The notes under the pieces: model-generated | The model's database searches: none | What the model saw: only the letters and a program-made list of their open reading frames with translations | Told to the model about the DNA's origin: nothing | Translations under genes and position numbers: made by a program | Source: Desulforegula conservatrix Mb1Pa | GTDB taxonomy: Bacteria; Desulfobacterota; Desulfobacteria; Desulfobacterales; Desulforegulaceae | DNA length: 64,000 nucleotides | Assembly: GCF_000426225.1 (NCBI RefSeq) | Contig: NZ_AUEY01000015.1 | Coordinates: 1-64,000, forward strand | Direction: 5' to 3' | Shown here: positions 1-64,000 of the stretch, piece after piece | Layout of the letters: each line of letters begins with the position of its first letter | Numbering within the stretch: the stretch's first letter is position 1

Positions 1-175
1 ACCCTCTGCACGAGCCGTATCAGGTTCGCTTTCGCTATGTACCATTCTCTTCCTGTCGCTTCCTTCAAACCCTACCGTTACCAGTAGCGCCCTTGCGATT
101 CGGATTGATTTCCCCTCGGACGGGGCATCTCTGCTTTCTTTCAAACAGACGGGGGCACGGCTTTGCCGGGCAAAC
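1..175 (-). mobile_element. 5' part of a probable group II intron RNA (cut by window edge)
   Basis: Read on the minus strand, this stretch contains TCCGAATCGCAAGG and GCGAAAGCGAACCTGATAC. Both resemble conserved blocks of bacterial group II intron domain I as I remember them (CCGAATCGCAAGGCG and GAAAGTGAACCTAG). The element begins directly after the T-run of an intrinsic terminator; a GTTTGCCCGGC start at 175 is the likeliest 5' end, with a GTGCC at 158 as the alternative. Insertion just behind a terminator in the same orientation is the known habit of class C (IIC) introns. The maturase gene and the catalytic domains V/VI would lie left of the window and cannot be checked. No protein can be read from it. 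Confidence 0.5.
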
Positions 176-208
176 AAAAAAATAGGAGCACATATATGTG
201 CTCCTATT
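172..208 (-). terminator. Intrinsic terminator of the HesB-like selenoprotein gene
   Basis: Positions 181-208 form a perfect 28-base palindrome with arms AATAGGAGCACATA and TATGTGCTCCTATT. On the minus strand it is followed by a T-run (180-176) and then GTTT. It lies about 80 bases after the stop codon of the gene at 288-617. Confidence 0.8.
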
Positions 209-287
209 AATTCTGATGATCTCGCAAAAAGTCCTAAATGGCTTTATCGTCACTTTTTGCATCATGTCAAATATATTAAATATATTT

Positions 288-617
288 TTAGCTGCAGCAG
301 GAACTCGAAGTACCGCACCCAGAGCACCCACCTCCGTTAGGTGAGCTCAAATCAAGGCTTGATGACACTTTAAAGCCCATTTCATTGAAATCAATATGAA
401 CAGGGGTTGCAGCCTTCAAAAACTCGTTATCTGCTATGTATTTATGACCACCCACTTCGAACACCATATCAGAATTTTTGGCTTCATCCAGAGCCAATGC
501 CAATGAGGGGCCTGCTCAGCCACCACTTGTCAAAAAAACCCTGATAGGCATTACAGCCCGTCCTACAAAATATTCAGCAATCTGCTTCTGGGCAGATTCC
601 GTAACATCAATAACCAT
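288..617 (-). CDS. HesB/IscA-like selenoprotein with in-frame TGA (Sec34)
   Basis: The reading frame starts at ATG 617, eight bases after a strong AGGAGG, and runs 109 residues if the TGA at 516-518 is read as selenocysteine. The N-terminal part (MVIDVTESAQKQIAEYF) and the segment LTSGG-U-AGPSLALALDE join seamlessly to the rest, and the protein ends in a Cys-rich GGGCSGCG...CCS tail. This is the architecture of the HesB-like (seleno)protein family, small relatives of A-type Fe-S carriers. In that family Sec replaces the first conserved Cys, the one aligned with the SGC motif of IscA. Just after the TGA the mRNA can fold into a short hairpin (CAGGCC with GGCUCUG, one bulged U) with a GG in the loop, as a bacterial SECIS would. 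A conventional call would start at 503 and lose the redox-active N-terminus. A role in Fe-S or redox chemistry is inferred. Confidence 0.85.
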
Positions 618-753
618 GAAATCCTCCTAAAGTTAAAATTGACACTTTGAAAGTAATTATAACCATTAATTTGTCAATGCAAGAGGTTTCATAGAAAATA
701 TTAATTAAAACAGCAACACGTAATGCCTTTTGATAATAACAATCTTGACAGAA

Positions 754-948
754 TCAAAAGCCAGGGTTTTCTCTTTCCCATTTTATTTGTGCGCCTATTT
801 CTGAAAGTATGAAATACCTGTTCAAAACTTTTGATAACTCCGCGCTATCAGGAGGTCTTTGAGTCGTCGCTTCTATGAAGTCATATATTTTATTTAAGGA
901 GAATATCAATTCACGATTAATTTCAAACTTGCATGCAACGTCATCCAA
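754..948 (-). CDS. Small hypothetical protein (TTG start)
   Basis: This 64-residue frame has no ATG. The best start is TTG at 948, with CTGGAGG spaced five bases before it, and an in-frame TGA lies just upstream. The sequence is hydrophilic with predicted helices (MDDVACKFEINRELIF..., then RPPDSAELSKVLNRYFIL) and no motif I recognise. It follows the PilZ gene at 983 on the same strand with a 34-base gap, so the two may be co-transcribed. It could still be a chance frame. Confidence 0.4.
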   Translation of the reverse strand: MDDVACKFEINRELIFSLNKIYDFIEATTQRPPDSAELSKVLNRYFILSEIGAQIKWERENPGF

Positions 949-982
949 AAAGGCCTCCAGCAGTCAACTGATCTTGACTTTA

Positions 983-1462
983 TCAAATGTTTACAGCTCT
1001 CATATATTTCATATACTGATTATATTCATGGTTTTCTTCACGTTTTTCTCTGATACCTGGATGCCCGGGACTATGATTAATTATGCAAAAATTATTGATA
1101 AAATCACTAATACCCTGACTAAGATATGAGTCAAGGTCATTAAATTCAACAGCAAGGGTTTTCATGCTTATATCAATAAAAGAAGGATCTGAGTTATCTG
1201 CTTCATCTCTGACAATCCTGCATTTTATATTATCCAGAAAAAAGCCGTGGTTGTATGAAAAAAGCGTCAACTCACCACTCCTATCATCAGAAGCACTTTC
1301 AAGGTCATCTAAGTACCTGAAACATAACCCACCTTTGCAAAAATTATCGATAGTACCAACAAGCAGCCGGCCGGATTTAAATGCCGCATACATTCCTTCT
1401 TTTACAGGATATCTTCTAGTGCTTCTTCTTTCCATGGTTAATTGCCTGTATTTGGTTTTCAT
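983..1462 (-). CDS. PilZ-domain protein (c-di-GMP receptor candidate)
   Basis: A 159-residue soluble protein. The start at 1462 is chosen because GGAGGT lies six bases upstream; an ATG four codons earlier overlaps that Shine-Dalgarno sequence. Residues about 12-18 carry an Arg-rich RRSTRR stretch matching the RxxxR loop of PilZ domains. It is followed by the strand containing IDNFCKGGLCF, a variant of (D/N)xSxxG with Cys for Ser. The C-terminal 40 residues have no recognisable domain. The neighbouring membrane diguanylate cyclase on the same strand suggests a shared c-di-GMP circuit, but the target of the protein is unknown. Confidence 0.65.
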   Translation of the reverse strand: MKTKYRQLTMERRSTRRYPVKEGMYAAFKSGRLLVGTIDNFCKGGLCFRYLDDLESASDDRSGELTLFSYNHGFFLDNIKCRIVRDEADNSDPSFIDISMKTLAVEFNDLDSYLSQGISDFINNFCIINHSPGHPGIREKREENHEYNQYMKYMRAVNI

Positions 1463-1662
1463 ATCTACCTCCATAAGTCAGAGTAAACGGGCATACTTCT
1501 GAAGAGTATGAAAGCAATATATATACCATTAAATTTAATCTTTAAAATTCAGTATTTTAAATAAATAAGGCTGAAACAAAAGGGAAAAATATACTTGTTT
1601 AGCCAAAAATTTGACGAAGAGTTAAACAGCAATTAAGTAACAGGATTACAAATTACATAAAG

Positions 1663-2955
1663 TCACGCAATACTCACACAATTTCTTCCAGCTTGCTTTG
1701 ACTTATAAAGTGCCTGGTCAGCTATTTTCATTATATTTTTAGGGTATTCACCAGGAAATGCTATTGAATCAGCCACACCCATGCTTGCAGTTATTACAAC
1801 GCTCTTCCGTGAGGAACTTTTTTCCTGTCCCCTTTTATTGGCCGAGCTTTTTTTTCTTCCTGTCTCTCTTATTATGAATTTGTGGTCTGCAAGGTCAGCT
1901 CTGAAAGAATCCAGTAGAGGAAAAGCTTCTTTAGCGTTTTTGCCTGGAAAAACGACTGTGAATTCCTCGCCGCCGTATCTATAGGCATTTCTTCCAAAAG
2001 ATCCGTTAAGCCGGGTTGCAACGAGTTTAAGAACCTGATCTCCAGCCTCGTGCCCGTACGTATCGTTAAATTTTTTAAAATGATCAATATCAAACATAGC
2101 TATAGCGTACTTTTTGCCAAGATTGATCATCGCATCTTCCAGACTTCTCCTCCCGCCTATACCTGTTAATTCATCAACATAGGCTTTCATAAACGAAGCC
2201 TCAAGCAAAGCTGCCATAAAAATAAAGCCCGCAGAAGAAAAAAAGATCATTTCATTTTCTGGTTTTGTTGTATAAAAAACAGTCATGATTGCAGCAATGA
2301 CGCCTAAATAGCCTGCAGAATCAGGATCGTGCTTCATTGCAAGCCTTATTGCAAACCAGGAAAAACCAATAAAGATTAAAAAAAATCTAGCCGCATATGC
2401 GAATTCATCCTTGGTCGAACTATCTAAAAAAAGAAAAGCATCAATCTTTTCAATAATAAACAAAAAACCATCCCTGAACCTGAACGGAATATTGGGTTCA
2501 ATAACATCAGATAATACATTTTTCCCCAAAAGATAAACAAGTAAACCTGCAACAAATACGAATGCAAGGTTATTAAGGGTTCGTACTGATAAAAATCTCT
2601 TTCTGGATTGAAGCGAAAAAAAAATAAAAAACAGGGGCGACAAAGCAAAAAAGGCATTTGACAAAATAACATGATTATTTTGTTCTACAGAATAAAGCCG
2701 GTTCAGAAAGTAAAGCAATATCAGGTATGCTGAGCTGAAAAAATATCCGGTATTATTATATCTCGCCCCAGCTATTGCCGAGGCTGACAATATGAAATAA
2801 GGCATCACTGTCAGGAATCCGAATATGTCAGTAAATGCGTGAAGTCTGAAAAGCAGAAAAACCAGTTTTGACCAGAAAACTGATAATAATCCCGAAATAG
2901 CCAATATAAGAACAGGAACAACAAGCGCTTTTAAAAGCCTCTTGAACAAAGGCAT
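1663..2955 (-). CDS. Membrane diguanylate cyclase (GGDEF domain)
   Basis: A 430-residue protein that should make c-di-GMP from two GTP. The start at 2955 follows AAAGGAGG; an upstream ATG in the same frame lies before that site. Residues 1 to about 240 hold roughly eight hydrophobic segments, probably a membrane sensor. The GGDEF domain starts at DELTGIGGRRSLE (about residue 262), with FDIDHFKKFNDTYGHEAGD and the catalytic YRYGGEEF near residue 328. The position of the inhibitory RxxD site holds SFGR, so product inhibition through the I-site is probably absent. An insertion rich in Lys and Ser (KKSSANKRGQEKSSSRK) sits late in the domain. No EAL domain is present. Confidence 0.9.
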   Translation of the reverse strand: MPLFKRLLKALVVPVLILAISGLLSVFWSKLVFLLFRLHAFTDIFGFLTVMPYFILSASAIAGARYNNTGYFFSSAYLILLYFLNRLYSVEQNNHVILSNAFFALSPLFFIFFSLQSRKRFLSVRTLNNLAFVFVAGLLVYLLGKNVLSDVIEPNIPFRFRDGFLFIIEKIDAFLFLDSSTKDEFAYAARFFLIFIGFSWFAIRLAMKHDPDSAGYLGVIAAIMTVFYTTKPENEMIFFSSAGFIFMAALLEASFMKAYVDELTGIGGRRSLEDAMINLGKKYAIAMFDIDHFKKFNDTYGHEAGDQVLKLVATRLNGSFGRNAYRYGGEEFTVVFPGKNAKEAFPLLDSFRADLADHKFIIRETGRKKSSANKRGQEKSSSRKSVVITASMGVADSIAFPGEYPKNIMKIADQALYKSKQAGRNCVSIA

Positions 2956-3237
2956 AAAAAATCCTCCTTTAAAAAAAAGCAAGAATTACATTCCCGGACA
3001 TTTTTTTCAAGAAGGTTATTATGCTATCAAAAAAAGCATGTATACCTGATATAGAATAATTGCTGTAATAGCTGGACCAGTTATTCATCACGGATCATTA
3101 ACTAAAATATCACTAATTATCAATAAACAACTTTCAAAGAGCTTGACTAAATCAGAAAATATATATAATTCAACCAAACTACAATAATCAATCATATACT
3201 TATCATTTTATCAATAGATAATTACAATTAAATAACA

Positions 3238-3540
3238 ATGAAAGAAAAAAGAAACTTTTTACGTTGTAAAACAGAATTGAATGTCAATTACTCAATTAGT
3301 GATTTGCAGTACCATGGCAAACTTATTGATATATGCCAGGGTGGTATGTTTATCAATTCATATGAAGCTTTTGCAATAGGCAACGATATCTGCCTGTCTA
3401 TCAAAATCCCAAACAGCAGCACATCTTTTAGAATTAATGGGTATATAACAAGAAATGAAGATAAAGGATTCGGGGTCAAATTCAAAGAACCGATGAATGC
3501 GCTTGGATTCTCTGAGGATCACGCAATTGCTTTTTATTAG
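3238..3540 (+). CDS. Small PilZ-domain protein
   Basis: A 100-residue protein that is essentially one PilZ domain. RNFLR near the N-terminus fits RxxxR, and LIDICQGGMFI fits DxSxxG with Cys in place of Ser. These are the known c-di-GMP contacts of the family. It is divergent from the GGDEF gene, with about 280 AT-rich bases between them. No clear Shine-Dalgarno sequence precedes the ATG. Single-domain PilZ proteins usually act as diffusible adaptors; its partner is unknown. Confidence 0.75.
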   Translation: MKEKRNFLRCKTELNVNYSISDLQYHGKLIDICQGGMFINSYEAFAIGNDICLSIKIPNSSTSFRINGYITRNEDKGFGVKFKEPMNALGFSEDHAIAFY

Positions 3541-3560
3541 CCGTAATCTTTGAACAGGTG

Positions 3561-3690
3561 AAAAAGTCCGATTACCGTCATTCCGGCGCAGGCCGGAATC
3601 AAGAAGTGGCTGAAATTATAGGATGCCGGATTTACCGGCCATCAGTCGTTTAAATTACATCTGGATCCGGCCTTTGCAGGAATGGCTTTT
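3561..3690 (+). repeat. Interspersed hairpin repeat, family A
   Basis: This contains AAAAAGTCCGATTACCGTCA, then the palindrome ATTCCGGCGCAGGCCGGAAT and GGATGCCGGAT, blocks that recur at about ten other sites in the window. The right end is degenerate. It fills the convergent gap between the PilZ gene and nifV. Confidence 0.8.
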
Positions 3691-3699
3691 GTGTTTTTT

Positions 3700-4866
3700 T
3701 TAAGATGCAGGCCTCCTGTTCACATTAATTGAGCAGTTTTCAACCAAAGAAATAAGATCTTTTTCACTCAGAGTATTTTTTATCCTCGCCTCAAAATGTT
3801 TTCTGACTGATTTAAGTATTCTAACTGCCTCAAGATCCGTAACATTAATACCCATGGATTCAAGAACCTTTTTTATTGAAGCTCGCCCTGAATGCTTTCC
3901 AATGATAAAACTTTCTGATGAGCCAACTAATTCGGGGTTAAAAGCCTGATATGCAAGAAAATCAATAATCTGTCCATGAACATGGATACCTGATTCGTGG
4001 ACAAAAGCCTTTTCTCCCACAATTGCCTTGTTCACAGGGATTGGAATTCCAGATGCTTCAGATACTTTTTCGCATATTTTTTTTAGCGCCTCTGTCTTCA
4101 TGATCGTAGACCCTGGTTTTTTAAGAGCAAGCCACAGTGCAATTTCTTCAAGAGGAGTATTTCCCGCCCTCTCTCCAATGCCGCAGACTGTTGCACTGAC
4201 AGCGGCGGCTCCGGCCTCTATGGCAGATACTGCATTTGCTGTCGCCATGCCAAAATCATTATGGCCATGAAATTCAATTATTGTTGAAGATAGTACAGAA
4301 ACAAGGCTTCTTATCATTTCATAAATCTCCGAAGGAGAAGAAGATCCAACCGTATCTGCTATTCTGACCCTTGAAACCCGACTTTTTTCAGCCTCTTCAA
4401 CAAAAGTTTGCAGAAAACCAAAATCGCATCTTGTTGCGTCCTGGGCACCAACATAAACCCTGTCAAACATTTCAGATGCTTTGCCTGCTATTATTGAAAG
4501 ATTATCTATTGCCCATGCCCTGCTCTTTCCTTGAATCTTAAGATGGCGATCAGAAACAGGAAAACTGATATGAACATCAGATACTCCTGACTCAGCCGCA
4601 AGTTCAAGATCCGTCATATGAGCCCGGCACCATGCAATGATGCGTGATCTGCATCCTGAAGATGATAGTTTTTTCAGAAAATGCACTTCGTCATCACCCA
4701 TTGCAGGAATACCTGCTTCAATTTCATCGATTCCGGCATCGGAAAGCATCATGGCTATTTCAAATTTTTCTTCCCTGGAGAACGAGACGCCAGGAGCCTG
4801 TTCCCCATCTCTCAAGGTTGAATCTATAAGAATGATATTTTTATTATTGATATTTTCATGCAGCAT
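3700..4866 (-). CDS. nifV: Homocitrate synthase NifV
   Basis: A 388-residue enzyme of the DRE-TIM metallolyase family. It condenses acetyl-CoA with 2-oxoglutarate to give homocitrate, the organic ligand of FeMo-co. Family motifs are clear: the N-terminal STLRDGEQAPGVSF, HGHNDFGMATANAV with the metal-binding HxH, and GIGERAGNTPLEE. The length is typical of NifV and shorter than 2-isopropylmalate synthase, which carries an extra regulatory domain. The start codon overlaps the end of modC by 11 bases, so the two genes are translationally coupled, and the nif operon lies just upstream. An isopropylmalate or citramalate synthase role is unlikely in this context. Confidence 0.92.
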   Translation of the reverse strand: MLHENINNKNIILIDSTLRDGEQAPGVSFSREEKFEIAMMLSDAGIDEIEAGIPAMGDDEVHFLKKLSSSGCRSRIIAWCRAHMTDLELAAESGVSDVHISFPVSDRHLKIQGKSRAWAIDNLSIIAGKASEMFDRVYVGAQDATRCDFGFLQTFVEEAEKSRVSRVRIADTVGSSSPSEIYEMIRSLVSVLSSTIIEFHGHNDFGMATANAVSAIEAGAAAVSATVCGIGERAGNTPLEEIALWLALKKPGSTIMKTEALKKICEKVSEASGIPIPVNKAIVGEKAFVHESGIHVHGQIIDFLAYQAFNPELVGSSESFIIGKHSGRASIKKVLESMGINVTDLEAVRILKSVRKHFEARIKNTLSEKDLISLVENCSINVNRRPAS

Positions 4867-5656
4867 GGTTTGCCTCGCATTTTACTTTTAATCTTTTATC
4901 AAAATAACAAAGACGATCAGAGCTAATTTCAAAAATATCCTTTCTCTTCCAGCACGACAAAAGCTCTGAGACCTTTTCATTTTCCGGCTTCAAAAAAATT
5001 TCCGATGGCGTTCCAGTCTGCTGAATCTTTCCATCTGAGTACACAATCATTTTATCAGCGAGCTCAAGCGCTTCAGGAAAATCATGGGTAACAAGCACAA
5101 CCGGAATATTGAAAGTCCTTTGCATTGCTTTAAGGACGCTTCTCATTTCCAGTCTGATCATGCTGTCAAGGGCTGAAAAAGGCTCGTCAAGAAGCAAAAC
5201 AGATGGCTTTACGGCAAGCGCCCTTGCAAAGGCCACCCGTTGCTTCTGTCCGCCTGAAAGTCTTGTGGGATTTTTTTTCTCAAGTCCTTTCAAGTGAAAT
5301 AAGTCAAGCATCTCGTAAATTCTTTCTTTTGAGTTTTTCTTTTCATGCTTGTTAAGGCCGTAAGCTATGTTTTCCTCGACAGTCATATGAGGGAAAAGTG
5401 CATAATCCTGAAAAACAAAACCTGTTTTGCGTTTCTGAGGGCATTCGTTTAAGCCCGAAGACGAATCAAAAAGAGGTTTGCCATTAAGACAAACACTACC
5501 TGAATCTGGAGTCACAAGACCTGATATGGCTTTGAGTGTCATGGTTTTTCCTGATCCGGAATATCCGAAAAGGGCCACAAGCTCGTTCCCTGCTTCCCAT
5601 TTGACATCAAGATCAAACTCTCTGAGGCTTTTTTTTATATAAACTGAAATCCCCAT
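4856..5656 (-). CDS. modC: Molybdate ABC transporter ATPase ModC (short form)
   Basis: A 266-residue ATPase that powers molybdate import. The start at 5656 is chosen for the AAGGAG eight bases upstream. It has Walker A GYSGSGKT, the signature LSGGQKQR, Walker B VLLLDEPFSALD and the switch His in VTHDFPEAL. Classical ModC proteins have about 350 residues with a C-terminal MOP/TOBE domain that binds molybdate; here the protein stops about 35 residues after the nucleotide-binding domain, so that regulatory domain is missing. It overlaps nifV by 11 bases and follows modB by 74 bases. A tungstate or sulfate specificity cannot be excluded from sequence alone, but the nifV linkage favours molybdate. 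Confidence 0.88.
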   Translation of the reverse strand: MGISVYIKKSLREFDLDVKWEAGNELVALFGYSGSGKTMTLKAISGLVTPDSGSVCLNGKPLFDSSSGLNECPQKRKTGFVFQDYALFPHMTVEENIAYGLNKHEKKNSKERIYEMLDLFHLKGLEKKNPTRLSGGQKQRVAFARALAVKPSVLLLDEPFSALDSMIRLEMRSVLKAMQRTFNIPVVLVTHDFPEALELADKMIVYSDGKIQQTGTPSEIFLKPENEKVSELLSCWKRKDIFEISSDRLCYFDKRLKVKCEANHAA

Positions 5657-5730
5657 ACCAGACTCCTTTTTGGGCAATAAAATTTGCCGCTTGTGGATCG
5701 ACTATTTTTCAAAAGCTTCGCAAACAACTT

Positions 5731-6393
5731 TCAGATTTTTCGTGAATATCTATTGGCTAAATAAAGAATTGCCCCTGAAAAAATGGTCAAAAAAATAACC
5801 ATTATATGTCCCTTCCCCCATTCTCCAGAGCTAGCAAATGAATATATTGCTATTGGCATTGTATTTGTTTTACCAGGAATATTTCCTGCAAGCATGAGCG
5901 TTGCGCCGAACTCACCGATCCCCCTTGCAAACGAAAGTACTGCCCCGGCCATAATCCCTCGCCTGGAAAGCGGTAGAATTATTTTCAAAGCGGTTTCTAA
6001 TTCTGATCTTCCAAGCGTGTAAGACGCATTCACAAGATTTTCATCAACTTCTTCAATGGCTGCCCTCGCTGTTTTGATCATCAAAGGAAGCGATACGACA
6101 TAAGAAGCAAGGACAGCCGCCTGCCATGTGAACATCACTGTCCAGCCTGTCATTTCATATATTAAACTACCGATGATCCCGTTTCTCCCAAAAATAACAA
6201 TAAGATAATAACCTGTAACAGTGGGAGGGAGAACCATTGGAAGCGTCAGCAGAACGTCGAACATTTCCTTCCATTTAAATTGCTTTCTTGCGAGAATATA
6301 AGCAATCAGAACTCCGCTTGCTACAACCATTATGCTTGAAACAATGGAGACCTTGAGAGAAAGCATTATTGGAAAAAAATAAGTCGAATTCAT
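5731..6393 (-). CDS. modB: Molybdate ABC transporter permease ModB
   Basis: A 220-residue integral membrane protein with about five to six transmembrane segments. It contains the cytoplasmic EAA loop (DENLVNASYTLGRSELETAL...) through which permeases contact the ATPase. LPMVLPPTVTGYYL is characteristic of ModB. A modest AAGG site precedes the ATG. It sits 22 bases after modA and before modC, in the usual modABC order. Length is normal for the family. Confidence 0.92.
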   Translation of the reverse strand: MNSTYFFPIMLSLKVSIVSSIMVVASGVLIAYILARKQFKWKEMFDVLLTLPMVLPPTVTGYYLIVIFGRNGIIGSLIYEMTGWTVMFTWQAAVLASYVVSLPLMIKTARAAIEEVDENLVNASYTLGRSELETALKIILPLSRRGIMAGAVLSFARGIGEFGATLMLAGNIPGKTNTMPIAIYSFASSGEWGKGHIMVIFLTIFSGAILYLANRYSRKI

Positions 6394-6415
6394 ACCTTAA
6401 ACCTTATCCAATATT

Positions 6416-7174
6416 TCATTGCACAGGAGAAAAGCCATGCTTCTTTAGTATTTCAACCGCTTTTTCAGTTACAAGAATATCCAGAAACTTTTTTGACGCT
6501 CCTTGATTTTGACTTGCCGCAACAAGTGCAGCAGGATAAATTACTGGGGAATGCGAATCAGCCGGAGCCTTGACAGCAACAATAACTCCTTTTGGAACAG
6601 ACATGGCATCTGTTTCATAGACAATCCCTGCATCGACCTCATTTCTGACAACATAATCAAGGGCCTGTCTGACATTTTCTGAAAGCACTGTCTTTGTTTC
6701 AAGCTTTTTCCAGAGATCAAAATGAGTCAATACTTCTTTAGCGTATTTTCCTGCTGGAACTGTGGCAGGATTTCCGATGCATATTTTTTTAATCTCAGGC
6801 TTTGCAAGATCATCAAAAGATGAGATTTTGCCCACTGATCCTGACGGTTTGACAAGGACTATTGAATTTGAAGCAAAATTAATCCTGGAGTCCTTTATAA
6901 TAAGGCCTTTTTCAGACAAATCATTCATATCTTTTTGAGAAGCAGGCGCAAAAACATCGACCGGAGCGCCTCCTTCTATCTGTTTTTTTAAATCACCAGA
7001 CGCTCCAAAATTAAATATTATCTTTTCACCATTATTGATTTGCTCATATATTCTGCCTATTTCTTCAAAGGCATTTTTGAGGCTTATGGCTGCTGATACG
7101 CTTATTTCCCCGCAATAGCCCGAAGATGTTACAAAAATTAAAAGAATCGCAAGAATAGAAGTTTTTCTGAACAT
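6416..7174 (-). CDS. modA: Molybdate-binding periplasmic protein ModA
   Basis: A 252-residue substrate-binding protein. Residues 1-22 form a Sec signal peptide (hydrophobic LAILLIFVTSSG). The mature part opens with EISVSAAISLKNAFEEIG and contains FNFGASGDLKKQIEGGAPVD, the oxyanion-binding Ser motifs typical of ModA. DAGIVYETDA occurs in the second lobe. AAGGAGAATAAA precedes the ATG. It is the first gene of modABC-nifV. The 167 bases upstream hold a degenerate repeat copy and no promoter I could recognise. Confidence 0.92.
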   Translation of the reverse strand: MFRKTSILAILLIFVTSSGYCGEISVSAAISLKNAFEEIGRIYEQINNGEKIIFNFGASGDLKKQIEGGAPVDVFAPASQKDMNDLSEKGLIIKDSRINFASNSIVLVKPSGSVGKISSFDDLAKPEIKKICIGNPATVPAGKYAKEVLTHFDLWKKLETKTVLSENVRQALDYVVRNEVDAGIVYETDAMSVPKGVIVAVKAPADSHSPVIYPAALVAASQNQGASKKFLDILVTEKAVEILKKHGFSPVQ

Positions 7175-7204
7175 TTTATTCTCCTTGATGAGTGAGTTAT
7201 TTTA

Positions 7205-7275
7205 TGATTGTCTTGCAAAAAGTCAAAAATGGATTCCTGCCTTCGCCGGAATGACTGGGATCGGACTTTTTTTGA
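7205..7275 (+). repeat. Interspersed hairpin repeat, family A (partial)
   Basis: The sequence TTGCAAAAAGTC, CCGGAATGAC and ATCGGACTTTTT is a shortened copy of the same family as 3561-3690 and 50515-50655. It lies between the GNAT gene and modA. Confidence 0.6.
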
Positions 7276-7341
7276 ATTTGTCATTATATCACTAAAATTT
7301 AGTTTGATATAAAATCAAGATATTATGCAAATGCTCAAAAA

Positions 7342-7860
7342 TCAACCAATAATGTTTTCGGAATAATTTCTAAGACATATCATCCTGGTCATGTTCCAGC
7401 CCGTTTTCCTATAGAAACCAAGAGCTCCGTAATTATCCCTGTCAGCAAGAAGCTGAAGCCTTGAGATTCCTTTTTTTTCGGCCCATAAAGCCACATTTCT
7501 GATTAGCGCCTTGCCGATGCCTTTTTTTCTGAAATCAGGAGAGACAACCAGATCCTCAATAATTCCTGCAGGACCGCCCTCGGATGTTGAAATTATGGTC
7601 TGACACGAGCACATGCCTAAAACCCGGCCTTGAAATTCTGCAACAGCTATATATGCTGAATAAGAATCGATAAGAGCTGAAAGACCTTTTTTCTGTTTGG
7701 CCCTGTCGATAATATAATCAGGTTCAAGCTTGAAAAGGATTGCGATGAGATCAGCCAAGTCTTCGATATCATCTTTTGTAGCTGGCCTGACCCTGACTCT
7801 TTCGGCTGAATCTTTTCTAAGCACAACTTCCTTTCTGAAAACAGTTGCTGCTGATCCCAT
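7342..7860 (-). CDS. GNAT-family N-acetyltransferase
   Basis: A 172-residue acyl-CoA-dependent acetyltransferase. The start at 7860 follows AAAGGAG; an upstream in-frame alternative start precedes a hairpin and is less likely. The acetyl-CoA loop is RKKGIGKA (R/Q-x-x-G-x-G/A) at about residue 125, preceded by the strand IIEDLVVSPDF. The final part has the usual YGALGFYRKTGW. The substrate is unknown. It is the last gene of the nif run, 50 bases after the ferredoxin gene, so it is probably expressed with nitrogenase. GNAT genes do occur near nif clusters in anaerobes, but no defined job follows from that. Confidence 0.8.
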   Translation of the reverse strand: MGSAATVFRKEVVLRKDSAERVRVRPATKDDIEDLADLIAILFKLEPDYIIDRAKQKKGLSALIDSYSAYIAVAEFQGRVLGMCSCQTIISTSEGGPAGIIEDLVVSPDFRKKGIGKALIRNVALWAEKKGISRLQLLADRDNYGALGFYRKTGWNMTRMICLRNYSENIIG

Positions 7861-7874
7861 GAAAAAACTCCTTT

Positions 7875-7905
7875 TTAGAGGTGCGTTAGAATCACGCACC
7901 TCTAA
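7875..7905 (-). other. 12-bp stem-loop between ferredoxin and GNAT genes
   Basis: TTAGAGGTGCGT pairs perfectly with ACGCACCTCTAA across a 7-base loop. On the minus strand it lies directly after the ferredoxin stop and runs into the AAGGAG of the GNAT gene. It lacks a T-run, so it looks more like an RNA-stability or translation-control element than a terminator. Confidence 0.6.
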
Positions 7906-7910
7906 TTTTA

Positions 7911-8213
7911 TTAAAGCAGATATGATTCCGCAGGCTTACCATCTTCAAGCGCATCAAGAATCTCATCAATAATATCTTTTGAATCAACCCCGCCAAACCA
8001 GTAGTTCTGAGGATAAACCACAAGGACTGGTCCTTTTTCACAAGCCTTCAAGCATCCAGTCGATGAAATCATTGCATCAAGACCGCGATCAAGAATTTCC
8101 TCCTCAATATACTGCATAAGGGTCGCACCTGACTTTTTATGGCAGACTCCCTGGGGTTCTCCGCTGATTCTGAAACTTGAGCATACAAAGATGTGATATG
8201 TTGGCGTTCTCAT
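7911..8213 (-). CDS. Thioredoxin-like [2Fe-2S] ferredoxin
   Basis: A 100-residue protein starting at 8213 after AAGGAG. Cysteines at 11, 24, 54 and 58 (FVCSSFR, GVCHKK, GCLKAC) match the ligand spacing of the clostridial thioredoxin-fold [2Fe-2S] ferredoxin (11, 24, 56, 60 as I recall). That protein is known to interact with the MoFe protein of nitrogenase. A VVYPQNYWFGGV segment and an acidic C-terminus also fit the family. It is transcribed after nifB, so it is a candidate electron carrier or redox partner for nitrogenase. A NuoE-like subunit is less likely because of the small size and the absence of other complex I genes. Confidence 0.85.
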   Translation of the reverse strand: MRTPTYHIFVCSSFRISGEPQGVCHKKSGATLMQYIEEEILDRGLDAMISSTGCLKACEKGPVLVVYPQNYWFGGVDSKDIIDEILDALEDGKPAESYLL

Positions 8214-8283
8214 GTTTTGGTCTCCTTGATCTGAAATTAATATAAACAGGTTGGAGTATATCGAACCTGATTTTCTTTTTTGT

Positions 8284-8332
8284 TTGCCTCCGGCGGGTCG
8301 CTTTTTTGAAAAAAAGCTCCGCAAAAAACTTT
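8284..8332 (+). repeat. GCGGAGC hairpin repeat, family B
   Basis: GCCTCCGGCGGGTCGCTTTT followed by TTGAAAAAAAGCTCCGCAAAAAACTT. The inner part folds as GCTTTTTT/AAAAAAGC. Near-identical copies lie at 9876, 11372, 12975 (inverted), 57823, 59123 (inverted) and 60554 (inverted). Confidence 0.85.
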
Positions 8333-8389
8333 ATGATTATTGGGGCATAGGTGCCTTTTCACAAAAAACCTCATTATTAATAGCAGGCA

Positions 8390-8528
8390 TCTAATCTGAC
8401 ATAGGTTATTCCAATTCGCATTCAAGATGACAGCAAAGCGGCAAGGAGAAAAACCCGGAGACATACGTTTTTTGTACGTCGAGGATTTGAAGATGCAGGC
8501 AATGCAGCTGCCGCTTGAATGCGGTTGA
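8390..8528. repeat. Long palindromic repeat, family C
   Basis: This begins ATTCCAATTCGCATTCAAG and ends CTTGAATGCGGTTGAAAT, with internal TACGTTTTTTGTACGTC. A related copy with the same ends and an ACGTACAGAAAACGTACGT core lies between nifI2 and nifD (16375-16505). Confidence 0.75.
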
Positions 8529-8530
8529 AA

Positions 8531-9802
8531 TCACATGCACCCCATTCCTCCGCCTCCACACCCTTTTGCCTGAAACGGCCTGAGATGATTAAGGTTTTTT
8601 CCTGTCCAGAATCCTGGAAGAATGTCAGAAATCATACCTTCCAGAACATTCACATCTATTCCGTGACCAGTCAGAACTCTCTTGGGTGTGTCCCCTATTC
8701 CGCTGACCATGAGCGCCGAACAGTCAGAAATTACACTTGCAATCTTCTCCCACCTTGTATCTCCTCCGCCCTGGGGAGGAGCCTCTCGAACATCAAACAG
8801 AACCGGAAGTCCTGATTCTTCCTTATAAATGTAAAGTTTGCGAGCTTCGCCAAGGTGCTGGTTAATCAGAAGCCCTTCCCGGGTTGCAACTGCTACATAT
8901 CTGCCAGATCCTGGGACAGCTTTTTTCATCGGGATCAGGTTCTCCATTTTCTGATATGATTGCAGCTTTTCCATTATCTCGTCGGAATTGCTTTCACCAA
9001 GACATCCGACTGCATCTGCTCTGCATCTTGCACAATGGGTCATCTGGGACATGAATTCGCCTGCCTCTGACCTTGCCTTTTTCAAAGCCTCGTGATCTGG
9101 TTCTCCAATCCCTTCAAACGCTGCTCCCTCGCAAGGATAATGAGGAATAATGTTCATGATGTCAGCACCGAGACTGTAAACTTTCTCGGCAATATCCCTG
9201 ATATGTTCAGTATTTATACCAGGGAGAAGAATCGTATTTATCTTGATCTTGATTCCGTATTTTTTTAGAAGAGCTATTGCTTCAAGCTGTTTTTCAATGA
9301 AAGTTGCAATTCCTTCGGACGCGCTCAAAACACGCTTGCCATGCCTGAACCAGGCGTATACTTTTTCTCCCACTGCCGGATCAACAGCATTAACAGTAAC
9401 TGTAACGTGGCTGACGTTCAGTTTTGCCAGCTCAGGAACATAAGGCGCAAGATTAAGACCGTTTGTTGCAAGACAAAGAATCATTTCAGGATACTTTTCA
9501 TTAACGAGCCTCATGGTTTCCATCGTGTCCTCTGCATTTGCAAAAGGATCGCCAGGCCCTGCTATTCCAACAACCGCTATGTTTTTCTTTTCAGAAAGAA
9601 TGTCATCCAGATATGCAAGTGCCTGATAAGGACTGAGAACTGCGCTTGCCACTCCTGGTCTGCTTTCATTCACACAGTCAAACTTGCGATTGCAGAATCT
9701 GCACTGAATATTGCATCTTGGAGCTACAGGCAGATGTACGCGGCCATATTTTTTTCTTGCTGATGCGTTGAAACACGGATGATTTTCAAAACTGTTTTCC
9801 AT
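8531..9802 (-). CDS. nifB: FeMo-co biosynthesis radical SAM protein NifB
   Basis: A 423-residue protein that builds NifB-co, the Fe8S9C precursor of FeMo-co. The radical SAM cluster motif is at residues 30-37 (CNIQCRFC). The following NRKFDCVNESRPG is diagnostic for NifB, and GIAGPGDPFAN and LATNGLNLAPYV are also present. From about residue 300 there is a NifX/NafY-like domain (YVAVATREGLLINQHLGEA) that ends in a Cys/Gly-rich tail. This two-domain form is the common one and may substitute for a separate NifX, which is absent here. TAAAGGAG precedes the start. It lies downstream of nifN, with a family B repeat in the gap. Confidence 0.96.
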   Translation of the reverse strand: MENSFENHPCFNASARKKYGRVHLPVAPRCNIQCRFCNRKFDCVNESRPGVASAVLSPYQALAYLDDILSEKKNIAVVGIAGPGDPFANAEDTMETMRLVNEKYPEMILCLATNGLNLAPYVPELAKLNVSHVTVTVNAVDPAVGEKVYAWFRHGKRVLSASEGIATFIEKQLEAIALLKKYGIKIKINTILLPGINTEHIRDIAEKVYSLGADIMNIIPHYPCEGAAFEGIGEPDHEALKKARSEAGEFMSQMTHCARCRADAVGCLGESNSDEIMEKLQSYQKMENLIPMKKAVPGSGRYVAVATREGLLINQHLGEARKLYIYKEESGLPVLFDVREAPPQGGGDTRWEKIASVISDCSALMVSGIGDTPKRVLTGHGIDVNVLEGMISDILPGFWTGKNLNHLRPFQAKGCGGGGMGCM

Positions 9803-9875
9803 GGCGTATCTCCTTTAGTCCAAAATGAACTGAAACCCTTATTCAATCAATTATTCAAAAAATATCGGGAAACCG

Positions 9876-9924
9876 GCCTCCGGCGGGTCGCTTTTTTGGA
9901 AAAAAGCTCCGCAAAAAACTTATG
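9876..9924 (+). repeat. GCGGAGC hairpin repeat, family B
   Basis: GCCTCCGGCGGGTCGCTTTT...AAAAAAGCTCCGCAAAAAACTTATGG, nearly identical to 8284-8332 and in the same orientation. It fills the nifN-nifB gap. Confidence 0.85.
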
Positions 9925-9959
9925 GTTTTGTTGCCCCTATTCTTGTGAATCCATCAAAG

Positions 9960-11330
9960 CTATATATAGGTGTATCCAATCTCAGATTCCTCCTGCATAT
10001 TCTCAATCAAAGTATTGCAGATTGAGTCAAAAAAGGCCTGGGTCCCCCGATAGCCAATCTGAAGTATCCTTGCGCCGCCCATCCTGTCGTGAATCGGCAT
10101 TCCAGCTCTTAAAAGAGGGACTCCGGTTTTTCTGCTCATAGCAAAACCCTTGCTCGAACCAATCAGAATATCAGGAGAAAGTTCTTCAACAGCTTCTTCA
10201 ATGTCTCTAAAATCTGCCGAGTCAATTATGCGGATATCCTTTTCATCAAAATCAGACACAGCTTCTTTCATGGCAGCAACAAATCTGCTGCTCATGTCGC
10301 CAGACGCTGCAATCACCGGAGTTATGCCGATTTCAGACAGGAAGCCGCAGATTGCCGTAACCATGTCTGCCTCGCCAAAAACAGCCGCCGTCTTTCCTGC
10401 AACGTATTTATGACCGTCCACATAGCTGTCTATCAGTCTGGCCCTTTCTTTTTCATATTTTTCAGGAACAGGTTTTCCGGAAGCATGTGAAAGCTCATTC
10501 ATGAATAAATCCGTAGCTTTCACACCAATCGGCCTTTCCATTTTTCTGGCAGTAACATGAAACTCCTTTTCCAGATATTCAGCAGCGGATAATCCTGATG
10601 TTGACACCTTCCCGAATTCCACTGACATTACCGAAGCTCCCATGCACTTTATTTCTTCAACAGATGTACCGCCTGAAGGAAGTTTCTGGTATTCAGCCCA
10701 GGGGCCACCATCAAGGGTTTCGCTGTAATCTGGAAGGATGACTGGCTTAAGGCCGAAATCCTCGCTAATTTCTCTGAGATGCCTCAAATCTGCTGTCGAA
10801 AGCATTCCTGGAAGAATATTCACAACAGGTTGTTCAATTGATTCTGGCTTATCTGCTCCAGCAATGGTTTTAACCATTGAAAGAACAGCAGCCTGGAAAC
10901 CGTCTGCATGGGTTCCTGCATAACTCGGAGTCGATGCAAACGGCATTGAAGGAAGACCAGTTATGCCTTTGCTGATTCTAAGCTCCCTAAGTGCAAGAGG
11001 GACGTCCTCGCCAATTGTTTCTGAAAGACAGGTACTTGCAACGCCAATCATTTCTGGAGAATACTGACGGACAATATTCAAAAGACCAGTCTTCAAAGCT
11101 TCTCCTCCGCCAAAAATTGTGGAAGCTTCGGAAAAATTAGACGCCGCAATATCAAGGGGTTCCCTGAAATGGCTGATCAGATAGCGTCTTATATATGTCG
11201 CGCAGCCCTGGGAGCCGTGCAGAAAAGGGATCGCACCCTTTACTCCTTTATATGCGAGGCAGGCTCCAAGCGGAGCGCACAGTTTGCAAGCGTTCTGGGT
11301 AAAATCACGGTTTGGGATGTTTGTTTCCAT
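9960..11330 (-). CDS. nifN: FeMo-co scaffold protein NifN
   Basis: A 456-residue homologue of NifK that pairs with NifE to mature NifB-co into FeMo-co. The N-terminus carries CKLCAPLGACLAYKGVKGA and HGSQGCATYIRRYLISHF, then NFSEASTIFGG and STCLSETIGEDV, all aligned with NifK blocks. Gene order after nifE and before nifB supports NifN over NifK, and the genuine nifK is already assigned at 13128-14504. AAGGAGAGCAGC precedes the ATG. Confidence 0.95.
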   Translation of the reverse strand: METNIPNRDFTQNACKLCAPLGACLAYKGVKGAIPFLHGSQGCATYIRRYLISHFREPLDIAASNFSEASTIFGGGEALKTGLLNIVRQYSPEMIGVASTCLSETIGEDVPLALRELRISKGITGLPSMPFASTPSYAGTHADGFQAAVLSMVKTIAGADKPESIEQPVVNILPGMLSTADLRHLREISEDFGLKPVILPDYSETLDGGPWAEYQKLPSGGTSVEEIKCMGASVMSVEFGKVSTSGLSAAEYLEKEFHVTARKMERPIGVKATDLFMNELSHASGKPVPEKYEKERARLIDSYVDGHKYVAGKTAAVFGEADMVTAICGFLSEIGITPVIAASGDMSSRFVAAMKEAVSDFDEKDIRIIDSADFRDIEEAVEELSPDILIGSSKGFAMSRKTGVPLLRAGMPIHDRMGGARILQIGYRGTQAFFDSICNTLIENMQEESEIGYTYI

Positions 11331-11371
11331 GCTGCTCTCCTTATATAATCAAGCCTGATAATTAATCAGCT

Positions 11372-11416
11372 GCAAGCGGATCGCTTTTTTGAAATAAGCT
11401 CCGCAAAAAACTTATG
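11372..11416 (+). repeat. GCGGAGC hairpin repeat, family B
   Basis: A diverged copy (GCAAGCGGATCGCTTTTTTG, then AATAAGCTCCGCAAAAAACT) in the nifE-nifN gap. Confidence 0.75.
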
Positions 11417-11467
11417 GTTTCATTTTTTTGTCAGATGCCTAACAAATCCATAAAGTTTTTTGGGGGT

Positions 11468-11495
11468 GTGGGGACTTTTTTCAAAAAGTCCCCAC
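11468..11495 (-). other. Strong stem-loop just after nifE
   Basis: GTGGGGACTTTTT pairs perfectly over 13 bp with AAAAAGTCCCCAC around a 2-base loop, five bases past the nifE stop. No T-run follows on the minus strand, so it may be a partial terminator or a 3'-end stabiliser within the operon. Confidence 0.65.
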
Positions 11496-11499
11496 GTTC

Positions 11500-12882
11500 T
11501 TACGCCGCCTTTCCTGAAGATTCTTTTTTTACTTCGTTTCTTGCAGGAAAAAGCTTCCATACAGGACTTAAAACCGTATTCCTGACTTCTCTGGCAAAGT
11601 GAAGCATGCCTTCAAAACCTGCCAGGGGAATTTTCCTTTCGTGATTATGATCGCAGAAGCCAATGCCCATTTTGTAGGCTATAGGCCTTTCTTTGACTCC
11701 GCCTATAACAAGATCGGCCTTTTTCTCGATTATGAATTTTGCAAGTTCAAGCGAACTGGCATCATCCACAATTATGGTTCCTGGATCGCAGATTTCCTTT
11801 AAGGTCTTGTAGTCTTCTTTTGCCCCTGTCTGGGAACCGATTACAACCACATCCATGCCTATGTTTTTAAGGGCCTTGAGAAGCGAGAAAGCCTTGAATG
11901 CTCCGCCCACATAAACGGCTGCTTTTCTTCCTTCAAGCTGCCTTCTTATGGAAAGGACTTCAGGATGTATTTCAGCAATCTCGGCTTTAATCATCTCAGA
12001 TGTATTTTTCAGAAGCTCTGCATCACCGAAGAATTCTGCCACATCATAAAGAGCCTTGGCTGTATCCTCGACTCCAAAATATGAAACCTGGATGTAAGGA
12101 ATTCCGAATTTTTCCTTCATCATCTTTGCAAGGCCGGTCATGGAGCCGGAACACTGCACCACATTTAGAGATGCAAGCGGAGCGTTTCTGATATCATCAA
12201 CCCTTCCGTCTCCTGTCATTACAGAAATGATGTTGACGCCCATTCTTCTGTAGTATTCCTTTATTATCCAGGCCTCTCCGCCGATATTGAATTCTCCGAG
12301 AATGTTTATGGCAAACTTAGGCTTTTCATCCATATTCGGACTGAAATTATCAAACAGGGTGAAAAGAGCCTGACATGCCGCTGCATAACCATCCTTTTTT
12401 GTTCCCTTAAATCCTTCTGAGTGAACAGGAATCACAGGAATGCCGGTTTCTTCAGTTACTTTTCTGCATATTGAATCAACATCATCACCTATTACTCCGA
12501 CTATGCAGGTAGCATAGACAAAGGCAGCCTTGGGTTTGTACATCTCGATCAACTGAGTAAGAGCCGCATAAAGCTTTTTCTCGCCGCCAAATATGACATT
12601 TGTCTCCCTCAGATCAGTTGAAAAACTCAAGCGGTGAAGCTGCGGGCCTGATGAAAGAGCTCCTCTTATGTCCCAGGTATAAGCCGCACAGCCGATGGGG
12701 CCGTGAACAAGATGAAGAGCATCAGCAATCGGATAAAGAACAACTCTTGACCCGCAGAAAACACATGCTCTCTGGCTTACGGAACCTGAAACGCTCTGGG
12801 ATTCGCATTTCATTTCAAAGTCATCATTGCCCTTGGTGAATATCTGCTTCTTGCGTTCGTCGAGTATTGATATATCTGTCAT
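11500..12882 (-). CDS. nifE: FeMo-co scaffold protein NifE
   Basis: A 460-residue homologue of NifD and partner of NifN. It has QRACVFCGSRVVL, the P-cluster-type block HGPIGCAAYTWDIRGA, ETNVIFGGEKKLYAAL and YATCIVGVIGDD. The FeMo-co ligand His block of NifD is changed (ERPIAYKMGIGFCDHNHER), as expected in NifE. AAGGGAG precedes the start. It lies between nifK and nifN. Confidence 0.95.
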   Translation of the reverse strand: MTDISILDERKKQIFTKGNDDFEMKCESQSVSGSVSQRACVFCGSRVVLYPIADALHLVHGPIGCAAYTWDIRGALSSGPQLHRLSFSTDLRETNVIFGGEKKLYAALTQLIEMYKPKAAFVYATCIVGVIGDDVDSICRKVTEETGIPVIPVHSEGFKGTKKDGYAAACQALFTLFDNFSPNMDEKPKFAINILGEFNIGGEAWIIKEYYRRMGVNIISVMTGDGRVDDIRNAPLASLNVVQCSGSMTGLAKMMKEKFGIPYIQVSYFGVEDTAKALYDVAEFFGDAELLKNTSEMIKAEIAEIHPEVLSIRRQLEGRKAAVYVGGAFKAFSLLKALKNIGMDVVVIGSQTGAKEDYKTLKEICDPGTIIVDDASSLELAKFIIEKKADLVIGGVKERPIAYKMGIGFCDHNHERKIPLAGFEGMLHFAREVRNTVLSPVWKLFPARNEVKKESSGKAA

Positions 12883-12974
12883 GGCTATTCTCCCTTGATT
12901 TCAGATTTTTGATTGATGATTTTTGTTATGTGCTTGCCATCCAGAATCAAAAATCAGGATTCCAAAATCTAAAA

Positions 12975-13025
12975 TCCATAAAGTTTTTGCGGAGCTTTTT
13001 TTCAAAAAAGCTACTCGCCGAAGGC
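12975..13025 (-). repeat. GCGGAGC hairpin repeat, family B (inverted)
   Basis: AAGTTTTTGCGGAGCTTTTT...CAAAAAAGCTACTCGCCGAAGGC is the inverted version of the copy at 9876. The preceding GATTTTTGATTGATGATTTT also recurs next to the copy at 59123, so the full unit is nearer 120 bases. Confidence 0.8.
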
Positions 13026-13048
13026 ATACCAGCCTACATTCCTGAACT

Positions 13049-13072
13049 GGGAGGGCGATTGACTGCCCTCCC
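13049..13072 (-). other. GC-rich stem-loop downstream of nifK
   Basis: GGGAGGGC pairs with GCCCTCCC around an 8-base loop, about 55 bases after the nifK stop. There is no clear T-run. It could attenuate read-through from nifK into nifE or protect the nifHDK message. Confidence 0.55.
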
Positions 13073-13127
13073 GCTCCGGGCTTGCGCGCAGCATCAGTTA
13101 TTAAGCAAAATCACGTGTGCTGCGTTA

Positions 13128-14504
13128 TTACATAACCAATTCAAAATTTTCTTCCGGTGCATCCCGATCCTTTCTTTCAAGAATCGCATCGAGAATTTTT
13201 TCAACAAGACGCAAACCGCCTTTATAGCCTACAGTCGGAAAGTAACTGTGTCCCACCCTGTCCAGAATCGGGAAACCGTATCTGATGAACGGTATATCTT
13301 CGTCTCTGGCTATGTATTTGCCGTATGTATTAGCTATTAAAAGATCAACCGGCTCATTCTTTATCCACTGATGAAGCATAAAAAGGTCAGAATGAGACTT
13401 AACATTCACCTTCACAGGAAGATGCTTTGTAAGATCCAAAATCGTCTTTTCAAACTGCTTTCCAGGGGTTCCAGTAACGACATGAACTGGGTACATGTCG
13501 ATGCTTACAAGAAACTCGGTAAGAGCTATCAGCTGATCAGGATCACCTGCTATTGCGACTTTCTTTCCGTAGAAATACTGGTGCATGTCAGTGATCACAT
13601 CCACAAGCTGACCTCTGTCCCTGTTGATGGAATCAGGTACGCTCACGCACGCCATTTTCCTCAAGGCATCCACATATCTGTCCGTGCCGTGAAGGCCGAT
13701 GGGCAGATCAAGGATATCGCATTTCACTCCGCATTTGGTTTCAAGAGCCAAAGCAGCCGCAGAAGAAGCTGTTTTCCCAAGAGCGATTGTTGCCATGCTG
13801 TCGCCGGTTGATTTCAGATCCTCAACACTCACACCGCCCCGGGGAAACATGTGATATCGACCGGTTTGAGGACCGTTCAGGACATTCGACGTATCCGGAA
13901 ACATGATTGTCGATATTCCCATTTCAGAGGCGATTCTCTTAATTTCTTCCATGTCCGAAGGTTCGACATAGCCTGGGATGATGTTCATTTTACCATTTTT
14001 GACTTCAGTTTTTTCAGAAAGACAGTTGACCATGCCTTTTACCATATTGGCAAAACCAGTTACATGCGAACCAACGTAGCTTGGAGTGCTCGCATATATG
14101 ATATGCTTACCCGCCGGAACCTTGCCTTCTTCATGCGCCTTTCTTGTAATCTGTGTAAGGTCATCACCTATTGTTTCAGAAAGACAGGTTGTATGAACCG
14201 CAATCACCTCAGGATTATAAATGGTGAATATATTGTCTATGGCCTGCACAAGATTGGACTGACCGCCGAAAACAGACGACCCTTCTGTGAATGAGCTTGT
14301 GGCTGCCATGACCGGTTCTTTATAATGCCTGGTCAGAGTACTTCTATGGTAAGCGCAACAGCCCTGGGAACCATGACTGTGAGGCAGACATCCCTTCACA
14401 CCCAAAGCTGCATACATCGCGCCTATTGGCTGGCATGTCTTTGCCGGGTTTATGGAAAGAGCGCTTCTTTCTTTTATTTCTGTTGGAGTGTGTCGAAGCA
14501 GCAT
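13128..14504 (-). CDS. nifK: Nitrogenase MoFe protein beta chain NifK
   Basis: A 458-residue subunit of dinitrogenase. The start at 14504 follows AAGGAG. P-cluster cysteines are visible at residue 24 (CQPIGAMYA), 49 (GSQGCCAYH) and 107 (HTTCLSETIGDD). The N-terminus is short compared with Azotobacter NifK, lacking about 46 residues, which is typical of the Clostridium/Desulfovibrio-type enzymes. It lies about 200 bases after nifD. Confidence 0.97.
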   Translation of the reverse strand: MLLRHTPTEIKERSALSINPAKTCQPIGAMYAALGVKGCLPHSHGSQGCCAYHRSTLTRHYKEPVMAATSSFTEGSSVFGGQSNLVQAIDNIFTIYNPEVIAVHTTCLSETIGDDLTQITRKAHEEGKVPAGKHIIYASTPSYVGSHVTGFANMVKGMVNCLSEKTEVKNGKMNIIPGYVEPSDMEEIKRIASEMGISTIMFPDTSNVLNGPQTGRYHMFPRGGVSVEDLKSTGDSMATIALGKTASSAAALALETKCGVKCDILDLPIGLHGTDRYVDALRKMACVSVPDSINRDRGQLVDVITDMHQYFYGKKVAIAGDPDQLIALTEFLVSIDMYPVHVVTGTPGKQFEKTILDLTKHLPVKVNVKSHSDLFMLHQWIKNEPVDLLIANTYGKYIARDEDIPFIRYGFPILDRVGHSYFPTVGYKGGLRLVEKILDAILERKDRDAPEENFELVM

Positions 14505-14544
14505 AAGAACTCCTTTATTTCTGTAATGTGGACACGCCACCATT

Positions 14545-14700
14545 ATTTTCTCGTAAGTCGGACAAGAGTACTCTTTTGCTCTTACTCCGACAAAAACTCA
14601 GTTTTATGAGGATCAGGGCAAAGGGGAGACTTTGGCAGCCTTTTATCTATCGCCCTGATCCCCAACCGGAAGGAGAGGATTTATCCGGATATCTTTTTCA
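14545..14700. other. nifD-nifK spacer with inverted repeats
   Basis: The spacer contains GATCAGGGC...GCCCTGATC (arms 9 bases, about 35 apart) and GTCGGA...TCCGAC. nifD and nifK are usually only a few bases apart, so this spacer is long. No promoter was recognised. Confidence 0.5.
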
Positions 14701-14702
14701 GG

Positions 14703-16358
14703 CTAACTGTTTGCGAATGCTGCAGAAAGCTCAGGATTCAAATCCCATGGAGCTTTTGAGTATCCCCATATTTTGCTGTTAACCATACGGTCAATATCTT
14801 TGTAAAAATTGACGGCTCCCTTGAATCCAGCATAAGGCCCGCCATAATCATAGCTGTGAAGCTGTTTGAGCGGGATGCCGTGTTTCTGGACAGCATATTT
14901 TTCCTTGATGCCCGCACAAAAAATATCAGGCTTAAGATTTTCGATTATATAATCAGTCTCGTACTGGCTGATATCGTCTATGACAAAAGCCCCATCCTTC
15001 ATTTCAGGCATCATCCCCACATAATCTGCCCAGTCGATTCCTTCTTCCTTGAGCTTTGCAAGTTCTTCGGCGCTTTTTCTCGGTTTGTACCGGACTTCAT
15101 CAGCAGAGACCTCAAGCTCTTCGATATTCCTTGAGTCGGCGTCCACTTTGATTGTCGGAATAACTTTTCTGCCCTCATAGTCATCGCGATGTCCGAATTC
15201 ATAGCCAGCCATGAGAGTTGTCATTCCAATTTCAGAGAAAAGCTCCTGATAATGGTGAGCTCGTGACCCGCCAACTACCAGGGCCGCTGTCTTGCCATTG
15301 CACCTTGTTTTTACATCAGCCATTACCATTTCAACCTCAGGCATTTCTTCTGCAATAACTTCCTCAACTTTTGCTATGAGTTCAGGATCTTCAAAATATG
15401 CCGCTATCTTCCTGAGAGATTTGGCAGTCGCCGCCGCGCCTATGAAATCAACCTTAAACCATGGAATTCCGTATTTTTTCTCCATCATTTCAGCCACATA
15501 ATTGATAGATCTATGGCACATTACGGTATTCAGATCGGCAGTATGGCTGTTTGCAAAGCCGTCATATGTCGAGTTGCCACTGAATGTCGAATGAAGCGTA
15601 ATTCCGCATTTATCAAAGATCCTTTCGAGTTCAAAAGCATCGCCGCCAATGTTGTATTCACCAAGTAGATTAACCTTGTACTTGCCCTTTTTTATAGTGT
15701 CATCCAGACCTATTATATGTGTGAACAAGCCATTGTTTGCTATATGATGTCCCGCTGACTGGCTGACACCCTTGTAGCCTTCACAGCTGAAGGCAAAAAC
15801 GTTTACGCCGAGCTTTTCCTTCATCTCTTTGGCAACAGCATGCACGTCATCACCGATAAGACCTACCGGACAGGTAGAAAATATGCTTATGGCCTTAGGT
15901 TTAAAAAGGTCATAGGCTTCCTGGATACATGCCTTGAGCTTTTTCTCGCCGCCGAAAACAATGTCCTCTTCCTGCATGTCTGTGGTGAAACAGTATGTCA
16001 TGAAGTTTTCATCAGTCTCTGCTTCTGGCTTTGTCTGGTTGCGTCTTGTAAGCCATGAATAAAAACTGCATCCTACGGGGCCGTGGGTAATATTCACGAT
16101 ATCGCGGGTCGGCCCCAGAACAACGCCCTTGCATCCTGCGTAACTGCATCCTCTCTGGGTAATTATGCCAGGGATGGTTCTTACGTTCGATTCTATTTCA
16201 GGAACACACCCGTCATCACACACCTTATTTACCATGATGTGTTTGGCCCTCTTTCTGGCCACTTTGGACGGATAAATCCTGGTCATATCAGTCTTGATTT
16301 CCTCAGGAGTCATTTCTGTTCCGTTGACTTCATATTTTAATGATTCTTTCGTGCTCAT
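14703..16358 (-). CDS. nifD: Nitrogenase MoFe protein alpha chain NifD
   Basis: A 551-residue subunit carrying FeMo-co. The start at 16358 follows GGAGGG. P-cluster cysteines are at 71, 97 and 163 (RGCSYAG, HGPVGCSFYSW, FSTCPVGLIGDD). The FeMo-co ligands are Cys281 (VMCHRS) and His501 (KQLHSYDYGGPYAGF), and the substrate-channel His of SAGHH is at 204. The Cys-His distance is about 53 residues longer than in Azotobacter, because of an insertion around residues 410-465. This insertion marks the group II (clostridial/Desulfovibrio) MoFe lineage. The residues rule out a vanadium or iron-only enzyme as far as can be judged, since no delta-subunit gene is present. Confidence 0.97.
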   Translation of the reverse strand: MSTKESLKYEVNGTEMTPEEIKTDMTRIYPSKVARKRAKHIMVNKVCDDGCVPEIESNVRTIPGIITQRGCSYAGCKGVVLGPTRDIVNITHGPVGCSFYSWLTRRNQTKPEAETDENFMTYCFTTDMQEEDIVFGGEKKLKACIQEAYDLFKPKAISIFSTCPVGLIGDDVHAVAKEMKEKLGVNVFAFSCEGYKGVSQSAGHHIANNGLFTHIIGLDDTIKKGKYKVNLLGEYNIGGDAFELERIFDKCGITLHSTFSGNSTYDGFANSHTADLNTVMCHRSINYVAEMMEKKYGIPWFKVDFIGAAATAKSLRKIAAYFEDPELIAKVEEVIAEEMPEVEMVMADVKTRCNGKTAALVVGGSRAHHYQELFSEIGMTTLMAGYEFGHRDDYEGRKVIPTIKVDADSRNIEELEVSADEVRYKPRKSAEELAKLKEEGIDWADYVGMMPEMKDGAFVIDDISQYETDYIIENLKPDIFCAGIKEKYAVQKHGIPLKQLHSYDYGGPYAGFKGAVNFYKDIDRMVNSKIWGYSKAPWDLNPELSAAFANS

Positions 16359-16374
16359 AAGTCCCTCCGTATGT

Positions 16375-16505
16375 CTTATTCCAATCCGCATTCAAGCGGC
16401 AGCGGTGTTGGCTATGTCGTCGGCTCCTCAACGTACAGAAAACGTACGTCTGCGTCGCCTCCTCCTTGCCGCCTTGCTGTCATCTTGAATGCAAATGGAA
16501 TCGAG
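16375..16505. repeat. Long palindromic repeat, family C, between nifI2 and nifD
   Basis: This starts TTATTCCAATCCGCATTCAAG and ends CTTGAATGCAAATGGAATCG, with a CGTACAGAAAACGTACG core. It shares both ends with the copy at 8390-8528 in inverted order. It separates nifI2 from nifD inside the operon. Confidence 0.7.
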
Positions 16506-16886
16506 CTAAATTTCATCAAGGGCTGAATCGCCGCTTTCACCGGTTCTGACCCTGATCGCATCAGTTGCCGGAAGGATAAAAATCTTGCCGTCGCCGGCTT
16601 TTCCTGTTTTATTGACCTTGATTATAGTTTTGACTATTCGGTCAACCATCTTGTCCGGCACAACCATTGTAAGCAGGCGTTTTGGAATCAGCCTGTTTGT
16701 CTGGCCAAGCTGGGAAATGGCCTCCTCGTATCCAAGTTCAGCGCCTTTAAGGAGTGAAAGATCAACAAGCCCCTTACCTCGTCCGAGAACTTCCCTCGCG
16801 GTCATGGAAGAAATCCCTGCTTCGGTGAGGGCTGCCTTTGTCTTGTTCATCATGTCCATTCGGACAATAGCCAGGACTTCTTTCAT
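16506..16886 (-). CDS. nifI2: PII-family nitrogenase regulator NifI2
   Basis: A 126-residue GlnB-type protein. With NifI1 it forms the complex that inhibits dinitrogenase after ammonium addition and is relieved by 2-oxoglutarate, as shown in methanogens. It has the PII N-terminus MKEVLAIVRMDMMNKTKAAL, a T-loop region (LGRGKGLVDLS...) and the C-terminal GKAGDGKIFILPATDAIRVRTGE. The start overlaps nifI1 by four bases (ATGA). The position between nifH and nifD is the family hallmark. Confidence 0.94.
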   Translation of the reverse strand: MKEVLAIVRMDMMNKTKAALTEAGISSMTAREVLGRGKGLVDLSLLKGAELGYEEAISQLGQTNRLIPKRLLTMVVPDKMVDRIVKTIIKVNKTGKAGDGKIFILPATDAIRVRTGESGDSALDEI

Positions 16887-17239
16887 ATTTTGACCTCCTC
16901 AAGTTCGCCTGAAGGCAATTCCTTAATTCCTGAACTTATGGTGTAAGACTCAAGCACAGGGGTTATAAAAATTTTGCCGTCTCCGTAAGCGCCCTTGTCA
17001 CCTGTACGTGCCGCCTTTATAATAGTCTTGACAACGAAATCCTTGTCCTGGGGTTTAACAACTGTGAAAATCAGGTTTTTTGAAATCTCGTCATATGTGA
17101 TTTCACCTATTTTGATTCCGCGCTGCTTTCCTCGGCCAACTACAGGGAATTTAGTTACGGCAGGAAAGCCTGCTTCCATGAGTGAGGCAAGAACACAATC
17201 TGTCTTTTCCGGTCTTATTATAGCTCTGATCATTATCAT
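16883..17239 (-). CDS. nifI1: PII-family nitrogenase regulator NifI1
   Basis: A 118-residue GlnB-type protein with MIMIRAIIRPEKTDCVLASL, a T-loop around VVGRGKQRGIKIGEI and the closing GAYGDGKIFITPVLESYTI. It acts with NifI2 in post-translational nitrogenase switch-off. It lies about 80 bases after nifH and overlaps nifI2. AAGGAGAAACTCC precedes the ATG. The Tyr that is uridylylated in classical GlnB is not in an obvious position in this T-loop. Confidence 0.94.
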   Translation of the reverse strand: MIMIRAIIRPEKTDCVLASLMEAGFPAVTKFPVVGRGKQRGIKIGEITYDEISKNLIFTVVKPQDKDFVVKTIIKAARTGDKGAYGDGKIFITPVLESYTISSGIKELPSGELEEVKI

Positions 17240-17317
17240 GGAGTTTCTCCTTATTATCGTAGGCCAAATTAGAGCGCCCTTTGCTCGTAATCAGGCAAAA
17301 TTAATTTAAATTCTGAA

Positions 17318-18145
<828 letters not shown>

Positions 18146-18249
18146 TCATCTCCTTTATTATTACTTGTTAAAATTCCAAGTTGCCTGACGTCTTGTGAAC
18201 CCTTAAGCAAAGCCAATTTTATTCACAGCACAAACACGCTTTCTTACAA

Positions 18250-18265
18250 TGCACTTAACGTGCCA
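18250..18265 (-). promoter_or_regulatory. Sigma-54 (-24/-12) promoter of the nif operon
   Basis: On the minus strand the sequence is TGGCACG-TTAA-GTGCA. The consensus is TGGCACG-N4-TTGCA, so the -24 GG and the -12 GC are intact with correct spacing. It lies about 108 bases before the nifH start. Confidence 0.8.
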
Positions 18266-18318
18266 ATACTATTCAAGATTAATGAGATAAGATAACATAC
18301 TTATTTTATGATATATTC

Positions 18319-18344
18319 TTGAATAGATTATATACTGTATTCAA
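18319..18344. promoter_or_regulatory. Operator-like inverted repeat upstream of nifH
   Basis: TTGAATA-N12-TATTCAA, about 55-80 bases upstream of the sigma-54 promoter. An activator or repressor site is inferred only from symmetry and position. Confidence 0.4.
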
Positions 18345-18373
18345 TTAATTTGTTTCAAATTTGTTACACTATA

Positions 18374-18394
18374 TGCAAATATTACATATTTGCA
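18374..18394. promoter_or_regulatory. Perfect 21-bp palindrome upstream of nifH
   Basis: TGCAAATAT-TAC-ATATTTGCA, centred about 120 bases upstream of the sigma-54 promoter, where an enhancer-binding protein would sit. It does not match the NifA motif TGT-N10-ACA. Confidence 0.5.
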
Positions 18395-18525
18395 TTTTGT
18401 AGAAAAATAAAGAAGGGAGCATGAAAGATATTAAGATCTTTTTTCCATTATTTCAGGATATTATAATTACAGATATTTATTCGTGAGTTTTATTTGTTCA
18501 TCCTAATATAAAATCAATATTGATA

Positions 18526-18612
18526 AGGTCTCAAAAAGTTCTATTATCGTCATTCCGGTGCAGGCCGTAATCCATAAGCAACTGAAAATAAAGGATACCT
18601 GATCAAGTCCGG
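18526..18612 (+). repeat. Interspersed hairpin repeat, family A
   Basis: TCTCAAAAAGTTCTATTATC, GTCATTCCGGTGCAGGCC and CCTGATCAAGTCCGGGCA match the family, with a decayed right end. Confidence 0.7.
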
Positions 18613-18925
18613 GCAATATTTTCAGAATATCACAGAGTCTGATTTGCGAAGAAGAAAAGGAATCGTGGCTTTTTAAAGCTTTTCAGGATTCAAAAATCTA
18701 AAAATAATTATACAAAAATGTTATTTAATGTTTGGAGTCACTGTTCAGGAATTTTTTTAAAATGCGCGCCGAGTCCATTTTGGGGAGTGGCAGAACCAGG
18801 GTCTTTCGAAGGGCTTTATGATATCGCAAGAGTTTTCTATGCGGCTTTTACAGGCTTCAATCGGGATACGACAGCTACCACCGACAGCAAGGAGCCGGTG
18901 GTTTGTTAAAAAAATGGTAAGAAGG

Positions 18926-19035
18926 TCGCAAAAAGTTCTATTAGCGTCATTCCGGCGCAGGCCGGAATACAGAAATGACAAAGATACCTGATCAAGTCGG
19001 ACATGATGCCGACGCCTTTTTATGACTTTTGTGAG
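18926..19035 (+). repeat. Interspersed hairpin repeat, family A
   Basis: GTCGCAAAAAGTTC...GTCATTCCGGCGCAGGCCGG...GATCAAGTCGGACATGATGCC...ATGACTTTTGTGAGATTATCA. This copy has both ends. Confidence 0.8.
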
Positions 19036-19244
19036 ATTATCAGTTTTAAAAACACGATAATATAATAATTAACGCTTGCTTTTATCGTATTTTGTTTATA
19101 TGCGCATTAAAACAATTATTAATGAGAAGCTGACCGGAACTTAAGCCAACAGGCCATACACTCGGTTGATTTCAGCAGCAACACCGCTCATTATCTTTAT
19201 GAACAGTTAAAACAGGATTTATTGGGGTCACAGCATTAGTTTGT

Positions 19245-20117
19245 ATGGAAAATAGTTCTAACAAAATACAAAACCCACACGATAGTTTTTTCAGGGAAGT
19301 ATGGACAAACTCTGAAACAGCTCGCAGTTTTGTAGAAAACTACCTGCCGCAGGGAATCGTTTCCTCAATAAATATTGATACGCTTGAAATCTGTAAGGAT
19401 TCTTACGTCACAGATGAACTCAGCGATTTTTTTTCAGATATATTATATAAAGTAACAATTGGTGAGGATTCAGGGTTTGTATATTTTCTCTTTGAGCATA
19501 AAAGCTTCAAGGACAAAAACATTCATTTTCAGCTTTTGCAGTATATTGTTGAAATATGGCGCCTGCATGGATCTAAAAATAAAAAAGGCAAGCTGCCTCC
19601 TATTATTCCCATAGTTATTTACCATGGCAAAAAAACTGGAAAATGAATCCAAATTTTTCGTCAGCAGTTTCAATACCATCAGACGAATTAAAATGACTTG
19701 TCCCTGATTTTGATTTTATTATTTATGATCTTTCCAAATATAACGACAAAGACATCATAGGGAGTATCCTTTTAAAAATAACACTCCTGATTCTAAAGCA
19801 TATACGAGATCCGGAACTAAACTCCCGTCTTCCGGATATCTTCGCACTTCTTGCGGAAGTGAATATATCAGGGAAAAGGAAGTGGCAACTGCCTTAACCA
19901 CTGCGGTTGGGCCAAAAAAGGCGTACAGCAGGGAGCACAATCATTACAGGAGAGCCTTAGGTTTATGATTTCTATACTTTATGGAAATACCGAAACTCCC
20001 ATAAAAATGATTCAGAAAATAAAAAGCATAAATGATTTGGCAACCTTGAATACAATTTTAAAAGCTGTAAAAAATAAAAGCTCTATCGATGAAATTTTAA
20101 ATCAGCCATTATCTTGA
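19245..20117 (+). pseudogene. Rpn-family PD-(D/E)XK nuclease/transposase, disrupted
   Basis: The first 133 codons read as a typical Rpn (recombination-promoting nuclease / putative transposase) N-terminus: NPHDSFFREVWTN, SETARSFVENYLP and the catalytic-type FLFEHKSFKD, up to PIVIYHGKKTGK. The frame then breaks at 19646. Family-like protein continues in another frame from about 19705 (FDFIIYDLSKYNDKDIIG, LNSRLPDIFALLAEV), with further stops and shifts near 19895-19970. It then resumes as RFMISILYGN...SINDLATLNTILKA to the TGA at 20115-20117. At least two frameshifts or stops make it inactive as full-length protein. It marks the left border of the AT-rich EPS region. Confidence 0.8.
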
Positions 20118-20247
20118 TTTTACAACCCTTTATGGAGTTAAATATTTTTAGCATTATTTATTCAAATTTGATGGATGAGCGATCAGCAATAACTGAAACC
20201 CAGGTTTTTATGGCGTCATCAGTTTTGTATTTCAAAAAGAATTTTAT

Positions 20248-21522
20248 ATGATTCTAAGATTGAGACAATTAGCAAAAAAACAGCATGGAATTCTCTATGC
20301 GCTCATTGATCAGGCAATAGTCAGCGGTTGTAATTTTTTGACGGGTATTATTATTGCAAGATTTCTTGGAGTTAATGAATACGGTAAATTTACCTTAGCA
20401 TGGATGACTGTTTTATTTTTTAACAGTATCCAACTTGCAGTGATAATAAGTCCTATGATGAGTCTTGCACCCTCAAAAAAAGAACCGAAAGAAAAAGAAG
20501 CTTTTTATAATAATTTTTTTTCATTGCAATTACTATTAACAATTTTTTCTGTAATATTTCTTTTTTCAGCCATAAAAATCAGCATTTACTTCAAGCCAGA
20601 GATGAATCTACAAGCTTTGTGCTTTCCCTTATGCTGTTCTCTTGCCGCATATCAAGTGCAGGATTTTTACAGAAGGTTCTTTTTCTCAAAAAATTCACAT
20701 AAAGAAGCATTATTAAATGACTGTGTGAGTTACCTTGGGCAGCTTATAATGCTTATTATTCTTTTTAAATTTATATCTCTTAATACTTTGGATGTTCTGT
20801 ATGTTGTATCTGGAACTTCACTTGTGGCAGTAATATTAGGGTATTTCAGAAGCAAAGGTCTTAGAATTAATCTAAACCACACCAATATAAAGAAATCCAT
20901 AATTGATAACTGGCGCATGACAAAATGGCTTCTTTTCAGTGCATTCTTACAATGGACTACTGGCAATTTTTTTATTGTGACAGTTGCGAGTATCAATGGA
21001 GCATCTGCAGCCGGTGCAATACGTGCTACTCAAAATTTAATTGCAATTACACACGTTTTCTTCCAGGCATTTGAAAACATTTTCCCATCCAAAATGACAA
21101 AAATATTTTTAAGTAAGGGCCTTGATGGTCTGAAGTCGTATGTCTTAAAAGTATCATTTTGGGGTTGCGTGTTAGTATCATTCATAGTAGCTGGAATAGC
21201 ATTATTCCCATCTTTTTGGCTAACCCTGTTTTATGGGAAAAAATATATCGCCTACGCCAATATATTAACTTGGTGGGGCCCTATTTACATATTAATGTAT
21301 TTAAATTTCCCGCTGCGAGCGGCATTTAGAACGATTGATTATACAAAAGCAATATTTATTTCCTATGGTTTGATGTCTGTATTTACATTGCTCTCTGCTA
21401 ATAAATTGACTGTATTATTTGGTGCCAGTGGAGCAATGATTGGAATATTGCTGACTCAAATTATTTCATGCATAATCTTATTCTTTTTATTTTTTAAAAG
21501 CAAAAAAACTATTAAATCATGA
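20248..21522 (+). CDS. Polysaccharide flippase, Wzx-like (MOP superfamily)
   Basis: A 424-residue protein with about 12 hydrophobic segments. The N-terminal DQAIVSGCNFLTGIIIARFL and EYGKFTLAWMTVLFF are typical of oligosaccharide flippases, which move undecaprenyl-linked repeat units across the inner membrane. The ATG has no strong Shine-Dalgarno sequence. The stop overlaps the next gene by four bases (ATGA), and the partner is a Wzy-like polymerase. Base composition is visibly more AT-rich than the nif region. Confidence 0.88.
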   Translation: MILRLRQLAKKQHGILYALIDQAIVSGCNFLTGIIIARFLGVNEYGKFTLAWMTVLFFNSIQLAVIISPMMSLAPSKKEPKEKEAFYNNFFSLQLLLTIFSVIFLFSAIKISIYFKPEMNLQALCFPLCCSLAAYQVQDFYRRFFFSKNSHKEALLNDCVSYLGQLIMLIILFKFISLNTLDVLYVVSGTSLVAVILGYFRSKGLRINLNHTNIKKSIIDNWRMTKWLLFSAFLQWTTGNFFIVTVASINGASAAGAIRATQNLIAITHVFFQAFENIFPSKMTKIFLSKGLDGLKSYVLKVSFWGCVLVSFIVAGIALFPSFWLTLFYGKKYIAYANILTWWGPIYILMYLNFPLRAAFRTIDYTKAIFISYGLMSVFTLLSANKLTVLFGASGAMIGILLTQIISCIILFFLFFKSKKTIKS

Positions 21523-22901
21523 ATATATCTGCATTCGTTTACTTTAATATAGTAATAATTGGATCAATTATTCTTTTTGTTTTGTCCCGTTTCAAACCTG
21601 TAAGCATATGGAAACAGGCTTTTTTTTCAGACAAACTTTTTTTAATTACTTCGCTTATAATTTGTTGCATGCTTTTCTGGCCAAATAATTATCGTGAAAG
21701 CGCTTTTTCTATCGAGTCGAGTTTAGGTGCCAATAGATATATTCGAATAATTGCTTATTTGCTTATATTTGCTTATTGCTCTTTTAAACTTCACACGAAG
21801 CACAGTTTTATTAGAATGTCGTATGTAAAATGGTATATCATATATATTATAGTATGTTTTTTATCTGCTTTTTATTCCCCATTCCCAGAAGAAACACTAT
21901 GGAAATCATTTGAACTATTGCTATGTGTAACGTTAGTTTTTTTATATTTTCAATCATCACGCCATGAAAAAGATTACTATTATAAATTAGTGCATGGATT
22001 AACTTTTATAATATTCGCATTGGTATTATTTTCTTTGGTTGGAATATTGATTTACCCTGAGCTTTCACGGGATGTAGGGACAGTTTTCATTAGAGAAAAT
22101 ACTATGGTGGATATAACTTCAATATCTATGGGAGGAATTATTCCTCAAATACACCCTAATACTCTAAGTCAATTATCTGGCATAATTTTTTTTATTGGTA
22201 TTACAACTTTTTATTATGAAAAAAGGCATAAAAATGGTTGCTTTTTTGTTATTTTAGTTGGTCTATTAACCTTACTTATAGCGCATAGCAGAACTTCTAT
22301 TATTGCAACTATAATATTTTTTTTATTATATTTAGTTTTCAATAACAAATGGAGATCTATTGTTACAATTGTAATTACAGGCATAATTGCTTTTGTTTTA
22401 TATAGTGATTTTATTTTAGCTTTTATTTTAAGAGGCCAAGACAAAAATCTTTTTTTATCAATGTCTGGAAGAAGTAATATTTGGTCAATAGCGTATAACG
22501 CTTTCATCGAAGACCCTTTGCTTGGAAAAGGCTTCTATTCTGGCCATAAATCCCTTGATATGTCCAAAATCTTATCTGTTTTTTCAAATATTGATAACAC
22601 ATATTTGGAAAGCTTAGTAAATGTTGGGGTAATTGGTACTTTTTTCCTCATAACATTTGCTTTCACATTAGTATTTGATTCTTTCAAAATGCTTATAGTC
22701 CAAAGACGTATATGGTCTACAGATGACTACATAATATTGTCCTATTTATGTATTTTTGAGTCTTTTGTAATATTCAGATCTTTTGCAGGCCCGAGTTATC
22801 AGATTATGCATATTAATCTGTTTATTATGCTTGTTTCAGCAGCGGCTATTACTCTCTTAAAGAGAGAGAAAAAATTTTATAAACTTCCTAATTATCAGTA
22901 A
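21519..22901 (+). CDS. O-antigen polymerase/ligase-like membrane protein (Wzy candidate)
   Basis: A 460-residue protein with 10-12 transmembrane segments and a periplasmic loop that includes LGKGFYSGHKSLDMSK and DNTYLESLVNVGVIG. This is the Wzy_C-type pattern (GxGF...(H/D)N.YLE). AHSRTSIIATIIFF corresponds to the conserved SRT/SRG block of the ligase family. It is coupled to the flippase by ATGA. Polymerase is favoured over ligase by this coupling; a second Wzy_C protein lies at 40648. Confidence 0.8.
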   Translation: MNISAFVYFNIVIIGSIILFVLSRFKPVSIWKQAFFSDKLFLITSLIICCMLFWPNNYRESAFSIESSLGANRYIRIIAYLLIFAYCSFKLHTKHSFIRMSYVKWYIIYIIVCFLSAFYSPFPEETLWKSFELLLCVTLVFLYFQSSRHEKDYYYKLVHGLTFIIFALVLFSLVGILIYPELSRDVGTVFIRENTMVDITSISMGGIIPQIHPNTLSQLSGIIFFIGITTFYYEKRHKNGCFFVILVGLLTLLIAHSRTSIIATIIFFLLYLVFNNKWRSIVTIVITGIIAFVLYSDFILAFILRGQDKNLFLSMSGRSNIWSIAYNAFIEDPLLGKGFYSGHKSLDMSKILSVFSNIDNTYLESLVNVGVIGTFFLITFAFTLVFDSFKMLIVQRRIWSTDDYIILSYLCIFESFVIFRSFAGPSYQIMHINLFIMLVSAAAITLLKREKKFYKLPNYQ

Positions 22902-22959
22902 GTTAGATATAGAATGCGATTACTAAATTTAGGAAATATAATAAATTAATAAGGGCAAA

Positions 22960-23130
22960 AAAACCTGTATCATTGGCAATAACGTCTGGTGAGTACAAGA
23001 GTTATAGGTATCCCTGGTGCTCAAATAGGTGATAATACAATTATTGGAGCAGGATAAATAGTGACAAAAGTATCCCTGCAATCTCTATTGCCACTGGTAA
23101 TCCCGCTAAAGTTATTAAAAAAGAGATAAA
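22960..23130 (+). pseudogene. Remnant of a hexapeptide-repeat acetyltransferase C-terminus
   Basis: The stretch translates in pieces as RVIGIPGAQIGDNTIIGAG, a stop, IVTK, then after a frameshift SIPAISIATGNPAKVIKK. This is the familiar left-handed beta-helix end of CysE/LpxA-type sugar O-acetyltransferases (usually VTKDIPANSIAVGNPAKVIK). Only the last 50-60 codons remain. It directly precedes the gene at 23135. Confidence 0.75.
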
Positions 23131-23134
23131 AACA

Positions 23135-24478
23135 ATGCATTATAAATACTCAAATACATCAATATTTAATATATTTACTCGCTTTTTAGAAGATGAAGGA
23201 ATTAAATATTGCATTGTAGGTAACACATCTGAATTCTCTTATAACATTGAAGGCGACGTTGATATAGTCATAGAAAGCAGACCTGCCAAAGAGATAAATA
23301 AAATTATATCTTTTTTTTCTGATAATAATGAGCTTTGTCTTGTTCAAATGCTTCAACATGAACAATGTGCATATTATTTTGTACTATTCAAACAGAATGA
23401 TAGCCAATTAATTAATATAAAGCTGGATATATGCTCAGATTATCTCAGAAATGGAAAAAAGTTTCTTAAATCGGATGAAATACTGAGCTCTATAACCAAA
23501 GCTAAAAACGTGCAAGAAAACCATATCGAGATCGAGTTCTTTGTTCCTTCCACAGAAATGAATTTCATTTATTATCTTCTAAAAAAAACAGATAAAAAAA
23601 GTATTAATCAGAAACAGTATTTATTTCTTAAAAAGCTATGGAATGAAGAACCTGAATCATGCTTGAATCAGATAAAACGATTCTGGCAGAGTCCATATGA
23701 TCAAGGCGTTATTTCAACTGCTTTTGAAACAAACAATCAGGCAACGTTGCAAAAAAAGCTCCCACACCTTAAAGATCAGCTTCATCGAACACTTCGTTAT
23801 ACATCAAAGAATCTTACAAACGAAATATTCAGGCTGCTGAAAAGAATCTGTCAGCCTACCGGACTTTTTGTAGTAATCATGGGGCCTGACGGATCTGGTA
23901 AAAGTACTGTCATAAATGCTGTCAGGAAAGATCTTGAACCAGCTTTCAGAAACAAGGATTATTTTCACCTGAAACCAGATGTTTTTAAAAGATCAAAAGG
24001 GAATGCCGGGCCAGTATTAAACCCGCACAATGAACCTCCAAGAACGCCTCTGATGTCGTACCTTAAGCTGCTATACTTTTTAACAGATTATGTTTTCGGA
24101 TATTTTATTAAAATAAAACCAAGGCTAATTAGATCATCATTTGTTGTATTTGACCGATATTATCACGATCTGCTCGTTGATCCCAAGCGCTACAGATTTG
24201 CTTCTTCAATGAAGATTGCTAAATTTGTTGGCTCTCTTATACCAAAACCAGACTTATGGATTTTTTTAAACGCGAGTCCGGAGGAAATTCAGAAAAGAAA
24301 ACAGGAAGTCCCTTTTGAAGAAAGCCAGAGGGCATGCAAAGAATATCTAAAATTAGCCTCAACACTAAAAAACAGCTTAATAATCGATGCGTCCCAACCT
24401 GCCGATAAGGTAATAAATGACGTAAACAAGGCTATACTTACCCATATGGCAAACAGATTCAAGCAAAGACATTTGTAA
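23135..24478 (+). CDS. Nucleotidyltransferase-like / thymidylate-kinase-like fusion protein
   Basis: A 447-residue two-part protein. Residues about 1-150 resemble a nucleotidyltransferase fold: CIVGNTSEFSYNIEGDVDIV carries a G-x-x-D-x-D pattern, with KLDICSDYL downstream as the possible third acidic strand. Residues about 245-440 are a thymidylate-kinase-like P-loop domain with Walker A GPDGSGKST near residue 250, VVFDRYYHDLLVDPKRYR (the DRY/DRW-type motif of TMK) and PDLWIFLNASPEEI. No nucleotide-synthesis role is expected inside an EPS operon. It probably phosphorylates or activates a sugar or lipid precursor, but the substrate is unknown. It ends one base before the next gene, a kinase-like protein, which suggests a functional pair. 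Confidence 0.7.
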   Translation: MHYKYSNTSIFNIFTRFLEDEGIKYCIVGNTSEFSYNIEGDVDIVIESRPAKEINKIISFFSDNNELCLVQMLQHEQCAYYFVLFKQNDSQLINIKLDICSDYLRNGKKFLKSDEILSSITKAKNVQENHIEIEFFVPSTEMNFIYYLLKKTDKKSINQKQYLFLKKLWNEEPESCLNQIKRFWQSPYDQGVISTAFETNNQATLQKKLPHLKDQLHRTLRYTSKNLTNEIFRLLKRICQPTGLFVVIMGPDGSGKSTVINAVRKDLEPAFRNKDYFHLKPDVFKRSKGNAGPVLNPHNEPPRTPLMSYLKLLYFLTDYVFGYFIKIKPRLIRSSFVVFDRYYHDLLVDPKRYRFASSMKIAKFVGSLIPKPDLWIFLNASPEEIQKRKQEVPFEESQRACKEYLKLASTLKNSLIIDASQPADKVINDVNKAILTHMANRFKQRHL

Positions 24479-24479
24479 G

Positions 24480-25592
24480 ATGAAAGATACATCTCCTGTA
24501 GAATACATATTAAAAAAAATCGGTTTATCATTATGCGATACAGGGAGTGAAAACGGTATTAATCGTTATCTCGTTATCCATAGCAAGGGAGAGCCAAGAT
24601 GGATTATTCCAGCAAAAAGTAAAGGCATAAATGCATTATGCTCTATATTGAATGAGTGGCGGCCATACAGCCTGATGGCTTTAATTAAATGGAGGTTTCT
24701 GGTTATTCTCTATCGCCTCAATCTTCTTCAACATCTGCCTCAGGTTAAAAAGATAGGATTCATATATAAGCATGATTTTTTGCGTAAAGCCTTTGGGAAT
24801 AGCAAAAAAGAACTTCTTATTTATATCGGAACTCCGGGGTATGAACGTAAAGCCGTCATAACAGTCCTGGATTCAATTTCTTTAAAGCCTGAGTGCATAT
24901 ATAAAATTCCTATTGAAAAAGGAGCTAATCATTCAATCATCAAAGAAGCAGAAACATTGAATATGCTTTCACGATATCAGATCAATGCACCAGCTGTAAT
25001 TGAATTTGATTCAATCAATGGCATTTCCAGCCAGACTTATGCTAATGGGTATTTATACAAGAGATCTCTTACTGATAAACACATTGACCTTTTGATCAAA
25101 ATGCCAAAAACAGGGAAGAAAATATCTTTTCTTGAGATAGGTCATAGCCTCAGGAAAGGGCTTGAAACAATCAGTTTAGATAAAAAGCTTAATCGTGGAT
25201 TATCTAAATTAACTGAAAGGTTTTCAGCTGACTGCCATTTTGACTCTGTATTTGTTCATGGTGACCTTGCCCCCTGGAATATCAAAATGCAGCATGATAA
25301 TCAGCTCTGCTGCATAGATTGGGAAAATGCCAATGAATTCGGTCTTCCTTTATATGATTTATGCCATTTTCATTTAATGCAGAGTTTTCTATTTGGAAAA
25401 GAATGGTCAATGATAAGATTTTTAAAAAACAATCAAATTATCAGATACTTGGAATTCCATTGTCTAAACAAAAAACAAGCTGAACTGCTTATATTATTTT
25501 ATCATTACGACTTGATACTAAAATCAATTATAAAACAGGATACATACGCATCTTTTCTAATCAGCAATCTCAGGAAAAACAGTCTAATATGA
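24480..25592 (+). CDS. APH/choline-kinase-like phosphotransferase in EPS locus
   Basis: A 370-residue protein whose C-terminal half has the aminoglycoside-phosphotransferase-like catalytic core: VFVHGDLAPWNIKM (HGDxxxxN) and CIDWENANEFGLPLYDL (the DxE/DWE metal site). An N-lobe KIPIEKGANHSIIKEAETL holds a candidate ATP-binding Lys and Glu. The first 120 residues are of unknown function. It follows the TMK-like gene by one base and overlaps the next glycosyltransferase by four. A sugar, teichoic-acid-like or choline-type substrate is possible; an antibiotic-resistance role is unlikely in this context. Confidence 0.7.
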   Translation: MKDTSPVEYILKKIGLSLCDTGSENGINRYLVIHSKGEPRWIIPAKSKGINALCSILNEWRPYSLMALIKWRFLVILYRLNLLQHLPQVKKIGFIYKHDFLRKAFGNSKKELLIYIGTPGYERKAVITVLDSISLKPECIYKIPIEKGANHSIIKEAETLNMLSRYQINAPAVIEFDSINGISSQTYANGYLYKRSLTDKHIDLLIKMPKTGKKISFLEIGHSLRKGLETISLDKKLNRGLSKLTERFSADCHFDSVFVHGDLAPWNIKMQHDNQLCCIDWENANEFGLPLYDLCHFHLMQSFLFGKEWSMIRFLKNNQIIRYLEFHCLNKKQAELLILFYHYDLILKSIIKQDTYASFLISNLRKNSLI

Positions 25593-26836
25593 AAATACTT
25601 CTCTCTGCCTATGCATGTGAGCCGAACAAAGGCTCTGAACCAGGAGTCGGATGGAACTGGGCGATTGAACTTGTAAAATTAGGACACGAAGTCTGGGTTC
25701 TTACAAGAGCGAATAACAGGAATGTTATCGAAGCAGAATTACAAAAGGCTGAATATTCGGACAAACTACATTTCATTTATTATGATTTGCCTGATTCTAT
25801 AATGAAATGGAAAAATATCAAAGGCGGGATATACCTTTATTATCTATTATGGCAATGGTTTGCCTTTAAGGCTGTTGAAAAAATCCATATTAAACAACAA
25901 TTTAATCTGGTCCATCACGTTACTTTTGTTTCAATAAGACAGCCAAGTTTTATGGGCAGATTGGGTATACCTTTTATTTTTGGTCCTGTTGCCGGTGGCG
26001 AAACCGCACCATTCCAATTAAGAAAATCATTTGGGATAAAAGGATGGATTGTTGATTTTGCAAGAGATATAGCAAATTGCTTCATCAGGCTTGATCCTCT
26101 GATGAGGCAGACATTTAAATCTGCGTCTTTTATTTTAGTTACATCAAATCAGTCAAAAAAGCTTATTCCTAAAATTTTTCATAAAAAAACTAAAATTCAA
26201 CTTGCAATCGGCATTAGCTCAGATTTCAAACACAGCAATCTTAAAATCGACAATAAGTACAAATCTAACAGAATACTTTTTATAGGCCGTTTTATTTTCT
26301 GGAAGGGATTACACATTGGCATCCGTGCATTTGAAAAATATTCTAAGGTCAACCCTGATGCGACATTCACAATTGTTGGGGAAGGTCAGGAATACTACAA
26401 ATTAAAAAAGCTTACTGATACCCTGAATATATCCCACAAAACAATATGGATAAACTGGCTTAATCAAGCGCAACTTTCAGATATATACAGTAAACATGAT
26501 ATTTTTTTATTCCCAAGTCTGCACGATTCAGGTGGGATGGTTGTTTTAGAAGCCATGATACACGGCCTGCCAGTTGTTTGCCTCGATATTGGTGGCCCTG
26601 GGGTCATTGTTGATGGTACGTGCGGGATCAAGATTAATACAAATTACAAATGTGCATCTCAAATTATTGATGAATTAGCTAGAGCACTTTTCAAACTGTC
26701 AGATGACAAATTTTTATATAAGGATCTAAAAACAGGGACTTTAAATAAATCTGAACAGTATTACTGGCCTTCGGTTGTTAAAAAAGTCTATGAAAATATT
26801 AGTAATAACCAGGTTGGGCAATGCGAATCCTTATAG
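25589..26836 (+). CDS. GT4-family glycosyltransferase
   Basis: A 415-residue GT-B enzyme. The N-terminus ILLSAYACEPNKGSEPGVGW is the GPG-type donor-domain opening of a common EPS GT4 subfamily. RILFIGRFIFWKGLHIGIRA starts the C-terminal domain, and HDSGGMVVLEAMIHGLPVV carries the EX7E-type nucleotide-sugar site. It overlaps the preceding kinase by 4 bases and the following glycosyltransferase by 16. Donor and acceptor cannot be told from sequence. Confidence 0.87.
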   Translation: MKILLSAYACEPNKGSEPGVGWNWAIELVKLGHEVWVLTRANNRNVIEAELQKAEYSDKLHFIYYDLPDSIMKWKNIKGGIYLYYLLWQWFAFKAVEKIHIKQQFNLVHHVTFVSIRQPSFMGRLGIPFIFGPVAGGETAPFQLRKSFGIKGWIVDFARDIANCFIRLDPLMRQTFKSASFILVTSNQSKKLIPKIFHKKTKIQLAIGISSDFKHSNLKIDNKYKSNRILFIGRFIFWKGLHIGIRAFEKYSKVNPDATFTIVGEGQEYYKLKKLTDTLNISHKTIWINWLNQAQLSDIYSKHDIFLFPSLHDSGGMVVLEAMIHGLPVVCLDIGGPGVIVDGTCGIKINTNYKCASQIIDELARALFKLSDDKFLYKDLKTGTLNKSEQYYWPSVVKKVYENISNNQVGQCESL

Positions 26837-27999
26837 TTCATAATTACTATCAACTTTCAGGCGGTGAAGATGCTGTTGTTGATGCTGAAAAAAATAACCT
26901 TCTCAGGAATAATCATACTGCAGAATTATTTTCATTAACAAACGACTCAATTTCAGGAACATTGCCTAAGATTAAAAGCGCTCTGAATATTCATTATTCA
27001 AATGGATCAAGACAAAAAATAGGAGATTTTATTAAAAGATATGCTCCTGATATTGTTCATGTCCATAATTTCTTCCCTCTTATAACTCCGTCTGTTTATG
27101 ACGCCTGCATAGAAAATAATATACCTATTGTTCAAACTCTGCATAATTACAGAATAATCTGCCCAAACGCATTATTAATGCGTGATGGTCATATTTGCGA
27201 AGAATGTATTAACAAAATTCCTTATAAGGCTGTTTTGAACAGGTGCTACAGAAATTCCATCCCTGGAAGCGCATCTGTTGCTTTTATGATTGAATTTCAT
27301 AAAAGAAAAAAGACTTGGCAAAACAAGGTAAATCGTTTTATAGCTCTCAGCGAATTCTCTAAGTCTAAATTTATTCAGGCGGGATTGCCTGAAAACAAAA
27401 TAACTGTAAAGCCCAACTTCACAGGTAAAAACCTAACTGTTACTCCAGATACAGAATCACAAGAACCATTTGCTCTGTTTGCTGGCAGATTATCAGAAGA
27501 AAAAGGCGTTGATACTCTTATGGATGCCTGGCAAAACCTGCCTTACTCGCTAATTATTGCTGGTGATGGCCCGCTGATGCAGTCTGCTATTAAAAAAGGC
27601 AAAAAAAATTTTCATTTTCATGGGATGCTGGACAAAAAAAAACTGATTAATAAAATGAACGATTCATCTTTTATTGTTCTTCCTTCTATTTGTTATGAAA
27701 ATTTTCCAATGGTAATAGCTGAAGCTTTTTCACTTGGTATTCCTGTTTTAGCCTCAAGACTTGGCGGCATGGCTGAAATAATCAAAGATGGTGTTAATGG
27801 GCTTCATTTTGAATCTGGAAATCCTAAAGATCTTGCAGATAAAGCCAGATGGCTTTTTGAACATCCTGAAGAATGCAGAAAAATGGGTGAAAATGCCTTA
27901 AAAACCTATGAAGAGAAATACACCCCTGAAAAAAATTATGAAATGCTGATGGATATATATAATGAAGTTATTGAAGAGCATAAAAGAGGATCAAATTAA
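26821..27999 (+). CDS. GT4-family glycosyltransferase
   Basis: A 392-residue GT-B enzyme with N-terminal ILIVHNYYQLSGGEDAVV. The Cys-containing segment ICEECINKIPYKAVLNRCYR is typical of one EPS glycosyltransferase clade. ENFPMVIAEAFSLGIPVLAS contains the E-x7-E motif. It overlaps the preceding gene by 16 bases and ends one base before the next start. Specificity is unknown. Confidence 0.88.
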   Translation: MRILIVHNYYQLSGGEDAVVDAEKNNLLRNNHTAELFSLTNDSISGTLPKIKSALNIHYSNGSRQKIGDFIKRYAPDIVHVHNFFPLITPSVYDACIENNIPIVQTLHNYRIICPNALLMRDGHICEECINKIPYKAVLNRCYRNSIPGSASVAFMIEFHKRKKTWQNKVNRFIALSEFSKSKFIQAGLPENKITVKPNFTGKNLTVTPDTESQEPFALFAGRLSEEKGVDTLMDAWQNLPYSLIIAGDGPLMQSAIKKGKKNFHFHGMLDKKKLINKMNDSSFIVLPSICYENFPMVIAEAFSLGIPVLASRLGGMAEIIKDGVNGLHFESGNPKDLADKARWLFEHPEECRKMGENALKTYEEKYTPEKNYEMLMDIYNEVIEEHKRGSN

Positions 28000-28000
28000 T

Positions 28001-28798
28001 ATGATGAAAGCAAAAATTCTTGAAATGCTGTCTGATATAACAAATCATGAAAAAGCATTAATTACTGTCATTAACTGGACAAAAAACAAATCAGGCAAAT
28101 ATGTCTGCGTTTCCAACGTCCACATGTGCATGGAAGCCTATGATCAGTCTGAATATGCGAAGATAGTCAATAGCGCAGACCTCACAGTACCCGACGGCAA
28201 ACCCCTTGTCTGGGCTCAAAAACTTTTGGGGCATAAAGAAGCTTCTCATGTCCGGGGAACTGACCTTACTTTGGAATTATGCAAGGAAGCCGAAAAAAAA
28301 CAGATACCAATAGGGCTTTATGGCGGAAGCCAGAACGCGCTTGATAATTTTAATGTTTTTCTTAAGAAAAAATTTCCTGAACTTAAAACAGCTTATTCAT
28401 TCTCTCCTCCTTTCAGGCCGCTTACACAAGAAGAAGATGACTTATATACAGCTCAGATAAATGAATCCGGAGCAAAGATTCTTTTTGTCGGACTTGGCTG
28501 TCCAAAACAGGAAATTTGGATGGCTGAACACAAAAACAGGATAAACTGCGTTATGATCGGAGTTGGTGCTGCCTTTGATTTTCTGAGCGGAGACAAGAAA
28601 GAAGCTCCTATATGGATGCAGAATTTGGGAATTGAATGGGTTTTCAGATTCGCGAGTGAACCTGATAGATTATGGAAAAGGTATCTTAAGCATAATCCAA
28701 GGTTTGTTGTGCTTTTTATTGAGCAGTTGATGAGAGAGAGATTTGGGAAAAACCTTTCAGGGAAATCTCCCATGCCCCCCTTTACAAAGGGGGAATAA
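28001..28798 (+). CDS. WecG/TagA/CpsF-family glycosyltransferase (GT26)
   Basis: A 265-residue enzyme that usually adds ManNAc(A) or another hexosamine-type sugar to an undecaprenyl-linked acceptor. The start at 28001 directly follows the previous stop and has GAGG upstream; a longer frame back into the previous gene is possible but unlikely. Motifs are VSNVHMCMEAYDQ, ADLTVPDGKPLVW, ILFVGLGCPKQEIWM and GVGAAFDFLSG. The last dozen residues (SGKSPMPPFTKGE) are encoded by an inverted repeat CCCCCTTTACAAAGGGGG, so the natural C-terminus has been replaced. Confidence 0.9.
   Translation: MMKAKILEMLSDITNHEKALITVINWTKNKSGKYVCVSNVHMCMEAYDQSEYAKIVNSADLTVPDGKPLVWAQKLLGHKEASHVRGTDLTLELCKEAEKKQIPIGLYGGSQNALDNFNVFLKKKFPELKTAYSFSPPFRPLTQEEDDLYTAQINESGAKILFVGLGCPKQEIWMAEHKNRINCVMIGVGAAFDFLSGDKKEAPIWMQNLGIEWVFRFASEPDRLWKRYLKHNPRFVVLFIEQLMRERFGKNLSGKSPMPPFTKGE
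28775..28795. repeat. CCCCCTTT-ACA-AAGGGGG hairpin at the end of the GT26 gene
   Basis: A short inverted repeat that overlaps the last codons and stop of the gene. A related, imperfect form (CCCCCTGCCCCCTTTGAAAG) lies at about 30643-30663. Confidence 0.65.
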
Positions 28799-28802
28799 AG
28801 AT

Positions 28803-28836
28803 GTCGGATTACGGGCAAAGAGCGCCCTAATCCGAC
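28803..28836. repeat. GTCGGATTA hairpin repeat, family D
   Basis: GTCGGATTACGGGC...GCCCTAATCCGAC forms a long stem directly after the GT26 gene. Near-identical copies are at 29415-29448, with diverged copies near 32093-32120 and 37601-37639. Confidence 0.85.
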
Positions 28837-28927
28837 CTACGGAAATCAAATGAACTTTTTTTATGATTCGGCATTGATTTTGTCAAATTTATAGAATGAA
28901 TTATGCATTAAAATAAGGTGAGTTGCT

Positions 28928-29149
28928 ATGTCAGACAAAATGAAGCAGATTCTTGAAAATATCAAAGATATGTCTATTCAAGAGCAGGCCGTGTTATCAC
29001 ATTGTCTGATTTCAAATCTTGACTAAACTCAGGATGATGAAGTTGACGATGCCTGGGCTGCTATTGCGGAAAAACGTTTTGCACAGATAGAGGCTGGTGA
29101 GGTAACTGTTCTCTCATGGGAACAAATTAAAAAAGATATTAGGGGATAA
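28928..29149 (+). pseudogene. Addiction-module antitoxin component, interrupted by one stop
   Basis: The frame MSDKMKQILENIKDMSIQEQ...LISNLD ends at TAA 29024. It continues in the same frame as DDEVDDAWAAIAEKRFAQIEAGEV and VLSWEQIKKDIRG to TAA 29149. This matches the small putative addiction-module antitoxin family (helical N-terminus, (E)VEAAWxxEIxxRxxEI, then a W-containing tail). A single nonsense codon splits it. AAGGTGAG precedes the ATG. Confidence 0.75.
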
Positions 29150-29150
29150 A

Positions 29151-29402
29151 ATGCTGCAAATAGCTTTTCACCCTTTGTTTGATCAGCTCCGTAGGAGCGG
29201 CATATTAACTTCACAAATATGTCGCTCCTACGGAGCTAAATCTAAGAATGCTACAATACTACAAATATTTAGCCCCTACGGGGCTTTAATCAAAATATTA
29301 TCTTGTACGTTTGGTATATCGGCGGCTACTTCAGAGATCAGGGCTACCGAAATTTTTATATTGGCCGGTATGCATTCCCACGCGAGAACGAAAATAATTT
29401 AA
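29151..29402 (+). pseudogene. RelE/ParE-like toxin remnant invaded by hairpin repeats
   Basis: The reading frame begins one base after the antitoxin stop with MLQIAFHPLFDQL, like RelE/ParE toxins (M-x-I-x-FHP-x-A). It ends with ATEIFILAGMHSHART, like their usual C-terminus (x-E-I-x-I-L-A-V-x-H). The middle is replaced by two palindromic repeats at 29178-29290, so no functional toxin is expected although the frame is open for 83 codons. Confidence 0.55.
29178..29290. repeat. Two GCTCCGTAGGAGC-type hairpins
   Basis: AGCTCCGTAGGAGCG-N...-CGCTCCTACGGAGCT forms a long stem (29178-29240). TTTAGCCCCTACGGGGCTTT (about 29269-29288) is a second smaller one. They interrupt the toxin remnant. Confidence 0.75.
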
Positions 29403-29414
29403 TTATAGAACCAT

Positions 29415-29448
29415 GTCGGATTACGGGCAAAGGACGCCCTAATCCGAC
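29415..29448. repeat. GTCGGATTA hairpin repeat, family D
   Basis: GTCGGATTACGGGC...GCCCTAATCCGAC, nearly identical to 28803-28836. Together the two copies bracket the toxin-antitoxin remnant. Confidence 0.85.
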
Positions 29449-29519
29449 CTACGATATAATGATAAAATGGTAGATTGATTCTTATTGGAACCTTAGAAAA
29501 TATTAGAGTTTAATTCAAA

Positions 29520-30605
29520 ATGAAAAAAGCATTAATCACAGGTGTAACAGGTCAGGACGGAGCGTATCTCTCGGAACTTCTTTTATCAAAAGGGTACGAG
29601 GTACACGGTATTAAACGCAGGGCTTCAATGTTCAACACTGGCCGAATTGACCATATATATGAAGATCCACACATAGAAAACAGACATTTTATTCTTCATT
29701 ACGGCGATCTTACGGACTCAACAAACCTGATAAGAATCATCCAGGAAGTTCAGCCTGACGAAATTTATAATCTTGCTGCCCAGAGCCATGTTCAGGTTTC
29801 ATTTGAATCGCCGGAGTACACGGCAAACTGTGATGCTCTTGGTACTTTAAGAATTCTAGAGGCATTAAGAATTCTTGGTCTTGAAAAAAAGACAAGGGTT
29901 TATCAGGCTTCTACATCCGAGCTTTTCGGAAAGGTTCAGGAAATTCCACAAAAAGAAACAACTCCTTTTTATCCGCGCTCTCCATATGCTGTTGCCAAGA
30001 TGTATGCTTACTGGATCACCGTAAACTATCGTGAGGCTTATGGAATGTATGCCTGCAATGGCATTCTATTCAACCATGAATCGCCATTGCGAGGAGAGAC
30101 CTTTGTAACAAGAAAGATTACAAGGGCAATCGCAAGAATAAAGCTGGGCCTACAGGACAAGGTTTATCTTGGAAATCTTGATTCAAAAAGAGATTGGGGA
30201 CACGCCAGGGATTATGTCGAAATGATGTGGCTCATGCTCCAGCAGGAAACGCCCGAAGATTACGTAATTGCAACCGGTGAGCAGTTTTCGGTTCGTCATT
30301 TTATTGAGGCCGCCTGCGAAGAAGTTGGAATAAAGGTGAGATGGGAAGGCACCGGAGTTGATGAAAAGGGCTTTGATGTCGCGACCGGAAATCAGATTGT
30401 CGGGGTTGATCCGAGGTATTTCAGGCCAACAGAGGTTGATACCCTGCTTGGAGATCCGATAAAAGCGAAGGAAAAGCTTGGATGGAAGCCAAGAATAACC
30501 TTTGAGATGCTTGTTAAGGAAATGATGGCATCTGATTTGAGGGAAGCTGAAAAGGATCATCATTGTAAGATTGGCGGGTTCAGGACTTACAATTATCATG
30601 AGTAG
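29520..30605 (+). CDS. gmd: GDP-mannose 4,6-dehydratase
   Basis: A 361-residue short-chain dehydrogenase-fold enzyme. It converts GDP-mannose to GDP-4-keto-6-deoxymannose, the first step to GDP-fucose. It has the NAD(P) motif [11 protein letters not shown] (residues 8-18), [11 protein letters not shown], catalytic STSELFGK and the SPYAVAK Tyr-Lys pair. Length is normal. The fucose synthase follows at 30849, so the pair supplies GDP-L-fucose (or a related 6-deoxyhexose) to the polymer. Confidence 0.95.
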
Positions 30606-30848
30606 CCGGTGTATATACATGGTGTGATATCATTATAGAAATCCCCCCTGCCCCCTTTGAAAGGGTGATTTTTGGACGGAATACGGGGTGCCGTTTAGTT
30701 AAGGCTGTCCAATTTGATTGAGATATTCTGCCCTGAAAGGGCAAAAAAATGAGTAGAGACATACTAAAACAAGAGAGGGATAAAACCCCCAGTTTATGAC
30801 CGTTTTAAATATATATGCAGTATAATTTAGATCAAGGTTAAATAGGTT
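30606..30848. other. gmd-fcl spacer with small hairpins
   Basis: The spacer includes a CCCCCTGCCCCCTTTGAAAG element and TGCCCTGAAAGGGCA. No gene or clear promoter was recognised. Confidence 0.45.
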
Positions 30849-31841
30849 ATGGAAAAAAATTCAAAAATTTATGTGGCAGGGCACAGAGGGCTGGTTGGAT
30901 CTGCGATTGTTCGCAAGTTGAAATCAGAAGGCTATGCAAATATTATAGTTAGAAAATCAAATGAACTTGACCTTAAGAACCAGACTCAGGTTGATGAGTT
31001 CTTTTCAGCTGAAAAGCCTGAATATATATTTCTTGCTGCGGCAAAAGTTGGAGGTATTCATGCCAACAACATCTACCCTGCTGAATTCATTTATGAAAAT
31101 CTGATGATTCAAAACAATGTCATTCATCAAAGCTACGTTAACAAGGTCAAAAAACTTCTTTTTTTAGGATCATCGTGTATTTATCCTAAATTTGCGCCTC
31201 AGCCTATGAAAGAAGATGATCTGCTTACAGGAATGCTTGAGCCGACAAACGAACCTTACGCAATCGCCAAAATATCAGGAATTGAAATGTGCTGGGCATA
31301 TAACAGGCAATATGGGACAGACTTTATTCCTGTAATGCCTACGAATCTTTATGGCCCAGGTGATAATTTTGATCTTGAAAACGCCCATGTTCTTCCGGCG
31401 CTCATAAGAAAATTTCATGAAGCTATGCTATCAAAAGATGATTCAGTAACAGTATGGGGTACAGGGACTCCTAAAAGAGAATTTCTTTACGTCGATGATC
31501 TTGCTGATGCCTGCGTATTTGTTATGAAAAAAGATACTTCAGAGTATAAACTTGACAGACCTTTGTTCAATATTGGTACAGGCTCTGATATCTCAATTCT
31601 TGAGCTCGCCGAACTTGTTAAAAAAGCCATAGGGTTTAAAGGTGTAATATTATTTGATTCAAGCAAACCAGATGGTACGCCAAGAAAACTAATGGATGTT
31701 TCAAAAATCAATAATCTGGGTTGGCAATCGAGCAACTCCCTTGAAAAGGGCATAGAGAAAACATATGCATGGTTCATTGAAAACCAGAGTGAAATCAGAA
31801 TTGATGGTCTCGCAAAAAGTCAAAAAAAGGCGTCGGCGTAA
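30849..31841 (+). CDS. fcl: GDP-L-fucose synthase
   Basis: A 330-residue epimerase/reductase that completes GDP-L-fucose synthesis. It has [13 protein letters not shown] at the N-terminus, [16 protein letters not shown], the YAIAKISG Tyr-Lys pair and [13 protein letters not shown]. The last 13 or so residues ([12 protein letters not shown]) are encoded by a family A repeat that begins at 31803 and supplies the stop codon, so the protein runs on slightly beyond the usual end. Confidence 0.94.
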
Positions 31842-31915
31842 TGCCGGATTTGATCCGGCATCCAATATTTTCAGGCCTGCGCCGGAATAACAATAATTGA
31901 ATTTTTTGCGACACT
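31803..31915 (-). repeat. Interspersed hairpin repeat, family A (inverted), overlapping fcl
   Basis: GATGGTCTCGCAAAAAGTC...ATGCCGGATTTGATCCGGCAT...CAGGCCTGCGCCGGAATAAC...TTTTTTGCGACACTGTCA. The first 39 bases are inside the fcl coding region. Confidence 0.85.
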
Positions 31916-32376
31916 GTCAGAATTTAATAAGATATATATAATGAAAACGGGCATAAACCAGAGTTTTTCATTCCTTCTCCCCCGAAGCGGTGGAGAAGGA
32001 GTTATTTTGAAAACCTCAACTGAGACCGCGCTCAGCATAGATAAGTTGATTATCCTTTAATCTCGTAATCCACAATGGTCACGAGGTTGGATTACGAGCA
32101 AATAACCCTCTAATCCGACCTTCCCCAAAAAAATCCGATTGCTCGGATAAAAAATTAATATCAGTTGCGACTTGCAACCATTAAATAACATTAAAAATAT
32201 ATAATCAATAGCGTTTTTATTCGTAAAAATCTAAACGGCTTTTTAAAGTACTTGACAACAAAAAAACATTCTAATATCTGATAGAAAAAAATTCACGTCA
32301 TTATATTAACTATAAAAACATGATATCTACTACTATATTAATTATTATTTCAATTTTTTAGCTTAAAGAAATAACT
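31842..32376. other. Gene-free, AT-rich stretch before the priming transferase
   Basis: It contains the end of a family A repeat, a CTTCTCCCCCGAAGCGGTGG hairpin (about 31975-32003), a diverged family D element (about 32060-32120) and then an AT-rich leader. TTGACA at 32252 is a possible -35 element, but no good -10 lies at 17 bases. No gene was found. Confidence 0.5.
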
Positions 32377-33816
32377 ATGCTGAGAGAAAAACAACGTTTT
32401 ATATCAAGCATGCATAAGCTGCTTGATATTTTCATTACCTGTATTTCGTTTATTTTAGCTGTAATCACAAAAAAGGTTGCATACTCCGATCATTACGCTG
32501 GATTCTCAAGTGAAACTTATAGTTTCCTGATCCTCCTGATAATTATTATCTGGTACATAGTTTTTACCTGGGCACCAAATTATATATATTCTGATGAGTT
32601 AGGCTGGCTTGATATTTTAACAAATACACTGAAAATCGTTGTGATATCAGCCACCATTCTATCCACAATCTTTTATCTTCTGAAAATTGAGGGTATCAGC
32701 AGATTTATTATTGTAACATTTCTATTTTATGATGTTTTACTGCTTTGTATTAGCAAACTGTTCATTGTTAAAATCAGCAAAAAACGTGGTTTCGTCACTG
32801 ATAATAAAAAGCACATTATCATAGTCGGCACTAAAGAAAGAGCCGTGGATTTAATAAAAGGGATCGAAGAAAAAACACCAAACGATTATGAAATACTTGG
32901 CTGCCTCGACACTGGAACTAATAATATTGGTAAATCAATTGTAAACGGCTACAAAATAATAGGTTGCATCCACGATCTGGAGAAACATCTCATAGAAAAT
33001 ATTGTGGATGAAATTGTATTTGCAATACCTTTAAGAATAATTGAAAACGCCGACCTATATATTGCAACAGCAGAAGACATGGGAGTTCATGTTAGAATTA
33101 TACCGGACTGGCAACTCCATTATCTTATGTATGAACCTGATATCGCGACTATAAAATTTAAGAATCTTGCAGGAACCCCAACAATGTCCCTTCACATGAC
33201 AACACCAAATGAAGGGGCGCTTTTTTTAAAATCTCTTTTTGATTTTGTCGCGAGCATTATAATACTTCTTATATGCTCACCTTTTTTTCTTATTACATCC
33301 ATCGCAATCAAACTAAGTTCTCCCGGCCCTGTTTTTTTTAAACAGGAACGACTTGGTCTTCATGGTAGGAAGTTTCATGTATATAAATTCAGAACAATGG
33401 TTGAAAACGCCGAAGAACTTAAAGATTCTTTAAAAGACAAAAATGAATCTGATGGACCAGTTTTCAAAATAAAACAAGACCCAAGAATAATTCCGTATAT
33501 CGGAGCATTCTTAAGAAAAACAAATCTTGATGAGTTACCGCAGCTCATTAATGTTTTAAAAAGAGAAATGAGCCTTGTGGGCCCAAGGCCACCGATAACA
33601 TCAGAAGTCAATAGCTATGAAATTTGGCACAGGCGAAGACTATCAATGAAGCCTGGAATAACATGTCTGTGGCAGATCGCAAAAAACAGAAACGATATTT
33701 CATTTGATAACTGGATAAAACTTGATTTAAAATATATTGATTCATGGTCAATTATCCTTGACTTCAAAATATTAGTCATGACTTTTAACACTGTTTTTTT
33801 GAGATCGGGAAGATAG
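32377..33816 (+). CDS. Undecaprenyl-phosphate sugar phosphotransferase (WbaP/WcaJ type)
   Basis: A 479-residue polytopic priming enzyme that transfers hexose-1-phosphate to undecaprenyl phosphate. Four hydrophobic helices lie in residues 10-130, a CoA-binding-like domain at about 140-260 (KKHIIIVGTKERAVDLI), one membrane helix at about 285-310, then the catalytic bacterial sugar-transferase domain. Motifs are SPGPVFFKQERLGLHGR, VYKFRTM, LRKTNLDELPQLINVL and MSLVGPRPP. Its place ahead of the export genes marks it as the initiating transferase of the EPS. Confidence 0.93.
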   Translation: MLREKQRFISSMHKLLDIFITCISFILAVITKKVAYSDHYAGFSSETYSFLILLIIIIWYIVFTWAPNYIYSDELGWLDILTNTLKIVVISATILSTIFYLLKIEGISRFIIVTFLFYDVLLLCISKLFIVKISKKRGFVTDNKKHIIIVGTKERAVDLIKGIEEKTPNDYEILGCLDTGTNNIGKSIVNGYKIIGCIHDLEKHLIENIVDEIVFAIPLRIIENADLYIATAEDMGVHVRIIPDWQLHYLMYEPDIATIKFKNLAGTPTMSLHMTTPNEGALFLKSLFDFVASIIILLICSPFFLITSIAIKLSSPGPVFFKQERLGLHGRKFHVYKFRTMVENAEELKDSLKDKNESDGPVFKIKQDPRIIPYIGAFLRKTNLDELPQLINVLKREMSLVGPRPPITSEVNSYEIWHRRRLSMKPGITCLWQIAKNRNDISFDNWIKLDLKYIDSWSIILDFKILVMTFNTVFLRSGR

Positions 33817-33877
33817 GCTATTGAGTCATTTTAATTGATATGATAACGGAATTCAGAAGGATAACATTGAGAAAATA

Positions 33878-34000
33878 GCAAAAGTCCGATTTCCGTCGTT
33901 CCGGGCATGCCGGAATCCAAAACTGTCTGAAAATACGGGATGCCGAATCAAGCCCGGCATGGTGATAAAACCCTTTTCTGACTGTTTGCGAGATCATCAA
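33878..34000 (+). repeat. Interspersed hairpin repeat, family A (tandem copy 1)
   Basis: GCAAAAGTCCGATTTCCGTC...GGATGCCGAATCAAGCCCGGCATG...TTTCTGACTGTTTGCGAGATCATCA. Confidence 0.8.
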
Positions 34001-34007
34001 TATTGAT

Positions 34008-34137
34008 AAAGTCGCATAAAGTTAGATTTCTGTTATTTCGGCGCAGGCCATAATCCAGAAATATCTAATAATATTGGATGCTGGATCAAGTCCGGCATGA
34101 CGACACCGCCCATTTTTGACTTTTTGCGAGACCATCA
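34008..34137 (+). repeat. Interspersed hairpin repeat, family A (tandem copy 2)
   Basis: GTCGCATAAAGTTAGATTTC...GGATGCTGGATCAAGTCCGG...TTTTTGACTTTTTGCGAGACCATCA. Confidence 0.8.
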
Positions 34138-34208
34138 TTTTTTATTAGACAACAAAAAAGAATTTTTTTTGGCATATTTTTATCAACACAACACAAGAAA
34201 GGGCTATC

Positions 34209-34832
34209 ATGCGTATTTTTAAAATTACTTTCGGAATAGTTTTCACATTATTATTTATTGCATCTAATTCTTTTTCTGCCCAGGCTAAACTCGACCCCAA
34301 ATGGCTATCAGATTTTAAGGCCCAAATTGCTAAAATTGGATTCGAAGAGACATTAAAAGAATATATTAATAAAGGAGAATCAATTTCCTCTATTACAGCC
34401 GCAGGATTAGAGATAGGTCAGTCTCCGAGTTCAATTGCAACCATTGTATACAAAAATGTTTCGAACGATAACAAAAATATAGCCATATGCGGTCTTAGCT
34501 CTGGTGGTGTATCCAATGATATTCTGTCGCAGGTGTCTTCATTACCTTCGGACGACATTAGCAAAATTACCGAAAAATGTTTCGGAGCTATACCTAATGC
34601 CTCAAACAAAATTAAGAAAGATGAAGCCCTCGGTTTTGGAGATGATCCAGGATTGGGCGCAGGTGTAGGCGGTGCGGGTTCTCCAATTTCAGGTCAGATT
34701 GGCGGCGGTGGCCTCGGCGGTGGTGGACAAAAATCCGTTAGCCCAGCGACTCCGGCAACACCTGCAATTCCGGGTGGCCCAGGAGGTCCTGCAACACCAG
34801 CGACCCCTGCAACGCCAGCAAGACCACAATAA
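34209..34832 (+). CDS. Secreted protein with Gly-rich and Pro-Ala-Thr repeat tail
   Basis: A 207-residue protein with a Sec signal peptide (about residues 1-24, ending SFSAQA). A helical part follows to about residue 135, with cysteines in ICGLSSG and EKCFGAI that could form a disulfide. The tail has Gly-rich GGGGLGGGG and then repeated PATPATPA / PGGPGGP units. The DNA there is a short tandem repeat (about 34740-34826). I do not recognise the family. Its place between the priming enzyme and the export genes suggests a periplasmic or exported EPS-associated protein. AAGAAAGGGC before the ATG is a weak ribosome site. Confidence 0.7.
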   Translation: MRIFKITFGIVFTLLFIASNSFSAQAKLDPKWLSDFKAQIAKIGFEETLKEYINKGESISSITAAGLEIGQSPSSIATIVYKNVSNDNKNIAICGLSSGGVSNDILSQVSSLPSDDISKITEKCFGAIPNASNKIKKDEALGFGDDPGLGAGVGGAGSPISGQIGGGGLGGGGQKSVSPATPATPAIPGGPGGPATPATPATPARPQ

Positions 34833-35129
34833 TAATGACATCGGTATGGCGTGGACGTTGCTTGACGTAAAAGCGCACGGGAAAGCTTCGCGTACACTAT
34901 TTTTACGCTATCCATTAATGAGCCATTTTGATGGTCTCGCAAAAAGCCAAAACTATGTGAGCGTCATGTCGGGATGACTGAAATCGGACTTTCTGCAACT
35001 CTGCCTATAGTGAGGGTATGTATGAAGGTTAAAATGGCAGATTTTAGTCTAAGTGTTTTTATACAAATCATAATAGTTTTCTCTCATTACCGAGAGATTA
35101 TTTATAAAGAGTTCATAAGGGACCTATCA
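34833..35129. other. Spacer with a partial family A repeat
   Basis: The element at about 34928-35010 (TTTTGATGGTCTCGCAAAAAGC...ATCGGACTTTCTGCAA) is a shortened inverted copy. An inverted pair GCGTGGACGTTGC / GTAAAAGCGCACG precedes it. No gene was recognised. Confidence 0.55.
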
Positions 35130-36410
35130 ATGACTTATAGAGGATTTTTTTTAAAAAAACTTTTTGGTATCATTTGCCTTTGTACCATTGTGATGGCGTC
35201 AAATATATTTGCCGAGGAAACCAAGGGAATAAGCGGAGATATTTTTGGTAAGGAATCTGGATATTTTCATCCATTCATATCTTTGTCAGAATCATATAAT
35301 GACAATATCTATAATACAAAAGACAAAGAAGAGGATTTTATAACTGTTATATCCCCTGGATTATGGTTGGCATTACCAGGGACAAAAGAGTCAATATCAG
35401 TTAAAGAAGTATCTGGCAACATACCTGGAGGGCTTATTAACACAAGGTTCAAGGCTGAAACATTTAATAGATATCAGGCATATGCCCTCTATTCCCCTCA
35501 ATTTGAAATATTTTCGAACAATGATGATGAAAATTCCACGTCTCATCTTGCAGAAGGGGGACTACAATATAATTTAAAAGGTGGGTTAAGCTTCGACATT
35601 GTTGATCAATATCTGAAGTCTCATGATTCAAGAGGAGAAGGCGTGTCCACTTCTCTTGATGAATATGAAAACAATCTGGTTGATGGAATGATCTCATATG
35701 AGCTGTCCCCTAAAATAATGGTGAGAGCTGGTGGGTCAACATATAATGTGCATTACACAGAAAACAGAAACAGTTACAAAGACAGACAGGATATGGGATT
35801 ATCCGGATATCTTTTTTACGCCATAATGTCCAAAACATCCATTTATGCTGGCTATGATCATATAGATGTAGATTATGATGATGATACTTCTGAAAATTTA
35901 TCTGACAGTAATTTGAACAGGTATTTTACTGGAGTTAAATGGGATATAACAGCAAAGTCAAAAGGCAATATAAAGGTAGGATATTTAACCAGAGAATTTG
36001 ATAAAGATACAGAAAATGACTTTGATGGCTTTATGACCGAAGTTTCACTTGATCATAACTTTACAAGCAGTACCGGGATTTCATGCCGCGGAGCTAAATC
36101 GAATCAGGAATCTGATATTGCAGGCAGCAGCTATATAGATTCAACAATGCTCGGATTGGGATATAATCAAAAAATTACGACAAAAATAATGGCAAGTATT
36201 GAGCTTAGATGGGAAAATCTGGATTATAATAATATTTCAAGAACAGACGATATATATATGATTTCTCCAAAGATTCAGTATAAATTCACAGATTGGTTGA
36301 CATCAGATCTGGTTTATTCATATAAAACAAGAGACGCGGAATCTGATACAACAACAAATTACGACTATGAAAACAACACATATATGGTTAAGATCACAGC
36401 GGCAATATAA
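35130..36410 (+). CDS. Outer-membrane beta-barrel protein of the EPS exporter
   Basis: A 426-residue protein. The start at 35130 is chosen because it opens a proper signal peptide (MTYRGFFLKKLFGIICLCTIV...NIFA); the frame is open further upstream through repeat DNA. The mature part has alternating amphipathic strands rich in aromatic and acidic residues (SLSESYNDNIYNTKDKEEDF, and DLVYSYKTRDAESDT near the end) and finishes on a hydrophobic strand, as outer-membrane barrels do. It resembles the BBP2-type putative barrel family seen in polysaccharide loci. It lies directly ahead of the OPX gene. A role as the outer-membrane pore for the polymer is inferred. Confidence 0.75.
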   Translation: MTYRGFFLKKLFGIICLCTIVMASNIFAEETKGISGDIFGKESGYFHPFISLSESYNDNIYNTKDKEEDFITVISPGLWLALPGTKESISVKEVSGNIPGGLINTRFKAETFNRYQAYALYSPQFEIFSNNDDENSTSHLAEGGLQYNLKGGLSFDIVDQYLKSHDSRGEGVSTSLDEYENNLVDGMISYELSPKIMVRAGGSTYNVHYTENRNSYKDRQDMGLSGYLFYAIMSKTSIYAGYDHIDVDYDDDTSENLSDSNLNRYFTGVKWDITAKSKGNIKVGYLTREFDKDTENDFDGFMTEVSLDHNFTSSTGISCRGAKSNQESDIAGSSYIDSTMLGLGYNQKITTKIMASIELRWENLDYNNISRTDDIYMISPKIQYKFTDWLTSDLVYSYKTRDAESDTTTNYDYENNTYMVKITAAI

Positions 36411-36613
36411 TTGATGAAGCAGCAGAAAGCCCAAAAGATCATAATAATAATGTCCGGCATGAAGGACTCGCTAAAAAGTAAATATAAGCGTCAGGGTCAT
36501 ATAGGACTTGATTGGATATCTACTATTTTCAATTGCTTCCGAATTCCGATCATCTCCGGAATAACAGAATGTGATTCTTTTGCAGCCTTGTGATAATTAA
36601 TCAAAAATATAAT

Positions 36614-36656
36614 ACCGGCGCAGGAAAAGTCCTTTAGCTTCCTCCGCCGGTTTTGT
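36614..36656 (+). terminator. Intrinsic terminator after the beta-barrel gene
   Basis: ACCGGCG-C-AGGAA...TTCCT-C-CGCCGGT forms a GC-rich stem followed by TTTTG. It is positioned to reduce read-through into the OPX gene. Confidence 0.7.
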
Positions 36657-36686
36657 GTTAACAAGCATCGTATAAACAGGAAGTGT

Positions 36687-37523
36687 ATGAAAAATAAAAC
36701 AGAGATAAACCAAGCTATTTTCAATTCAGGAATGATTATTTTTAATTATCTATTTATCTCAATTGCCTTAACCTTTCTGTTGATGGCATCGACGGCATCA
36801 GCTAATGATTATGCAATCGGTGGTGGAGACACTCTGAAGGTATCAGTTTACGATCACCCGGATCTTGACTCAAAGGTCAGGGTCAGTGATCAGGGATCAA
36901 TTATTCTTCCGTTAATCGGCACTGTAAATATCAGTGGCATGACCATTGATAAGGCTACACAAAAGATAGCATCTCTTTATTCAGCCGGATACATTAGAAA
37001 CCCACAAGTTTCTGTTTTTGTTGAAGAATACAGGAGTCAAAAAGTCACCATTCTTGGTCAGGTCAAAAAACCTGGAGTATATGAACTAAGAGAAACCAAC
37101 ACAATCCTTGAGATGATTTCAAAGGCTGAAGGGCTTATGCCTGAAGCAGGCGAATTTGCCATAATTACCAGAAAAAAGGGTGGCAAAGAAGAAAACATAA
37201 AAATCAATATCAAAGAACTAACCGAATCCGGCGACAGCAAGCTTAATGTAATCATACAGGACAGTGATACTATTTTTATATCTAAAGTGGATCTCTTTTA
37301 TGTCACTGGAGAAGTTGGGCATCCTAACGCTTACAGCTATGAAAAGGATATGACTGTATTAAAAGCCATTACGACGGCAAAAGGTCTGACTCCCAAAGCC
37401 TCAACACGATCCATAAAAATAATAAGAAAAATTGAAGATAAAGAAATTGAAATTGAGGATGTCAAACTTGACGATCCAATTTTCCCAGGGGACGTTATAG
37501 TTGTTCCTGAAAGTTTCTTTTAA
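36687..37523 (+). CDS. OPX (Wza-like) polysaccharide export protein, short form
   Basis: A 278-residue protein with an N-terminal signal or anchor (about residues 15-37, ending ASTASA) and no lipobox Cys. The Poly_export domain starts at YAIGGGDTLKVSVYDHPDLD, and two SLBB segments follow (VTILGQVKKPGVYEL and FYVTGEVGHPNAYSY). It ends right after the second SLBB (PGDVIVVPESFF). Compared with E. coli Wza (about 379 residues) it lacks the acyl group and the C-terminal amphipathic helix that forms the outer-membrane pore. The adjacent barrel protein may supply that pore. Confidence 0.88.
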   Translation: MKNKTEINQAIFNSGMIIFNYLFISIALTFLLMASTASANDYAIGGGDTLKVSVYDHPDLDSKVRVSDQGSIILPLIGTVNISGMTIDKATQKIASLYSAGYIRNPQVSVFVEEYRSQKVTILGQVKKPGVYELRETNTILEMISKAEGLMPEAGEFAIITRKKGGKEENIKINIKELTESGDSKLNVIIQDSDTIFISKVDLFYVTGEVGHPNAYSYEKDMTVLKAITTAKGLTPKASTRSIKIIRKIEDKEIEIEDVKLDDPIFPGDVIVVPESFF

Positions 37524-37760
37524 TATCCATAAAAAAGCTAACATATACTATAAACGGGCAAAAACTGCGGTTTAGTCTCTCGTGCTTACAACAGGTTTAT
37601 GTCGGATTACGACCAAAGGACGCTCGAAGCCGACCTACGCTAAAAAACCTTAACCCGAGATAATTAAGGGACTGGACGGAGATGAAGCTTTTTAAAACCA
37701 TTATTTGTGGCCGTGTACAGTATATAACAACCAATTTTTAATTATTGAGCAGAGTCTTAA
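37524..37760. other. Spacer with a family D hairpin
   Basis: GTCGGATTACGACC...AAGCCGACCTACG (37601-37639) is a diverged family D repeat. No gene or strong promoter was recognised. Confidence 0.5.
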
Positions 37761-39932
37761 ATGAATTCGATTGAAAAAGAACTGAACCTACAAGATTATT
37801 TGAGAATCATCATAAAAAGACGAAATATCATAATCGTTTTTTTTGTTGTGACATTTATCACGGTGTTTATTGGAACTTTAAAGACGACACCCTTGTACAC
37901 GGCTACTGCAAAATTAATGATAGAACGTAACGCTTCCGAGCCGCTTAAGGAATATCGGTATAACCTGCCCCAGGACCCCGAATTCCTGGAAACCCAGTTC
38001 CAGATCATTACAAGTGCCAATGTATCTAAAAAAGTGGTTGAGATTCTAAAGCTCACAGAAACATATGATCAGTATTTTGACACAAAAAAATCATTTATCA
38101 AACAAAGCCTTGCCTCAGTAAAGCAGTATATAAAAAACATCAAAGAATCGCTTTCAAAGAGTGACCATTTAAAACAGGCAGAGCCCCTTTCTCAGGCAGA
38201 TATCATTGCGGAGGAAATTTCTGAATCAGTCGAAGTTAAGCCTGTCCGAAACAGCAGGATTGTTAGCCTGTCTTTTTCTTCACCCAACCCAATTTTTTCC
38301 TCAATAGTAGCCAATACATTCGCAAAGGCTTATAAAGAAACCATTCTTGAAATGAGGATGAGTTCTGAAAACATGACAAGGGAATGGATGGGAAAAAAAG
38401 CTGACGAAGAAAGAGCAAAGCTGGAAAAATCTGAAAAAATACTTCAGGACTATTTAAAATCCAAGGATATGATCACAATAGAAAACAAGGCCGGTCTTGT
38501 TCCTGAACGTCTTGGAGATCTTAACTCACAGCTCACCAAAGCTGAAAACAAAGAAAATGAAATAAAAGCCGTTTACGACAAAGTAAAACAACTCGGTATT
38601 TCAGGCGCAGAATCCATTCCAGATATTATAAATGATACGACTTACAAAGCTCTCAAAGAAGACATAATAAAGGCAGAGCAAAATATGATGGAACTCTCCA
38701 ATAAATTTGGAGACAAGCATCCTTCGATGATAAAAGCCCAGGCCGATCTGAAAATACTTACTGATAGAAAGAATGAAGAAGTACGAAGAGGCATAAAAAC
38801 AATAGAAAACAATTATGAGATAGCAAAGTCACAAGTTGAAAGCATCAAGGCAAGCCTTAACGAGACCAAAGTGGAAGCAACAGAACTAAATGAAAAATAT
38901 ATTCAATATAATATCCTGAAAAGAGACGTTGAAACCAACAGACAACTTTATGACGCTCTTATCACAAAAATGAAAGAGAAACAGATAACCGAACAAAGTC
39001 AAGGTGTTGAGATTTTTGTTGTTGACTCTGCAAAAACGCCTGAAAAACAATCCAAGCCTAATTTTATTAAAAACATGCTTCTGGCAATTGTACTGGGACT
39101 TTTCGGAGGAACAGGAATAGCTTTTTTTATTGAATATCTCGATGATACAATAAAGACATCCGAAGATACTGAAACCCAGACAGGTATTCCGGTTTTAGGA
39201 TCAATACTTCAAAATATGGATAAAAATCAAAAAACCGAAGGTATAACTTTTTCAGATCCAAGCTCACAGATATCCGAGGGCTACAAGACAGTCAGGGCTT
39301 CTCTGCTTTTATCCCACGCAGATTCACCGCCAAAAACGATTCTTGTAACCAGTATGAGCCCGGATGAGGGCAAAACAACAACAGCTTATAATCTTTCTAT
39401 ATCCTTAGCGCTTACAGGTAAAAAAGTAATTATCATAGACGCAGACTTAAGAAGACCGACAATTCATAAAATAGGCAATTTAGTTAATAATGAGGGAGCC
39501 AGTGTATATCTTTCAGGAACATCAGAGCTGTTCGGGATACAACAAGGACCCGTTGATGGACTTGATATTATGACATCAGGCCCTGTGCCCCCTAATCCAT
39601 CCGAACTGCTTGGCTCACAGAGATTCCGGAAACTGCTGACTTTCATGGCTCAAAAATACGATTATGTAATCATTGACTCACCACCTTTACTTGCTGTTTC
39701 AGACACACTGATCATAAGCAAGGAAGTTGAAGGAACCATCGTAATTGCAAGATCAGGAAAAACAAAATACGAGGCTCTTATTAAAGGAGTTAAAAGATTT
39801 GCCGACATTAACGCAAAACTGCTCGGTATTGTAGTCAACTGTGTGGATATCAAAATTCACAAATATGATTATTATGCCAGTGGATATTATTATTACGGCT
39901 CAGGAAATGAAAAAAGCGACTCAGAATCATAG
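37761..39932 (+). CDS. Wzc-like polysaccharide co-polymerase / BY-kinase
   Basis: A 723-residue inner-membrane protein that controls chain length and couples synthesis to export. It has a Wzz domain near the N-terminus with the first membrane helix at about 22-42, a long coiled-coil region (about 190-410), a second helix at about 435-455, then the bacterial tyrosine-kinase domain. Walker A lies in TSMSPDEGKTT (about residue 530), Walker A' is VIIIDADLRRP and Walker B YVIIDSPP. A C-terminal Tyr cluster (YDYYASGYYYYGSG) is the autophosphorylation tail. It is followed by its likely phosphatase. Confidence 0.94.
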   Translation: MNSIEKELNLQDYLRIIIKRRNIIIVFFVVTFITVFIGTLKTTPLYTATAKLMIERNASEPLKEYRYNLPQDPEFLETQFQIITSANVSKKVVEILKLTETYDQYFDTKKSFIKQSLASVKQYIKNIKESLSKSDHLKQAEPLSQADIIAEEISESVEVKPVRNSRIVSLSFSSPNPIFSSIVANTFAKAYKETILEMRMSSENMTREWMGKKADEERAKLEKSEKILQDYLKSKDMITIENKAGLVPERLGDLNSQLTKAENKENEIKAVYDKVKQLGISGAESIPDIINDTTYKALKEDIIKAEQNMMELSNKFGDKHPSMIKAQADLKILTDRKNEEVRRGIKTIENNYEIAKSQVESIKASLNETKVEATELNEKYIQYNILKRDVETNRQLYDALITKMKEKQITEQSQGVEIFVVDSAKTPEKQSKPNFIKNMLLAIVLGLFGGTGIAFFIEYLDDTIKTSEDTETQTGIPVLGSILQNMDKNQKTEGITFSDPSSQISEGYKTVRASLLLSHADSPPKTILVTSMSPDEGKTTTAYNLSISLALTGKKVIIIDADLRRPTIHKIGNLVNNEGASVYLSGTSELFGIQQGPVDGLDIMTSGPVPPNPSELLGSQRFRKLLTFMAQKYDYVIIDSPPLLAVSDTLIISKEVEGTIVIARSGKTKYEALIKGVKRFADINAKLLGIVVNCVDIKIHKYDYYASGYYYYGSGNEKSDSES

Positions 39933-39944
39933 TATATTTTAATA

Positions 39945-40646
39945 ATGATAGACATACATTGTCATATTTTGCCGGGAATTGATGACGGGGCCACAAGCGT
40001 TGCCGAATCAATTGAAATGGCTCGCATCGCTTGTAATGACGGGATTAAAGCTATTGTTGCCACACCACATGTTTTCGAGATCAACCCATCTGCTGAGCAT
40101 ATAAAGTCAGAGGTTAAAAGACTCGGCATAGAATTAAAAAATAATGGGTTAAATTTAAAAATAACGTCAGGAGCTGAAATCGCATATCCGGCTACTTTAT
40201 CAAATCTTGATTCTTATGGGATCAACGGAACCAGAAATATTTTAGTTGAATTCCCCCATAGCTATTTGCCCATCAACGCTGGCTTATATATTAAAGAAAT
40301 GATTTCAAAAGGCTATTACCCAATAATAGCTCACCCTGAACGCAACCCTGCAGTATTAAAAAGTCCTGACAAAGTATTCGAGCTAATTGAAAAAGGTGCG
40401 TCTGTCCAGATTACTTCATCAAGTCTGGCAGGTGATTTTGGCAGGGATGTTCAGGCACTTTCAGTGTATCTGCTAAAGAAAAATGCGGTTCACTTCATTG
40501 CCAGCGACTCCCACGGAACAAAAGGAAGAAGACCTGTTATTTCCAATGGATTGAAATATGCTCGTAAATTCCTTAATGAAAAAGAAATATTAAGGCTGGT
40601 TTATGAAAATCCTCTAAAAGTATTGGAGGGCAAGAGAGTTTCATAG
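39945..40646 (+). CDS. PHP-type tyrosine-protein phosphatase (CpsB/YwqE family)
   Basis: A 233-residue metal-dependent phosphatase expected to dephosphorylate the Tyr cluster of the Wzc-like kinase. The metal-binding opening is MIDIHCHILPGIDDGA, then ATPHVFEINP, IIAHPERNPAV and FIASDSHGTKGRRP. These are the PHP motifs with their His/Asp/Glu ligands. It starts 12 bases after the kinase gene and ends one base before the next. Confidence 0.92.
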   Translation: MIDIHCHILPGIDDGATSVAESIEMARIACNDGIKAIVATPHVFEINPSAEHIKSEVKRLGIELKNNGLNLKITSGAEIAYPATLSNLDSYGINGTRNILVEFPHSYLPINAGLYIKEMISKGYYPIIAHPERNPAVLKSPDKVFELIEKGASVQITSSSLAGDFGRDVQALSVYLLKKNAVHFIASDSHGTKGRRPVISNGLKYARKFLNEKEILRLVYENPLKVLEGKRVS

Positions 40647-40647
40647 C

Positions 40648-42975
40648 ATGAACAAAATCTCATATTATCTTATCATTATATGCCTTATAATAGCGCCACT
40701 GGCATTTGGTTCTGTTGAAACATGGGCGCTTCTGATTATGGAACTCCTCGTTACACTTTCCGCAGTTTCCTACTCGATATATATAGTCAAAGAAAAACGG
40801 ACTTTTTATTCAGTTCCAGGCCTTGTTCCGCTTATTCTTCTTTGTGAATTTATTCTTATTCAGATTATCCCGCTCCCCCAGTCTCTGGTAAAAATAATAT
40901 CTCCTTCGTCCTGGGAGTTATATAGAAGTACAGTCGGAGTATTCGGCAATACCCCGTTTATGACAATATCAGTAAACAAATCTGCCACGATTTCCGAATT
41001 CATGAGATTCTCTACATACCTCATATTCTATATTGTATCTGTACAGATTTTTTCAGACAGAAATAATATCAAAAAAGGTGTCAAAACAGTTTCAACCTTT
41101 GGGTTTATACTTGCTTTTTCTTCCATATGTCAGCTTTTCCTCAGAAAGGATTATGCTTTATGGCTGAGGTATGTGCCGGATAATGCTATGATCGTCGGCC
41201 CTTATGTCTGTCATAATCACTACGCCGGTCTTATGGAGATGATTTTCCCATTGTCTGCGATTCTCTATCTTTATAATAAGCCAACGTTTATTTATGGCAG
41301 TTTCAGGGAAAGAATGATTGACTCATGGGGCCGCTCCAAAATGATGGAGTCCCTTAAGTATGCCTTTTTTGCCCTGACAATTGCAGTATCAATTTTTTTA
41401 AGCCTTTCACGCGGTGGAATAATAGGACTCGTGTTTGGATCTGTAATACTTTTTTCTCTTTTACAATCCTTTGTTTACAAAAACAAAACCGGATTTATCA
41501 ACTCAGCTTTTTTTGTGCTTATAGTTGCCTTTATCATAACCTGGTTTGGTTGGGGAGACATCACCAGGAGATTTAACGATATTAAAAATGAAATTGAGGG
41601 TTTATCATATTCCAGACTGGCCATATGGCAAGACAGTTTGCCACTTATAAAAGATTTTTTTATGACAGGCAGCGGTTTTGGCACTTATAGGTGGATTTTC
41701 CCTGCCTACCTGACATTTCATGGAACAAGAATTGTGGATCATGCCCACAACGATTATCTCGAATTCGCTTCAAATGGCGGAATAATAGCAATAATACTGA
41801 TAGGGCTTTTTTTGTTTTCAATGATAACAACAGGATTTAAGATTTTGAAAGGCCGAAAAGACAGATATCCTGTAATGGTATGCATAGCGGCTTTTTCAGG
41901 TTTAATTTCCATTTTTTTACATTCTGTATTTGATTTTAATATGCAAATTCCAGCCAATGCCCTTTATTTTGTTTTTTTATGCTCTCTTTTTGTTGCAGGC
42001 AGCGCCGTCAAGACTAAAAATCATTCTAAAAAATTGACATATCTTACTGAAGCCGGAAAACCATCACCACTTTTATTGCTGGCATTTTCTATAATATTTT
42101 TTTTATCTGCCTTATTTATTCACGGCAGAGCTTTAAAATCAGAATATTTATTTTCAAGTATTGAAAACACAGTAATTAATAATTCCACCGAAAAAGAGAC
42201 CCTTGACAGGCTTTATTCCATCACCGATAAATCCATCAAAACTTTTCCAATTGATTCCAAATATTCAAATGCAGCAGCTAAAATAAAAGTTTTATCTGGT
42301 CAAAATAACGAGGCTCTGGACTTGTTTGAAAAGGCTGTTGCCTTAAACCCCGCAGATACGGATATTCTCATGAGAGCTGGCCTTTTGTTTGATATGCTTG
42401 GCCAGAAAGATAAAGCCAATCAGTTGCTTGCCGCAGCTGCCAAATACAAAGAGGCAGGATATGATGAACATATGGCATACTCTATGTTCCTCAACGCTAA
42501 TAATCAAAAAGATAAAGCCATCACTATAATTAAAAAAATATTATCTTTTTATAACGGTGACAAAAAAAAGCAAATTGCTGATCTTGAAAATATATTCGGA
42601 ATGAAGCTTAATGAAATAAAATCCATTTTGCCTGAACGAGCATCTTACTGGACATCCCTGGCTATTTACAGCGTCTCAAAAAACAGTACAGATCTTGCTG
42701 AAAGCGCATTTATAAAATCCCAGGAATGTCCTGACACAAGCCCGGGCACATTTATGGCGTCTGCTGATTATTTTTTGAAAATTGGTAAAAACGATTATGC
42801 CCTGCAATCACTTAAAACAGCATCTGAAAAATTCCCTGATGACACCAGAATTTTTGAATTAACTGCCAAACTTTATGAAAATATAGGAATTACATATAGG
42901 GCAAATGAAGAGTATAGAAAAATTCTTATGATTGATCCGTCCAATAAAAAAGCGAGATCAAAGCTTGGCTTATAA
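40648..42975 (+). CDS. O-antigen ligase-like membrane protein with TPR tail
   Basis: A 775-residue protein. Residues about 1-470 hold roughly 12 membrane helices with the Wzy_C signature: SLSRGGIIGLVFG, then TGSGFGTYRWIFPAY and DHAHNDYLEFASNGG. Residues about 520-775 form tetratricopeptide-like repeats (NEALDLFEKAVALNPADTDI, DDTRIFELTAKLYENIG), a periplasmic interaction module. This fusion occurs in EPS loci, where it may act as polymerase or as ligase to an acceptor. It is the second Wzy_C protein of the locus. Confidence 0.88.
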   Translation: MNKISYYLIIICLIIAPLAFGSVETWALLIMELLVTLSAVSYSIYIVKEKRTFYSVPGLVPLILLCEFILIQIIPLPQSLVKIISPSSWELYRSTVGVFGNTPFMTISVNKSATISEFMRFSTYLIFYIVSVQIFSDRNNIKKGVKTVSTFGFILAFSSICQLFLRKDYALWLRYVPDNAMIVGPYVCHNHYAGLMEMIFPLSAILYLYNKPTFIYGSFRERMIDSWGRSKMMESLKYAFFALTIAVSIFLSLSRGGIIGLVFGSVILFSLLQSFVYKNKTGFINSAFFVLIVAFIITWFGWGDITRRFNDIKNEIEGLSYSRLAIWQDSLPLIKDFFMTGSGFGTYRWIFPAYLTFHGTRIVDHAHNDYLEFASNGGIIAIILIGLFLFSMITTGFKILKGRKDRYPVMVCIAAFSGLISIFLHSVFDFNMQIPANALYFVFLCSLFVAGSAVKTKNHSKKLTYLTEAGKPSPLLLLAFSIIFFLSALFIHGRALKSEYLFSSIENTVINNSTEKETLDRLYSITDKSIKTFPIDSKYSNAAAKIKVLSGQNNEALDLFEKAVALNPADTDILMRAGLLFDMLGQKDKANQLLAAAAKYKEAGYDEHMAYSMFLNANNQKDKAITIIKKILSFYNGDKKKQIADLENIFGMKLNEIKSILPERASYWTSLAIYSVSKNSTDLAESAFIKSQECPDTSPGTFMASADYFLKIGKNDYALQSLKTASEKFPDDTRIFELTAKLYENIGITYRANEEYRKILMIDPSNKKARSKLGL

Positions 42976-42996
42976 CAAATATTATCTGGAGTAATT

Positions 42997-43746
42997 ATGA
43001 GACACATTTATTATCTAATAATAGTGCTGATTATAATAACATTGTCCATTATCGGCATACTTTTAAAAACGAATAATTCTAATATAAATTCTAACGAGAT
43101 TGCTCTTAAAGTTAATGGACGTACATTCTCAAATGATGAGTTCAGAGGCCTCATAAGCGATAAGCCGCACGACATGACTGACTTCCAGTTTACAAGAATC
43201 ATTATTGAGAAAGAGCTACTCGTTCAGGAGGCTATGAGGCAAAAAATTCATGAGGAATCTGATTTTAAAAAGCACATAAAAAATTTTTACGAACAATCAC
43301 TAATAACAGCTTTAATGAACAGAAAAAATAAAGAGTTTAATCCCATTGTAACTGATGATGAAATATCAAAATTTCTTAATAGAATGAATAATCAGGTAGA
43401 AATGACAGTATATTCATATAAGGATTTTGATTCTGCAAAGAAAGGGGGTTATCATATAAATGAAAAAAACATAAAAATAGATTTTTCTGATCTCTCCGAC
43501 ACCTTAAAATATTATCTTAGTGAAATTGACCCTGGGCAGACAACTCCCCCGCTTCAAGACGAATATGTTTATCAGGTCATTAAATTAAATGAAATTGATA
43601 ATTCTTCAATTAGAACTCCAATAAATGACACAATGCGTTCATTCGCTAAAAAAATTATTGAGGATGGGAAAAAGAAAGCCTTGATGGAAAACTGGCAACA
43701 GGAAATCAAAAACAAAGCTATGATAGATATTAAAGAATATAAATGA
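42997..43746 (+). CDS. SurA/EpsD-like periplasmic protein
   Basis: A 249-residue protein anchored by one N-terminal helix (about 4-24). It has the SurA-N type segment ALKVNGRTFSNDEFRGLI and helical IIIEKELLVQEAMRQK, followed by a poorly conserved parvulin-like part (LSEIDPGQTTPPLQDEYVYQ). Catalytic PPIase residues are not obvious, so it is probably a chaperone-like member, as is common in EPS operons. It follows the ligase by 21 bases. Confidence 0.75.
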   Translation: MRHIYYLIIVLIIITLSIIGILLKTNNSNINSNEIALKVNGRTFSNDEFRGLISDKPHDMTDFQFTRIIIEKELLVQEAMRQKIHEESDFKKHIKNFYEQSLITALMNRKNKEFNPIVTDDEISKFLNRMNNQVEMTVYSYKDFDSAKKGGYHINEKNIKIDFSDLSDTLKYYLSEIDPGQTTPPLQDEYVYQVIKLNEIDNSSIRTPINDTMRSFAKKIIEDGKKKALMENWQQEIKNKAMIDIKEYK

Positions 43747-43756
43747 GGATAATTCA

Positions 43757-44338
43757 ATGATTAGTAAATTATTAAGAAGAAAAATATATTTCATGCCGAA
43801 AAGTTTTCAAGGAAAATACATTTTTTATTTCTTCATTATTTCAATTTTTTGTGTTGCCTTATTCACTGTTATTTTCAGTTTAATTTCATCAGGATCGACG
43901 TCAATTATTTATGAAAATTACAATGTAAGGGTTGGGGCAACACCTACAATTCTAATCAAACAGATACTTCTAAGTAATTGGTTTTTTATTGTACTTGGCG
44001 GAGCATTTACAGGCATTGTAACTATGATACTAATGCATAGGATTGCTGGCCCATTTTATAGATTCAACCTTATCTTGAAAAAAATGATTGCCGGTGATTT
44101 TACTGAGCGCCTTGTTCTTCGCAAATATGATGAAGGAAAAATTATTGCCGATAAATTCAACGAAGTAAATGAGATGCTATCAAAAAGCCTGTATGACATT
44201 AGATGTTTGAGCAACGACATTGAAATCAGCATAAAAAACATTGAAAAAAAATATAACGAAGATGAAGATATAAAAACTTTGGTAGACCGCATTGGGAAAA
44301 TTAAAAAGACAGTTGACAGTTTTAGACTGACTAAATAA
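43757..44338 (+). CDS. Membrane protein with HAMP domain and no output domain
   Basis: A 193-residue protein with two membrane helices (about 22-46 and 75-96). A HAMP-like segment comes right after helix 2 (HRIAGPFYRFNLILKKMIAG, DFTERLVLRKYDEGKI) and then a coiled coil (about 130-190). There is no kinase, GGDEF or MCP signalling domain. GAGG precedes the ATG, and it lies 10 bases after the SurA-like gene. It may relay a periplasmic signal to a separate partner by helix rotation; the partner is unknown. Confidence 0.75.
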   Translation: MISKLLRRKIYFMPKSFQGKYIFYFFIISIFCVALFTVIFSLISSGSTSIIYENYNVRVGATPTILIKQILLSNWFFIVLGGAFTGIVTMILMHRIAGPFYRFNLILKKMIAGDFTERLVLRKYDEGKIIADKFNEVNEMLSKSLYDIRCLSNDIEISIKNIEKKYNEDEDIKTLVDRIGKIKKTVDSFRLTK

Positions 44339-44600
44339 ATAATCGTAAAAACTTGATTTTGTGATTTCTATCAAACTGCGTTCATATCTATTTTATTATG
44401 GGATGCTTTTGATAGTATTAATAAAAAATCTGATTTTTGGCTTTTTGCGAAAGCATCAATAATGACAAGGAAGCAAAAAATCCGATTACCGCCATTCCTG
44501 CGTAGGCCGGAATCCAGAACTATCTGAAAATACAAAGATGCCGGATTAAGTACGGCATGACGCCACCGTCTTTTTTTGACGTTTTGCGAGTCTATCAATA
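44339..44600. repeat. One partial and one complete family A repeat
   Basis: A partial copy (about 44400-44460, ending TTTTTGCGAAAGCATCA) is followed by a complete one (about 44472-44598: GCAAAAAATCCGATTACCGC...GGATGCCGGATTAAGTACGG...GACGTTTTGCGAGTCTATCA). They separate the HAMP gene from the metallopeptidase gene. Confidence 0.75.
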
Positions 44601-45137
44601 ATGATTATTAATAATAAAATATTTGCTGCATTTTGCTTTTGCAGTCTGTTAATGTTCTATTCAAGTTCAGCAAGCGCAGCCGAACTTGATACAAAATATG
44701 CTGCAATTATTTATAAAGATGATTCGCAGCTTCGAAATTTCAATCAGGAATTATATATAGGAAAACTTTCATACTACATTCAGGGCACTGCACATACATA
44801 CCAGGATGAGATCAAGCAGAAAATAGACGTTATTATTACAAGGCTTCAATCTGTACTCGATATGAATCCCGCTAATTTTAGGTTTCAAATTGTTATTTTA
44901 GATACTGCAAAAGAAGTTACTGATATATATAAAAAATTGTACGGAGTTGAAACTGATTTCCTTGCGTTTTATTCTGTTGGGAAAAACTCTGTTTACGTCT
45001 CATTGGAAAATACAAATCTGAAAATATTATCCCATGAATTAGGACATGCGGTTATCGAAAACTACTTCGAAGTAAGCCCTCCGAGAAAAATACATGAAGT
45101 CCTTGCTCAATTTGCAGAACAGCATATCCTCGACTAA
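44601..45137 (+). CDS. Small secreted HExxH metallopeptidase-like protein
   Basis: A 178-residue protein with a Sec signal peptide (about 1-26, ending ASAAE). The HELGH zinc-binding motif occurs near residue 151 (LSHELGHAVIENYF). A downstream Glu in KIHEVLAQFAEQHI could be the third ligand, as in gluzincin or MA-type peptidases. The rest is compact and has no recognised domain. It closes the EPS run. It may act on exported proteins or on the cell wall, or be an inactive binding homologue. The start overlaps the end of a family A repeat. Confidence 0.7.
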   Translation: MIINNKIFAAFCFCSLLMFYSSSASAAELDTKYAAIIYKDDSQLRNFNQELYIGKLSYYIQGTAHTYQDEIKQKIDVIITRLQSVLDMNPANFRFQIVILDTAKEVTDIYKKLYGVETDFLAFYSVGKNSVYVSLENTNLKILSHELGHAVIENYFEVSPPRKIHEVLAQFAEQHILD

Positions 45138-45164
45138 TTGTTGTGATAGTACGTTGGCTGAGAA

Positions 45165-45240
45165 TTTTTTGGGCAGCTTGAAAACCGATTTGGGTTATAT
45201 CAGCCCCGCCGTTTTTGACTTTATGCGAGTCCATCAAATT
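45165..45240 (+). repeat. Partial family A repeat between convergent genes
   Basis: AAACCGATTTGGG...CCGTTTTTGACTTTATGCGAGTCCATCA is the right half of the repeat. It fills the gap between the metallopeptidase and the hybrid kinase. Confidence 0.6.
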
Positions 45241-45242
45241 CA

Positions 45243-48200
45243 TTAATCTTTATTTAGCCATTTGTCTATTATCTGGGTAAGTTTATCAATACTGATAGGT
45301 TTGGAAATATAATCATCCATACCCGAATCAATACATTTTTCCTTGTCCCCCTTCACTGCATGAGCTGTCATGGCGATTATCACGACTTCTTTATTCAGTA
45401 CATCCGTGTCTTTTTTTCTTACATATTCAGTGGCAGCGAATCCATCCATTTCAGGCATCTGAATATCCATGAACACAAGATCATAATTATTTGTTTTCAT
45501 AATATCAATGCCTTCCCTGCCATTAGAGGCCACATCAGCCGTATAACCAATTTTTTTAAGCATGAGAAGAGCCACTCGCTGATTGACGGGATTATCCTCT
45601 ACAACAAGAATATTTATTTTTTTCTCTTCAGATTCGGCAACAAAAGGCAATCCTTCGTTCTGGGCAGTAGCATCAGATACAATGTCTTCATAATAAGGAT
45701 AATACATATCAGAAAATAGATCCCGCAAGGCTTTAACTCTTACAGGCTTCGTGACATAATCATCAATAAGATATCCTTTAAGCTTTTCAACCTCTGCTTT
45801 GTAGATTAAAGGCACAAGGCCAATAAGTTTTGTATTGGGGGAATATTTTTTTCTTATAGACAGGCATAAATCTTCAATTTTGATATCAGATACAGAAAAA
45901 TCTATAATTGCGGCATCATATGAAAATCCATCAGCCTGGGATGCTTCAAGGATTCTTGCCGCATCAATGCCTTTAGGCACACTGACGGATTTATATCCGA
46001 AACTTTCTGTCAGAAGTTCAATCGATTCTCTTACACAGTCATTTTCTGAAACTATAAGCATTCTACGTGCAGGCGGTGGTAAAAGAAATCTTGTACGTCT
46101 TGTAAAAGGAGCTTCAAGGTTCTTTTTAAAAACAGTTGTAAACCAGAATACAGTCCCCTCGCCTTCAACTGTGTCAACGCCTATGCTTCCCGACATCATT
46201 TCAACGATGCTCTTCACGATCGTAAGGCCAAGACCGGTTCCACCATATTTTCTGGTGACAGAACCGTCAACCTGTGTAAACGGCTTAAAAATCTGCTCTA
46301 CTTTTGACTGGGGAATACCGATTCCTGTATCTGATATACTGAACTTAATAGTCGCATCATTCAAGGTTTCGGACACTATGGATGCTCTGATTATTACCTG
46401 ACCTGAACTGGTAAATTTAATCGCATTATCTGAAAGATTTATCAATACCTGCCTGAGACGTCCCGCATCTCCCATGAAAAATGAAGGAATCCAGGGTTCC
46501 GCCACAAAAAGAAACTCAAGATTCTTTTCCTGAGCCTTATAGCTCAAGGAATCGCAGACATCTTCCAGAATTTCCCATAGATCAAATTCAAGAATCTCAA
46601 ATTCTATCTTGCCAGCTTCAATTTTGGACAGATCAAGAATATCATTAATCAGGGAAAGCAGATGCTCGCCGCTTGATTTGATAATCTGGATATAGTTACC
46701 CTGCTCAGGATTGAGGGAAGTATCGAGCAGAAGGCCTGTCATCCCGATTATGGCATTCATAGGAGTTCTTATTTCATGACTCATATTTGCAAGGAACTGA
46801 GTCTTTGCTATATTTGCAGCTTGTGCGGCTTCCATTGCTGCCCGTAAAGCTTCCTCTGCTTTTTTTCTTTCGGTTATATCTCTCCAGATTCCTTCATATC
46901 CGGAGTAAATCCCCTTGTTATCATAGATTACATGGGCATTTGCAGAAATGCATATCGGGGTTCCGTCCGCCTTTTTTATGTCAATCTCCCAATCCCTGAG
47001 CCATCCGGTCTTCCTGAGATCAGACATCATTATCAATCTTTTTTCAGGATTAGCCCATATTATTTCGGCCTTTTTCCCTATGAGGCTTTCAATTGAATCA
47101 TATCCCAGGACTACAGCGGCAGAGGGGCTCAGCATTGTGAATATATTGTTTGCATCAATTCTGTAAAAAACGTCCTGAATATTTTCTACAACGCTTCTGT
47201 ACTGTTTCTCACTGACGGCAAGAGCGGTTTCCATATTCTTTCTGTCAGTGATATCGTTAAAAAGAGTAAACGCAGCTGGTCTGTTATCAAACCTGATTGT
47301 TTTGGCTGACAGCAGCGCCCATATTTTTTTACCTGATACAGTCCTTAGCTCAGCCTCGAAATTGTTAACCTGTCTGTCTCTTGCCAGTATTTCATGGAAA
47401 ATGCTTCTTTCATCCATCGATTCCCAGAATTTTACAGGGTCCTGGCCAATGGCGTCCTTTACCTCAACATTAAATATTTCAGAAGCCCTCTTGTTGATAA
47501 AAAGAACTTCGCGCCTGTTTTCAAGGGAGGTTATAATAATCGGGAACTGGGCGTTTTCCAGAAGGAACCTGTAGCGTTCCTCGCTTTCCCTTAAAGCTTT
47601 TTCTGCCTGTTTGCTTTTTGTAATATCCCGAATACATGCTAGTATAAGAGTGCGACCTGAGTCATTAAACTTTCTAAGCGCCACTTCCACATCAAAAATG
47701 TGAGAATCAATGAGTCTTTTTGCCTGCCATTCAAATACCTGTACCTGATCACTAAGAGCATTCTTATAGTATAAAGGGAGTTTTGATAAATCATTGTCAG
47801 GGCCTGAAATATCATACAGAGTCATGTTTTGTGCATCTTGCCATGAAATCCCGAAAAGCTTCATCATTGTGGCATTTACATCCACTATTTTCCCTTCAAA
47901 ATCATGGAGAGCAAGTGCGTCATACGTTGAATTGTAAACACCTTTGAACCGTTCTTCACTTTGCTTTAATTCTGAAGTGGTGAGATAGACCTGTTCTTCT
48001 GCCCTGCCACGAGCATTCTGAAGTGAAAATGTTAATACAGAAAGTACTAATGTTAAAAATCCGCCTGCAAAAAGAACAATCCATTGCAGAAACATCGGAT
48101 TGGATTTATAAAACGCTTCTCCTGGTTCGCAGACGATAGCCCATGTTCTCCCAAAAACAAATATTGGCTCAATCCATTTCAATGAACCATGTCCAAAGAA

Positions 48201-50375
48201 AAATGTAATTGGGATTCCCTCATTAGCCTTACTGTTAACTCCATAAGTGCACATTAGCATAGACCCTTCCTCGGAATTTAGGTCTATGAGCCTGGCTGCA
48301 ATATCTCCTTTTCTTGGATCTCTCTGGGAAAATGATATATCCAAAAGTTGGCGTGCTGATATTGCTATTGCTGAAAATCCCTTGAGATATTTTTTATAGT
48401 TTTCTCCTGCATAAATCGGATCAAAAATAAGCCATCCTCTATCATCATAATTCTTAGTTCCCAAAGGAAGAGGAACAGGGTCGCTTGCAGTAAATAGGGA
48501 CGATGATTTGGCTTCCTCCAGTGCTTTTGCAATAGCTGGATCATTAGCCACATCATAGCCGGTATATTCAAACCATTTTGATGAAGGCTCCGCGAACATT
48601 ATCGGATAGTAATCGTCTTTTTCTTTGGCAGGTATCTGGTTGCCTTTATTATCAAGCTCGAAAATCTCTTTGGATTCAGCAAGACTTTTTTTGAAAACCT
48701 TTTCTTCAAATTTTTTTTTGTCTTCCTTGGCGATTCTGGGTATCCACGCATATGAAATACCAGAGACATGCTCAGGATAAAAAGACTGAACAAATCTGAA
48801 AAAATCTATTCTTGTAATCTCTGAATTTGTTTTAAAAAGTCCGCTCAATGCGGCCATTTCAGATGATATCTTTTTGAGCGACTGCTCGAATGCGGCTATT
48901 TTTGTTTCTGCGAACCTTTCAAAATTCTGACGTCTGGCGTATTTTTCCCTGTAATCTATAAAGAAAAATAAGGATATTGATACTGCACTCAGAAATAGAA
49001 AAACAACTATGGTTTCAACATATTTTATAAAACTCGCTGATTTCTGTTCTCTTCTTTCCCTCCTCATAATTGCTATCGTACCGAAGGAAATTAAAGAGAT
49101 CATCACGAATACTATAAAAATGGGAACCTGACGCCTGCTAAAGGTTTCCAGGTCCCACTTGTCTGCAAGTATATCCATACCAAGTACAGCCATAACTTCG
49201 GACGTCCCCCTGGCTTTTATGGGAACAAAGGCAGAAACAAATGTCCCCCACTGATCAGTATATGGACCTAGTGTAAGTGAACGGCCTTCGCCAAAAACAT
49301 TCAGAACTTCTTTTGGGACATCGTCATATGTTCCGCCTGGCATCTCAAAATCTGCGTCTGTCTCAAGAACATCCTCGACTGTGAATACAACCTTGTCATT
49401 CTTTTTGGCCATCATATAAATATAGCGCCTGTCAGGGTTCAATCTCCCGCTCAGAATAAGGAGATTCCTGAGACGCTGAAAAGTAGGCTTGTACCAGTCA
49501 TTTGCTTCATAATTCAAATCTTCGAGATAATTTGGGTCAACTTTGTAAGATATTGCTTCTGTTCTAACCAAGAGCTGTTTTTTTCTATCCTTGTCCGATA
49601 TTTTACCAATGGAGTCTGTTGCAACCCAACCAATAAGAACTAAAAGAATTAAAAAAACCGGAATAAAATTAAACTGCCTATCTTTAAGAAAATAAAGACC
49701 TTTACCATTAATATTTTTTGTATAAAGATACCGCCACATTTCCCAGGCAATAAATATTGAAAAAACAGTATTTATAAATCCGGTTATTCCCTCAACATTT
49801 TTTAAAAAACCCTGATTGTTTGATGTAAAAAGCTTTAACAAGGGCAACAGGTCTATTGTTGTCAAAATATAACAACACAAAAATATTATGAGAAATTTAA
49901 TCGAACTCCTCTCATCCGGCTTGCAGATATCCAGTTCTTTCCGCAATGCCACAAAAACAAGAACTCCTGCTCCAATAACCATTGAAGAATGTGAACTATA
50001 GTCGAGTAAATGAAAGCCATTAATTGCTGCTATCAACATCAATGGAAGGAAAAGAAGATAGACCCAGATTCCGATCTTTTTATTGCTTTTCAGATTGATA
50101 TTTACCCGGCCGAATTCAAAAAGAAAAATAGTGCAGAGGAGAGAGGAGATTACAAGAAAAAGAGGATAGTCCGAGACCCAGGGGCTACCGCAGGAATACA
50201 TCTTGAACCATCTGTTAAAGGCTCCGGCTACTCCAAATTGGGTCAGCCATTCCCAGGAAATATCGCCATTATTCCTGTTTTTTTGCAGCCCCCAGCTTAT
50301 CATTGTAATTGTAATAAGGGCCACACCGCAGATAAAATTTATATAATCGGAGTGATGATGTAAAAATGCATTCAT
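45243..50375 (-). CDS. Large hybrid sensor histidine kinase (7TM-Cache-CHASE-PAS3-HK-REC2)
   Basis: A 1710-residue inner-membrane kinase. Approximate order: seven hydrophobic helices (residues 10-255), a Cache-like extracytoplasmic segment (260-410), helices near 420 and 460, a CHASE domain (480-700; VSGISYAWIPRI, FTASDPVPLPLG), a helix at 760-785, and three PAS domains (about 810, 930 and 1050). Then come HisKA with phospho-His in NMSHEIRTPMNAI (about 1198) and HATPase (NLSDNAIKFT, KYGGTGLGLTIVKS). Two receiver domains follow: the first is divergent (IIDFSVSDIK) and the second canonical (VVEDNPVNQR, FMDIQMPEMDG). No Hpt domain or adjacent regulator gene is seen. It faces the EPS locus convergently. 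Two stacked extracytoplasmic sensor modules are uncommon. Ligands are unknown. Confidence 0.9.
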   Translation of the reverse strand: MNAFLHHHSDYINFICGVALITITMISWGLQKNRNNGDISWEWLTQFGVAGAFNRWFKMYSCGSPWVSDYPLFLVISSLLCTIFLFEFGRVNINLKSNKKIGIWVYLLFLPLMLIAAINGFHLLDYSSHSSMVIGAGVLVFVALRKELDICKPDERSSIKFLIIFLCCYILTTIDLLPLLKLFTSNNQGFLKNVEGITGFINTVFSIFIAWEMWRYLYTKNINGKGLYFLKDRQFNFIPVFLILLVLIGWVATDSIGKISDKDRKKQLLVRTEAISYKVDPNYLEDLNYEANDWYKPTFQRLRNLLILSGRLNPDRRYIYMMAKKNDKVVFTVEDVLETDADFEMPGGTYDDVPKEVLNVFGEGRSLTLGPYTDQWGTFVSAFVPIKARGTSEVMAVLGMDILADKWDLETFSRRQVPIFIVFVMISLISFGTIAIMRRERREQKSASFIKYVETIVVFLFLSAVSISLFFFIDYREKYARRQNFERFAETKIAAFEQSLKKISSEMAALSGLFKTNSEITRIDFFRFVQSFYPEHVSGISYAWIPRIAKEDKKKFEEKVFKKSLAESKEIFELDNKGNQIPAKEKDDYYPIMFAEPSSKWFEYTGYDVANDPAIAKALEEAKSSSLFTASDPVPLPLGTKNYDDRGWLIFDPIYAGENYKKYLKGFSAIAISARQLLDISFSQRDPRKGDIAARLIDLNSEEGSMLMCTYGVNSKANEGIPITFFFGHGSLKWIEPIFVFGRTWAIVCEPGEAFYKSNPMFLQWIVLFAGGFLTLVLSVLTFSLQNARGRAEEQVYLTTSELKQSEERFKGVYNSTYDALALHDFEGKIVDVNATMMKLFGISWQDAQNMTLYDISGPDNDLSKLPLYYKNALSDQVQVFEWQAKRLIDSHIFDVEVALRKFNDSGRTLILACIRDITKSKQAEKALRESEERYRFLLENAQFPIIITSLENRREVLFINKRASEIFNVEVKDAIGQDPVKFWESMDERSIFHEILARDRQVNNFEAELRTVSGKKIWALLSAKTIRFDNRPAAFTLFNDITDRKNMETALAVSEKQYRSVVENIQDVFYRIDANNIFTMLSPSAAVVLGYDSIESLIGKKAEIIWANPEKRLIMMSDLRKTGWLRDWEIDIKKADGTPICISANAHVIYDNKGIYSGYEGIWRDITERKKAEEALRAAMEAAQAANIAKTQFLANMSHEIRTPMNAIIGMTGLLLDTSLNPEQGNYIQIIKSSGEHLLSLINDILDLSKIEAGKIEFEILEFDLWEILEDVCDSLSYKAQEKNLEFLFVAEPWIPSFFMGDAGRLRQVLINLSDNAIKFTSSGQVIIRASIVSETLNDATIKFSISDTGIGIPQSKVEQIFKPFTQVDGSVTRKYGGTGLGLTIVKSIVEMMSGSIGVDTVEGEGTVFWFTTVFKKNLEAPFTRRTRFLLPPPARRMLIVSENDCVRESIELLTESFGYKSVSVPKGIDAARILEASQADGFSYDAAIIDFSVSDIKIEDLCLSIRKKYSPNTKLIGLVPLIYKAEVEKLKGYLIDDYVTKPVRVKALRDLFSDMYYPYYEDIVSDATAQNEGLPFVAESEEKKINILVVEDNPVNQRVALLMLKKIGYTADVASNGREGIDIMKTNNYDLVFMDIQMPEMDGFAATEYVRKKDTDVLNKEVVIIAMTAHAVKGDKEKCIDSGMDDYISKPISIDKLTQIIDKWLNKD

Positions 50376-50745
50376 TAACCTGAGGTCCTACTCAGATATT
50401 GCCGGTAAGGGGTCAGGCAAAACAATGCCATTCAACCGGATTTTAAATTAAAAGAAGAAAGGAAGCCTTAAGCATTTCAAAAAACTTATTATCACAGACT
50501 TAATATTAAACTTGGCAAAACCGCAAAAAGTCCGATTACCGTCATTCCGTCGCAGGCTGGAATCCAGAAGTAACTGAAATTACTGGATGCCGGATCAAGT
50601 CCGGCATGACGCCAATGCCCTTTTCTGACTTTTTGCGAGGCCATCAATAATGATGGAAGGTATATTGTAGCACTCTCATCCCGGTCTTCTCCCCCCAAAC
50701 GCCGGAGAAGAAGATTTGTGTAACTATAGGAGCGTCATTGCCTTT
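50376..50745. other. Gene-free stretch between hybrid kinase and pyrG
   Basis: The stretch contains a complete family A repeat (50515-50655) and a CTTCTCCCCCCAAACGCCGG AGAAG hairpin (about 50688-50712). The rest shows nothing recognisable. Confidence 0.6.
50515..50655 (+). repeat. Interspersed hairpin repeat, family A (best complete copy)
   Basis: CCGCAAAAAGTCCGATTACC, GTCATTCCGTCGCAGGCTGG, GGATGCCGGATCAAGTCCGG, CATGACGCC and TTCTGACTTTTTGCGAGGCCATCA. The ends (CGCAAAAAGTC / GACTTTTTGCG) are inverted repeats of each other. Confidence 0.9.
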
Positions 50746-52413
<1,668 letters not shown>

Positions 52414-52490
52414 TTATTATATATTTAAATTTAAAGATTGAATCTCAGGGCTAAAAATAAAGACTTATGATTCAAAACACAAACTAAAAA

Positions 52491-52530
52491 ACCAAAAAAA
52501 ATGTTGCCGCTTAAAAATAAGCGGCAACAT
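52491..52530 (-). terminator. Intrinsic terminator of eno
   Basis: ATGTTGCCGCTTA-AAAA-TAAGCGGCAACAT is a perfect 13-bp stem. On the minus strand it is followed by TTTTTTTT, 20 bases after the eno stop. Confidence 0.9.
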
Positions 52531-52549
52531 ATTAAAAATGCGTGGAATA

Positions 52550-53836
<1,287 letters not shown>

Positions 53837-53911
53837 TTAAATTATTATATTGTCTTTTTGGTTGTTAAGACGTCATGCTGAAGGCTTGACTATATGGCAA
53901 ATAAAAAAGGC

Positions 53912-54475
53912 CTATAATTTCCGGAAATATCTGAAATGCATGTTTGCATATTTTTCAAGATCTTCCCGGATTTTGGGATTCTGAGGATCAAAACCTTCTG
54001 GCTTTCTGGCACTCAAGAAATCCATTAATTTTATTTTAAACGCATCTCTTATAACATCCACATCAGATACCACAAGAACAAAAATTCCATTATTCGGAGA
54101 TTGCCATGACTCTTTGGTTTTAAAAGTACCAGCAGCTGTTTGGGCAATATTTTCGCCAATCCTTGCAAAAGCCTCGTTTTCAAGAGTTCTGCTTTTTTTG
54201 AATAAATCAAACAGACACGCCCTGATTTTTTTGTTCAGATTTATATAAAGATCGGTTTTTGCATTTTCTTCAGCTTCCTTATATGCGCTTTCATAGTCAT
54301 CATCAATCGCTGCCATACCCGCACCGCTTACCCCGAAGGCAAAATCACTCGCAAGAACCCATTCCGGTGCATCTTTATAAATACCCGGAACATTTTGTTT
54401 TGTTTCAGTAGTGGCAGAGCAGCCTGAAATAAAAATCAGCGCGATAAAAAATACAAAAAATAAACCTTTAGTCAT
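53912..54475 (-). CDS. LPP20-family-like lipoprotein
   Basis: A 187-residue protein with a lipoprotein signal (lipobox ISGC, Cys19), so it is probably membrane-anchored in the periplasm. The mature part contains PEWVLASDFAFGVSGAG, an Ala/Glu-rich helix (YESAYKEAEENAKTDLYINL) and VLVVSDVDVIRDAFKIKL. This pattern matches the LPP20/FlgP-like lipoproteins. The function is not known. The gene has only a weak ribosome site and is 87 bases after eno's start on the same strand. Confidence 0.75.
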   Translation of the reverse strand: MTKGLFFVFFIALIFISGCSATTETKQNVPGIYKDAPEWVLASDFAFGVSGAGMAAIDDDYESAYKEAEENAKTDLYINLNKKIRACLFDLFKKSRTLENEAFARIGENIAQTAAGTFKTKESWQSPNNGIFVLVVSDVDVIRDAFKIKLMDFLSARKPEGFDPQNPKIREDLEKYANMHFRYFRKL

Positions 54476-54718
54476 TTCAACAACCTTAAAAGAGAGACCT
54501 GAAAAAAATAATAGCCGAAGAAAGCATAAGGCCTTATATTTGACAAAAAAAAAGTAGTAAATCCAGATTTTTCAAATTCAAAAAAAAGGGGCATTTTGCA
54601 AGATCCATCCCCCAATGAATATCACAAAGAAGAAAATATGAATTTGATTAATTTAATTTTATGGTTATTGTTTTTGAAAAAAAGGGGTTCTATAGTTTAA
54701 CCATTGGAAGCTGATAAT

Positions 54719-56473
54719 ATGGAAGTAAAAAACGAAAACATACCAGATCCAAAAGAACTTGAAAAAGAAATCGCCGATTTTTTAAGCAAAAAATTCGGCG
54801 GGAATATCAAGGTCGTAACACCGCAGTTTTCCGTACAGCCAGAGCATGAAGGCTCCAAGGAGACAAAGGTTAAAGATCTCGGCACAAAAATAAACTTTGA
54901 TATGAAACCAGAAGAACTGATCGCCTATCTTGACCAGTACATTGTCAAACAGGACGAAGCCAAGGCTGTTCTTTCAACCAAAATATGCACCCACTTCAAC
55001 AGAATAAGAAAAGCCGCCGCAAATCCGGACGCAGTTGACGAGCTTAGCGGAAGCATCAAAAACAATATTCTTATGTTAGGCCCGACAGGCTCAGGCAAAA
55101 CCTATATGGTAAAGCTTATTGCGCAAAAACTTGGGGTTCCTTTTGTAAAGGGAGACGCCACCAAATTCAGCGAAACAGGCTATGTGGGTGGTGACGTGGA
55201 GGATCTTGTCCGTGATCTTGTTCGCGAGGCTGATGATGACATCGCCCTTGCCGAGCATGGAATCATATATATTGACGAAATCGACAAGATAGCTTCAAGC
55301 AGAAACCTGATCGGAGCAGACGTATCCCGCACAGGTGTTCAGAGAGCCCTTCTTAAGCCAATGGAGGAAACCGACGTTGAGCTTAAAGTACCCCACGATC
55401 CTGTTTCCATGCTTCAGGAGCTGGACAGATTCCAGAAGACAGGCAAAAAAAACAAGCGCGCAGTAAACACAAAGAATATTCTTTTCATAATGAGCGGAGC
55501 CTTTGGCGGACTTTCTGAAATAATTAAAAAAAGAATATCTGGCAAAAAAATTGGTTTTGGTGCTGACTTAGCGGAAAAAGAGACCAATGATGAAATTCTT
55601 AAAAAAGTAAAAACCGAGGATCTTGTTGAATTCGGATTCGAGACTGAATTTGTGGGAAGACTTCCTATCCGTACAGTTTTTGAAACCCTTTCAAGGGACG
55701 ACATATTCGAGATCCTGAAAAATCCGAATAATCCAATAATACTTGGCAAGAAACTCGATTTTGCGGCCTATGACATTGATATAAAATTCGAGGAAGCCGC
55801 TCTTGATCTTCTGGCTGACGAGGCATACTCAGAAAACACAGGCGCAAGAGGGATTTCAAGCTGCGTTGAAAAATCTCTTCTCAAATTTGAAAGAAAGCTT
55901 CCTTCAACAAATATCAGCTTTCTGCCAGTGACTCTGGAAGCAATAAAAAACCCGGACGAAACGATATCGTCACTTACAAATCCAGAAGACTGTGAAAAAT
56001 GGGAAAGCATATATCAGAAACTTGCGGATTCCGAAAAAGAATATGTTCATAAATATGTGGCTGAAAACTGGAAATCCCTGTCCCTCAAGTATAATCTGAC
56101 TTTGTCCGAGGCGAGGATCAATCTGGTTTCTGATTATTATTGCTCTCATATGACAAGCACAGGCAACGCCATAAAGAGAATAAAAAATTTCTATGACGAC
56201 GCCAGAAAAATCGAACTGTACTTTTTAAACCGCCATGATATCAATATCGTTTTCGAGGATGATGCAATTGATTTCATCATCGAACAATTTATTAAGCACG
56301 GAGCTACAGTTGATGAAGTCTTTAAAAAAATGACTTCTGATTTTGAGCTTGGACTTAAACTGGTCAAAGAAAAAGCAAAACGCAACCGCTTTTTCATTTC
56401 CAGAGAGGCCCTCATTGCTCCTGAGCATTATATAGAAAATCTTATCCGTAACGGGATGAAAGAGATTCATTGA
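54719..56473 (+). CDS. ClpX-like AAA+ unfoldase without zinc domain, with C-terminal extension
   Basis: A 584-residue AAA+ protein. The start at 54719 is chosen because GGAAG lies eight bases upstream; a TTG five codons earlier is possible. The N-terminal Zn-binding domain of ClpX (four Cys) is replaced by about 60 residues without cysteines. The ATPase core is ClpX-like: YLDQYIVKQDEAK, Walker A GPTGSGKT (about residue 122), pore loop GYVG (about 154), Walker B IIYIDEIDKI, the ClpP-docking loop IGFGA (about 277) and EFVGRLPI. After TGARGISSCVEK a further region of about 180 residues has no counterpart in ClpX. It probably uses ClpP with different substrates or adaptors. It is monocistronic or co-transcribed with ahbC, 38 bases downstream. 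Confidence 0.85.
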   Translation: MEVKNENIPDPKELEKEIADFLSKKFGGNIKVVTPQFSVQPEHEGSKETKVKDLGTKINFDMKPEELIAYLDQYIVKQDEAKAVLSTKICTHFNRIRKAAANPDAVDELSGSIKNNILMLGPTGSGKTYMVKLIAQKLGVPFVKGDATKFSETGYVGGDVEDLVRDLVREADDDIALAEHGIIYIDEIDKIASSRNLIGADVSRTGVQRALLKPMEETDVELKVPHDPVSMLQELDRFQKTGKKNKRAVNTKNILFIMSGAFGGLSEIIKKRISGKKIGFGADLAEKETNDEILKKVKTEDLVEFGFETEFVGRLPIRTVFETLSRDDIFEILKNPNNPIILGKKLDFAAYDIDIKFEEAALDLLADEAYSENTGARGISSCVEKSLLKFERKLPSTNISFLPVTLEAIKNPDETISSLTNPEDCEKWESIYQKLADSEKEYVHKYVAENWKSLSLKYNLTLSEARINLVSDYYCSHMTSTGNAIKRIKNFYDDARKIELYFLNRHDINIVFEDDAIDFIIEQFIKHGATVDEVFKKMTSDFELGLKLVKEKAKRNRFFISREALIAPEHYIENLIRNGMKEIH

Positions 56474-56511
56474 TTTTGCGGAAAAACAAAATCCGGTAAA
56501 GGACTTTTTTC

Positions 56512-57699
56512 ATGATTGGCATTTCAAAATTATACTGCGGAACAGTAGAGCCATCCGACGCTCTTCGTTATGGACGCCATTCAGGCAGTCTGCCGTCCCA
56601 TCTTCTTCAGTTCTCTTCTGACAAAAAACCAGTTGTTGTCTGGAACATAACCAGAAAATGTAATCTCAAATGCATTCACTGCTATGCCCATGCTACTGAA
56701 GAATCAGGTTTTGACGAACTTACCACAGAAGAAGGCAAAAGACTGATAGACGATCTTGCTTCCTTCGGCTCTCCTGTAATTCTCTTTTCCGGCGGAGAGC
56801 CGCTTGTAAGAAAAGATCTTCCGGATCTTGCCGAATATGCGGTTTCAAAAGGCATGAGGGCAGTTATTTCTACTAATGGGACACTCATAACAAAAGAAAT
56901 GGCACAAACCCTTAAAAGGATCGGTCTTTCATACGTCGGGATCAGTCTTGATGGCATGGAAGATGTCAATGACAGGTTCAGGGCAGTTAAAGGCGCATAC
57001 AAGGCCGCACTTGAAGGCATCAAGAACTGTCAGGAAGCTGGTATCAAAGTTGGTCTGAGATTTACCATAAACAAGCATAATGTTACCGAGATACCGGCAA
57101 TTTTTGATCTGGTTGAAGAAAAAGAAATACCAAGAATCTGCTTTTATCATCTAGTATATTCAGGCAGAGGCTCACAGATGATAGAAGAGGATTTAAGCCT
57201 TGAAGATACAAGAAAAGCCCTTGATATGATAATTGACAGAACAAAGGATCTCCACGACAAAGGCAAACCCAAGGAAGTTCTTACTGTGGATAACCATGCT
57301 GATGGCCCATATATTTATCAAAGACTTCTGAATGAAGATCCTGAAAGAGCCTCAGAGGTTCTTGAGCTTCTGAAAATGAATGAAGGAAACAGCAGCGGAA
57401 GAGGAATCGGTTGTGTAAGCTGGAATGGCGATGTTTTTGCTGATCAGTTCTGGCGCCACCACAGTTTCGGAAATGTAAGACAAAGGCCTTTTTCAGAAAT
57501 CTGGACAAAACCGGATGATGAGCTTCTCATCAAACTTAAGGACAAGAAGAATCACGTGACAGGCAGATGCGCCACATGCAAATGGCTCGACATCTGCGGC
57601 GGCAATTTCAGGGTAAGAGCCGAAGCCGCTCTCGGAGACGTTTGGGCGCCTGATCCGGCATGTTATCTTACTGATGAGGAAATTTCTCAGTCAATATAA
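56512..57699 (+). CDS. ahbC: 12,18-didecarboxysiroheme deacetylase AhbC
   Basis: A 395-residue radical SAM enzyme of the siroheme-dependent haem pathway. It removes the acetate side chains of didecarboxysiroheme to give Fe-coproporphyrin III. The N-terminal MIGISKLYCGTVEPSDALRY is characteristic of AhbC. The radical SAM site is CNLKCIHC (about residues 50-57) with FSGGEPL. A C-terminal SPASM-like cluster region has CVSWNGDVFADQFW and CATCKWLDICGGNFR. hemB and ahbD follow on the same strand. Confidence 0.92.
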   Translation: MIGISKLYCGTVEPSDALRYGRHSGSLPSHLLQFSSDKKPVVVWNITRKCNLKCIHCYAHATEESGFDELTTEEGKRLIDDLASFGSPVILFSGGEPLVRKDLPDLAEYAVSKGMRAVISTNGTLITKEMAQTLKRIGLSYVGISLDGMEDVNDRFRAVKGAYKAALEGIKNCQEAGIKVGLRFTINKHNVTEIPAIFDLVEEKEIPRICFYHLVYSGRGSQMIEEDLSLEDTRKALDMIIDRTKDLHDKGKPKEVLTVDNHADGPYIYQRLLNEDPERASEVLELLKMNEGNSSGRGIGCVSWNGDVFADQFWRHHSFGNVRQRPFSEIWTKPDDELLIKLKDKKNHVTGRCATCKWLDICGGNFRVRAEAALGDVWAPDPACYLTDEEISQSI

Positions 57700-57822
57700 T
57701 GAATGTGTATTGGGTGTTAAAAAGGCCTTATGCCTCCGGCGAGGCTTTATAGCCCAATAGGCCAAAGTCAGACGAAGCGTATTCGTTCGGCTGTTTTGAA
57801 GTTGATAGGGCGAGTGCCTCGA

Positions 57823-57868
57823 GCGGGTCGCTTTTTTATAAAAAAGCTCCGCAAAAAACTTTATGAAT
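57823..57868 (+). repeat. GCGGAGC hairpin repeat, family B
   Basis: CGAGCGGGTCGCTTTTTTAT then AAAAAAGCTCCGCAAAAAACTTT. Confidence 0.8.
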
Positions 57869-57947
57869 TTTTGATCGTAGGGTGCTCAAGCCGCAAGGCT
57901 TGTGCACCACCAAAAATTAAATTGAAATTTAAAAACCCGGAAATAGC

Positions 57948-57992
57948 CTGGAAAGTTCTTTCAGATGAAAGAGTTTTCCAGTTTTTTTCTTG
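57948..57992 (+). terminator. Intrinsic terminator after ahbC
   Basis: CTGGAAAGTTCTTTC pairs with GAAAGAGTTTTCCAG over 15 bp (two G-U) and is followed by seven T. Confidence 0.85.
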
Positions 57993-58026
57993 AAACAGAA
58001 AACACCAAAAATAATAAGGAGTAAAA

Positions 58027-58998
58027 ATGCTCTTTCCAGAATACAGGCCACGCAGAATGAGAAGAACCGAAGCATTAAGAAGAATGATAAGGGAAACGGT
58101 TCTTACTCCGAATGATTTGATACTTCCTCTTTTTGCAGTTCATGGCAAGGGAGTTAAAAATCCCATTGATTCAATGCCAGGCCAGTTTCAGCTTTCAATT
58201 GAATATATTGCAGAAATGGCTAAAGAGGCTTACAAGCTCGGAATTCCGGCTGTAATGCTTTTTGGAGTGCCAAAGACAAAAAATGCCCTCGGCACAGAAG
58301 CTTACGCAAAGGACGGAATCGTCCAGACCGCGATCAGGGCAGTAAAAAACAAGGTGCCTGAGATGGTTGTCATCACAGATGTCTGCATGTGCCAATATAC
58401 TGACCACGGGCATTGCGGAATCCTTGAAAAAACCGAAGTCAATAATGACGCAACCATTGAAATCCTTGCAAACATAGCTGTTTCCCACGCAAAATCAGGA
58501 TCAGACATGGTGGCACCGTCTGACATGATGGACGGAAGAGTAGGTGAAATCAGGGAAGCACTCGATGACAACAGTTATTATAATATTCCGATCATGTCAT
58601 ATGCCGTAAAATACTGCTCTGCATTTTACGGCCCTTTCAGACAGGCCGCCCATTCCGCGCCAAAGGCAGGCGACAGAAAATCCTATCAGATGGATCCTGC
58701 AAATATCCTCGAAGCAGTAAGAGAAGCGTCCATGGATGTTGAGGAAGGCGCGGACATCATAATGGTAAAACCAGCCCTTTCATATCTTGATGTAATTTCA
58801 AAAATTAGGGATGAGGTTGATCTGCCTGTTGCAGCTTATAACGTAAGTGGTGAATACGCCATGATCAAGGCAGCAGAAAAACTTGGGTGGGTGGACGGAG
58901 CAAAAATCACCATGGAAATCCTTACATCCATAAAAAGAGCCGGAGCAGACATGATTCTATCCTACTCTGCCATGGAAGCGGCGAAGATGATGGCTTAA
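58027..58998 (+). CDS. hemB: Delta-aminolevulinic acid dehydratase (porphobilinogen synthase)
   Basis: A 323-residue enzyme that condenses two 5-aminolevulinate to porphobilinogen. It has RRMRRTEALRRMIRET, the Cys-type metal site DVCMCQYTDHGHCGIL (zinc form), PSDMMDGRVGEIREALD, YAVKYCSAFYGPFR and Schiff-base-region IIMVKPALSYLDVI. AAGGAG precedes the ATG. It sits between ahbC and ahbD, giving three steps of tetrapyrrole and haem synthesis. Confidence 0.97.
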   Translation: MLFPEYRPRRMRRTEALRRMIRETVLTPNDLILPLFAVHGKGVKNPIDSMPGQFQLSIEYIAEMAKEAYKLGIPAVMLFGVPKTKNALGTEAYAKDGIVQTAIRAVKNKVPEMVVITDVCMCQYTDHGHCGILEKTEVNNDATIEILANIAVSHAKSGSDMVAPSDMMDGRVGEIREALDDNSYYNIPIMSYAVKYCSAFYGPFRQAAHSAPKAGDRKSYQMDPANILEAVREASMDVEEGADIIMVKPALSYLDVISKIRDEVDLPVAAYNVSGEYAMIKAAEKLGWVDGAKITMEILTSIKRAGADMILSYSAMEAAKMMA

Positions 58999-59122
58999 AA
59001 AGATTAAATTGGTGCGCAAGCCTTGAGGCTTGAGCATCCTACTGTTAAGAAACAATTGCAGATTTTTGATTGATGATTTTGAAATACTGATTTGTCATTT
59101 GCAGTCAAAAATCCAAAATCGG

Positions 59123-59172
59123 TTAAGTTTTTTGCGGAGCTTTTTTACAAAAAAGCGACCCGCCGGAGGCAC
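59123..59172 (-). repeat. GCGGAGC hairpin repeat, family B (inverted)
   Basis: AGTTTTTTGCGGAGCTTTTTTACAAAAAAGCGACCCGCCGGAGGC. It ends six bases before the ahbD start, and its GGAGG serves as the ribosome site. Confidence 0.85.
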
Positions 59173-59177
59173 CTCAA

Positions 59178-60281
59178 ATGAAACACGGACATCAAGCGGG
59201 AGCTGGCCATCACGCACAACATAAAAAAGAAGCGGAACTCAGGCTTGTTGCCTGGGAAATCACTAGAAACTGCAACCTAAACTGCGTACACTGCAGGGCA
59301 GCTGCAACTATGGGACCTTATGAAGGCGAGCTCGACACAAAAGCCTGCCTCACCCTACTCGACCAGATAGCTGAGGTTGGTCAGCCTATAGTGATTCTTA
59401 CCGGCGGAGAGCCTTTATTAAGGCCAGATATTTTTGAAGTTGCATCTTACGGAACCTCAAAAGGTCTGAGAATGGTAATGGCTGTCAACGGTACTCTTGT
59501 GACACCTGAAACAGCTGTTAAAATGGCTGAAAGCGGAATAAAAAGAATCAGCATAAGCATAGACGGCGCAACCAAGGAAGTTCACGATAACTTCAGGGGA
59601 GTTCCCGGAGCTTTTGAAGGTGCCATGAGCGGCATAAAACTCGCTAAAGCGGCGGGCATAGAATTTCAGGTAAATACAACAATAACACAGAGAAATATTG
59701 ATCAGATTCCGCATATCCTGAAACTTGCCGAAGATCTTGGCGCAGCAGCACTTCATATTTTTCTTCTTGTTCCTACTGGCCGAGGCAAATACATCGCAAC
59801 AGAAGGTATAGACGCTGAAACATACGAAAAAACACTGAACTGGTTCTATGATCAGAGGGAAAAGACAAAACTTCAGCTTAAAGCCACCTGCGCACCTCAT
59901 TATTACAGAATCCTGAGACAAAGAGCAAAGGAAGAAGGCAAGACCGTCACCTTTGACACCCACGGCCTGGACGCTGTTACGAGGGGTTGCCTTGGCGGCA
60001 CAGGTTTCTGCTTTGTCTCACATACCGGAGTCGTTCAACCTTGCGGGTTCCTTGATCTGAACAGCGGAAACATAACAGAGGATTCGTTCGTAAATGTATG
60101 GAAAAACTCTGAAGTGTTTAAAAATCTACGTAACTATTCTCTCTATACCGGGAAATGCGGTGCATGCGAATACAAGGGCGTGTGCGGAGGATGCAGGGCA
60201 AGGGCATATGAGGCGACCAACGGGGATTATCTCTCCGAAGAGCCTCTTTGCACTTACTCACCAGCTGGCATGGCTCTATAA
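59178..60281 (+). CDS. ahbD: Haem synthase AhbD (radical SAM)
   Basis: A 367-residue radical SAM enzyme that oxidatively decarboxylates Fe-coproporphyrin III to haem b. A His-rich N-terminus (MKHGHQAGAGHHAQHKK) precedes the radical SAM motif CNLNCVHC (about residues 32-39) and LTGGEPLL. The C-terminal second cluster region contains VVQPCGFLDL and CGACEYKGVCGGCRARAYE, as in AhbD. The GGAGG in front of the start belongs to an inverted family B repeat, so the repeat supplies the ribosome-binding site. Confidence 0.9.
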   Translation: MKHGHQAGAGHHAQHKKEAELRLVAWEITRNCNLNCVHCRAAATMGPYEGELDTKACLTLLDQIAEVGQPIVILTGGEPLLRPDIFEVASYGTSKGLRMVMAVNGTLVTPETAVKMAESGIKRISISIDGATKEVHDNFRGVPGAFEGAMSGIKLAKAAGIEFQVNTTITQRNIDQIPHILKLAEDLGAAALHIFLLVPTGRGKYIATEGIDAETYEKTLNWFYDQREKTKLQLKATCAPHYYRILRQRAKEEGKTVTFDTHGLDAVTRGCLGGTGFCFVSHTGVVQPCGFLDLNSGNITEDSFVNVWKNSEVFKNLRNYSLYTGKCGACEYKGVCGGCRARAYEATNGDYLSEEPLCTYSPAGMAL

Positions 60282-60849
60282 AAAATGGCTGTGTTCACGT
60301 CAAAAAACTTTATATTTTTATTATGATTAGACGCAAAAAAGCCTGAATTTGTATGTGCTCTGTCTTATATACTCATCAATGTAACATCTTGAACATTTGA
60401 AATGAGATAGGCCGTTTGAATGGCAAGCCTGTTGTTGCATTATTACTGGAAAACCCTTTTGAAAAAGGGTTTTCCAGACCTTTCCCAAAACTTTTATGTT
60501 TTTTTATTACGAGTTGAGAGCATCTGTTTTTCAAACAAAAGAACCCATAACCGAAAAGTTTTTGCCAAGCTTTTTTCAAAAAGCGACCCACCTGAGGCTA
60601 TTTTTATAAAAATATTAAGTAGTTATTGAAACAATAAAGCTTTCCACACTTAAAAAAGCATAGCCTAAAAAATCAGAATGACTTCTCCTGGAGCTGTACC
60701 TTTTTTGCCGGCTTGCCGCAACCCCATCAACAGCATTGACCCGCGACTATTTCCTCTGATATAGGATTTCGGCACAGCAAATAATAATTTATCAAAAACA
60801 GCATCTGCTCGAATCTCTATTTAGGATTTCTATTTAAAATTCATTAAGC
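60282..60849. other. Gene-free stretch before smc
   Basis: This contains a 15-bp perfect hairpin (60446-60477), an inverted family B repeat (60554-60602) and otherwise nothing I can identify. No promoter for smc was recognised. Confidence 0.6.
60446..60477 (+). terminator. Hairpin, possible terminator of the ahb genes
   Basis: CTGGAAAACCCTTTT pairs perfectly with AAAAGGGTTTTCCAG around a 2-base loop. A long T-run is lacking, so the terminator call is tentative. Confidence 0.5.
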
Positions 60850-63800
60850 ATGAAAATCAAAACACTAGAAATATGCGGATTTAAATCCTTTCCAGAGAAG
60901 ACCGTCATTAATTTCCCCAAAGGCATTTCTGCGATTGTCGGGCCAAATGGTTGCGGCAAAAGCAATGTAATTGACGCCATGAGGTGGATCATGGGCGAGC
61001 AGAATGTAAGAAATCTAAGAGGAAGAACTTCCGAAGACATTATATTTGCAGGAACAGAAGCAAAACAGCAGCTCAATATGGCAGAAGTGTCCGTGACACT
61101 GATCAATGACGACGGCAGACTGCCTGATGTCTACAATGATTATTCTGAAATAATGATCACAAGGCGGCTTTACCGATCAGGAGAAAGCGAATACAAAATA
61201 AACCGCCATCCATGCAGGTTAAAAGACATCCATGACATTTTCATGGGGAGCGGGGCAGGTAAAAAATCATTTGCTGTCATCCAGCAGGGCAATATTGGCG
61301 CAATAACTGATGCAAGCCCTGAGGAAAGAAGATTTTTTGTCGAAGAAGCTGCCGGAGTTACAAAATACAAGGCCAGAAAAGACGAAACACTCAAAAAAAT
61401 AGACGCCACAAATGAAAATCTCCTCAGAGTCGAAGATATTATATCTGAAGTAAAACGTCAGATGGACAGCCTTTCAGCCCAGGCAAAAAAGGCTGAACGC
61501 TTCAAGGAATATCAGAAAGAAATAAAAAAGCTTGAACTTGCAATTTCAGCGGTAAAATATTCGGAGCTTAACGATAATTCCAATCTGATCAACGAAAAGC
61601 TCACAATCCTCAGAAATACCGAATTAATCATAAATTCCCAGATTAGTGAAACAGGCGCTGGCCTTGCCAAGGAAAAGCTTGAACTTGATCTTTCGGATGA
61701 AACTATAGCCCGCCTAACTTCTGAAAGGTATGAAAAACTCAGACTGACAGATCAGGCTGAATCAGAGCTCAAACACTGCAATGCCGAAAAAACACGCCTT
61801 GAAAAGGAGATTGAGGATACAGGCTCAAGAATTGAAAAATCAAACGAAGAAGCAAGGAGCATGGATGATGAAATAACCCAGGCCGCTTCGGAGCTTGAAA
61901 TTCTTGAAAAGCAGATAAAAGAGCTGGAAGAAAAAAAGCTTCAGGCCGAATCGTCATCCGTACGCCTTAAAAAAGCTGTTTCAAGGCTTGAAAGACTCGG
62001 ATCTGAAATGAACAGGAAGTACACTGAGACAGTTGCTTTCCACGCAAGAATATCCTCTTCCATGAAGTCATCAGAAGGTGCCCTTGAAAGTATTAAATCA
62101 AGGCTGAGACGACTTGACGAGGAAGCAGAAGCTTCAAAGAAAAATCTCAAAGAATTTGAAACCTCAAAAAGAACTGCTGACGAAGATCTCGAAGGCATTC
62201 TGTGCGACATGAGGGATTCTGCCGAGGATATGTCAAAAGCCCAGAAAAGGCTTTCTGAGAGTAACTCTGCCTTGGAAGCTGCTACATCAGCGCTTAAGGA
62301 CTCTGAATTCAGACAAAAAGGACTTCTGTCTGAACTTGGCACCTTAAAAAAAATGGATGAAAGCATGACAGGCTTTGGCGAAGGACTAAAAATGCTTTGC
62401 CGGGATCCCAATGTCTCTGACAGCCTTTCGGTCTTTGCCGATCAGTTCATAATTGAGGCTGGATATGAGAGAGCGGTTGAAGCGGCACTTGGAGAATCAG
62501 CCCTTTTTCTTTATGCAAATGAACAGGAAACGGTTTTTGAAGCCTTAAAGCTTCTTAAAGATAAAAAAGCTGGCAGATGCGGATTCATATTACATTCCAA
62601 TCATTTGATACCTGCTACAAAAACGAATCTGAAAGACCATGCGCGGGAAATACTTGAATTTGTAAGACCACTTCCTGGTTTTGAAATAACTGTCGACGCT
62701 CTTTTAGCAAATATTTTTTTAGTTGAAGACATATACAGCATTAAATCAATACCTGAAAATCTGCTCGCAAATTCAACAATTGTGACCCAAGCTGGCGATG
62801 TGGTCAAAAATGGTTTCTTATTCAGCGGAGGAAGTGATGAAGGCAACTCAGGCATATTCGAAAAAAAGAACAGAATAAGATTCCTTGAGCATGGAATCTT
62901 AGAAGGCACATCTGAACTCGAAGCCTTGGAAATAAAGGTTTCAGAAGCAAAGAATCACATAGAGTCAGCCAGAAAGAATCTCGCTGAGGTTACTGAGACT
63001 CATAACGCCTGCATTCATGACAAACAGGAAGTTGAGCGCAAAATTTTTCAGATAGAGGAATCTATTAAACATGCAAGGAAAAGATCTGAAATAGTTATCC
63101 TTGAACAGGATCAGCTCTCAGGAGAGCTTGAGGACATGGAGATAAAGGTATCAAAGGACAAAAAGCAGTTCCTTGAAGCCGAAAAAAACATAGACCTCAT
63201 AAAAATCATTCTTGAAAAAATCAGAATAAAAACTGATCAGATAAGACAAAAAACAGAATCTTCATCAGGAAGTCTTTCTGAAATAATTGGAGCATTCTCA
63301 GGAGCTAAAAGCAGGTATTCCGGAGCAAAAAGCCAGCTTGAAAGACTTGTAAAATTCAGGGATGACAGTAAATCACGCCTTGAGCAGATGTTGACCCAAA
63401 TTGCTGAAAAAAAAGCAGATCTTGATAAAACCGAATTAAGGGCCGAGGAAACAAGGAAAAGCATTCATCTTCTTGGAGAAACCCTTGCTGAATTATCTGA
63501 AAGCCTCGAACAATCAAGAGAAGCCAATAACAGCATAAAAGAAAGAGTCAAAGAGCTGATCTCCCGCCACGATGGACTTCAGAAAAAAAATGATCTGATC
63601 AAGGATGAAATCAGGAATTCCGAATCTGACAAATCACAGATGGATATCCAGATGCAGGCCATTGAGACAAGAATTTCAGAAAAATACCATATTCCAATGT
63701 CCGAATGCCTGGAAAACTTCAAAAGCATTTCAGACCTTATTTCAGTTCAAGACATGGAGCAGAGCCTTGCAGCTTTCAAGAAAAGAATAGCAGCGCTCGG

Positions 63801-64000
63801 CGAAGTTAATATGACCGCAATCAGGGAATATGAAGAGTTAAAGGAACGTTTTGACTTTCTGACTACCCAGAAAGATGATCTTGTAGCAACAATTGAAGAC
63901 CTTCAAAGCATAATCAGAAAAATAAACCGTATAACACAGGAAAAATTCATAGAGACCTTTGAGCAGATCAATTTGAAGCTCAAAGAGGTCTTCCCACTTC
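60850..64000 (+). CDS. smc: Chromosome segregation protein SMC (3' end beyond window)
   Basis: About 1050 codons are present and the gene runs off the right edge. Residues 1-170 form the N-terminal ATPase lobe: MKIKTLEICGFKSFPEKTVI, Walker A GPNGCGKSN, the Q-loop FAVIQQGNIGAITDASPEER and EEAAGVTKYKARK. Long coiled coils then flank a hinge domain at about residues 500-660 (ADQFIIEAGYERAVEAALGE ... GDVVKNGFLFSGG). ALGEVNMTAIREYEELKERF near the end starts the C-terminal lobe; the signature and Walker B lie outside. No strong Shine-Dalgarno sequence precedes the ATG. Confidence 0.95.
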   Translation, partial: MKIKTLEICGFKSFPEKTVINFPKGISAIVGPNGCGKSNVIDAMRWIMGEQNVRNLRGRTSEDIIFAGTEAKQQLNMAEVSVTLINDDGRLPDVYNDYSEIMITRRLYRSGESEYKINRHPCRLKDIHDIFMGSGAGKKSFAVIQQGNIGAITDASPEERRFFVEEAAGVTKYKARKDETLKKIDATNENLLRVEDIISEVKRQMDSLSAQAKKAERFKEYQKEIKKLELAISAVKYSELNDNSNLINEKLTILRNTELIINSQISETGAGLAKEKLELDLSDETIARLTSERYEKLRLTDQAESELKHCNAEKTRLEKEIEDTGSRIEKSNEEARSMDDEITQAASELEILEKQIKELEEKKLQAESSSVRLKKAVSRLERLGSEMNRKYTETVAFHARISSSMKSSEGALESIKSRLRRLDEEAEASKKNLKEFETSKRTADEDLEGILCDMRDSAEDMSKAQKRLSESNSALEAATSALKDSEFRQKGLLSELGTLKKMDESMTGFGEGLKMLCRDPNVSDSLSVFADQFIIEAGYERAVEAALGESALFLYANEQETVFEALKLLKDKKAGRCGFILHSNHLIPATKTNLKDHAREILEFVRPLPGFEITVDALLANIFLVEDIYSIKSIPENLLANSTIVTQAGDVVKNGFLFSGGSDEGNSGIFEKKNRIRFLEHGILEGTSELEALEIKVSEAKNHIESARKNLAEVTETHNACIHDKQEVERKIFQIEESIKHARKRSEIVILEQDQLSGELEDMEIKVSKDKKQFLEAEKNIDLIKIILEKIRIKTDQIRQKTESSSGSLSEIIGAFSGAKSRYSGAKSQLERLVKFRDDSKSRLEQMLTQIAEKKADLDKTELRAEETRKSIHLLGETLAELSESLEQSREANNSIKERVKELISRHDGLQKKNDLIKDEIRNSESDKSQMDIQMQAIETRISEKYHIPMSECLENFKSISDLISVQDMEQSLAAFKKRIAALGEVNMTAIREYEELKERFDFLTTQKDDLVATIEDLQSIIRKINRITQEKFIETFEQINLKLKEVFPL

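Follow-up and report, generated by a model that had tools for sequence, protein, structure and literature searches.

The window analysed here comprises 64,000 nucleotides of contig NZ_AUEY01000015.1 of the anaerobic bacterium Desulforegula conservatrix Mb1Pa, and near its start, on the minus strand, lies a gene of the IscA/HesB type that, by frame and homology, reads as a selenoprotein of 109 amino acids (288-617). The frame runs from ATG 617 to the TAA stop at 288 and contains one TGA (518-516) in the context SGG-U-AGP, which is read as Sec34; the translation begins MVIDVTESAQKQIAEYFVGRAVMPIRVFLTSGGUAGPSLALALDEAKNSD. The ribosome-binding site AGGAGG (628-623) stands five bases before the ATG, the C-terminal tail is rich in cysteine in translation, alignment and model (C98, C101, C107 and C108, positions 291-326), and an intrinsic terminator with a 12-pair stem and a T run closes the gene (181-208). 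Under translation table 11, the sole ORF listed at the locus is 288-503, which starts at a TTG, encodes 71 amino acids and lacks residue 34; no ribosome-binding site was found upstream of this TTG. Ordinary gene finders would lose one third of the protein, because selenocysteine replaces the key cysteine of the relatives. The earlier note had read from the letters alone an AGGAGG-preceded ATG at 617, a frame open through the TGA, a HesB/IscA-like product with the TGA at the first conserved Fe-S carrier cysteine, a compact hairpin with GG in its loop behind it, and a start at 503 by standard callers at the cost of the key residue, all of which agrees with the features described here and below.

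Upstream of the gene, a complete nitrogenase cluster begins at a distance of 3 kb (window 3700-18142, minus strand), with nifH, two small ORFs in the nifI position, nifD, nifK, nifE, nifN and nifB, followed by genes for a DUF1636-like protein, a GNAT protein and a modABC-like transporter and by a nifV-like gene. A small ORF, a PilZ-like protein, which scores under the Pfam cut-off, and a GGDEF protein lie on the same strand between the selenoprotein gene and the nifV-like gene. HesB has long been associated with nif. Twelve regions around copies of ten relatives of the same order, comprising ten Sec copies and two Cys copies (L090-L101), were compared with the window by BLASTP; no nif-like protein was found in them, and only the ABC ATPase of the window has a match there. 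A link of the selenoprotein with nif is therefore not supported, and its adjacency in the window is probably due to chance. On the other side of the gene, just behind its terminator, the contig ends in a group II intron, of which the 5' part is present (window 1-175, minus strand). Its match to RF02001 reaches 22.8 bits, below the gathering score, and no Rfam family reached its gathering score in the window. Eleven copies of the intron, with 99-100% identity and most of them near contig ends, are present in the genome, and each of the four that were compared starts directly behind a hairpin that resembles a terminator and has a T run; insertion behind such hairpins is a habit of bacterial class C introns.

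The protein is a member of the NCBIfam family NF038090 (IscA_HesB_Se), which has a curated cut-off of 85 bits: it scores 107.3 bits (E 4e-31) with residue 34 read as cysteine and 100.3 bits from the DNA. The match, from residue 3 to residue 100, is nearly whole-length and covers both sides of the TGA; the family likewise has Sec or Cys in this column and a C-terminal cysteine tail. No notable difference from the family was seen, and the protein is an ordinary member with 36-66% identity to the other aligned rows. The older model TIGR01911 (HesB_rel_seleno) matches it weakly, with 18 bits against a cut-off of 66.35, although the HesB-like selenoproteins, which occur in Methanococcus and, under the name 'HesB-like', in Syntrophobacter, Geobacter and Desulfovibrio, belong to the same superfamily and have the same UxGP motif, with Sec for the first cysteine (PMC13188914; PMC1794560). 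By these scores, the specific family is NF038090 rather than TIGR01911. The models for IscA, SufA and ErpA (TIGR02011, TIGR01997 and NF010147) give 38, 34 and 32 bits, all under their cut-offs, and the protein also stays under the cut-offs of TIGR00049 and PF01521. In this genome, which is 96% complete, PF01521 detected no A-type carrier of the classical kind, but the same model missed all three NF038090 paralogues that the genome encodes, so its silence is no proof against the fold.

In structural terms, the profile of 44 relatives matches the solved IscA-type structures 1nwb, 2apn, 1s98, 1r94 and 2d2a, and residue 34 falls on the conserved cysteine of GGCSG in the matches to 1nwb and 1r94. 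The AlphaFold model has a confident core, with pLDDT mostly above 90 and lower values around residues 31-40, and a disordered tail; its best Foldseek matches are E. coli IscA 1r94 (E 4e-7) and SufA 2d2a, and IscA with [2Fe-2S] (1x0g) was also found. With E. coli IscA, SufA and ErpA (1r94, 2d2a) the protein shares the predicted fold and the GG[C/U]xG motif, but it has Sec in place of Cys35 and a tail of the form CSGC...CC (CxxC...CC) instead of CxC. In A-type carriers, the C-terminal tail supplies the two remaining ligands, the site of E. coli IscA being made up of Cys35, Cys99 and Cys101; as the tail differs from CxC, a ligand role for it is unproved.

Relatives are common in the phylum: NF038090 members that pass the cut-off occur in 168 of 395 genomes. 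Most of these members, among the matches listed, have exactly one TGA, and those with a TGA come from all parts of the phylum; the order gives the same picture, with a relative in 131 of its 146 genomes. Among the loci fetched, 61 distinct family genes, the window gene included, have the TGA at exactly the codon of residue 34, and the others have a Cys codon there. In each of the 44 aligned rows, the column of this residue is occupied by Cys or TGA and by no other residue. The tree requires at least five switches between Sec and Cys. Two Cys paralogues of the window gene were found in the same genome (G000), on contig C45 (28630-28911; L024) and contig C81 (11990-12280; L023). The first is the nearest row to the window gene in the tree (support 98/84), has SGGC-APPY instead of the xGP motif and contains no hairpin remnant that could be found; its position suggests that the gene was duplicated in this lineage and that one of the two copies changed. 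Sec and Cys copies are also arranged in tandem in a number of the phylum's genomes (L027, L028, L029, L036, L049, L053 and L054), suggesting, from the sequences, repeated duplication with exchange of Sec and Cys.

A SECIS-type hairpin follows the TGA on the minus strand (497-478). It reads UUGGCUC-UGGAU-G(A)AGCCAA, with seven pairs and one bulged A, and its loop (490-486), which has the GG inside it, lies 25 bases from the UGA. Across the family, the sequences imply the hairpin (U)UGGCUC-UGGAY-GAGCCA(A). The window gene has GAAGCCAA as its 3' arm and retains seven pairs by bulging one A; this bulge is absent in most relatives, and the window hairpin is weaker than most of theirs. This shifted register also occurs in L068, L082 and L089. 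No gaps interrupt the alignment of the TGA genes between the TGA and about codon 14, and in this stretch codon 8 is GCT in 59 of the 61 genes, the loop codon 9 is CTG in all 61, codon 10 is GAT or GAC in 60 and codon 11 is GAG or GAA in all 61. By contrast, ten homologues with a Cys codon scatter over CTG, CTT, CTC, TTG, TTT and ATT and do not keep the hairpin. When the window gene is recoded synonymously, just 0.7% of the variants form a stem of this length beneath a UGGAY loop (median over all genes, 0.5%), and 85% of cells pair in the hairpin register compared with 17-53% when it is slid. As the helix is nearly constant, covariation is weak: a single change affects both sides, a count that 125 of 500 shuffles also reach.

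The model of bacterial SECIS elements in the literature allows a loop of 3-9 bases, a stem of 4-16 pairs and a distance of 16-37 nt from the UGA, asks for a G among the first two bases of the loop, and sets an energy limit of -7.5 kcal/mol (PMC13188914). With a loop of 5, seven pairs with one bulge, a G at position 2 and 25 nt, the window hairpin is within these limits of loop, stem, G position and spacing, and its energy is -7.1 alone and -7.5 to -10.0 in stretches that start 3-9 bases after the UGA, where its pair probabilities are 0.55-0.98. Another fold beats it if the stretch takes in the UGA or the bases directly ahead of it, or if it extends 80 bases downstream. Since a ribosome decoding the UGA occupies the bases that come directly after it, the later-starting stretches are the relevant ones for folding. 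Taken by itself, the folding energy is unexceptional, with z-values from +1.4 to -2.8 depending on the stretch, and 10% of the synonymous recodings fold as well as the native sequence. The case for the window hairpin as a putative SECIS is accordingly comparative and does not come from the folding energy of a single sequence.

The genome (4.47 Mb in 178 contigs) contains the genes for selenocysteine insertion. The searches found selA on contig C13 (605 bits), selB on C97 (381 bits) and selD on C8 (366 bits), and a tRNA-Sec with a TCA anticodon lies on C31 (77.6 bits). The selD gene also encodes a selenoprotein: its frame contains a TGA in the context SASG-U-AAK (L010:1531-1533), as is the case in many bacteria that use Sec. 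The earlier note had inferred a working Sec machinery and had proposed looking for selA, selB, selC and selD, aligning homologues with Cys at this site and examining the bases after the TGA for a SECIS. The gene content supports the inference, as selA, selB, selD and the tRNA-Sec (selC) are all present; every aligned homologue has Cys or Sec at the column, and the hairpin agrees with the published model in loop size, stem length, G position and spacing, with an energy close to the limit.

The TGA is one base away from both TGC and TGT, and it could in principle have arisen recently by nonsense mutation (TGC to TGA) in an ordinary Cys-type hesB, so that the product would end at residue 33 in a dying gene whose function the intact Cys paralogues on C45 and C81 could cover. 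This reading is most improbable, given that many relatives across families have the TGA at the same codon, that the hairpin codons are conserved in the TGA genes only, that the gene retains a good ribosome-binding site, an intact frame and a terminator, and that the genome encodes the Sec machinery. Scarcely any credence can be given either to a true stop at the TGA with a restart at TTG 503: the conventional ORF 288-503 does exist, but its TTG has no ribosome-binding site ahead of it, and the resulting 71-residue protein would be deprived of residues 1-38, which are conserved in the family and include the ligand position. The locus is almost certainly a genuine selenoprotein gene, judging from the sequence comparisons, with UGA 518-516 decoded as selenocysteine. 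In the mechanism proposed, SelA, SelB, SelD and tRNA-Sec would decode this UGA, and the hairpin at 497-478 would recruit SelB to it.

What the product does is a separate matter. It is predicted to adopt the IscA fold, in which Sec34 and the cysteines of the tail may form an Fe, Fe-S or sulfur site equivalent to Cys35/Cys99/Cys101 of E. coli IscA, and Sec may act there as a more nucleophilic ligand or as an exchange residue under anaerobic conditions; such a role for Sec34 is a guess to which we give about an even chance. A putative function as an A-type Fe-S carrier draws its support from the predicted fold and the ligand column. Somewhat short of an even chance is assigned to the reading that the protein is a selenoprotein that keeps only the IscA fold and handles redox reactions, sulfur or metals without being an Fe-S carrier. 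The tail motif is unlike that of IscA, the neighbours of the relatives (macro domain, nitroreductase, NDK, FmdE and others) include no constant Fe-S partner, the function of HesB-like selenoproteins has been called unclear, and the Methanococcus maripaludis protein, which was identified via mutagenesis and 75Se labelling, could be disrupted in a mutant that still fixes nitrogen (PMC11097638). On the other hand, residue 34 falls exactly at the carrier ligand column and the tail cysteines are kept, and the lack of a classical A-type carrier under PF01521 leaves the three NF038090 proteins as candidates for the carrier job. The stronger proposal, that the selenolate of Sec34 directly ligates an Fe-S cluster that can be passed on, which would make the protein a selenium-dependent A-type carrier, and that it serves nitrogenase maturation here, is unlikely, and its nitrogenase part is weak because nif linkage is absent around the Sec copies of the ten relatives.

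The earlier note had taken the existence of a HesB-like family with Sec members as known. HesB-like selenoproteins have been catalogued since 2005-2006, when 11 were counted in bacteria (PMC1794560; PMC1088965); these bacterial proteins may belong to TIGR01911 or to NF038090. The bacteria included Syntrophobacter, Syntrophus, Desulfovibrio, Geobacter and Desulfuromonas, and two Sec-to-Cys conversions and a relict SECIS were described for the family (PMC1794560), which was known also in Deltaproteobacteria at that time. A 2026 review lists it with the motif UxGP (PMC13188914), and a literature search for HesB selenoproteins in Desulfobacteraceae yielded no paper. The gene described here is real and is a further member of an already known, named selenoprotein family, to which it adds a well-supported protein that ordinary gene callers cut. 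The SECIS core GCUCUGGAYGAR is unusually constant across the phylum and could serve the automatic annotation of the family, and the genomes in which Sec and Cys paralogues stand side by side are good places to test why an Fe-S carrier fold uses selenocysteine.

Follow-up and report, generated by a model that had tools for sequence, protein, structure and literature searches.

A second ClpX-type unfoldase of Desulfobacterota, a probable ClpP partner, is encoded beside genes for siroheme-dependent heme synthesis

In a 64,000-nucleotide stretch of the Desulforegula conservatrix Mb1Pa genome (hereafter the window), we identified a gene, clpX2, whose product shares with ClpX the AAA+ core, the Walker A and B motifs, the GYVG and IGF loops, the Arg finger, the sensor-2 GAR and the small domain. 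Unlike ClpX, it carries an N-terminal helix, a second small domain and, where ClpX has RKH, a 35-residue loop; it has no zinc domain, scores below the ClpX model cut-offs, forms a separate clade and is linked to ahbC/hemB or to dnaJ. We thus class ClpX2 as an unfoldase of the ClpX type from a sister clade, which departs from ClpX in model score, zinc domain, RKH and clade, and agrees with it in its mechanistic features. Judging from its motifs, we consider it highly likely that ClpX2 is an unfoldase partnering ClpP, and probable that it does so with substrates of its own. The strongest clue to its function, which was absent from the first-pass annotation of this DNA, is its linkage to the heme genes ahbC-hemB-ahbD.

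The clpX2 reading frame (Table 1) begins at the ATG at position 54719, with a GGAAG a few bases 5′ of it, and a possible alternative TTG start would extend it to 54704. Using the C-terminal region alone as query, we detected ClpX2 in 138 of the 147 genomes sampled from the window's order (126 of the 134 of good quality), and these orthologues mean that the frame is not a chance reading frame. Pfam matches comprise AAA_2 and ClpB_D2-small, and the NCBIfam ClpX models (TIGR00382 / NF003745) cover residues 46-414 with scores below their curated cut-offs (315.7 against 359 and 291.3 against 370.75 bits), which places the protein outside both equivalogs. The nearest solved structures are ClpX chains (VIA against the ClpX hexamer 4i4l_B: Z 31.3, 305 residues, rmsd 2.0). 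Divergent from clpX2 lies a 187-aa lipoprotein-like ORF (53912-54475, minus strand) without a match in Pfam (0.001) or NCBIfam (1e-5), and a 1710-aa ORF (45243-50375, minus strand) resembles, by eye, a multi-PAS hybrid sensor kinase whose N-terminus carries a long membrane part.

Table 1 Coordinates of clpX2, of its sequence features and of the heme genes downstream in the window.
Feature	ClpX2 residues	Window position	Strand	Basis
clpX2		54719..56473	+	584 aa (stop included in coordinates)
N-terminal segment/helix at the place of the zinc domain, DPKELEKEIADFLSKKFG	10-27	54746..54799	+	column counts, 124 members
Walker A	121-128	55079..55102	+	G121, G124, G126, K127, T128 in 124/124
Pore-1 loop TGYVG	153-157	55175..55189	+	124/124
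Walker B	182-189	55262..55285	+	D186, E187 in 124/124
35-residue loop at the canonical RKH site	216-250	55364..55468	+	conserved
IGF ClpP-docking motif	278-280	55550..55558	+	[IMLV]GF in 124/124
Arg-finger region	G313-R314	55655..55660	+	124/124
First (canonical) AAA+ small domain	~322-411	55682..55951	+	HHalign to canonical ClpX small domain 99.7%
Linker and helical insert	~412-477	55952..56149	+	alignment, AF2 helices
Second, degenerate AAA+ small domain	478-584	56150..56470	+	HHalign, AF2, VIA
ahbC, 12,18-didecarboxysiroheme deacetylase		56512..57699	+	TIGR04546 770.9 bits, cut-off 650
hemB, porphobilinogen synthase		58027..58998	+	NF006762 501.5 bits, cut-off 297
ahbD, heme b synthase		59178..60281	+	TIGR04545 563.3 bits, cut-off 500

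Motifs were counted over 124 distinct ClpX2 members and compared with 66 canonical ClpX rows. In addition to the core motifs of Table 1, the sensor-2 TGAR (residues 374-377, including R377) is present in 123 of the 124 members, with one gap. The GYVG pore and IGF loops that the first-pass annotation had described as kept are indeed there, at residues 154-157 and 278-280, and the latter position reads IGF in 97 members, MGF in 14, LGF in 10 and VGF in three. Its G and F have zero entropy, whereas residues 273-277 and 283-291 range over 2.4-3.9 bits; an IGF that is kept, as [IMLV]GF, inside an otherwise variable loop predicts that ClpX2 docks on ClpP. Canonical ClpX works as a hexamer that threads substrates in an ATP-driven manner and docks on ClpP. 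Given this established knowledge and the kept motifs, hexamer formation, ATP-driven threading and ClpP docking are all strongly predicted for ClpX2.

The first-pass annotation had made its reading depend on a canonical clpX elsewhere in the genome. Such a gene, with the zinc domain, is located at G000:C2:16724-17695 (G000 being the window's genome), so clpX2 is not the only ClpX gene that this organism has. Directly before the canonical gene lies the single strong ClpP match of the genome (C2:15961-16500); a second PF00574 match is partial (25.4 bits, positions 29-92 of 182). This separation of clpX2 from clpP would suit a protein that works without ClpP as a pure remodelling chaperone, which might for example load or repair Fe-S or metal centres in AhbC, AhbD or HemB, its IGF being used for another purpose or kept by inertia. 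A precedent is found in mitochondrial ClpX, which activates ALAS by partial unfolding and non-proteolytically (PMC7077987). We regard a ClpP-free ClpX2 as unlikely, since the G and F of the IGF are invariant in 124 members and conservation of a relic to such depth is improbable. Canonical ClpX of zinc-domain length and over the cut-off occurs in all 22 ClpX2 genomes that were checked, and the interface motifs (Arg finger and sensor 2) are kept in ClpX2; both would be compatible with ClpX2 acting mainly in mixed rings with canonical ClpX, or as its regulator, and forming no ring of its own. The deep split between the two proteins and the added small domain speak against mixed rings, which we hold to be very improbable. 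The first-pass proposal that ClpX2 is another partner of ClpP, with a substrate range of its own, is a well-supported prediction, resting on the presence of canonical ClpX, the [IMLV]GF in 124/124 members and the loss of the zinc domain and RKH amid the conservation of other elements.

This loss is complete in our sample. The zinc motif is present in 66/66 canonical ClpX and 0/124 ClpX2 members, and the window's protein has no Cys in residues 1-60, in agreement with the first-pass observation that the zinc domain is missing. RKH, likewise found in 66/66 canonical ClpX, occurs in the corresponding ClpX2 loop of 0/124 members, the one RKH string among the 124 rows being positioned upstream of the aligned start. 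The loop that replaces it is 35-36 residues long in 37/37 aligned members. At the N-terminus the members keep the pattern PxPxELEKEIxDFLxKKFG, for which the AF2 model predicts a helix at residues 11-26 with low confidence. In ClpX, the zinc domain docks known adaptors. As ClpX2 has neither zinc domain nor RKH loop, its substrate choice is strongly predicted to differ from that of ClpX.

The first-pass annotation had noted about 180 extra C-terminal residues and called the region new. The length is close to what we found (~173 residues, 411-584, past the canonical small domain), whereas the novelty has to be revised, as the region consists of an insert and a degenerate second small domain. HHalign matched residues 478-584 to the first small domain of ClpX2 itself (96.6%, score 54.6) and to canonical ClpX small domains (89.4%, score 37.2; canonical side of 40/61 rows, those that could be cut by motif search), and none of 200 column-shuffled controls reached either real score, the highest null values being 19.9 and 21.4. 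The C-terminal profile also matched the first small domain in several ClpX2 proteins in the phylum search. In the full-length AF2 model, the succession strand-helix-helix-strand-helix-helix appears at 354-420 and again at 509-583, and the C-terminal region folded alone reached a pLDDT of 95.2. VIA searches with this lone model returned mostly ClpX small domains in the top rows (best row: Z 6.9, below the tool's caution level of 8, rmsd 2.4, 81 residues, ClpX 316-403), while Foldseek gave no significant match (best E 1.6), so that the structural support consists of the VIA rows taken together with the profile result. We reject a wholly new C-terminal fold, since HHalign with its null of 200 shuffles and the AF2 model built from the region alone all point to a small domain. 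The second copy has no sensor-2 GAR motif and thus probably has a structural or recruiting role. The helical insert of ~60 residues that precedes it is long in Desulfobacterota ClpX2 and largely absent in Verrucomicrobia and in L044, the locus of a Latescibacterota-labelled MAG.

A phylogeny of the paralogue, which the first-pass annotation had suggested as a check, separated the two proteins. The tree, built from 75 rows by a quick method with one long HslU sequence as its only outgroup, grouped the ClpX2 rows together (SH-aLRT 94), opposite the canonical rows (100), among which was the canonical ClpX of D. conservatrix. By this sequence tree, ClpX2 is an old clade, sister to all sampled canonical ClpX, and a recent local duplicate of clpX is ruled out. 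The about 41% identity between ClpX2 and the core of its own genome's ClpX might suggest an ordinary ClpX altered by trivial truncation or misannotation, a reading that is refuted by the separate canonical clpX, the conserved family-specific features and the separate clade, and to which we assign next to no probability. The genome also encodes an HslU-like protein (at G000:C37). The AAA+ core of ClpX2 is of the same group as that of HslU, yet its score against the HslU model TIGR00390 (167.3 bits) falls below the cut-off of 362.45, outside the family. HslU has no zinc domain and is not known to carry an IGF, whereas ClpX2 keeps one, and ClpX2 presumably has no HslU-type I-domain.

ClpX2 was found in 73 of 148 genomes of the window's phylum (C-terminal profile) and in 23 of 96 genomes from the phylum of a Spartobacteria-type MAG (Verrucomicrobia type; full profile). 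Among the best 80 matches of a contig scan, ClpX2 occurred in Desulfobacterota, Verrucomicrobia and one Latescibacterota-labelled MAG, the others being canonical ClpX. That MAG (G297, the genome of L044) carries two distinct genes for canonical ClpX, both full-scoring, as well as one for ClpX2, and genome G134 encodes, in addition to canonical ClpX and ClpX2, a third ClpX-like protein (C1:2880212-2881273, minus strand; 374-aa open frame, 251 bits to the ClpX model). Viral contigs held 353 ClpX relatives, the best 80 of which (L244-L323) match mainly the ClpX core, covering residues 44-484 only and lacking the second small domain; no plasmid match to ClpX2 was found at 1e-90. A phage or plasmid origin of clpX2 was rejected on these grounds. 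A role as a defence ATPase was also discarded, as matches were short and confined to AAA: the match to IetA/IteA (PADLOC/NCBIfam) scored 33.8 bits and spanned only part of the AAA domain rather than the full length, and NF042959 gave 27.9 bits against a cut-off of 510.

The surroundings of clpX2 point towards heme. In the window, 38 bp separate its stop from ahbC, and ahbC and ahbD are clear members of the siroheme-dependent heme pathway, over their model cut-offs. A terminator-like hairpin between ahbC and hemB (57948-57981, plus strand; 15 pairs and a T-run) suggests that in this genome co-transcription from clpX2 may extend no further than ahbC. Across the order (147 genomes compared), ahbC lies directly 3′ of clpX2 on the same strand in 130 of the 131 genomes that have both, the ends of the two model matches being 0-386 bp apart; the two genes sometimes overlap or touch, and in the lone exception, G133, a weak match to ahbC lies on a separate contig. 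In the phylum sample both genes occur in 53 of 148 genomes and are adjacent on the same strand in 36 of the 53, across 19 families, the remainder being on separate contigs (15) or far apart (two). Seven further phylum genomes, six of them without a strong ahbC, have hemB 3′ of clpX2 with no ahbC in between, and in Desulfosarcina alkanivorans PL12 (NZ_AP021874.1, locus L039) the gene order is clpX2-ahbC-hemB-ahbD. In four genomes without ahbC (loci L199, L204, L207 and L226), a receiver-like gene of ~120-160 aa lies between clpX2 and hemB; the protein from L207, the sole one tested, scored below the Response_reg cut-off.

Twenty of the 73 phylum genomes with ClpX2 have no strong ahbC match, and a strong ahbC is found without ClpX2 in 22 of 75 genomes of the phylum sample and in 6 of 137 at order level. 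The two genes are associated across the phylum (table 53/20/22/53, Fisher p 1.3e-7, uncorrected for kinship, leaving out ten genomes with an ahbC-model match <638 bits), and remain so with those ten included (53/20/32/43, p 2.6e-4, likewise uncorrected for kinship). A diverged clpX2 hidden 5′ of lone ahbC genes was looked for in 12 upstream regions, several of which end at contig ends, and was not found. The existence of ahbC genomes without clpX2 means that clpX2 is not essential for the siroheme-dependent heme pathway.

A second neighbour recurs within the phylum. Directly 3′ of clpX2, 18 of the 73 genomes have a gene encoding a J-domain and DnaJ_C (one representative was checked with Pfam), and 12 have other or cut-off neighbourhoods, including G282, for which the locus sequence was not retrieved; loci including L039, L046, L192 and L193 were rechecked by tblastn for genes behind antisense ORFs. 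The dnaJ-linked loci, the absence of window-type heme genes beside the Verrucomicrobia copies examined (no ahbC, hemB, ahbD or dnaJ adjoining) and the occurrence of ClpX2 in genomes without ahbC would all fit a general quality-control unfoldase with a DnaJ-type co-chaperone, in which the heme linkage, found in one large branch, reflects shared transcription and not shared substrates. However, the placement of clpX2 before ahbC in 130/131 order-level genomes, or before hemB where ahbC is missing, is tighter than loose co-expression would usually produce, and on the ClpX2 tree the dnaJ state requires just three changes (shuffled mean 15.2) and the heme-linked state five (20.9), counts that omit G171 (a long branch) and L044 and score G150 as "other" though it is dnaJ-linked. 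We therefore rate a general quality-control role as a serious possibility, but a distinctly less than even one. Taken together, the dnaJ-linked branch, ClpX2 without ahbC, ahbC without ClpX2 and the Verrucomicrobia loci indicate that heme is not the whole role of ClpX2.

As for the substrates in the window's phylum, the gene linkage and the ALAS precedent suggest the heme-pathway enzymes as the main ones, a proposal to which we give slightly less than an even chance. A tie between a ClpX-type unfoldase and heme synthesis is also reported in PMC8361296. Mitochondrial ClpX resembles ClpX2 in being a ClpX-type unfoldase with such a tie; the tie of ClpX2 consists of gene linkage only and concerns AhbC, HemB and AhbD instead of ALAS, and the domain make-up is different. 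In the open-licence literature that was searched, we found neither an ATPase partner of the siroheme-dependent heme pathway nor a published description of the ClpX2 protein.

We propose that ClpX2 would form an AAA+ hexamer of the ClpX type, from a separate old clade and with predicted ATPase activity, whose IGF loops probably dock on the cell's ClpP, in competition with or as a complement to canonical ClpX, and whose GYVG loops would thread substrates at the expense of ATP. Selection of these substrates probably involves the second small domain together with two conserved elements, the N-terminal helix and the 35-residue loop. The ClpX2 of Desulfobacterota is probably made together with the siroheme-dependent heme enzymes AhbC, HemB and AhbD, on which it could act in two ways: damaged or surplus enzyme may be degraded with ClpP, or the enzymes may be remodelled non-proteolytically, as mitochondrial ClpX does with ALAS. 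In its boldest form, which we offer tentatively and think rather less likely than its negation, ClpX2 would be an unfoldase that anaerobic bacteria devote to heme synthesis, and a third ClpX/HslU-type machine that pre-dates the sampled canonical radiation, in which the second small domain replaces the substrate choice made by the zinc domain and RKH and which controls or repairs AhbC, HemB and AhbD.

The near-universal second ClpX-type unfoldase of the window's order scores below the NCBI ClpX model cut-offs, and it shows that a protein of the AAA+ ring type has gained a second small domain in nature. If ClpX2 partners ClpP, two ClpX-type gates, one of them without the zinc domain, would sort the substrates of ClpP. 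The linkage to ahbC offers a direct guess at substrates and a bacterial parallel to the link between mitochondrial ClpX and ALAS; should ClpX2 be a dedicated heme unfoldase, the bacterial connection between ClpX and heme would have arisen independently of mitochondria.
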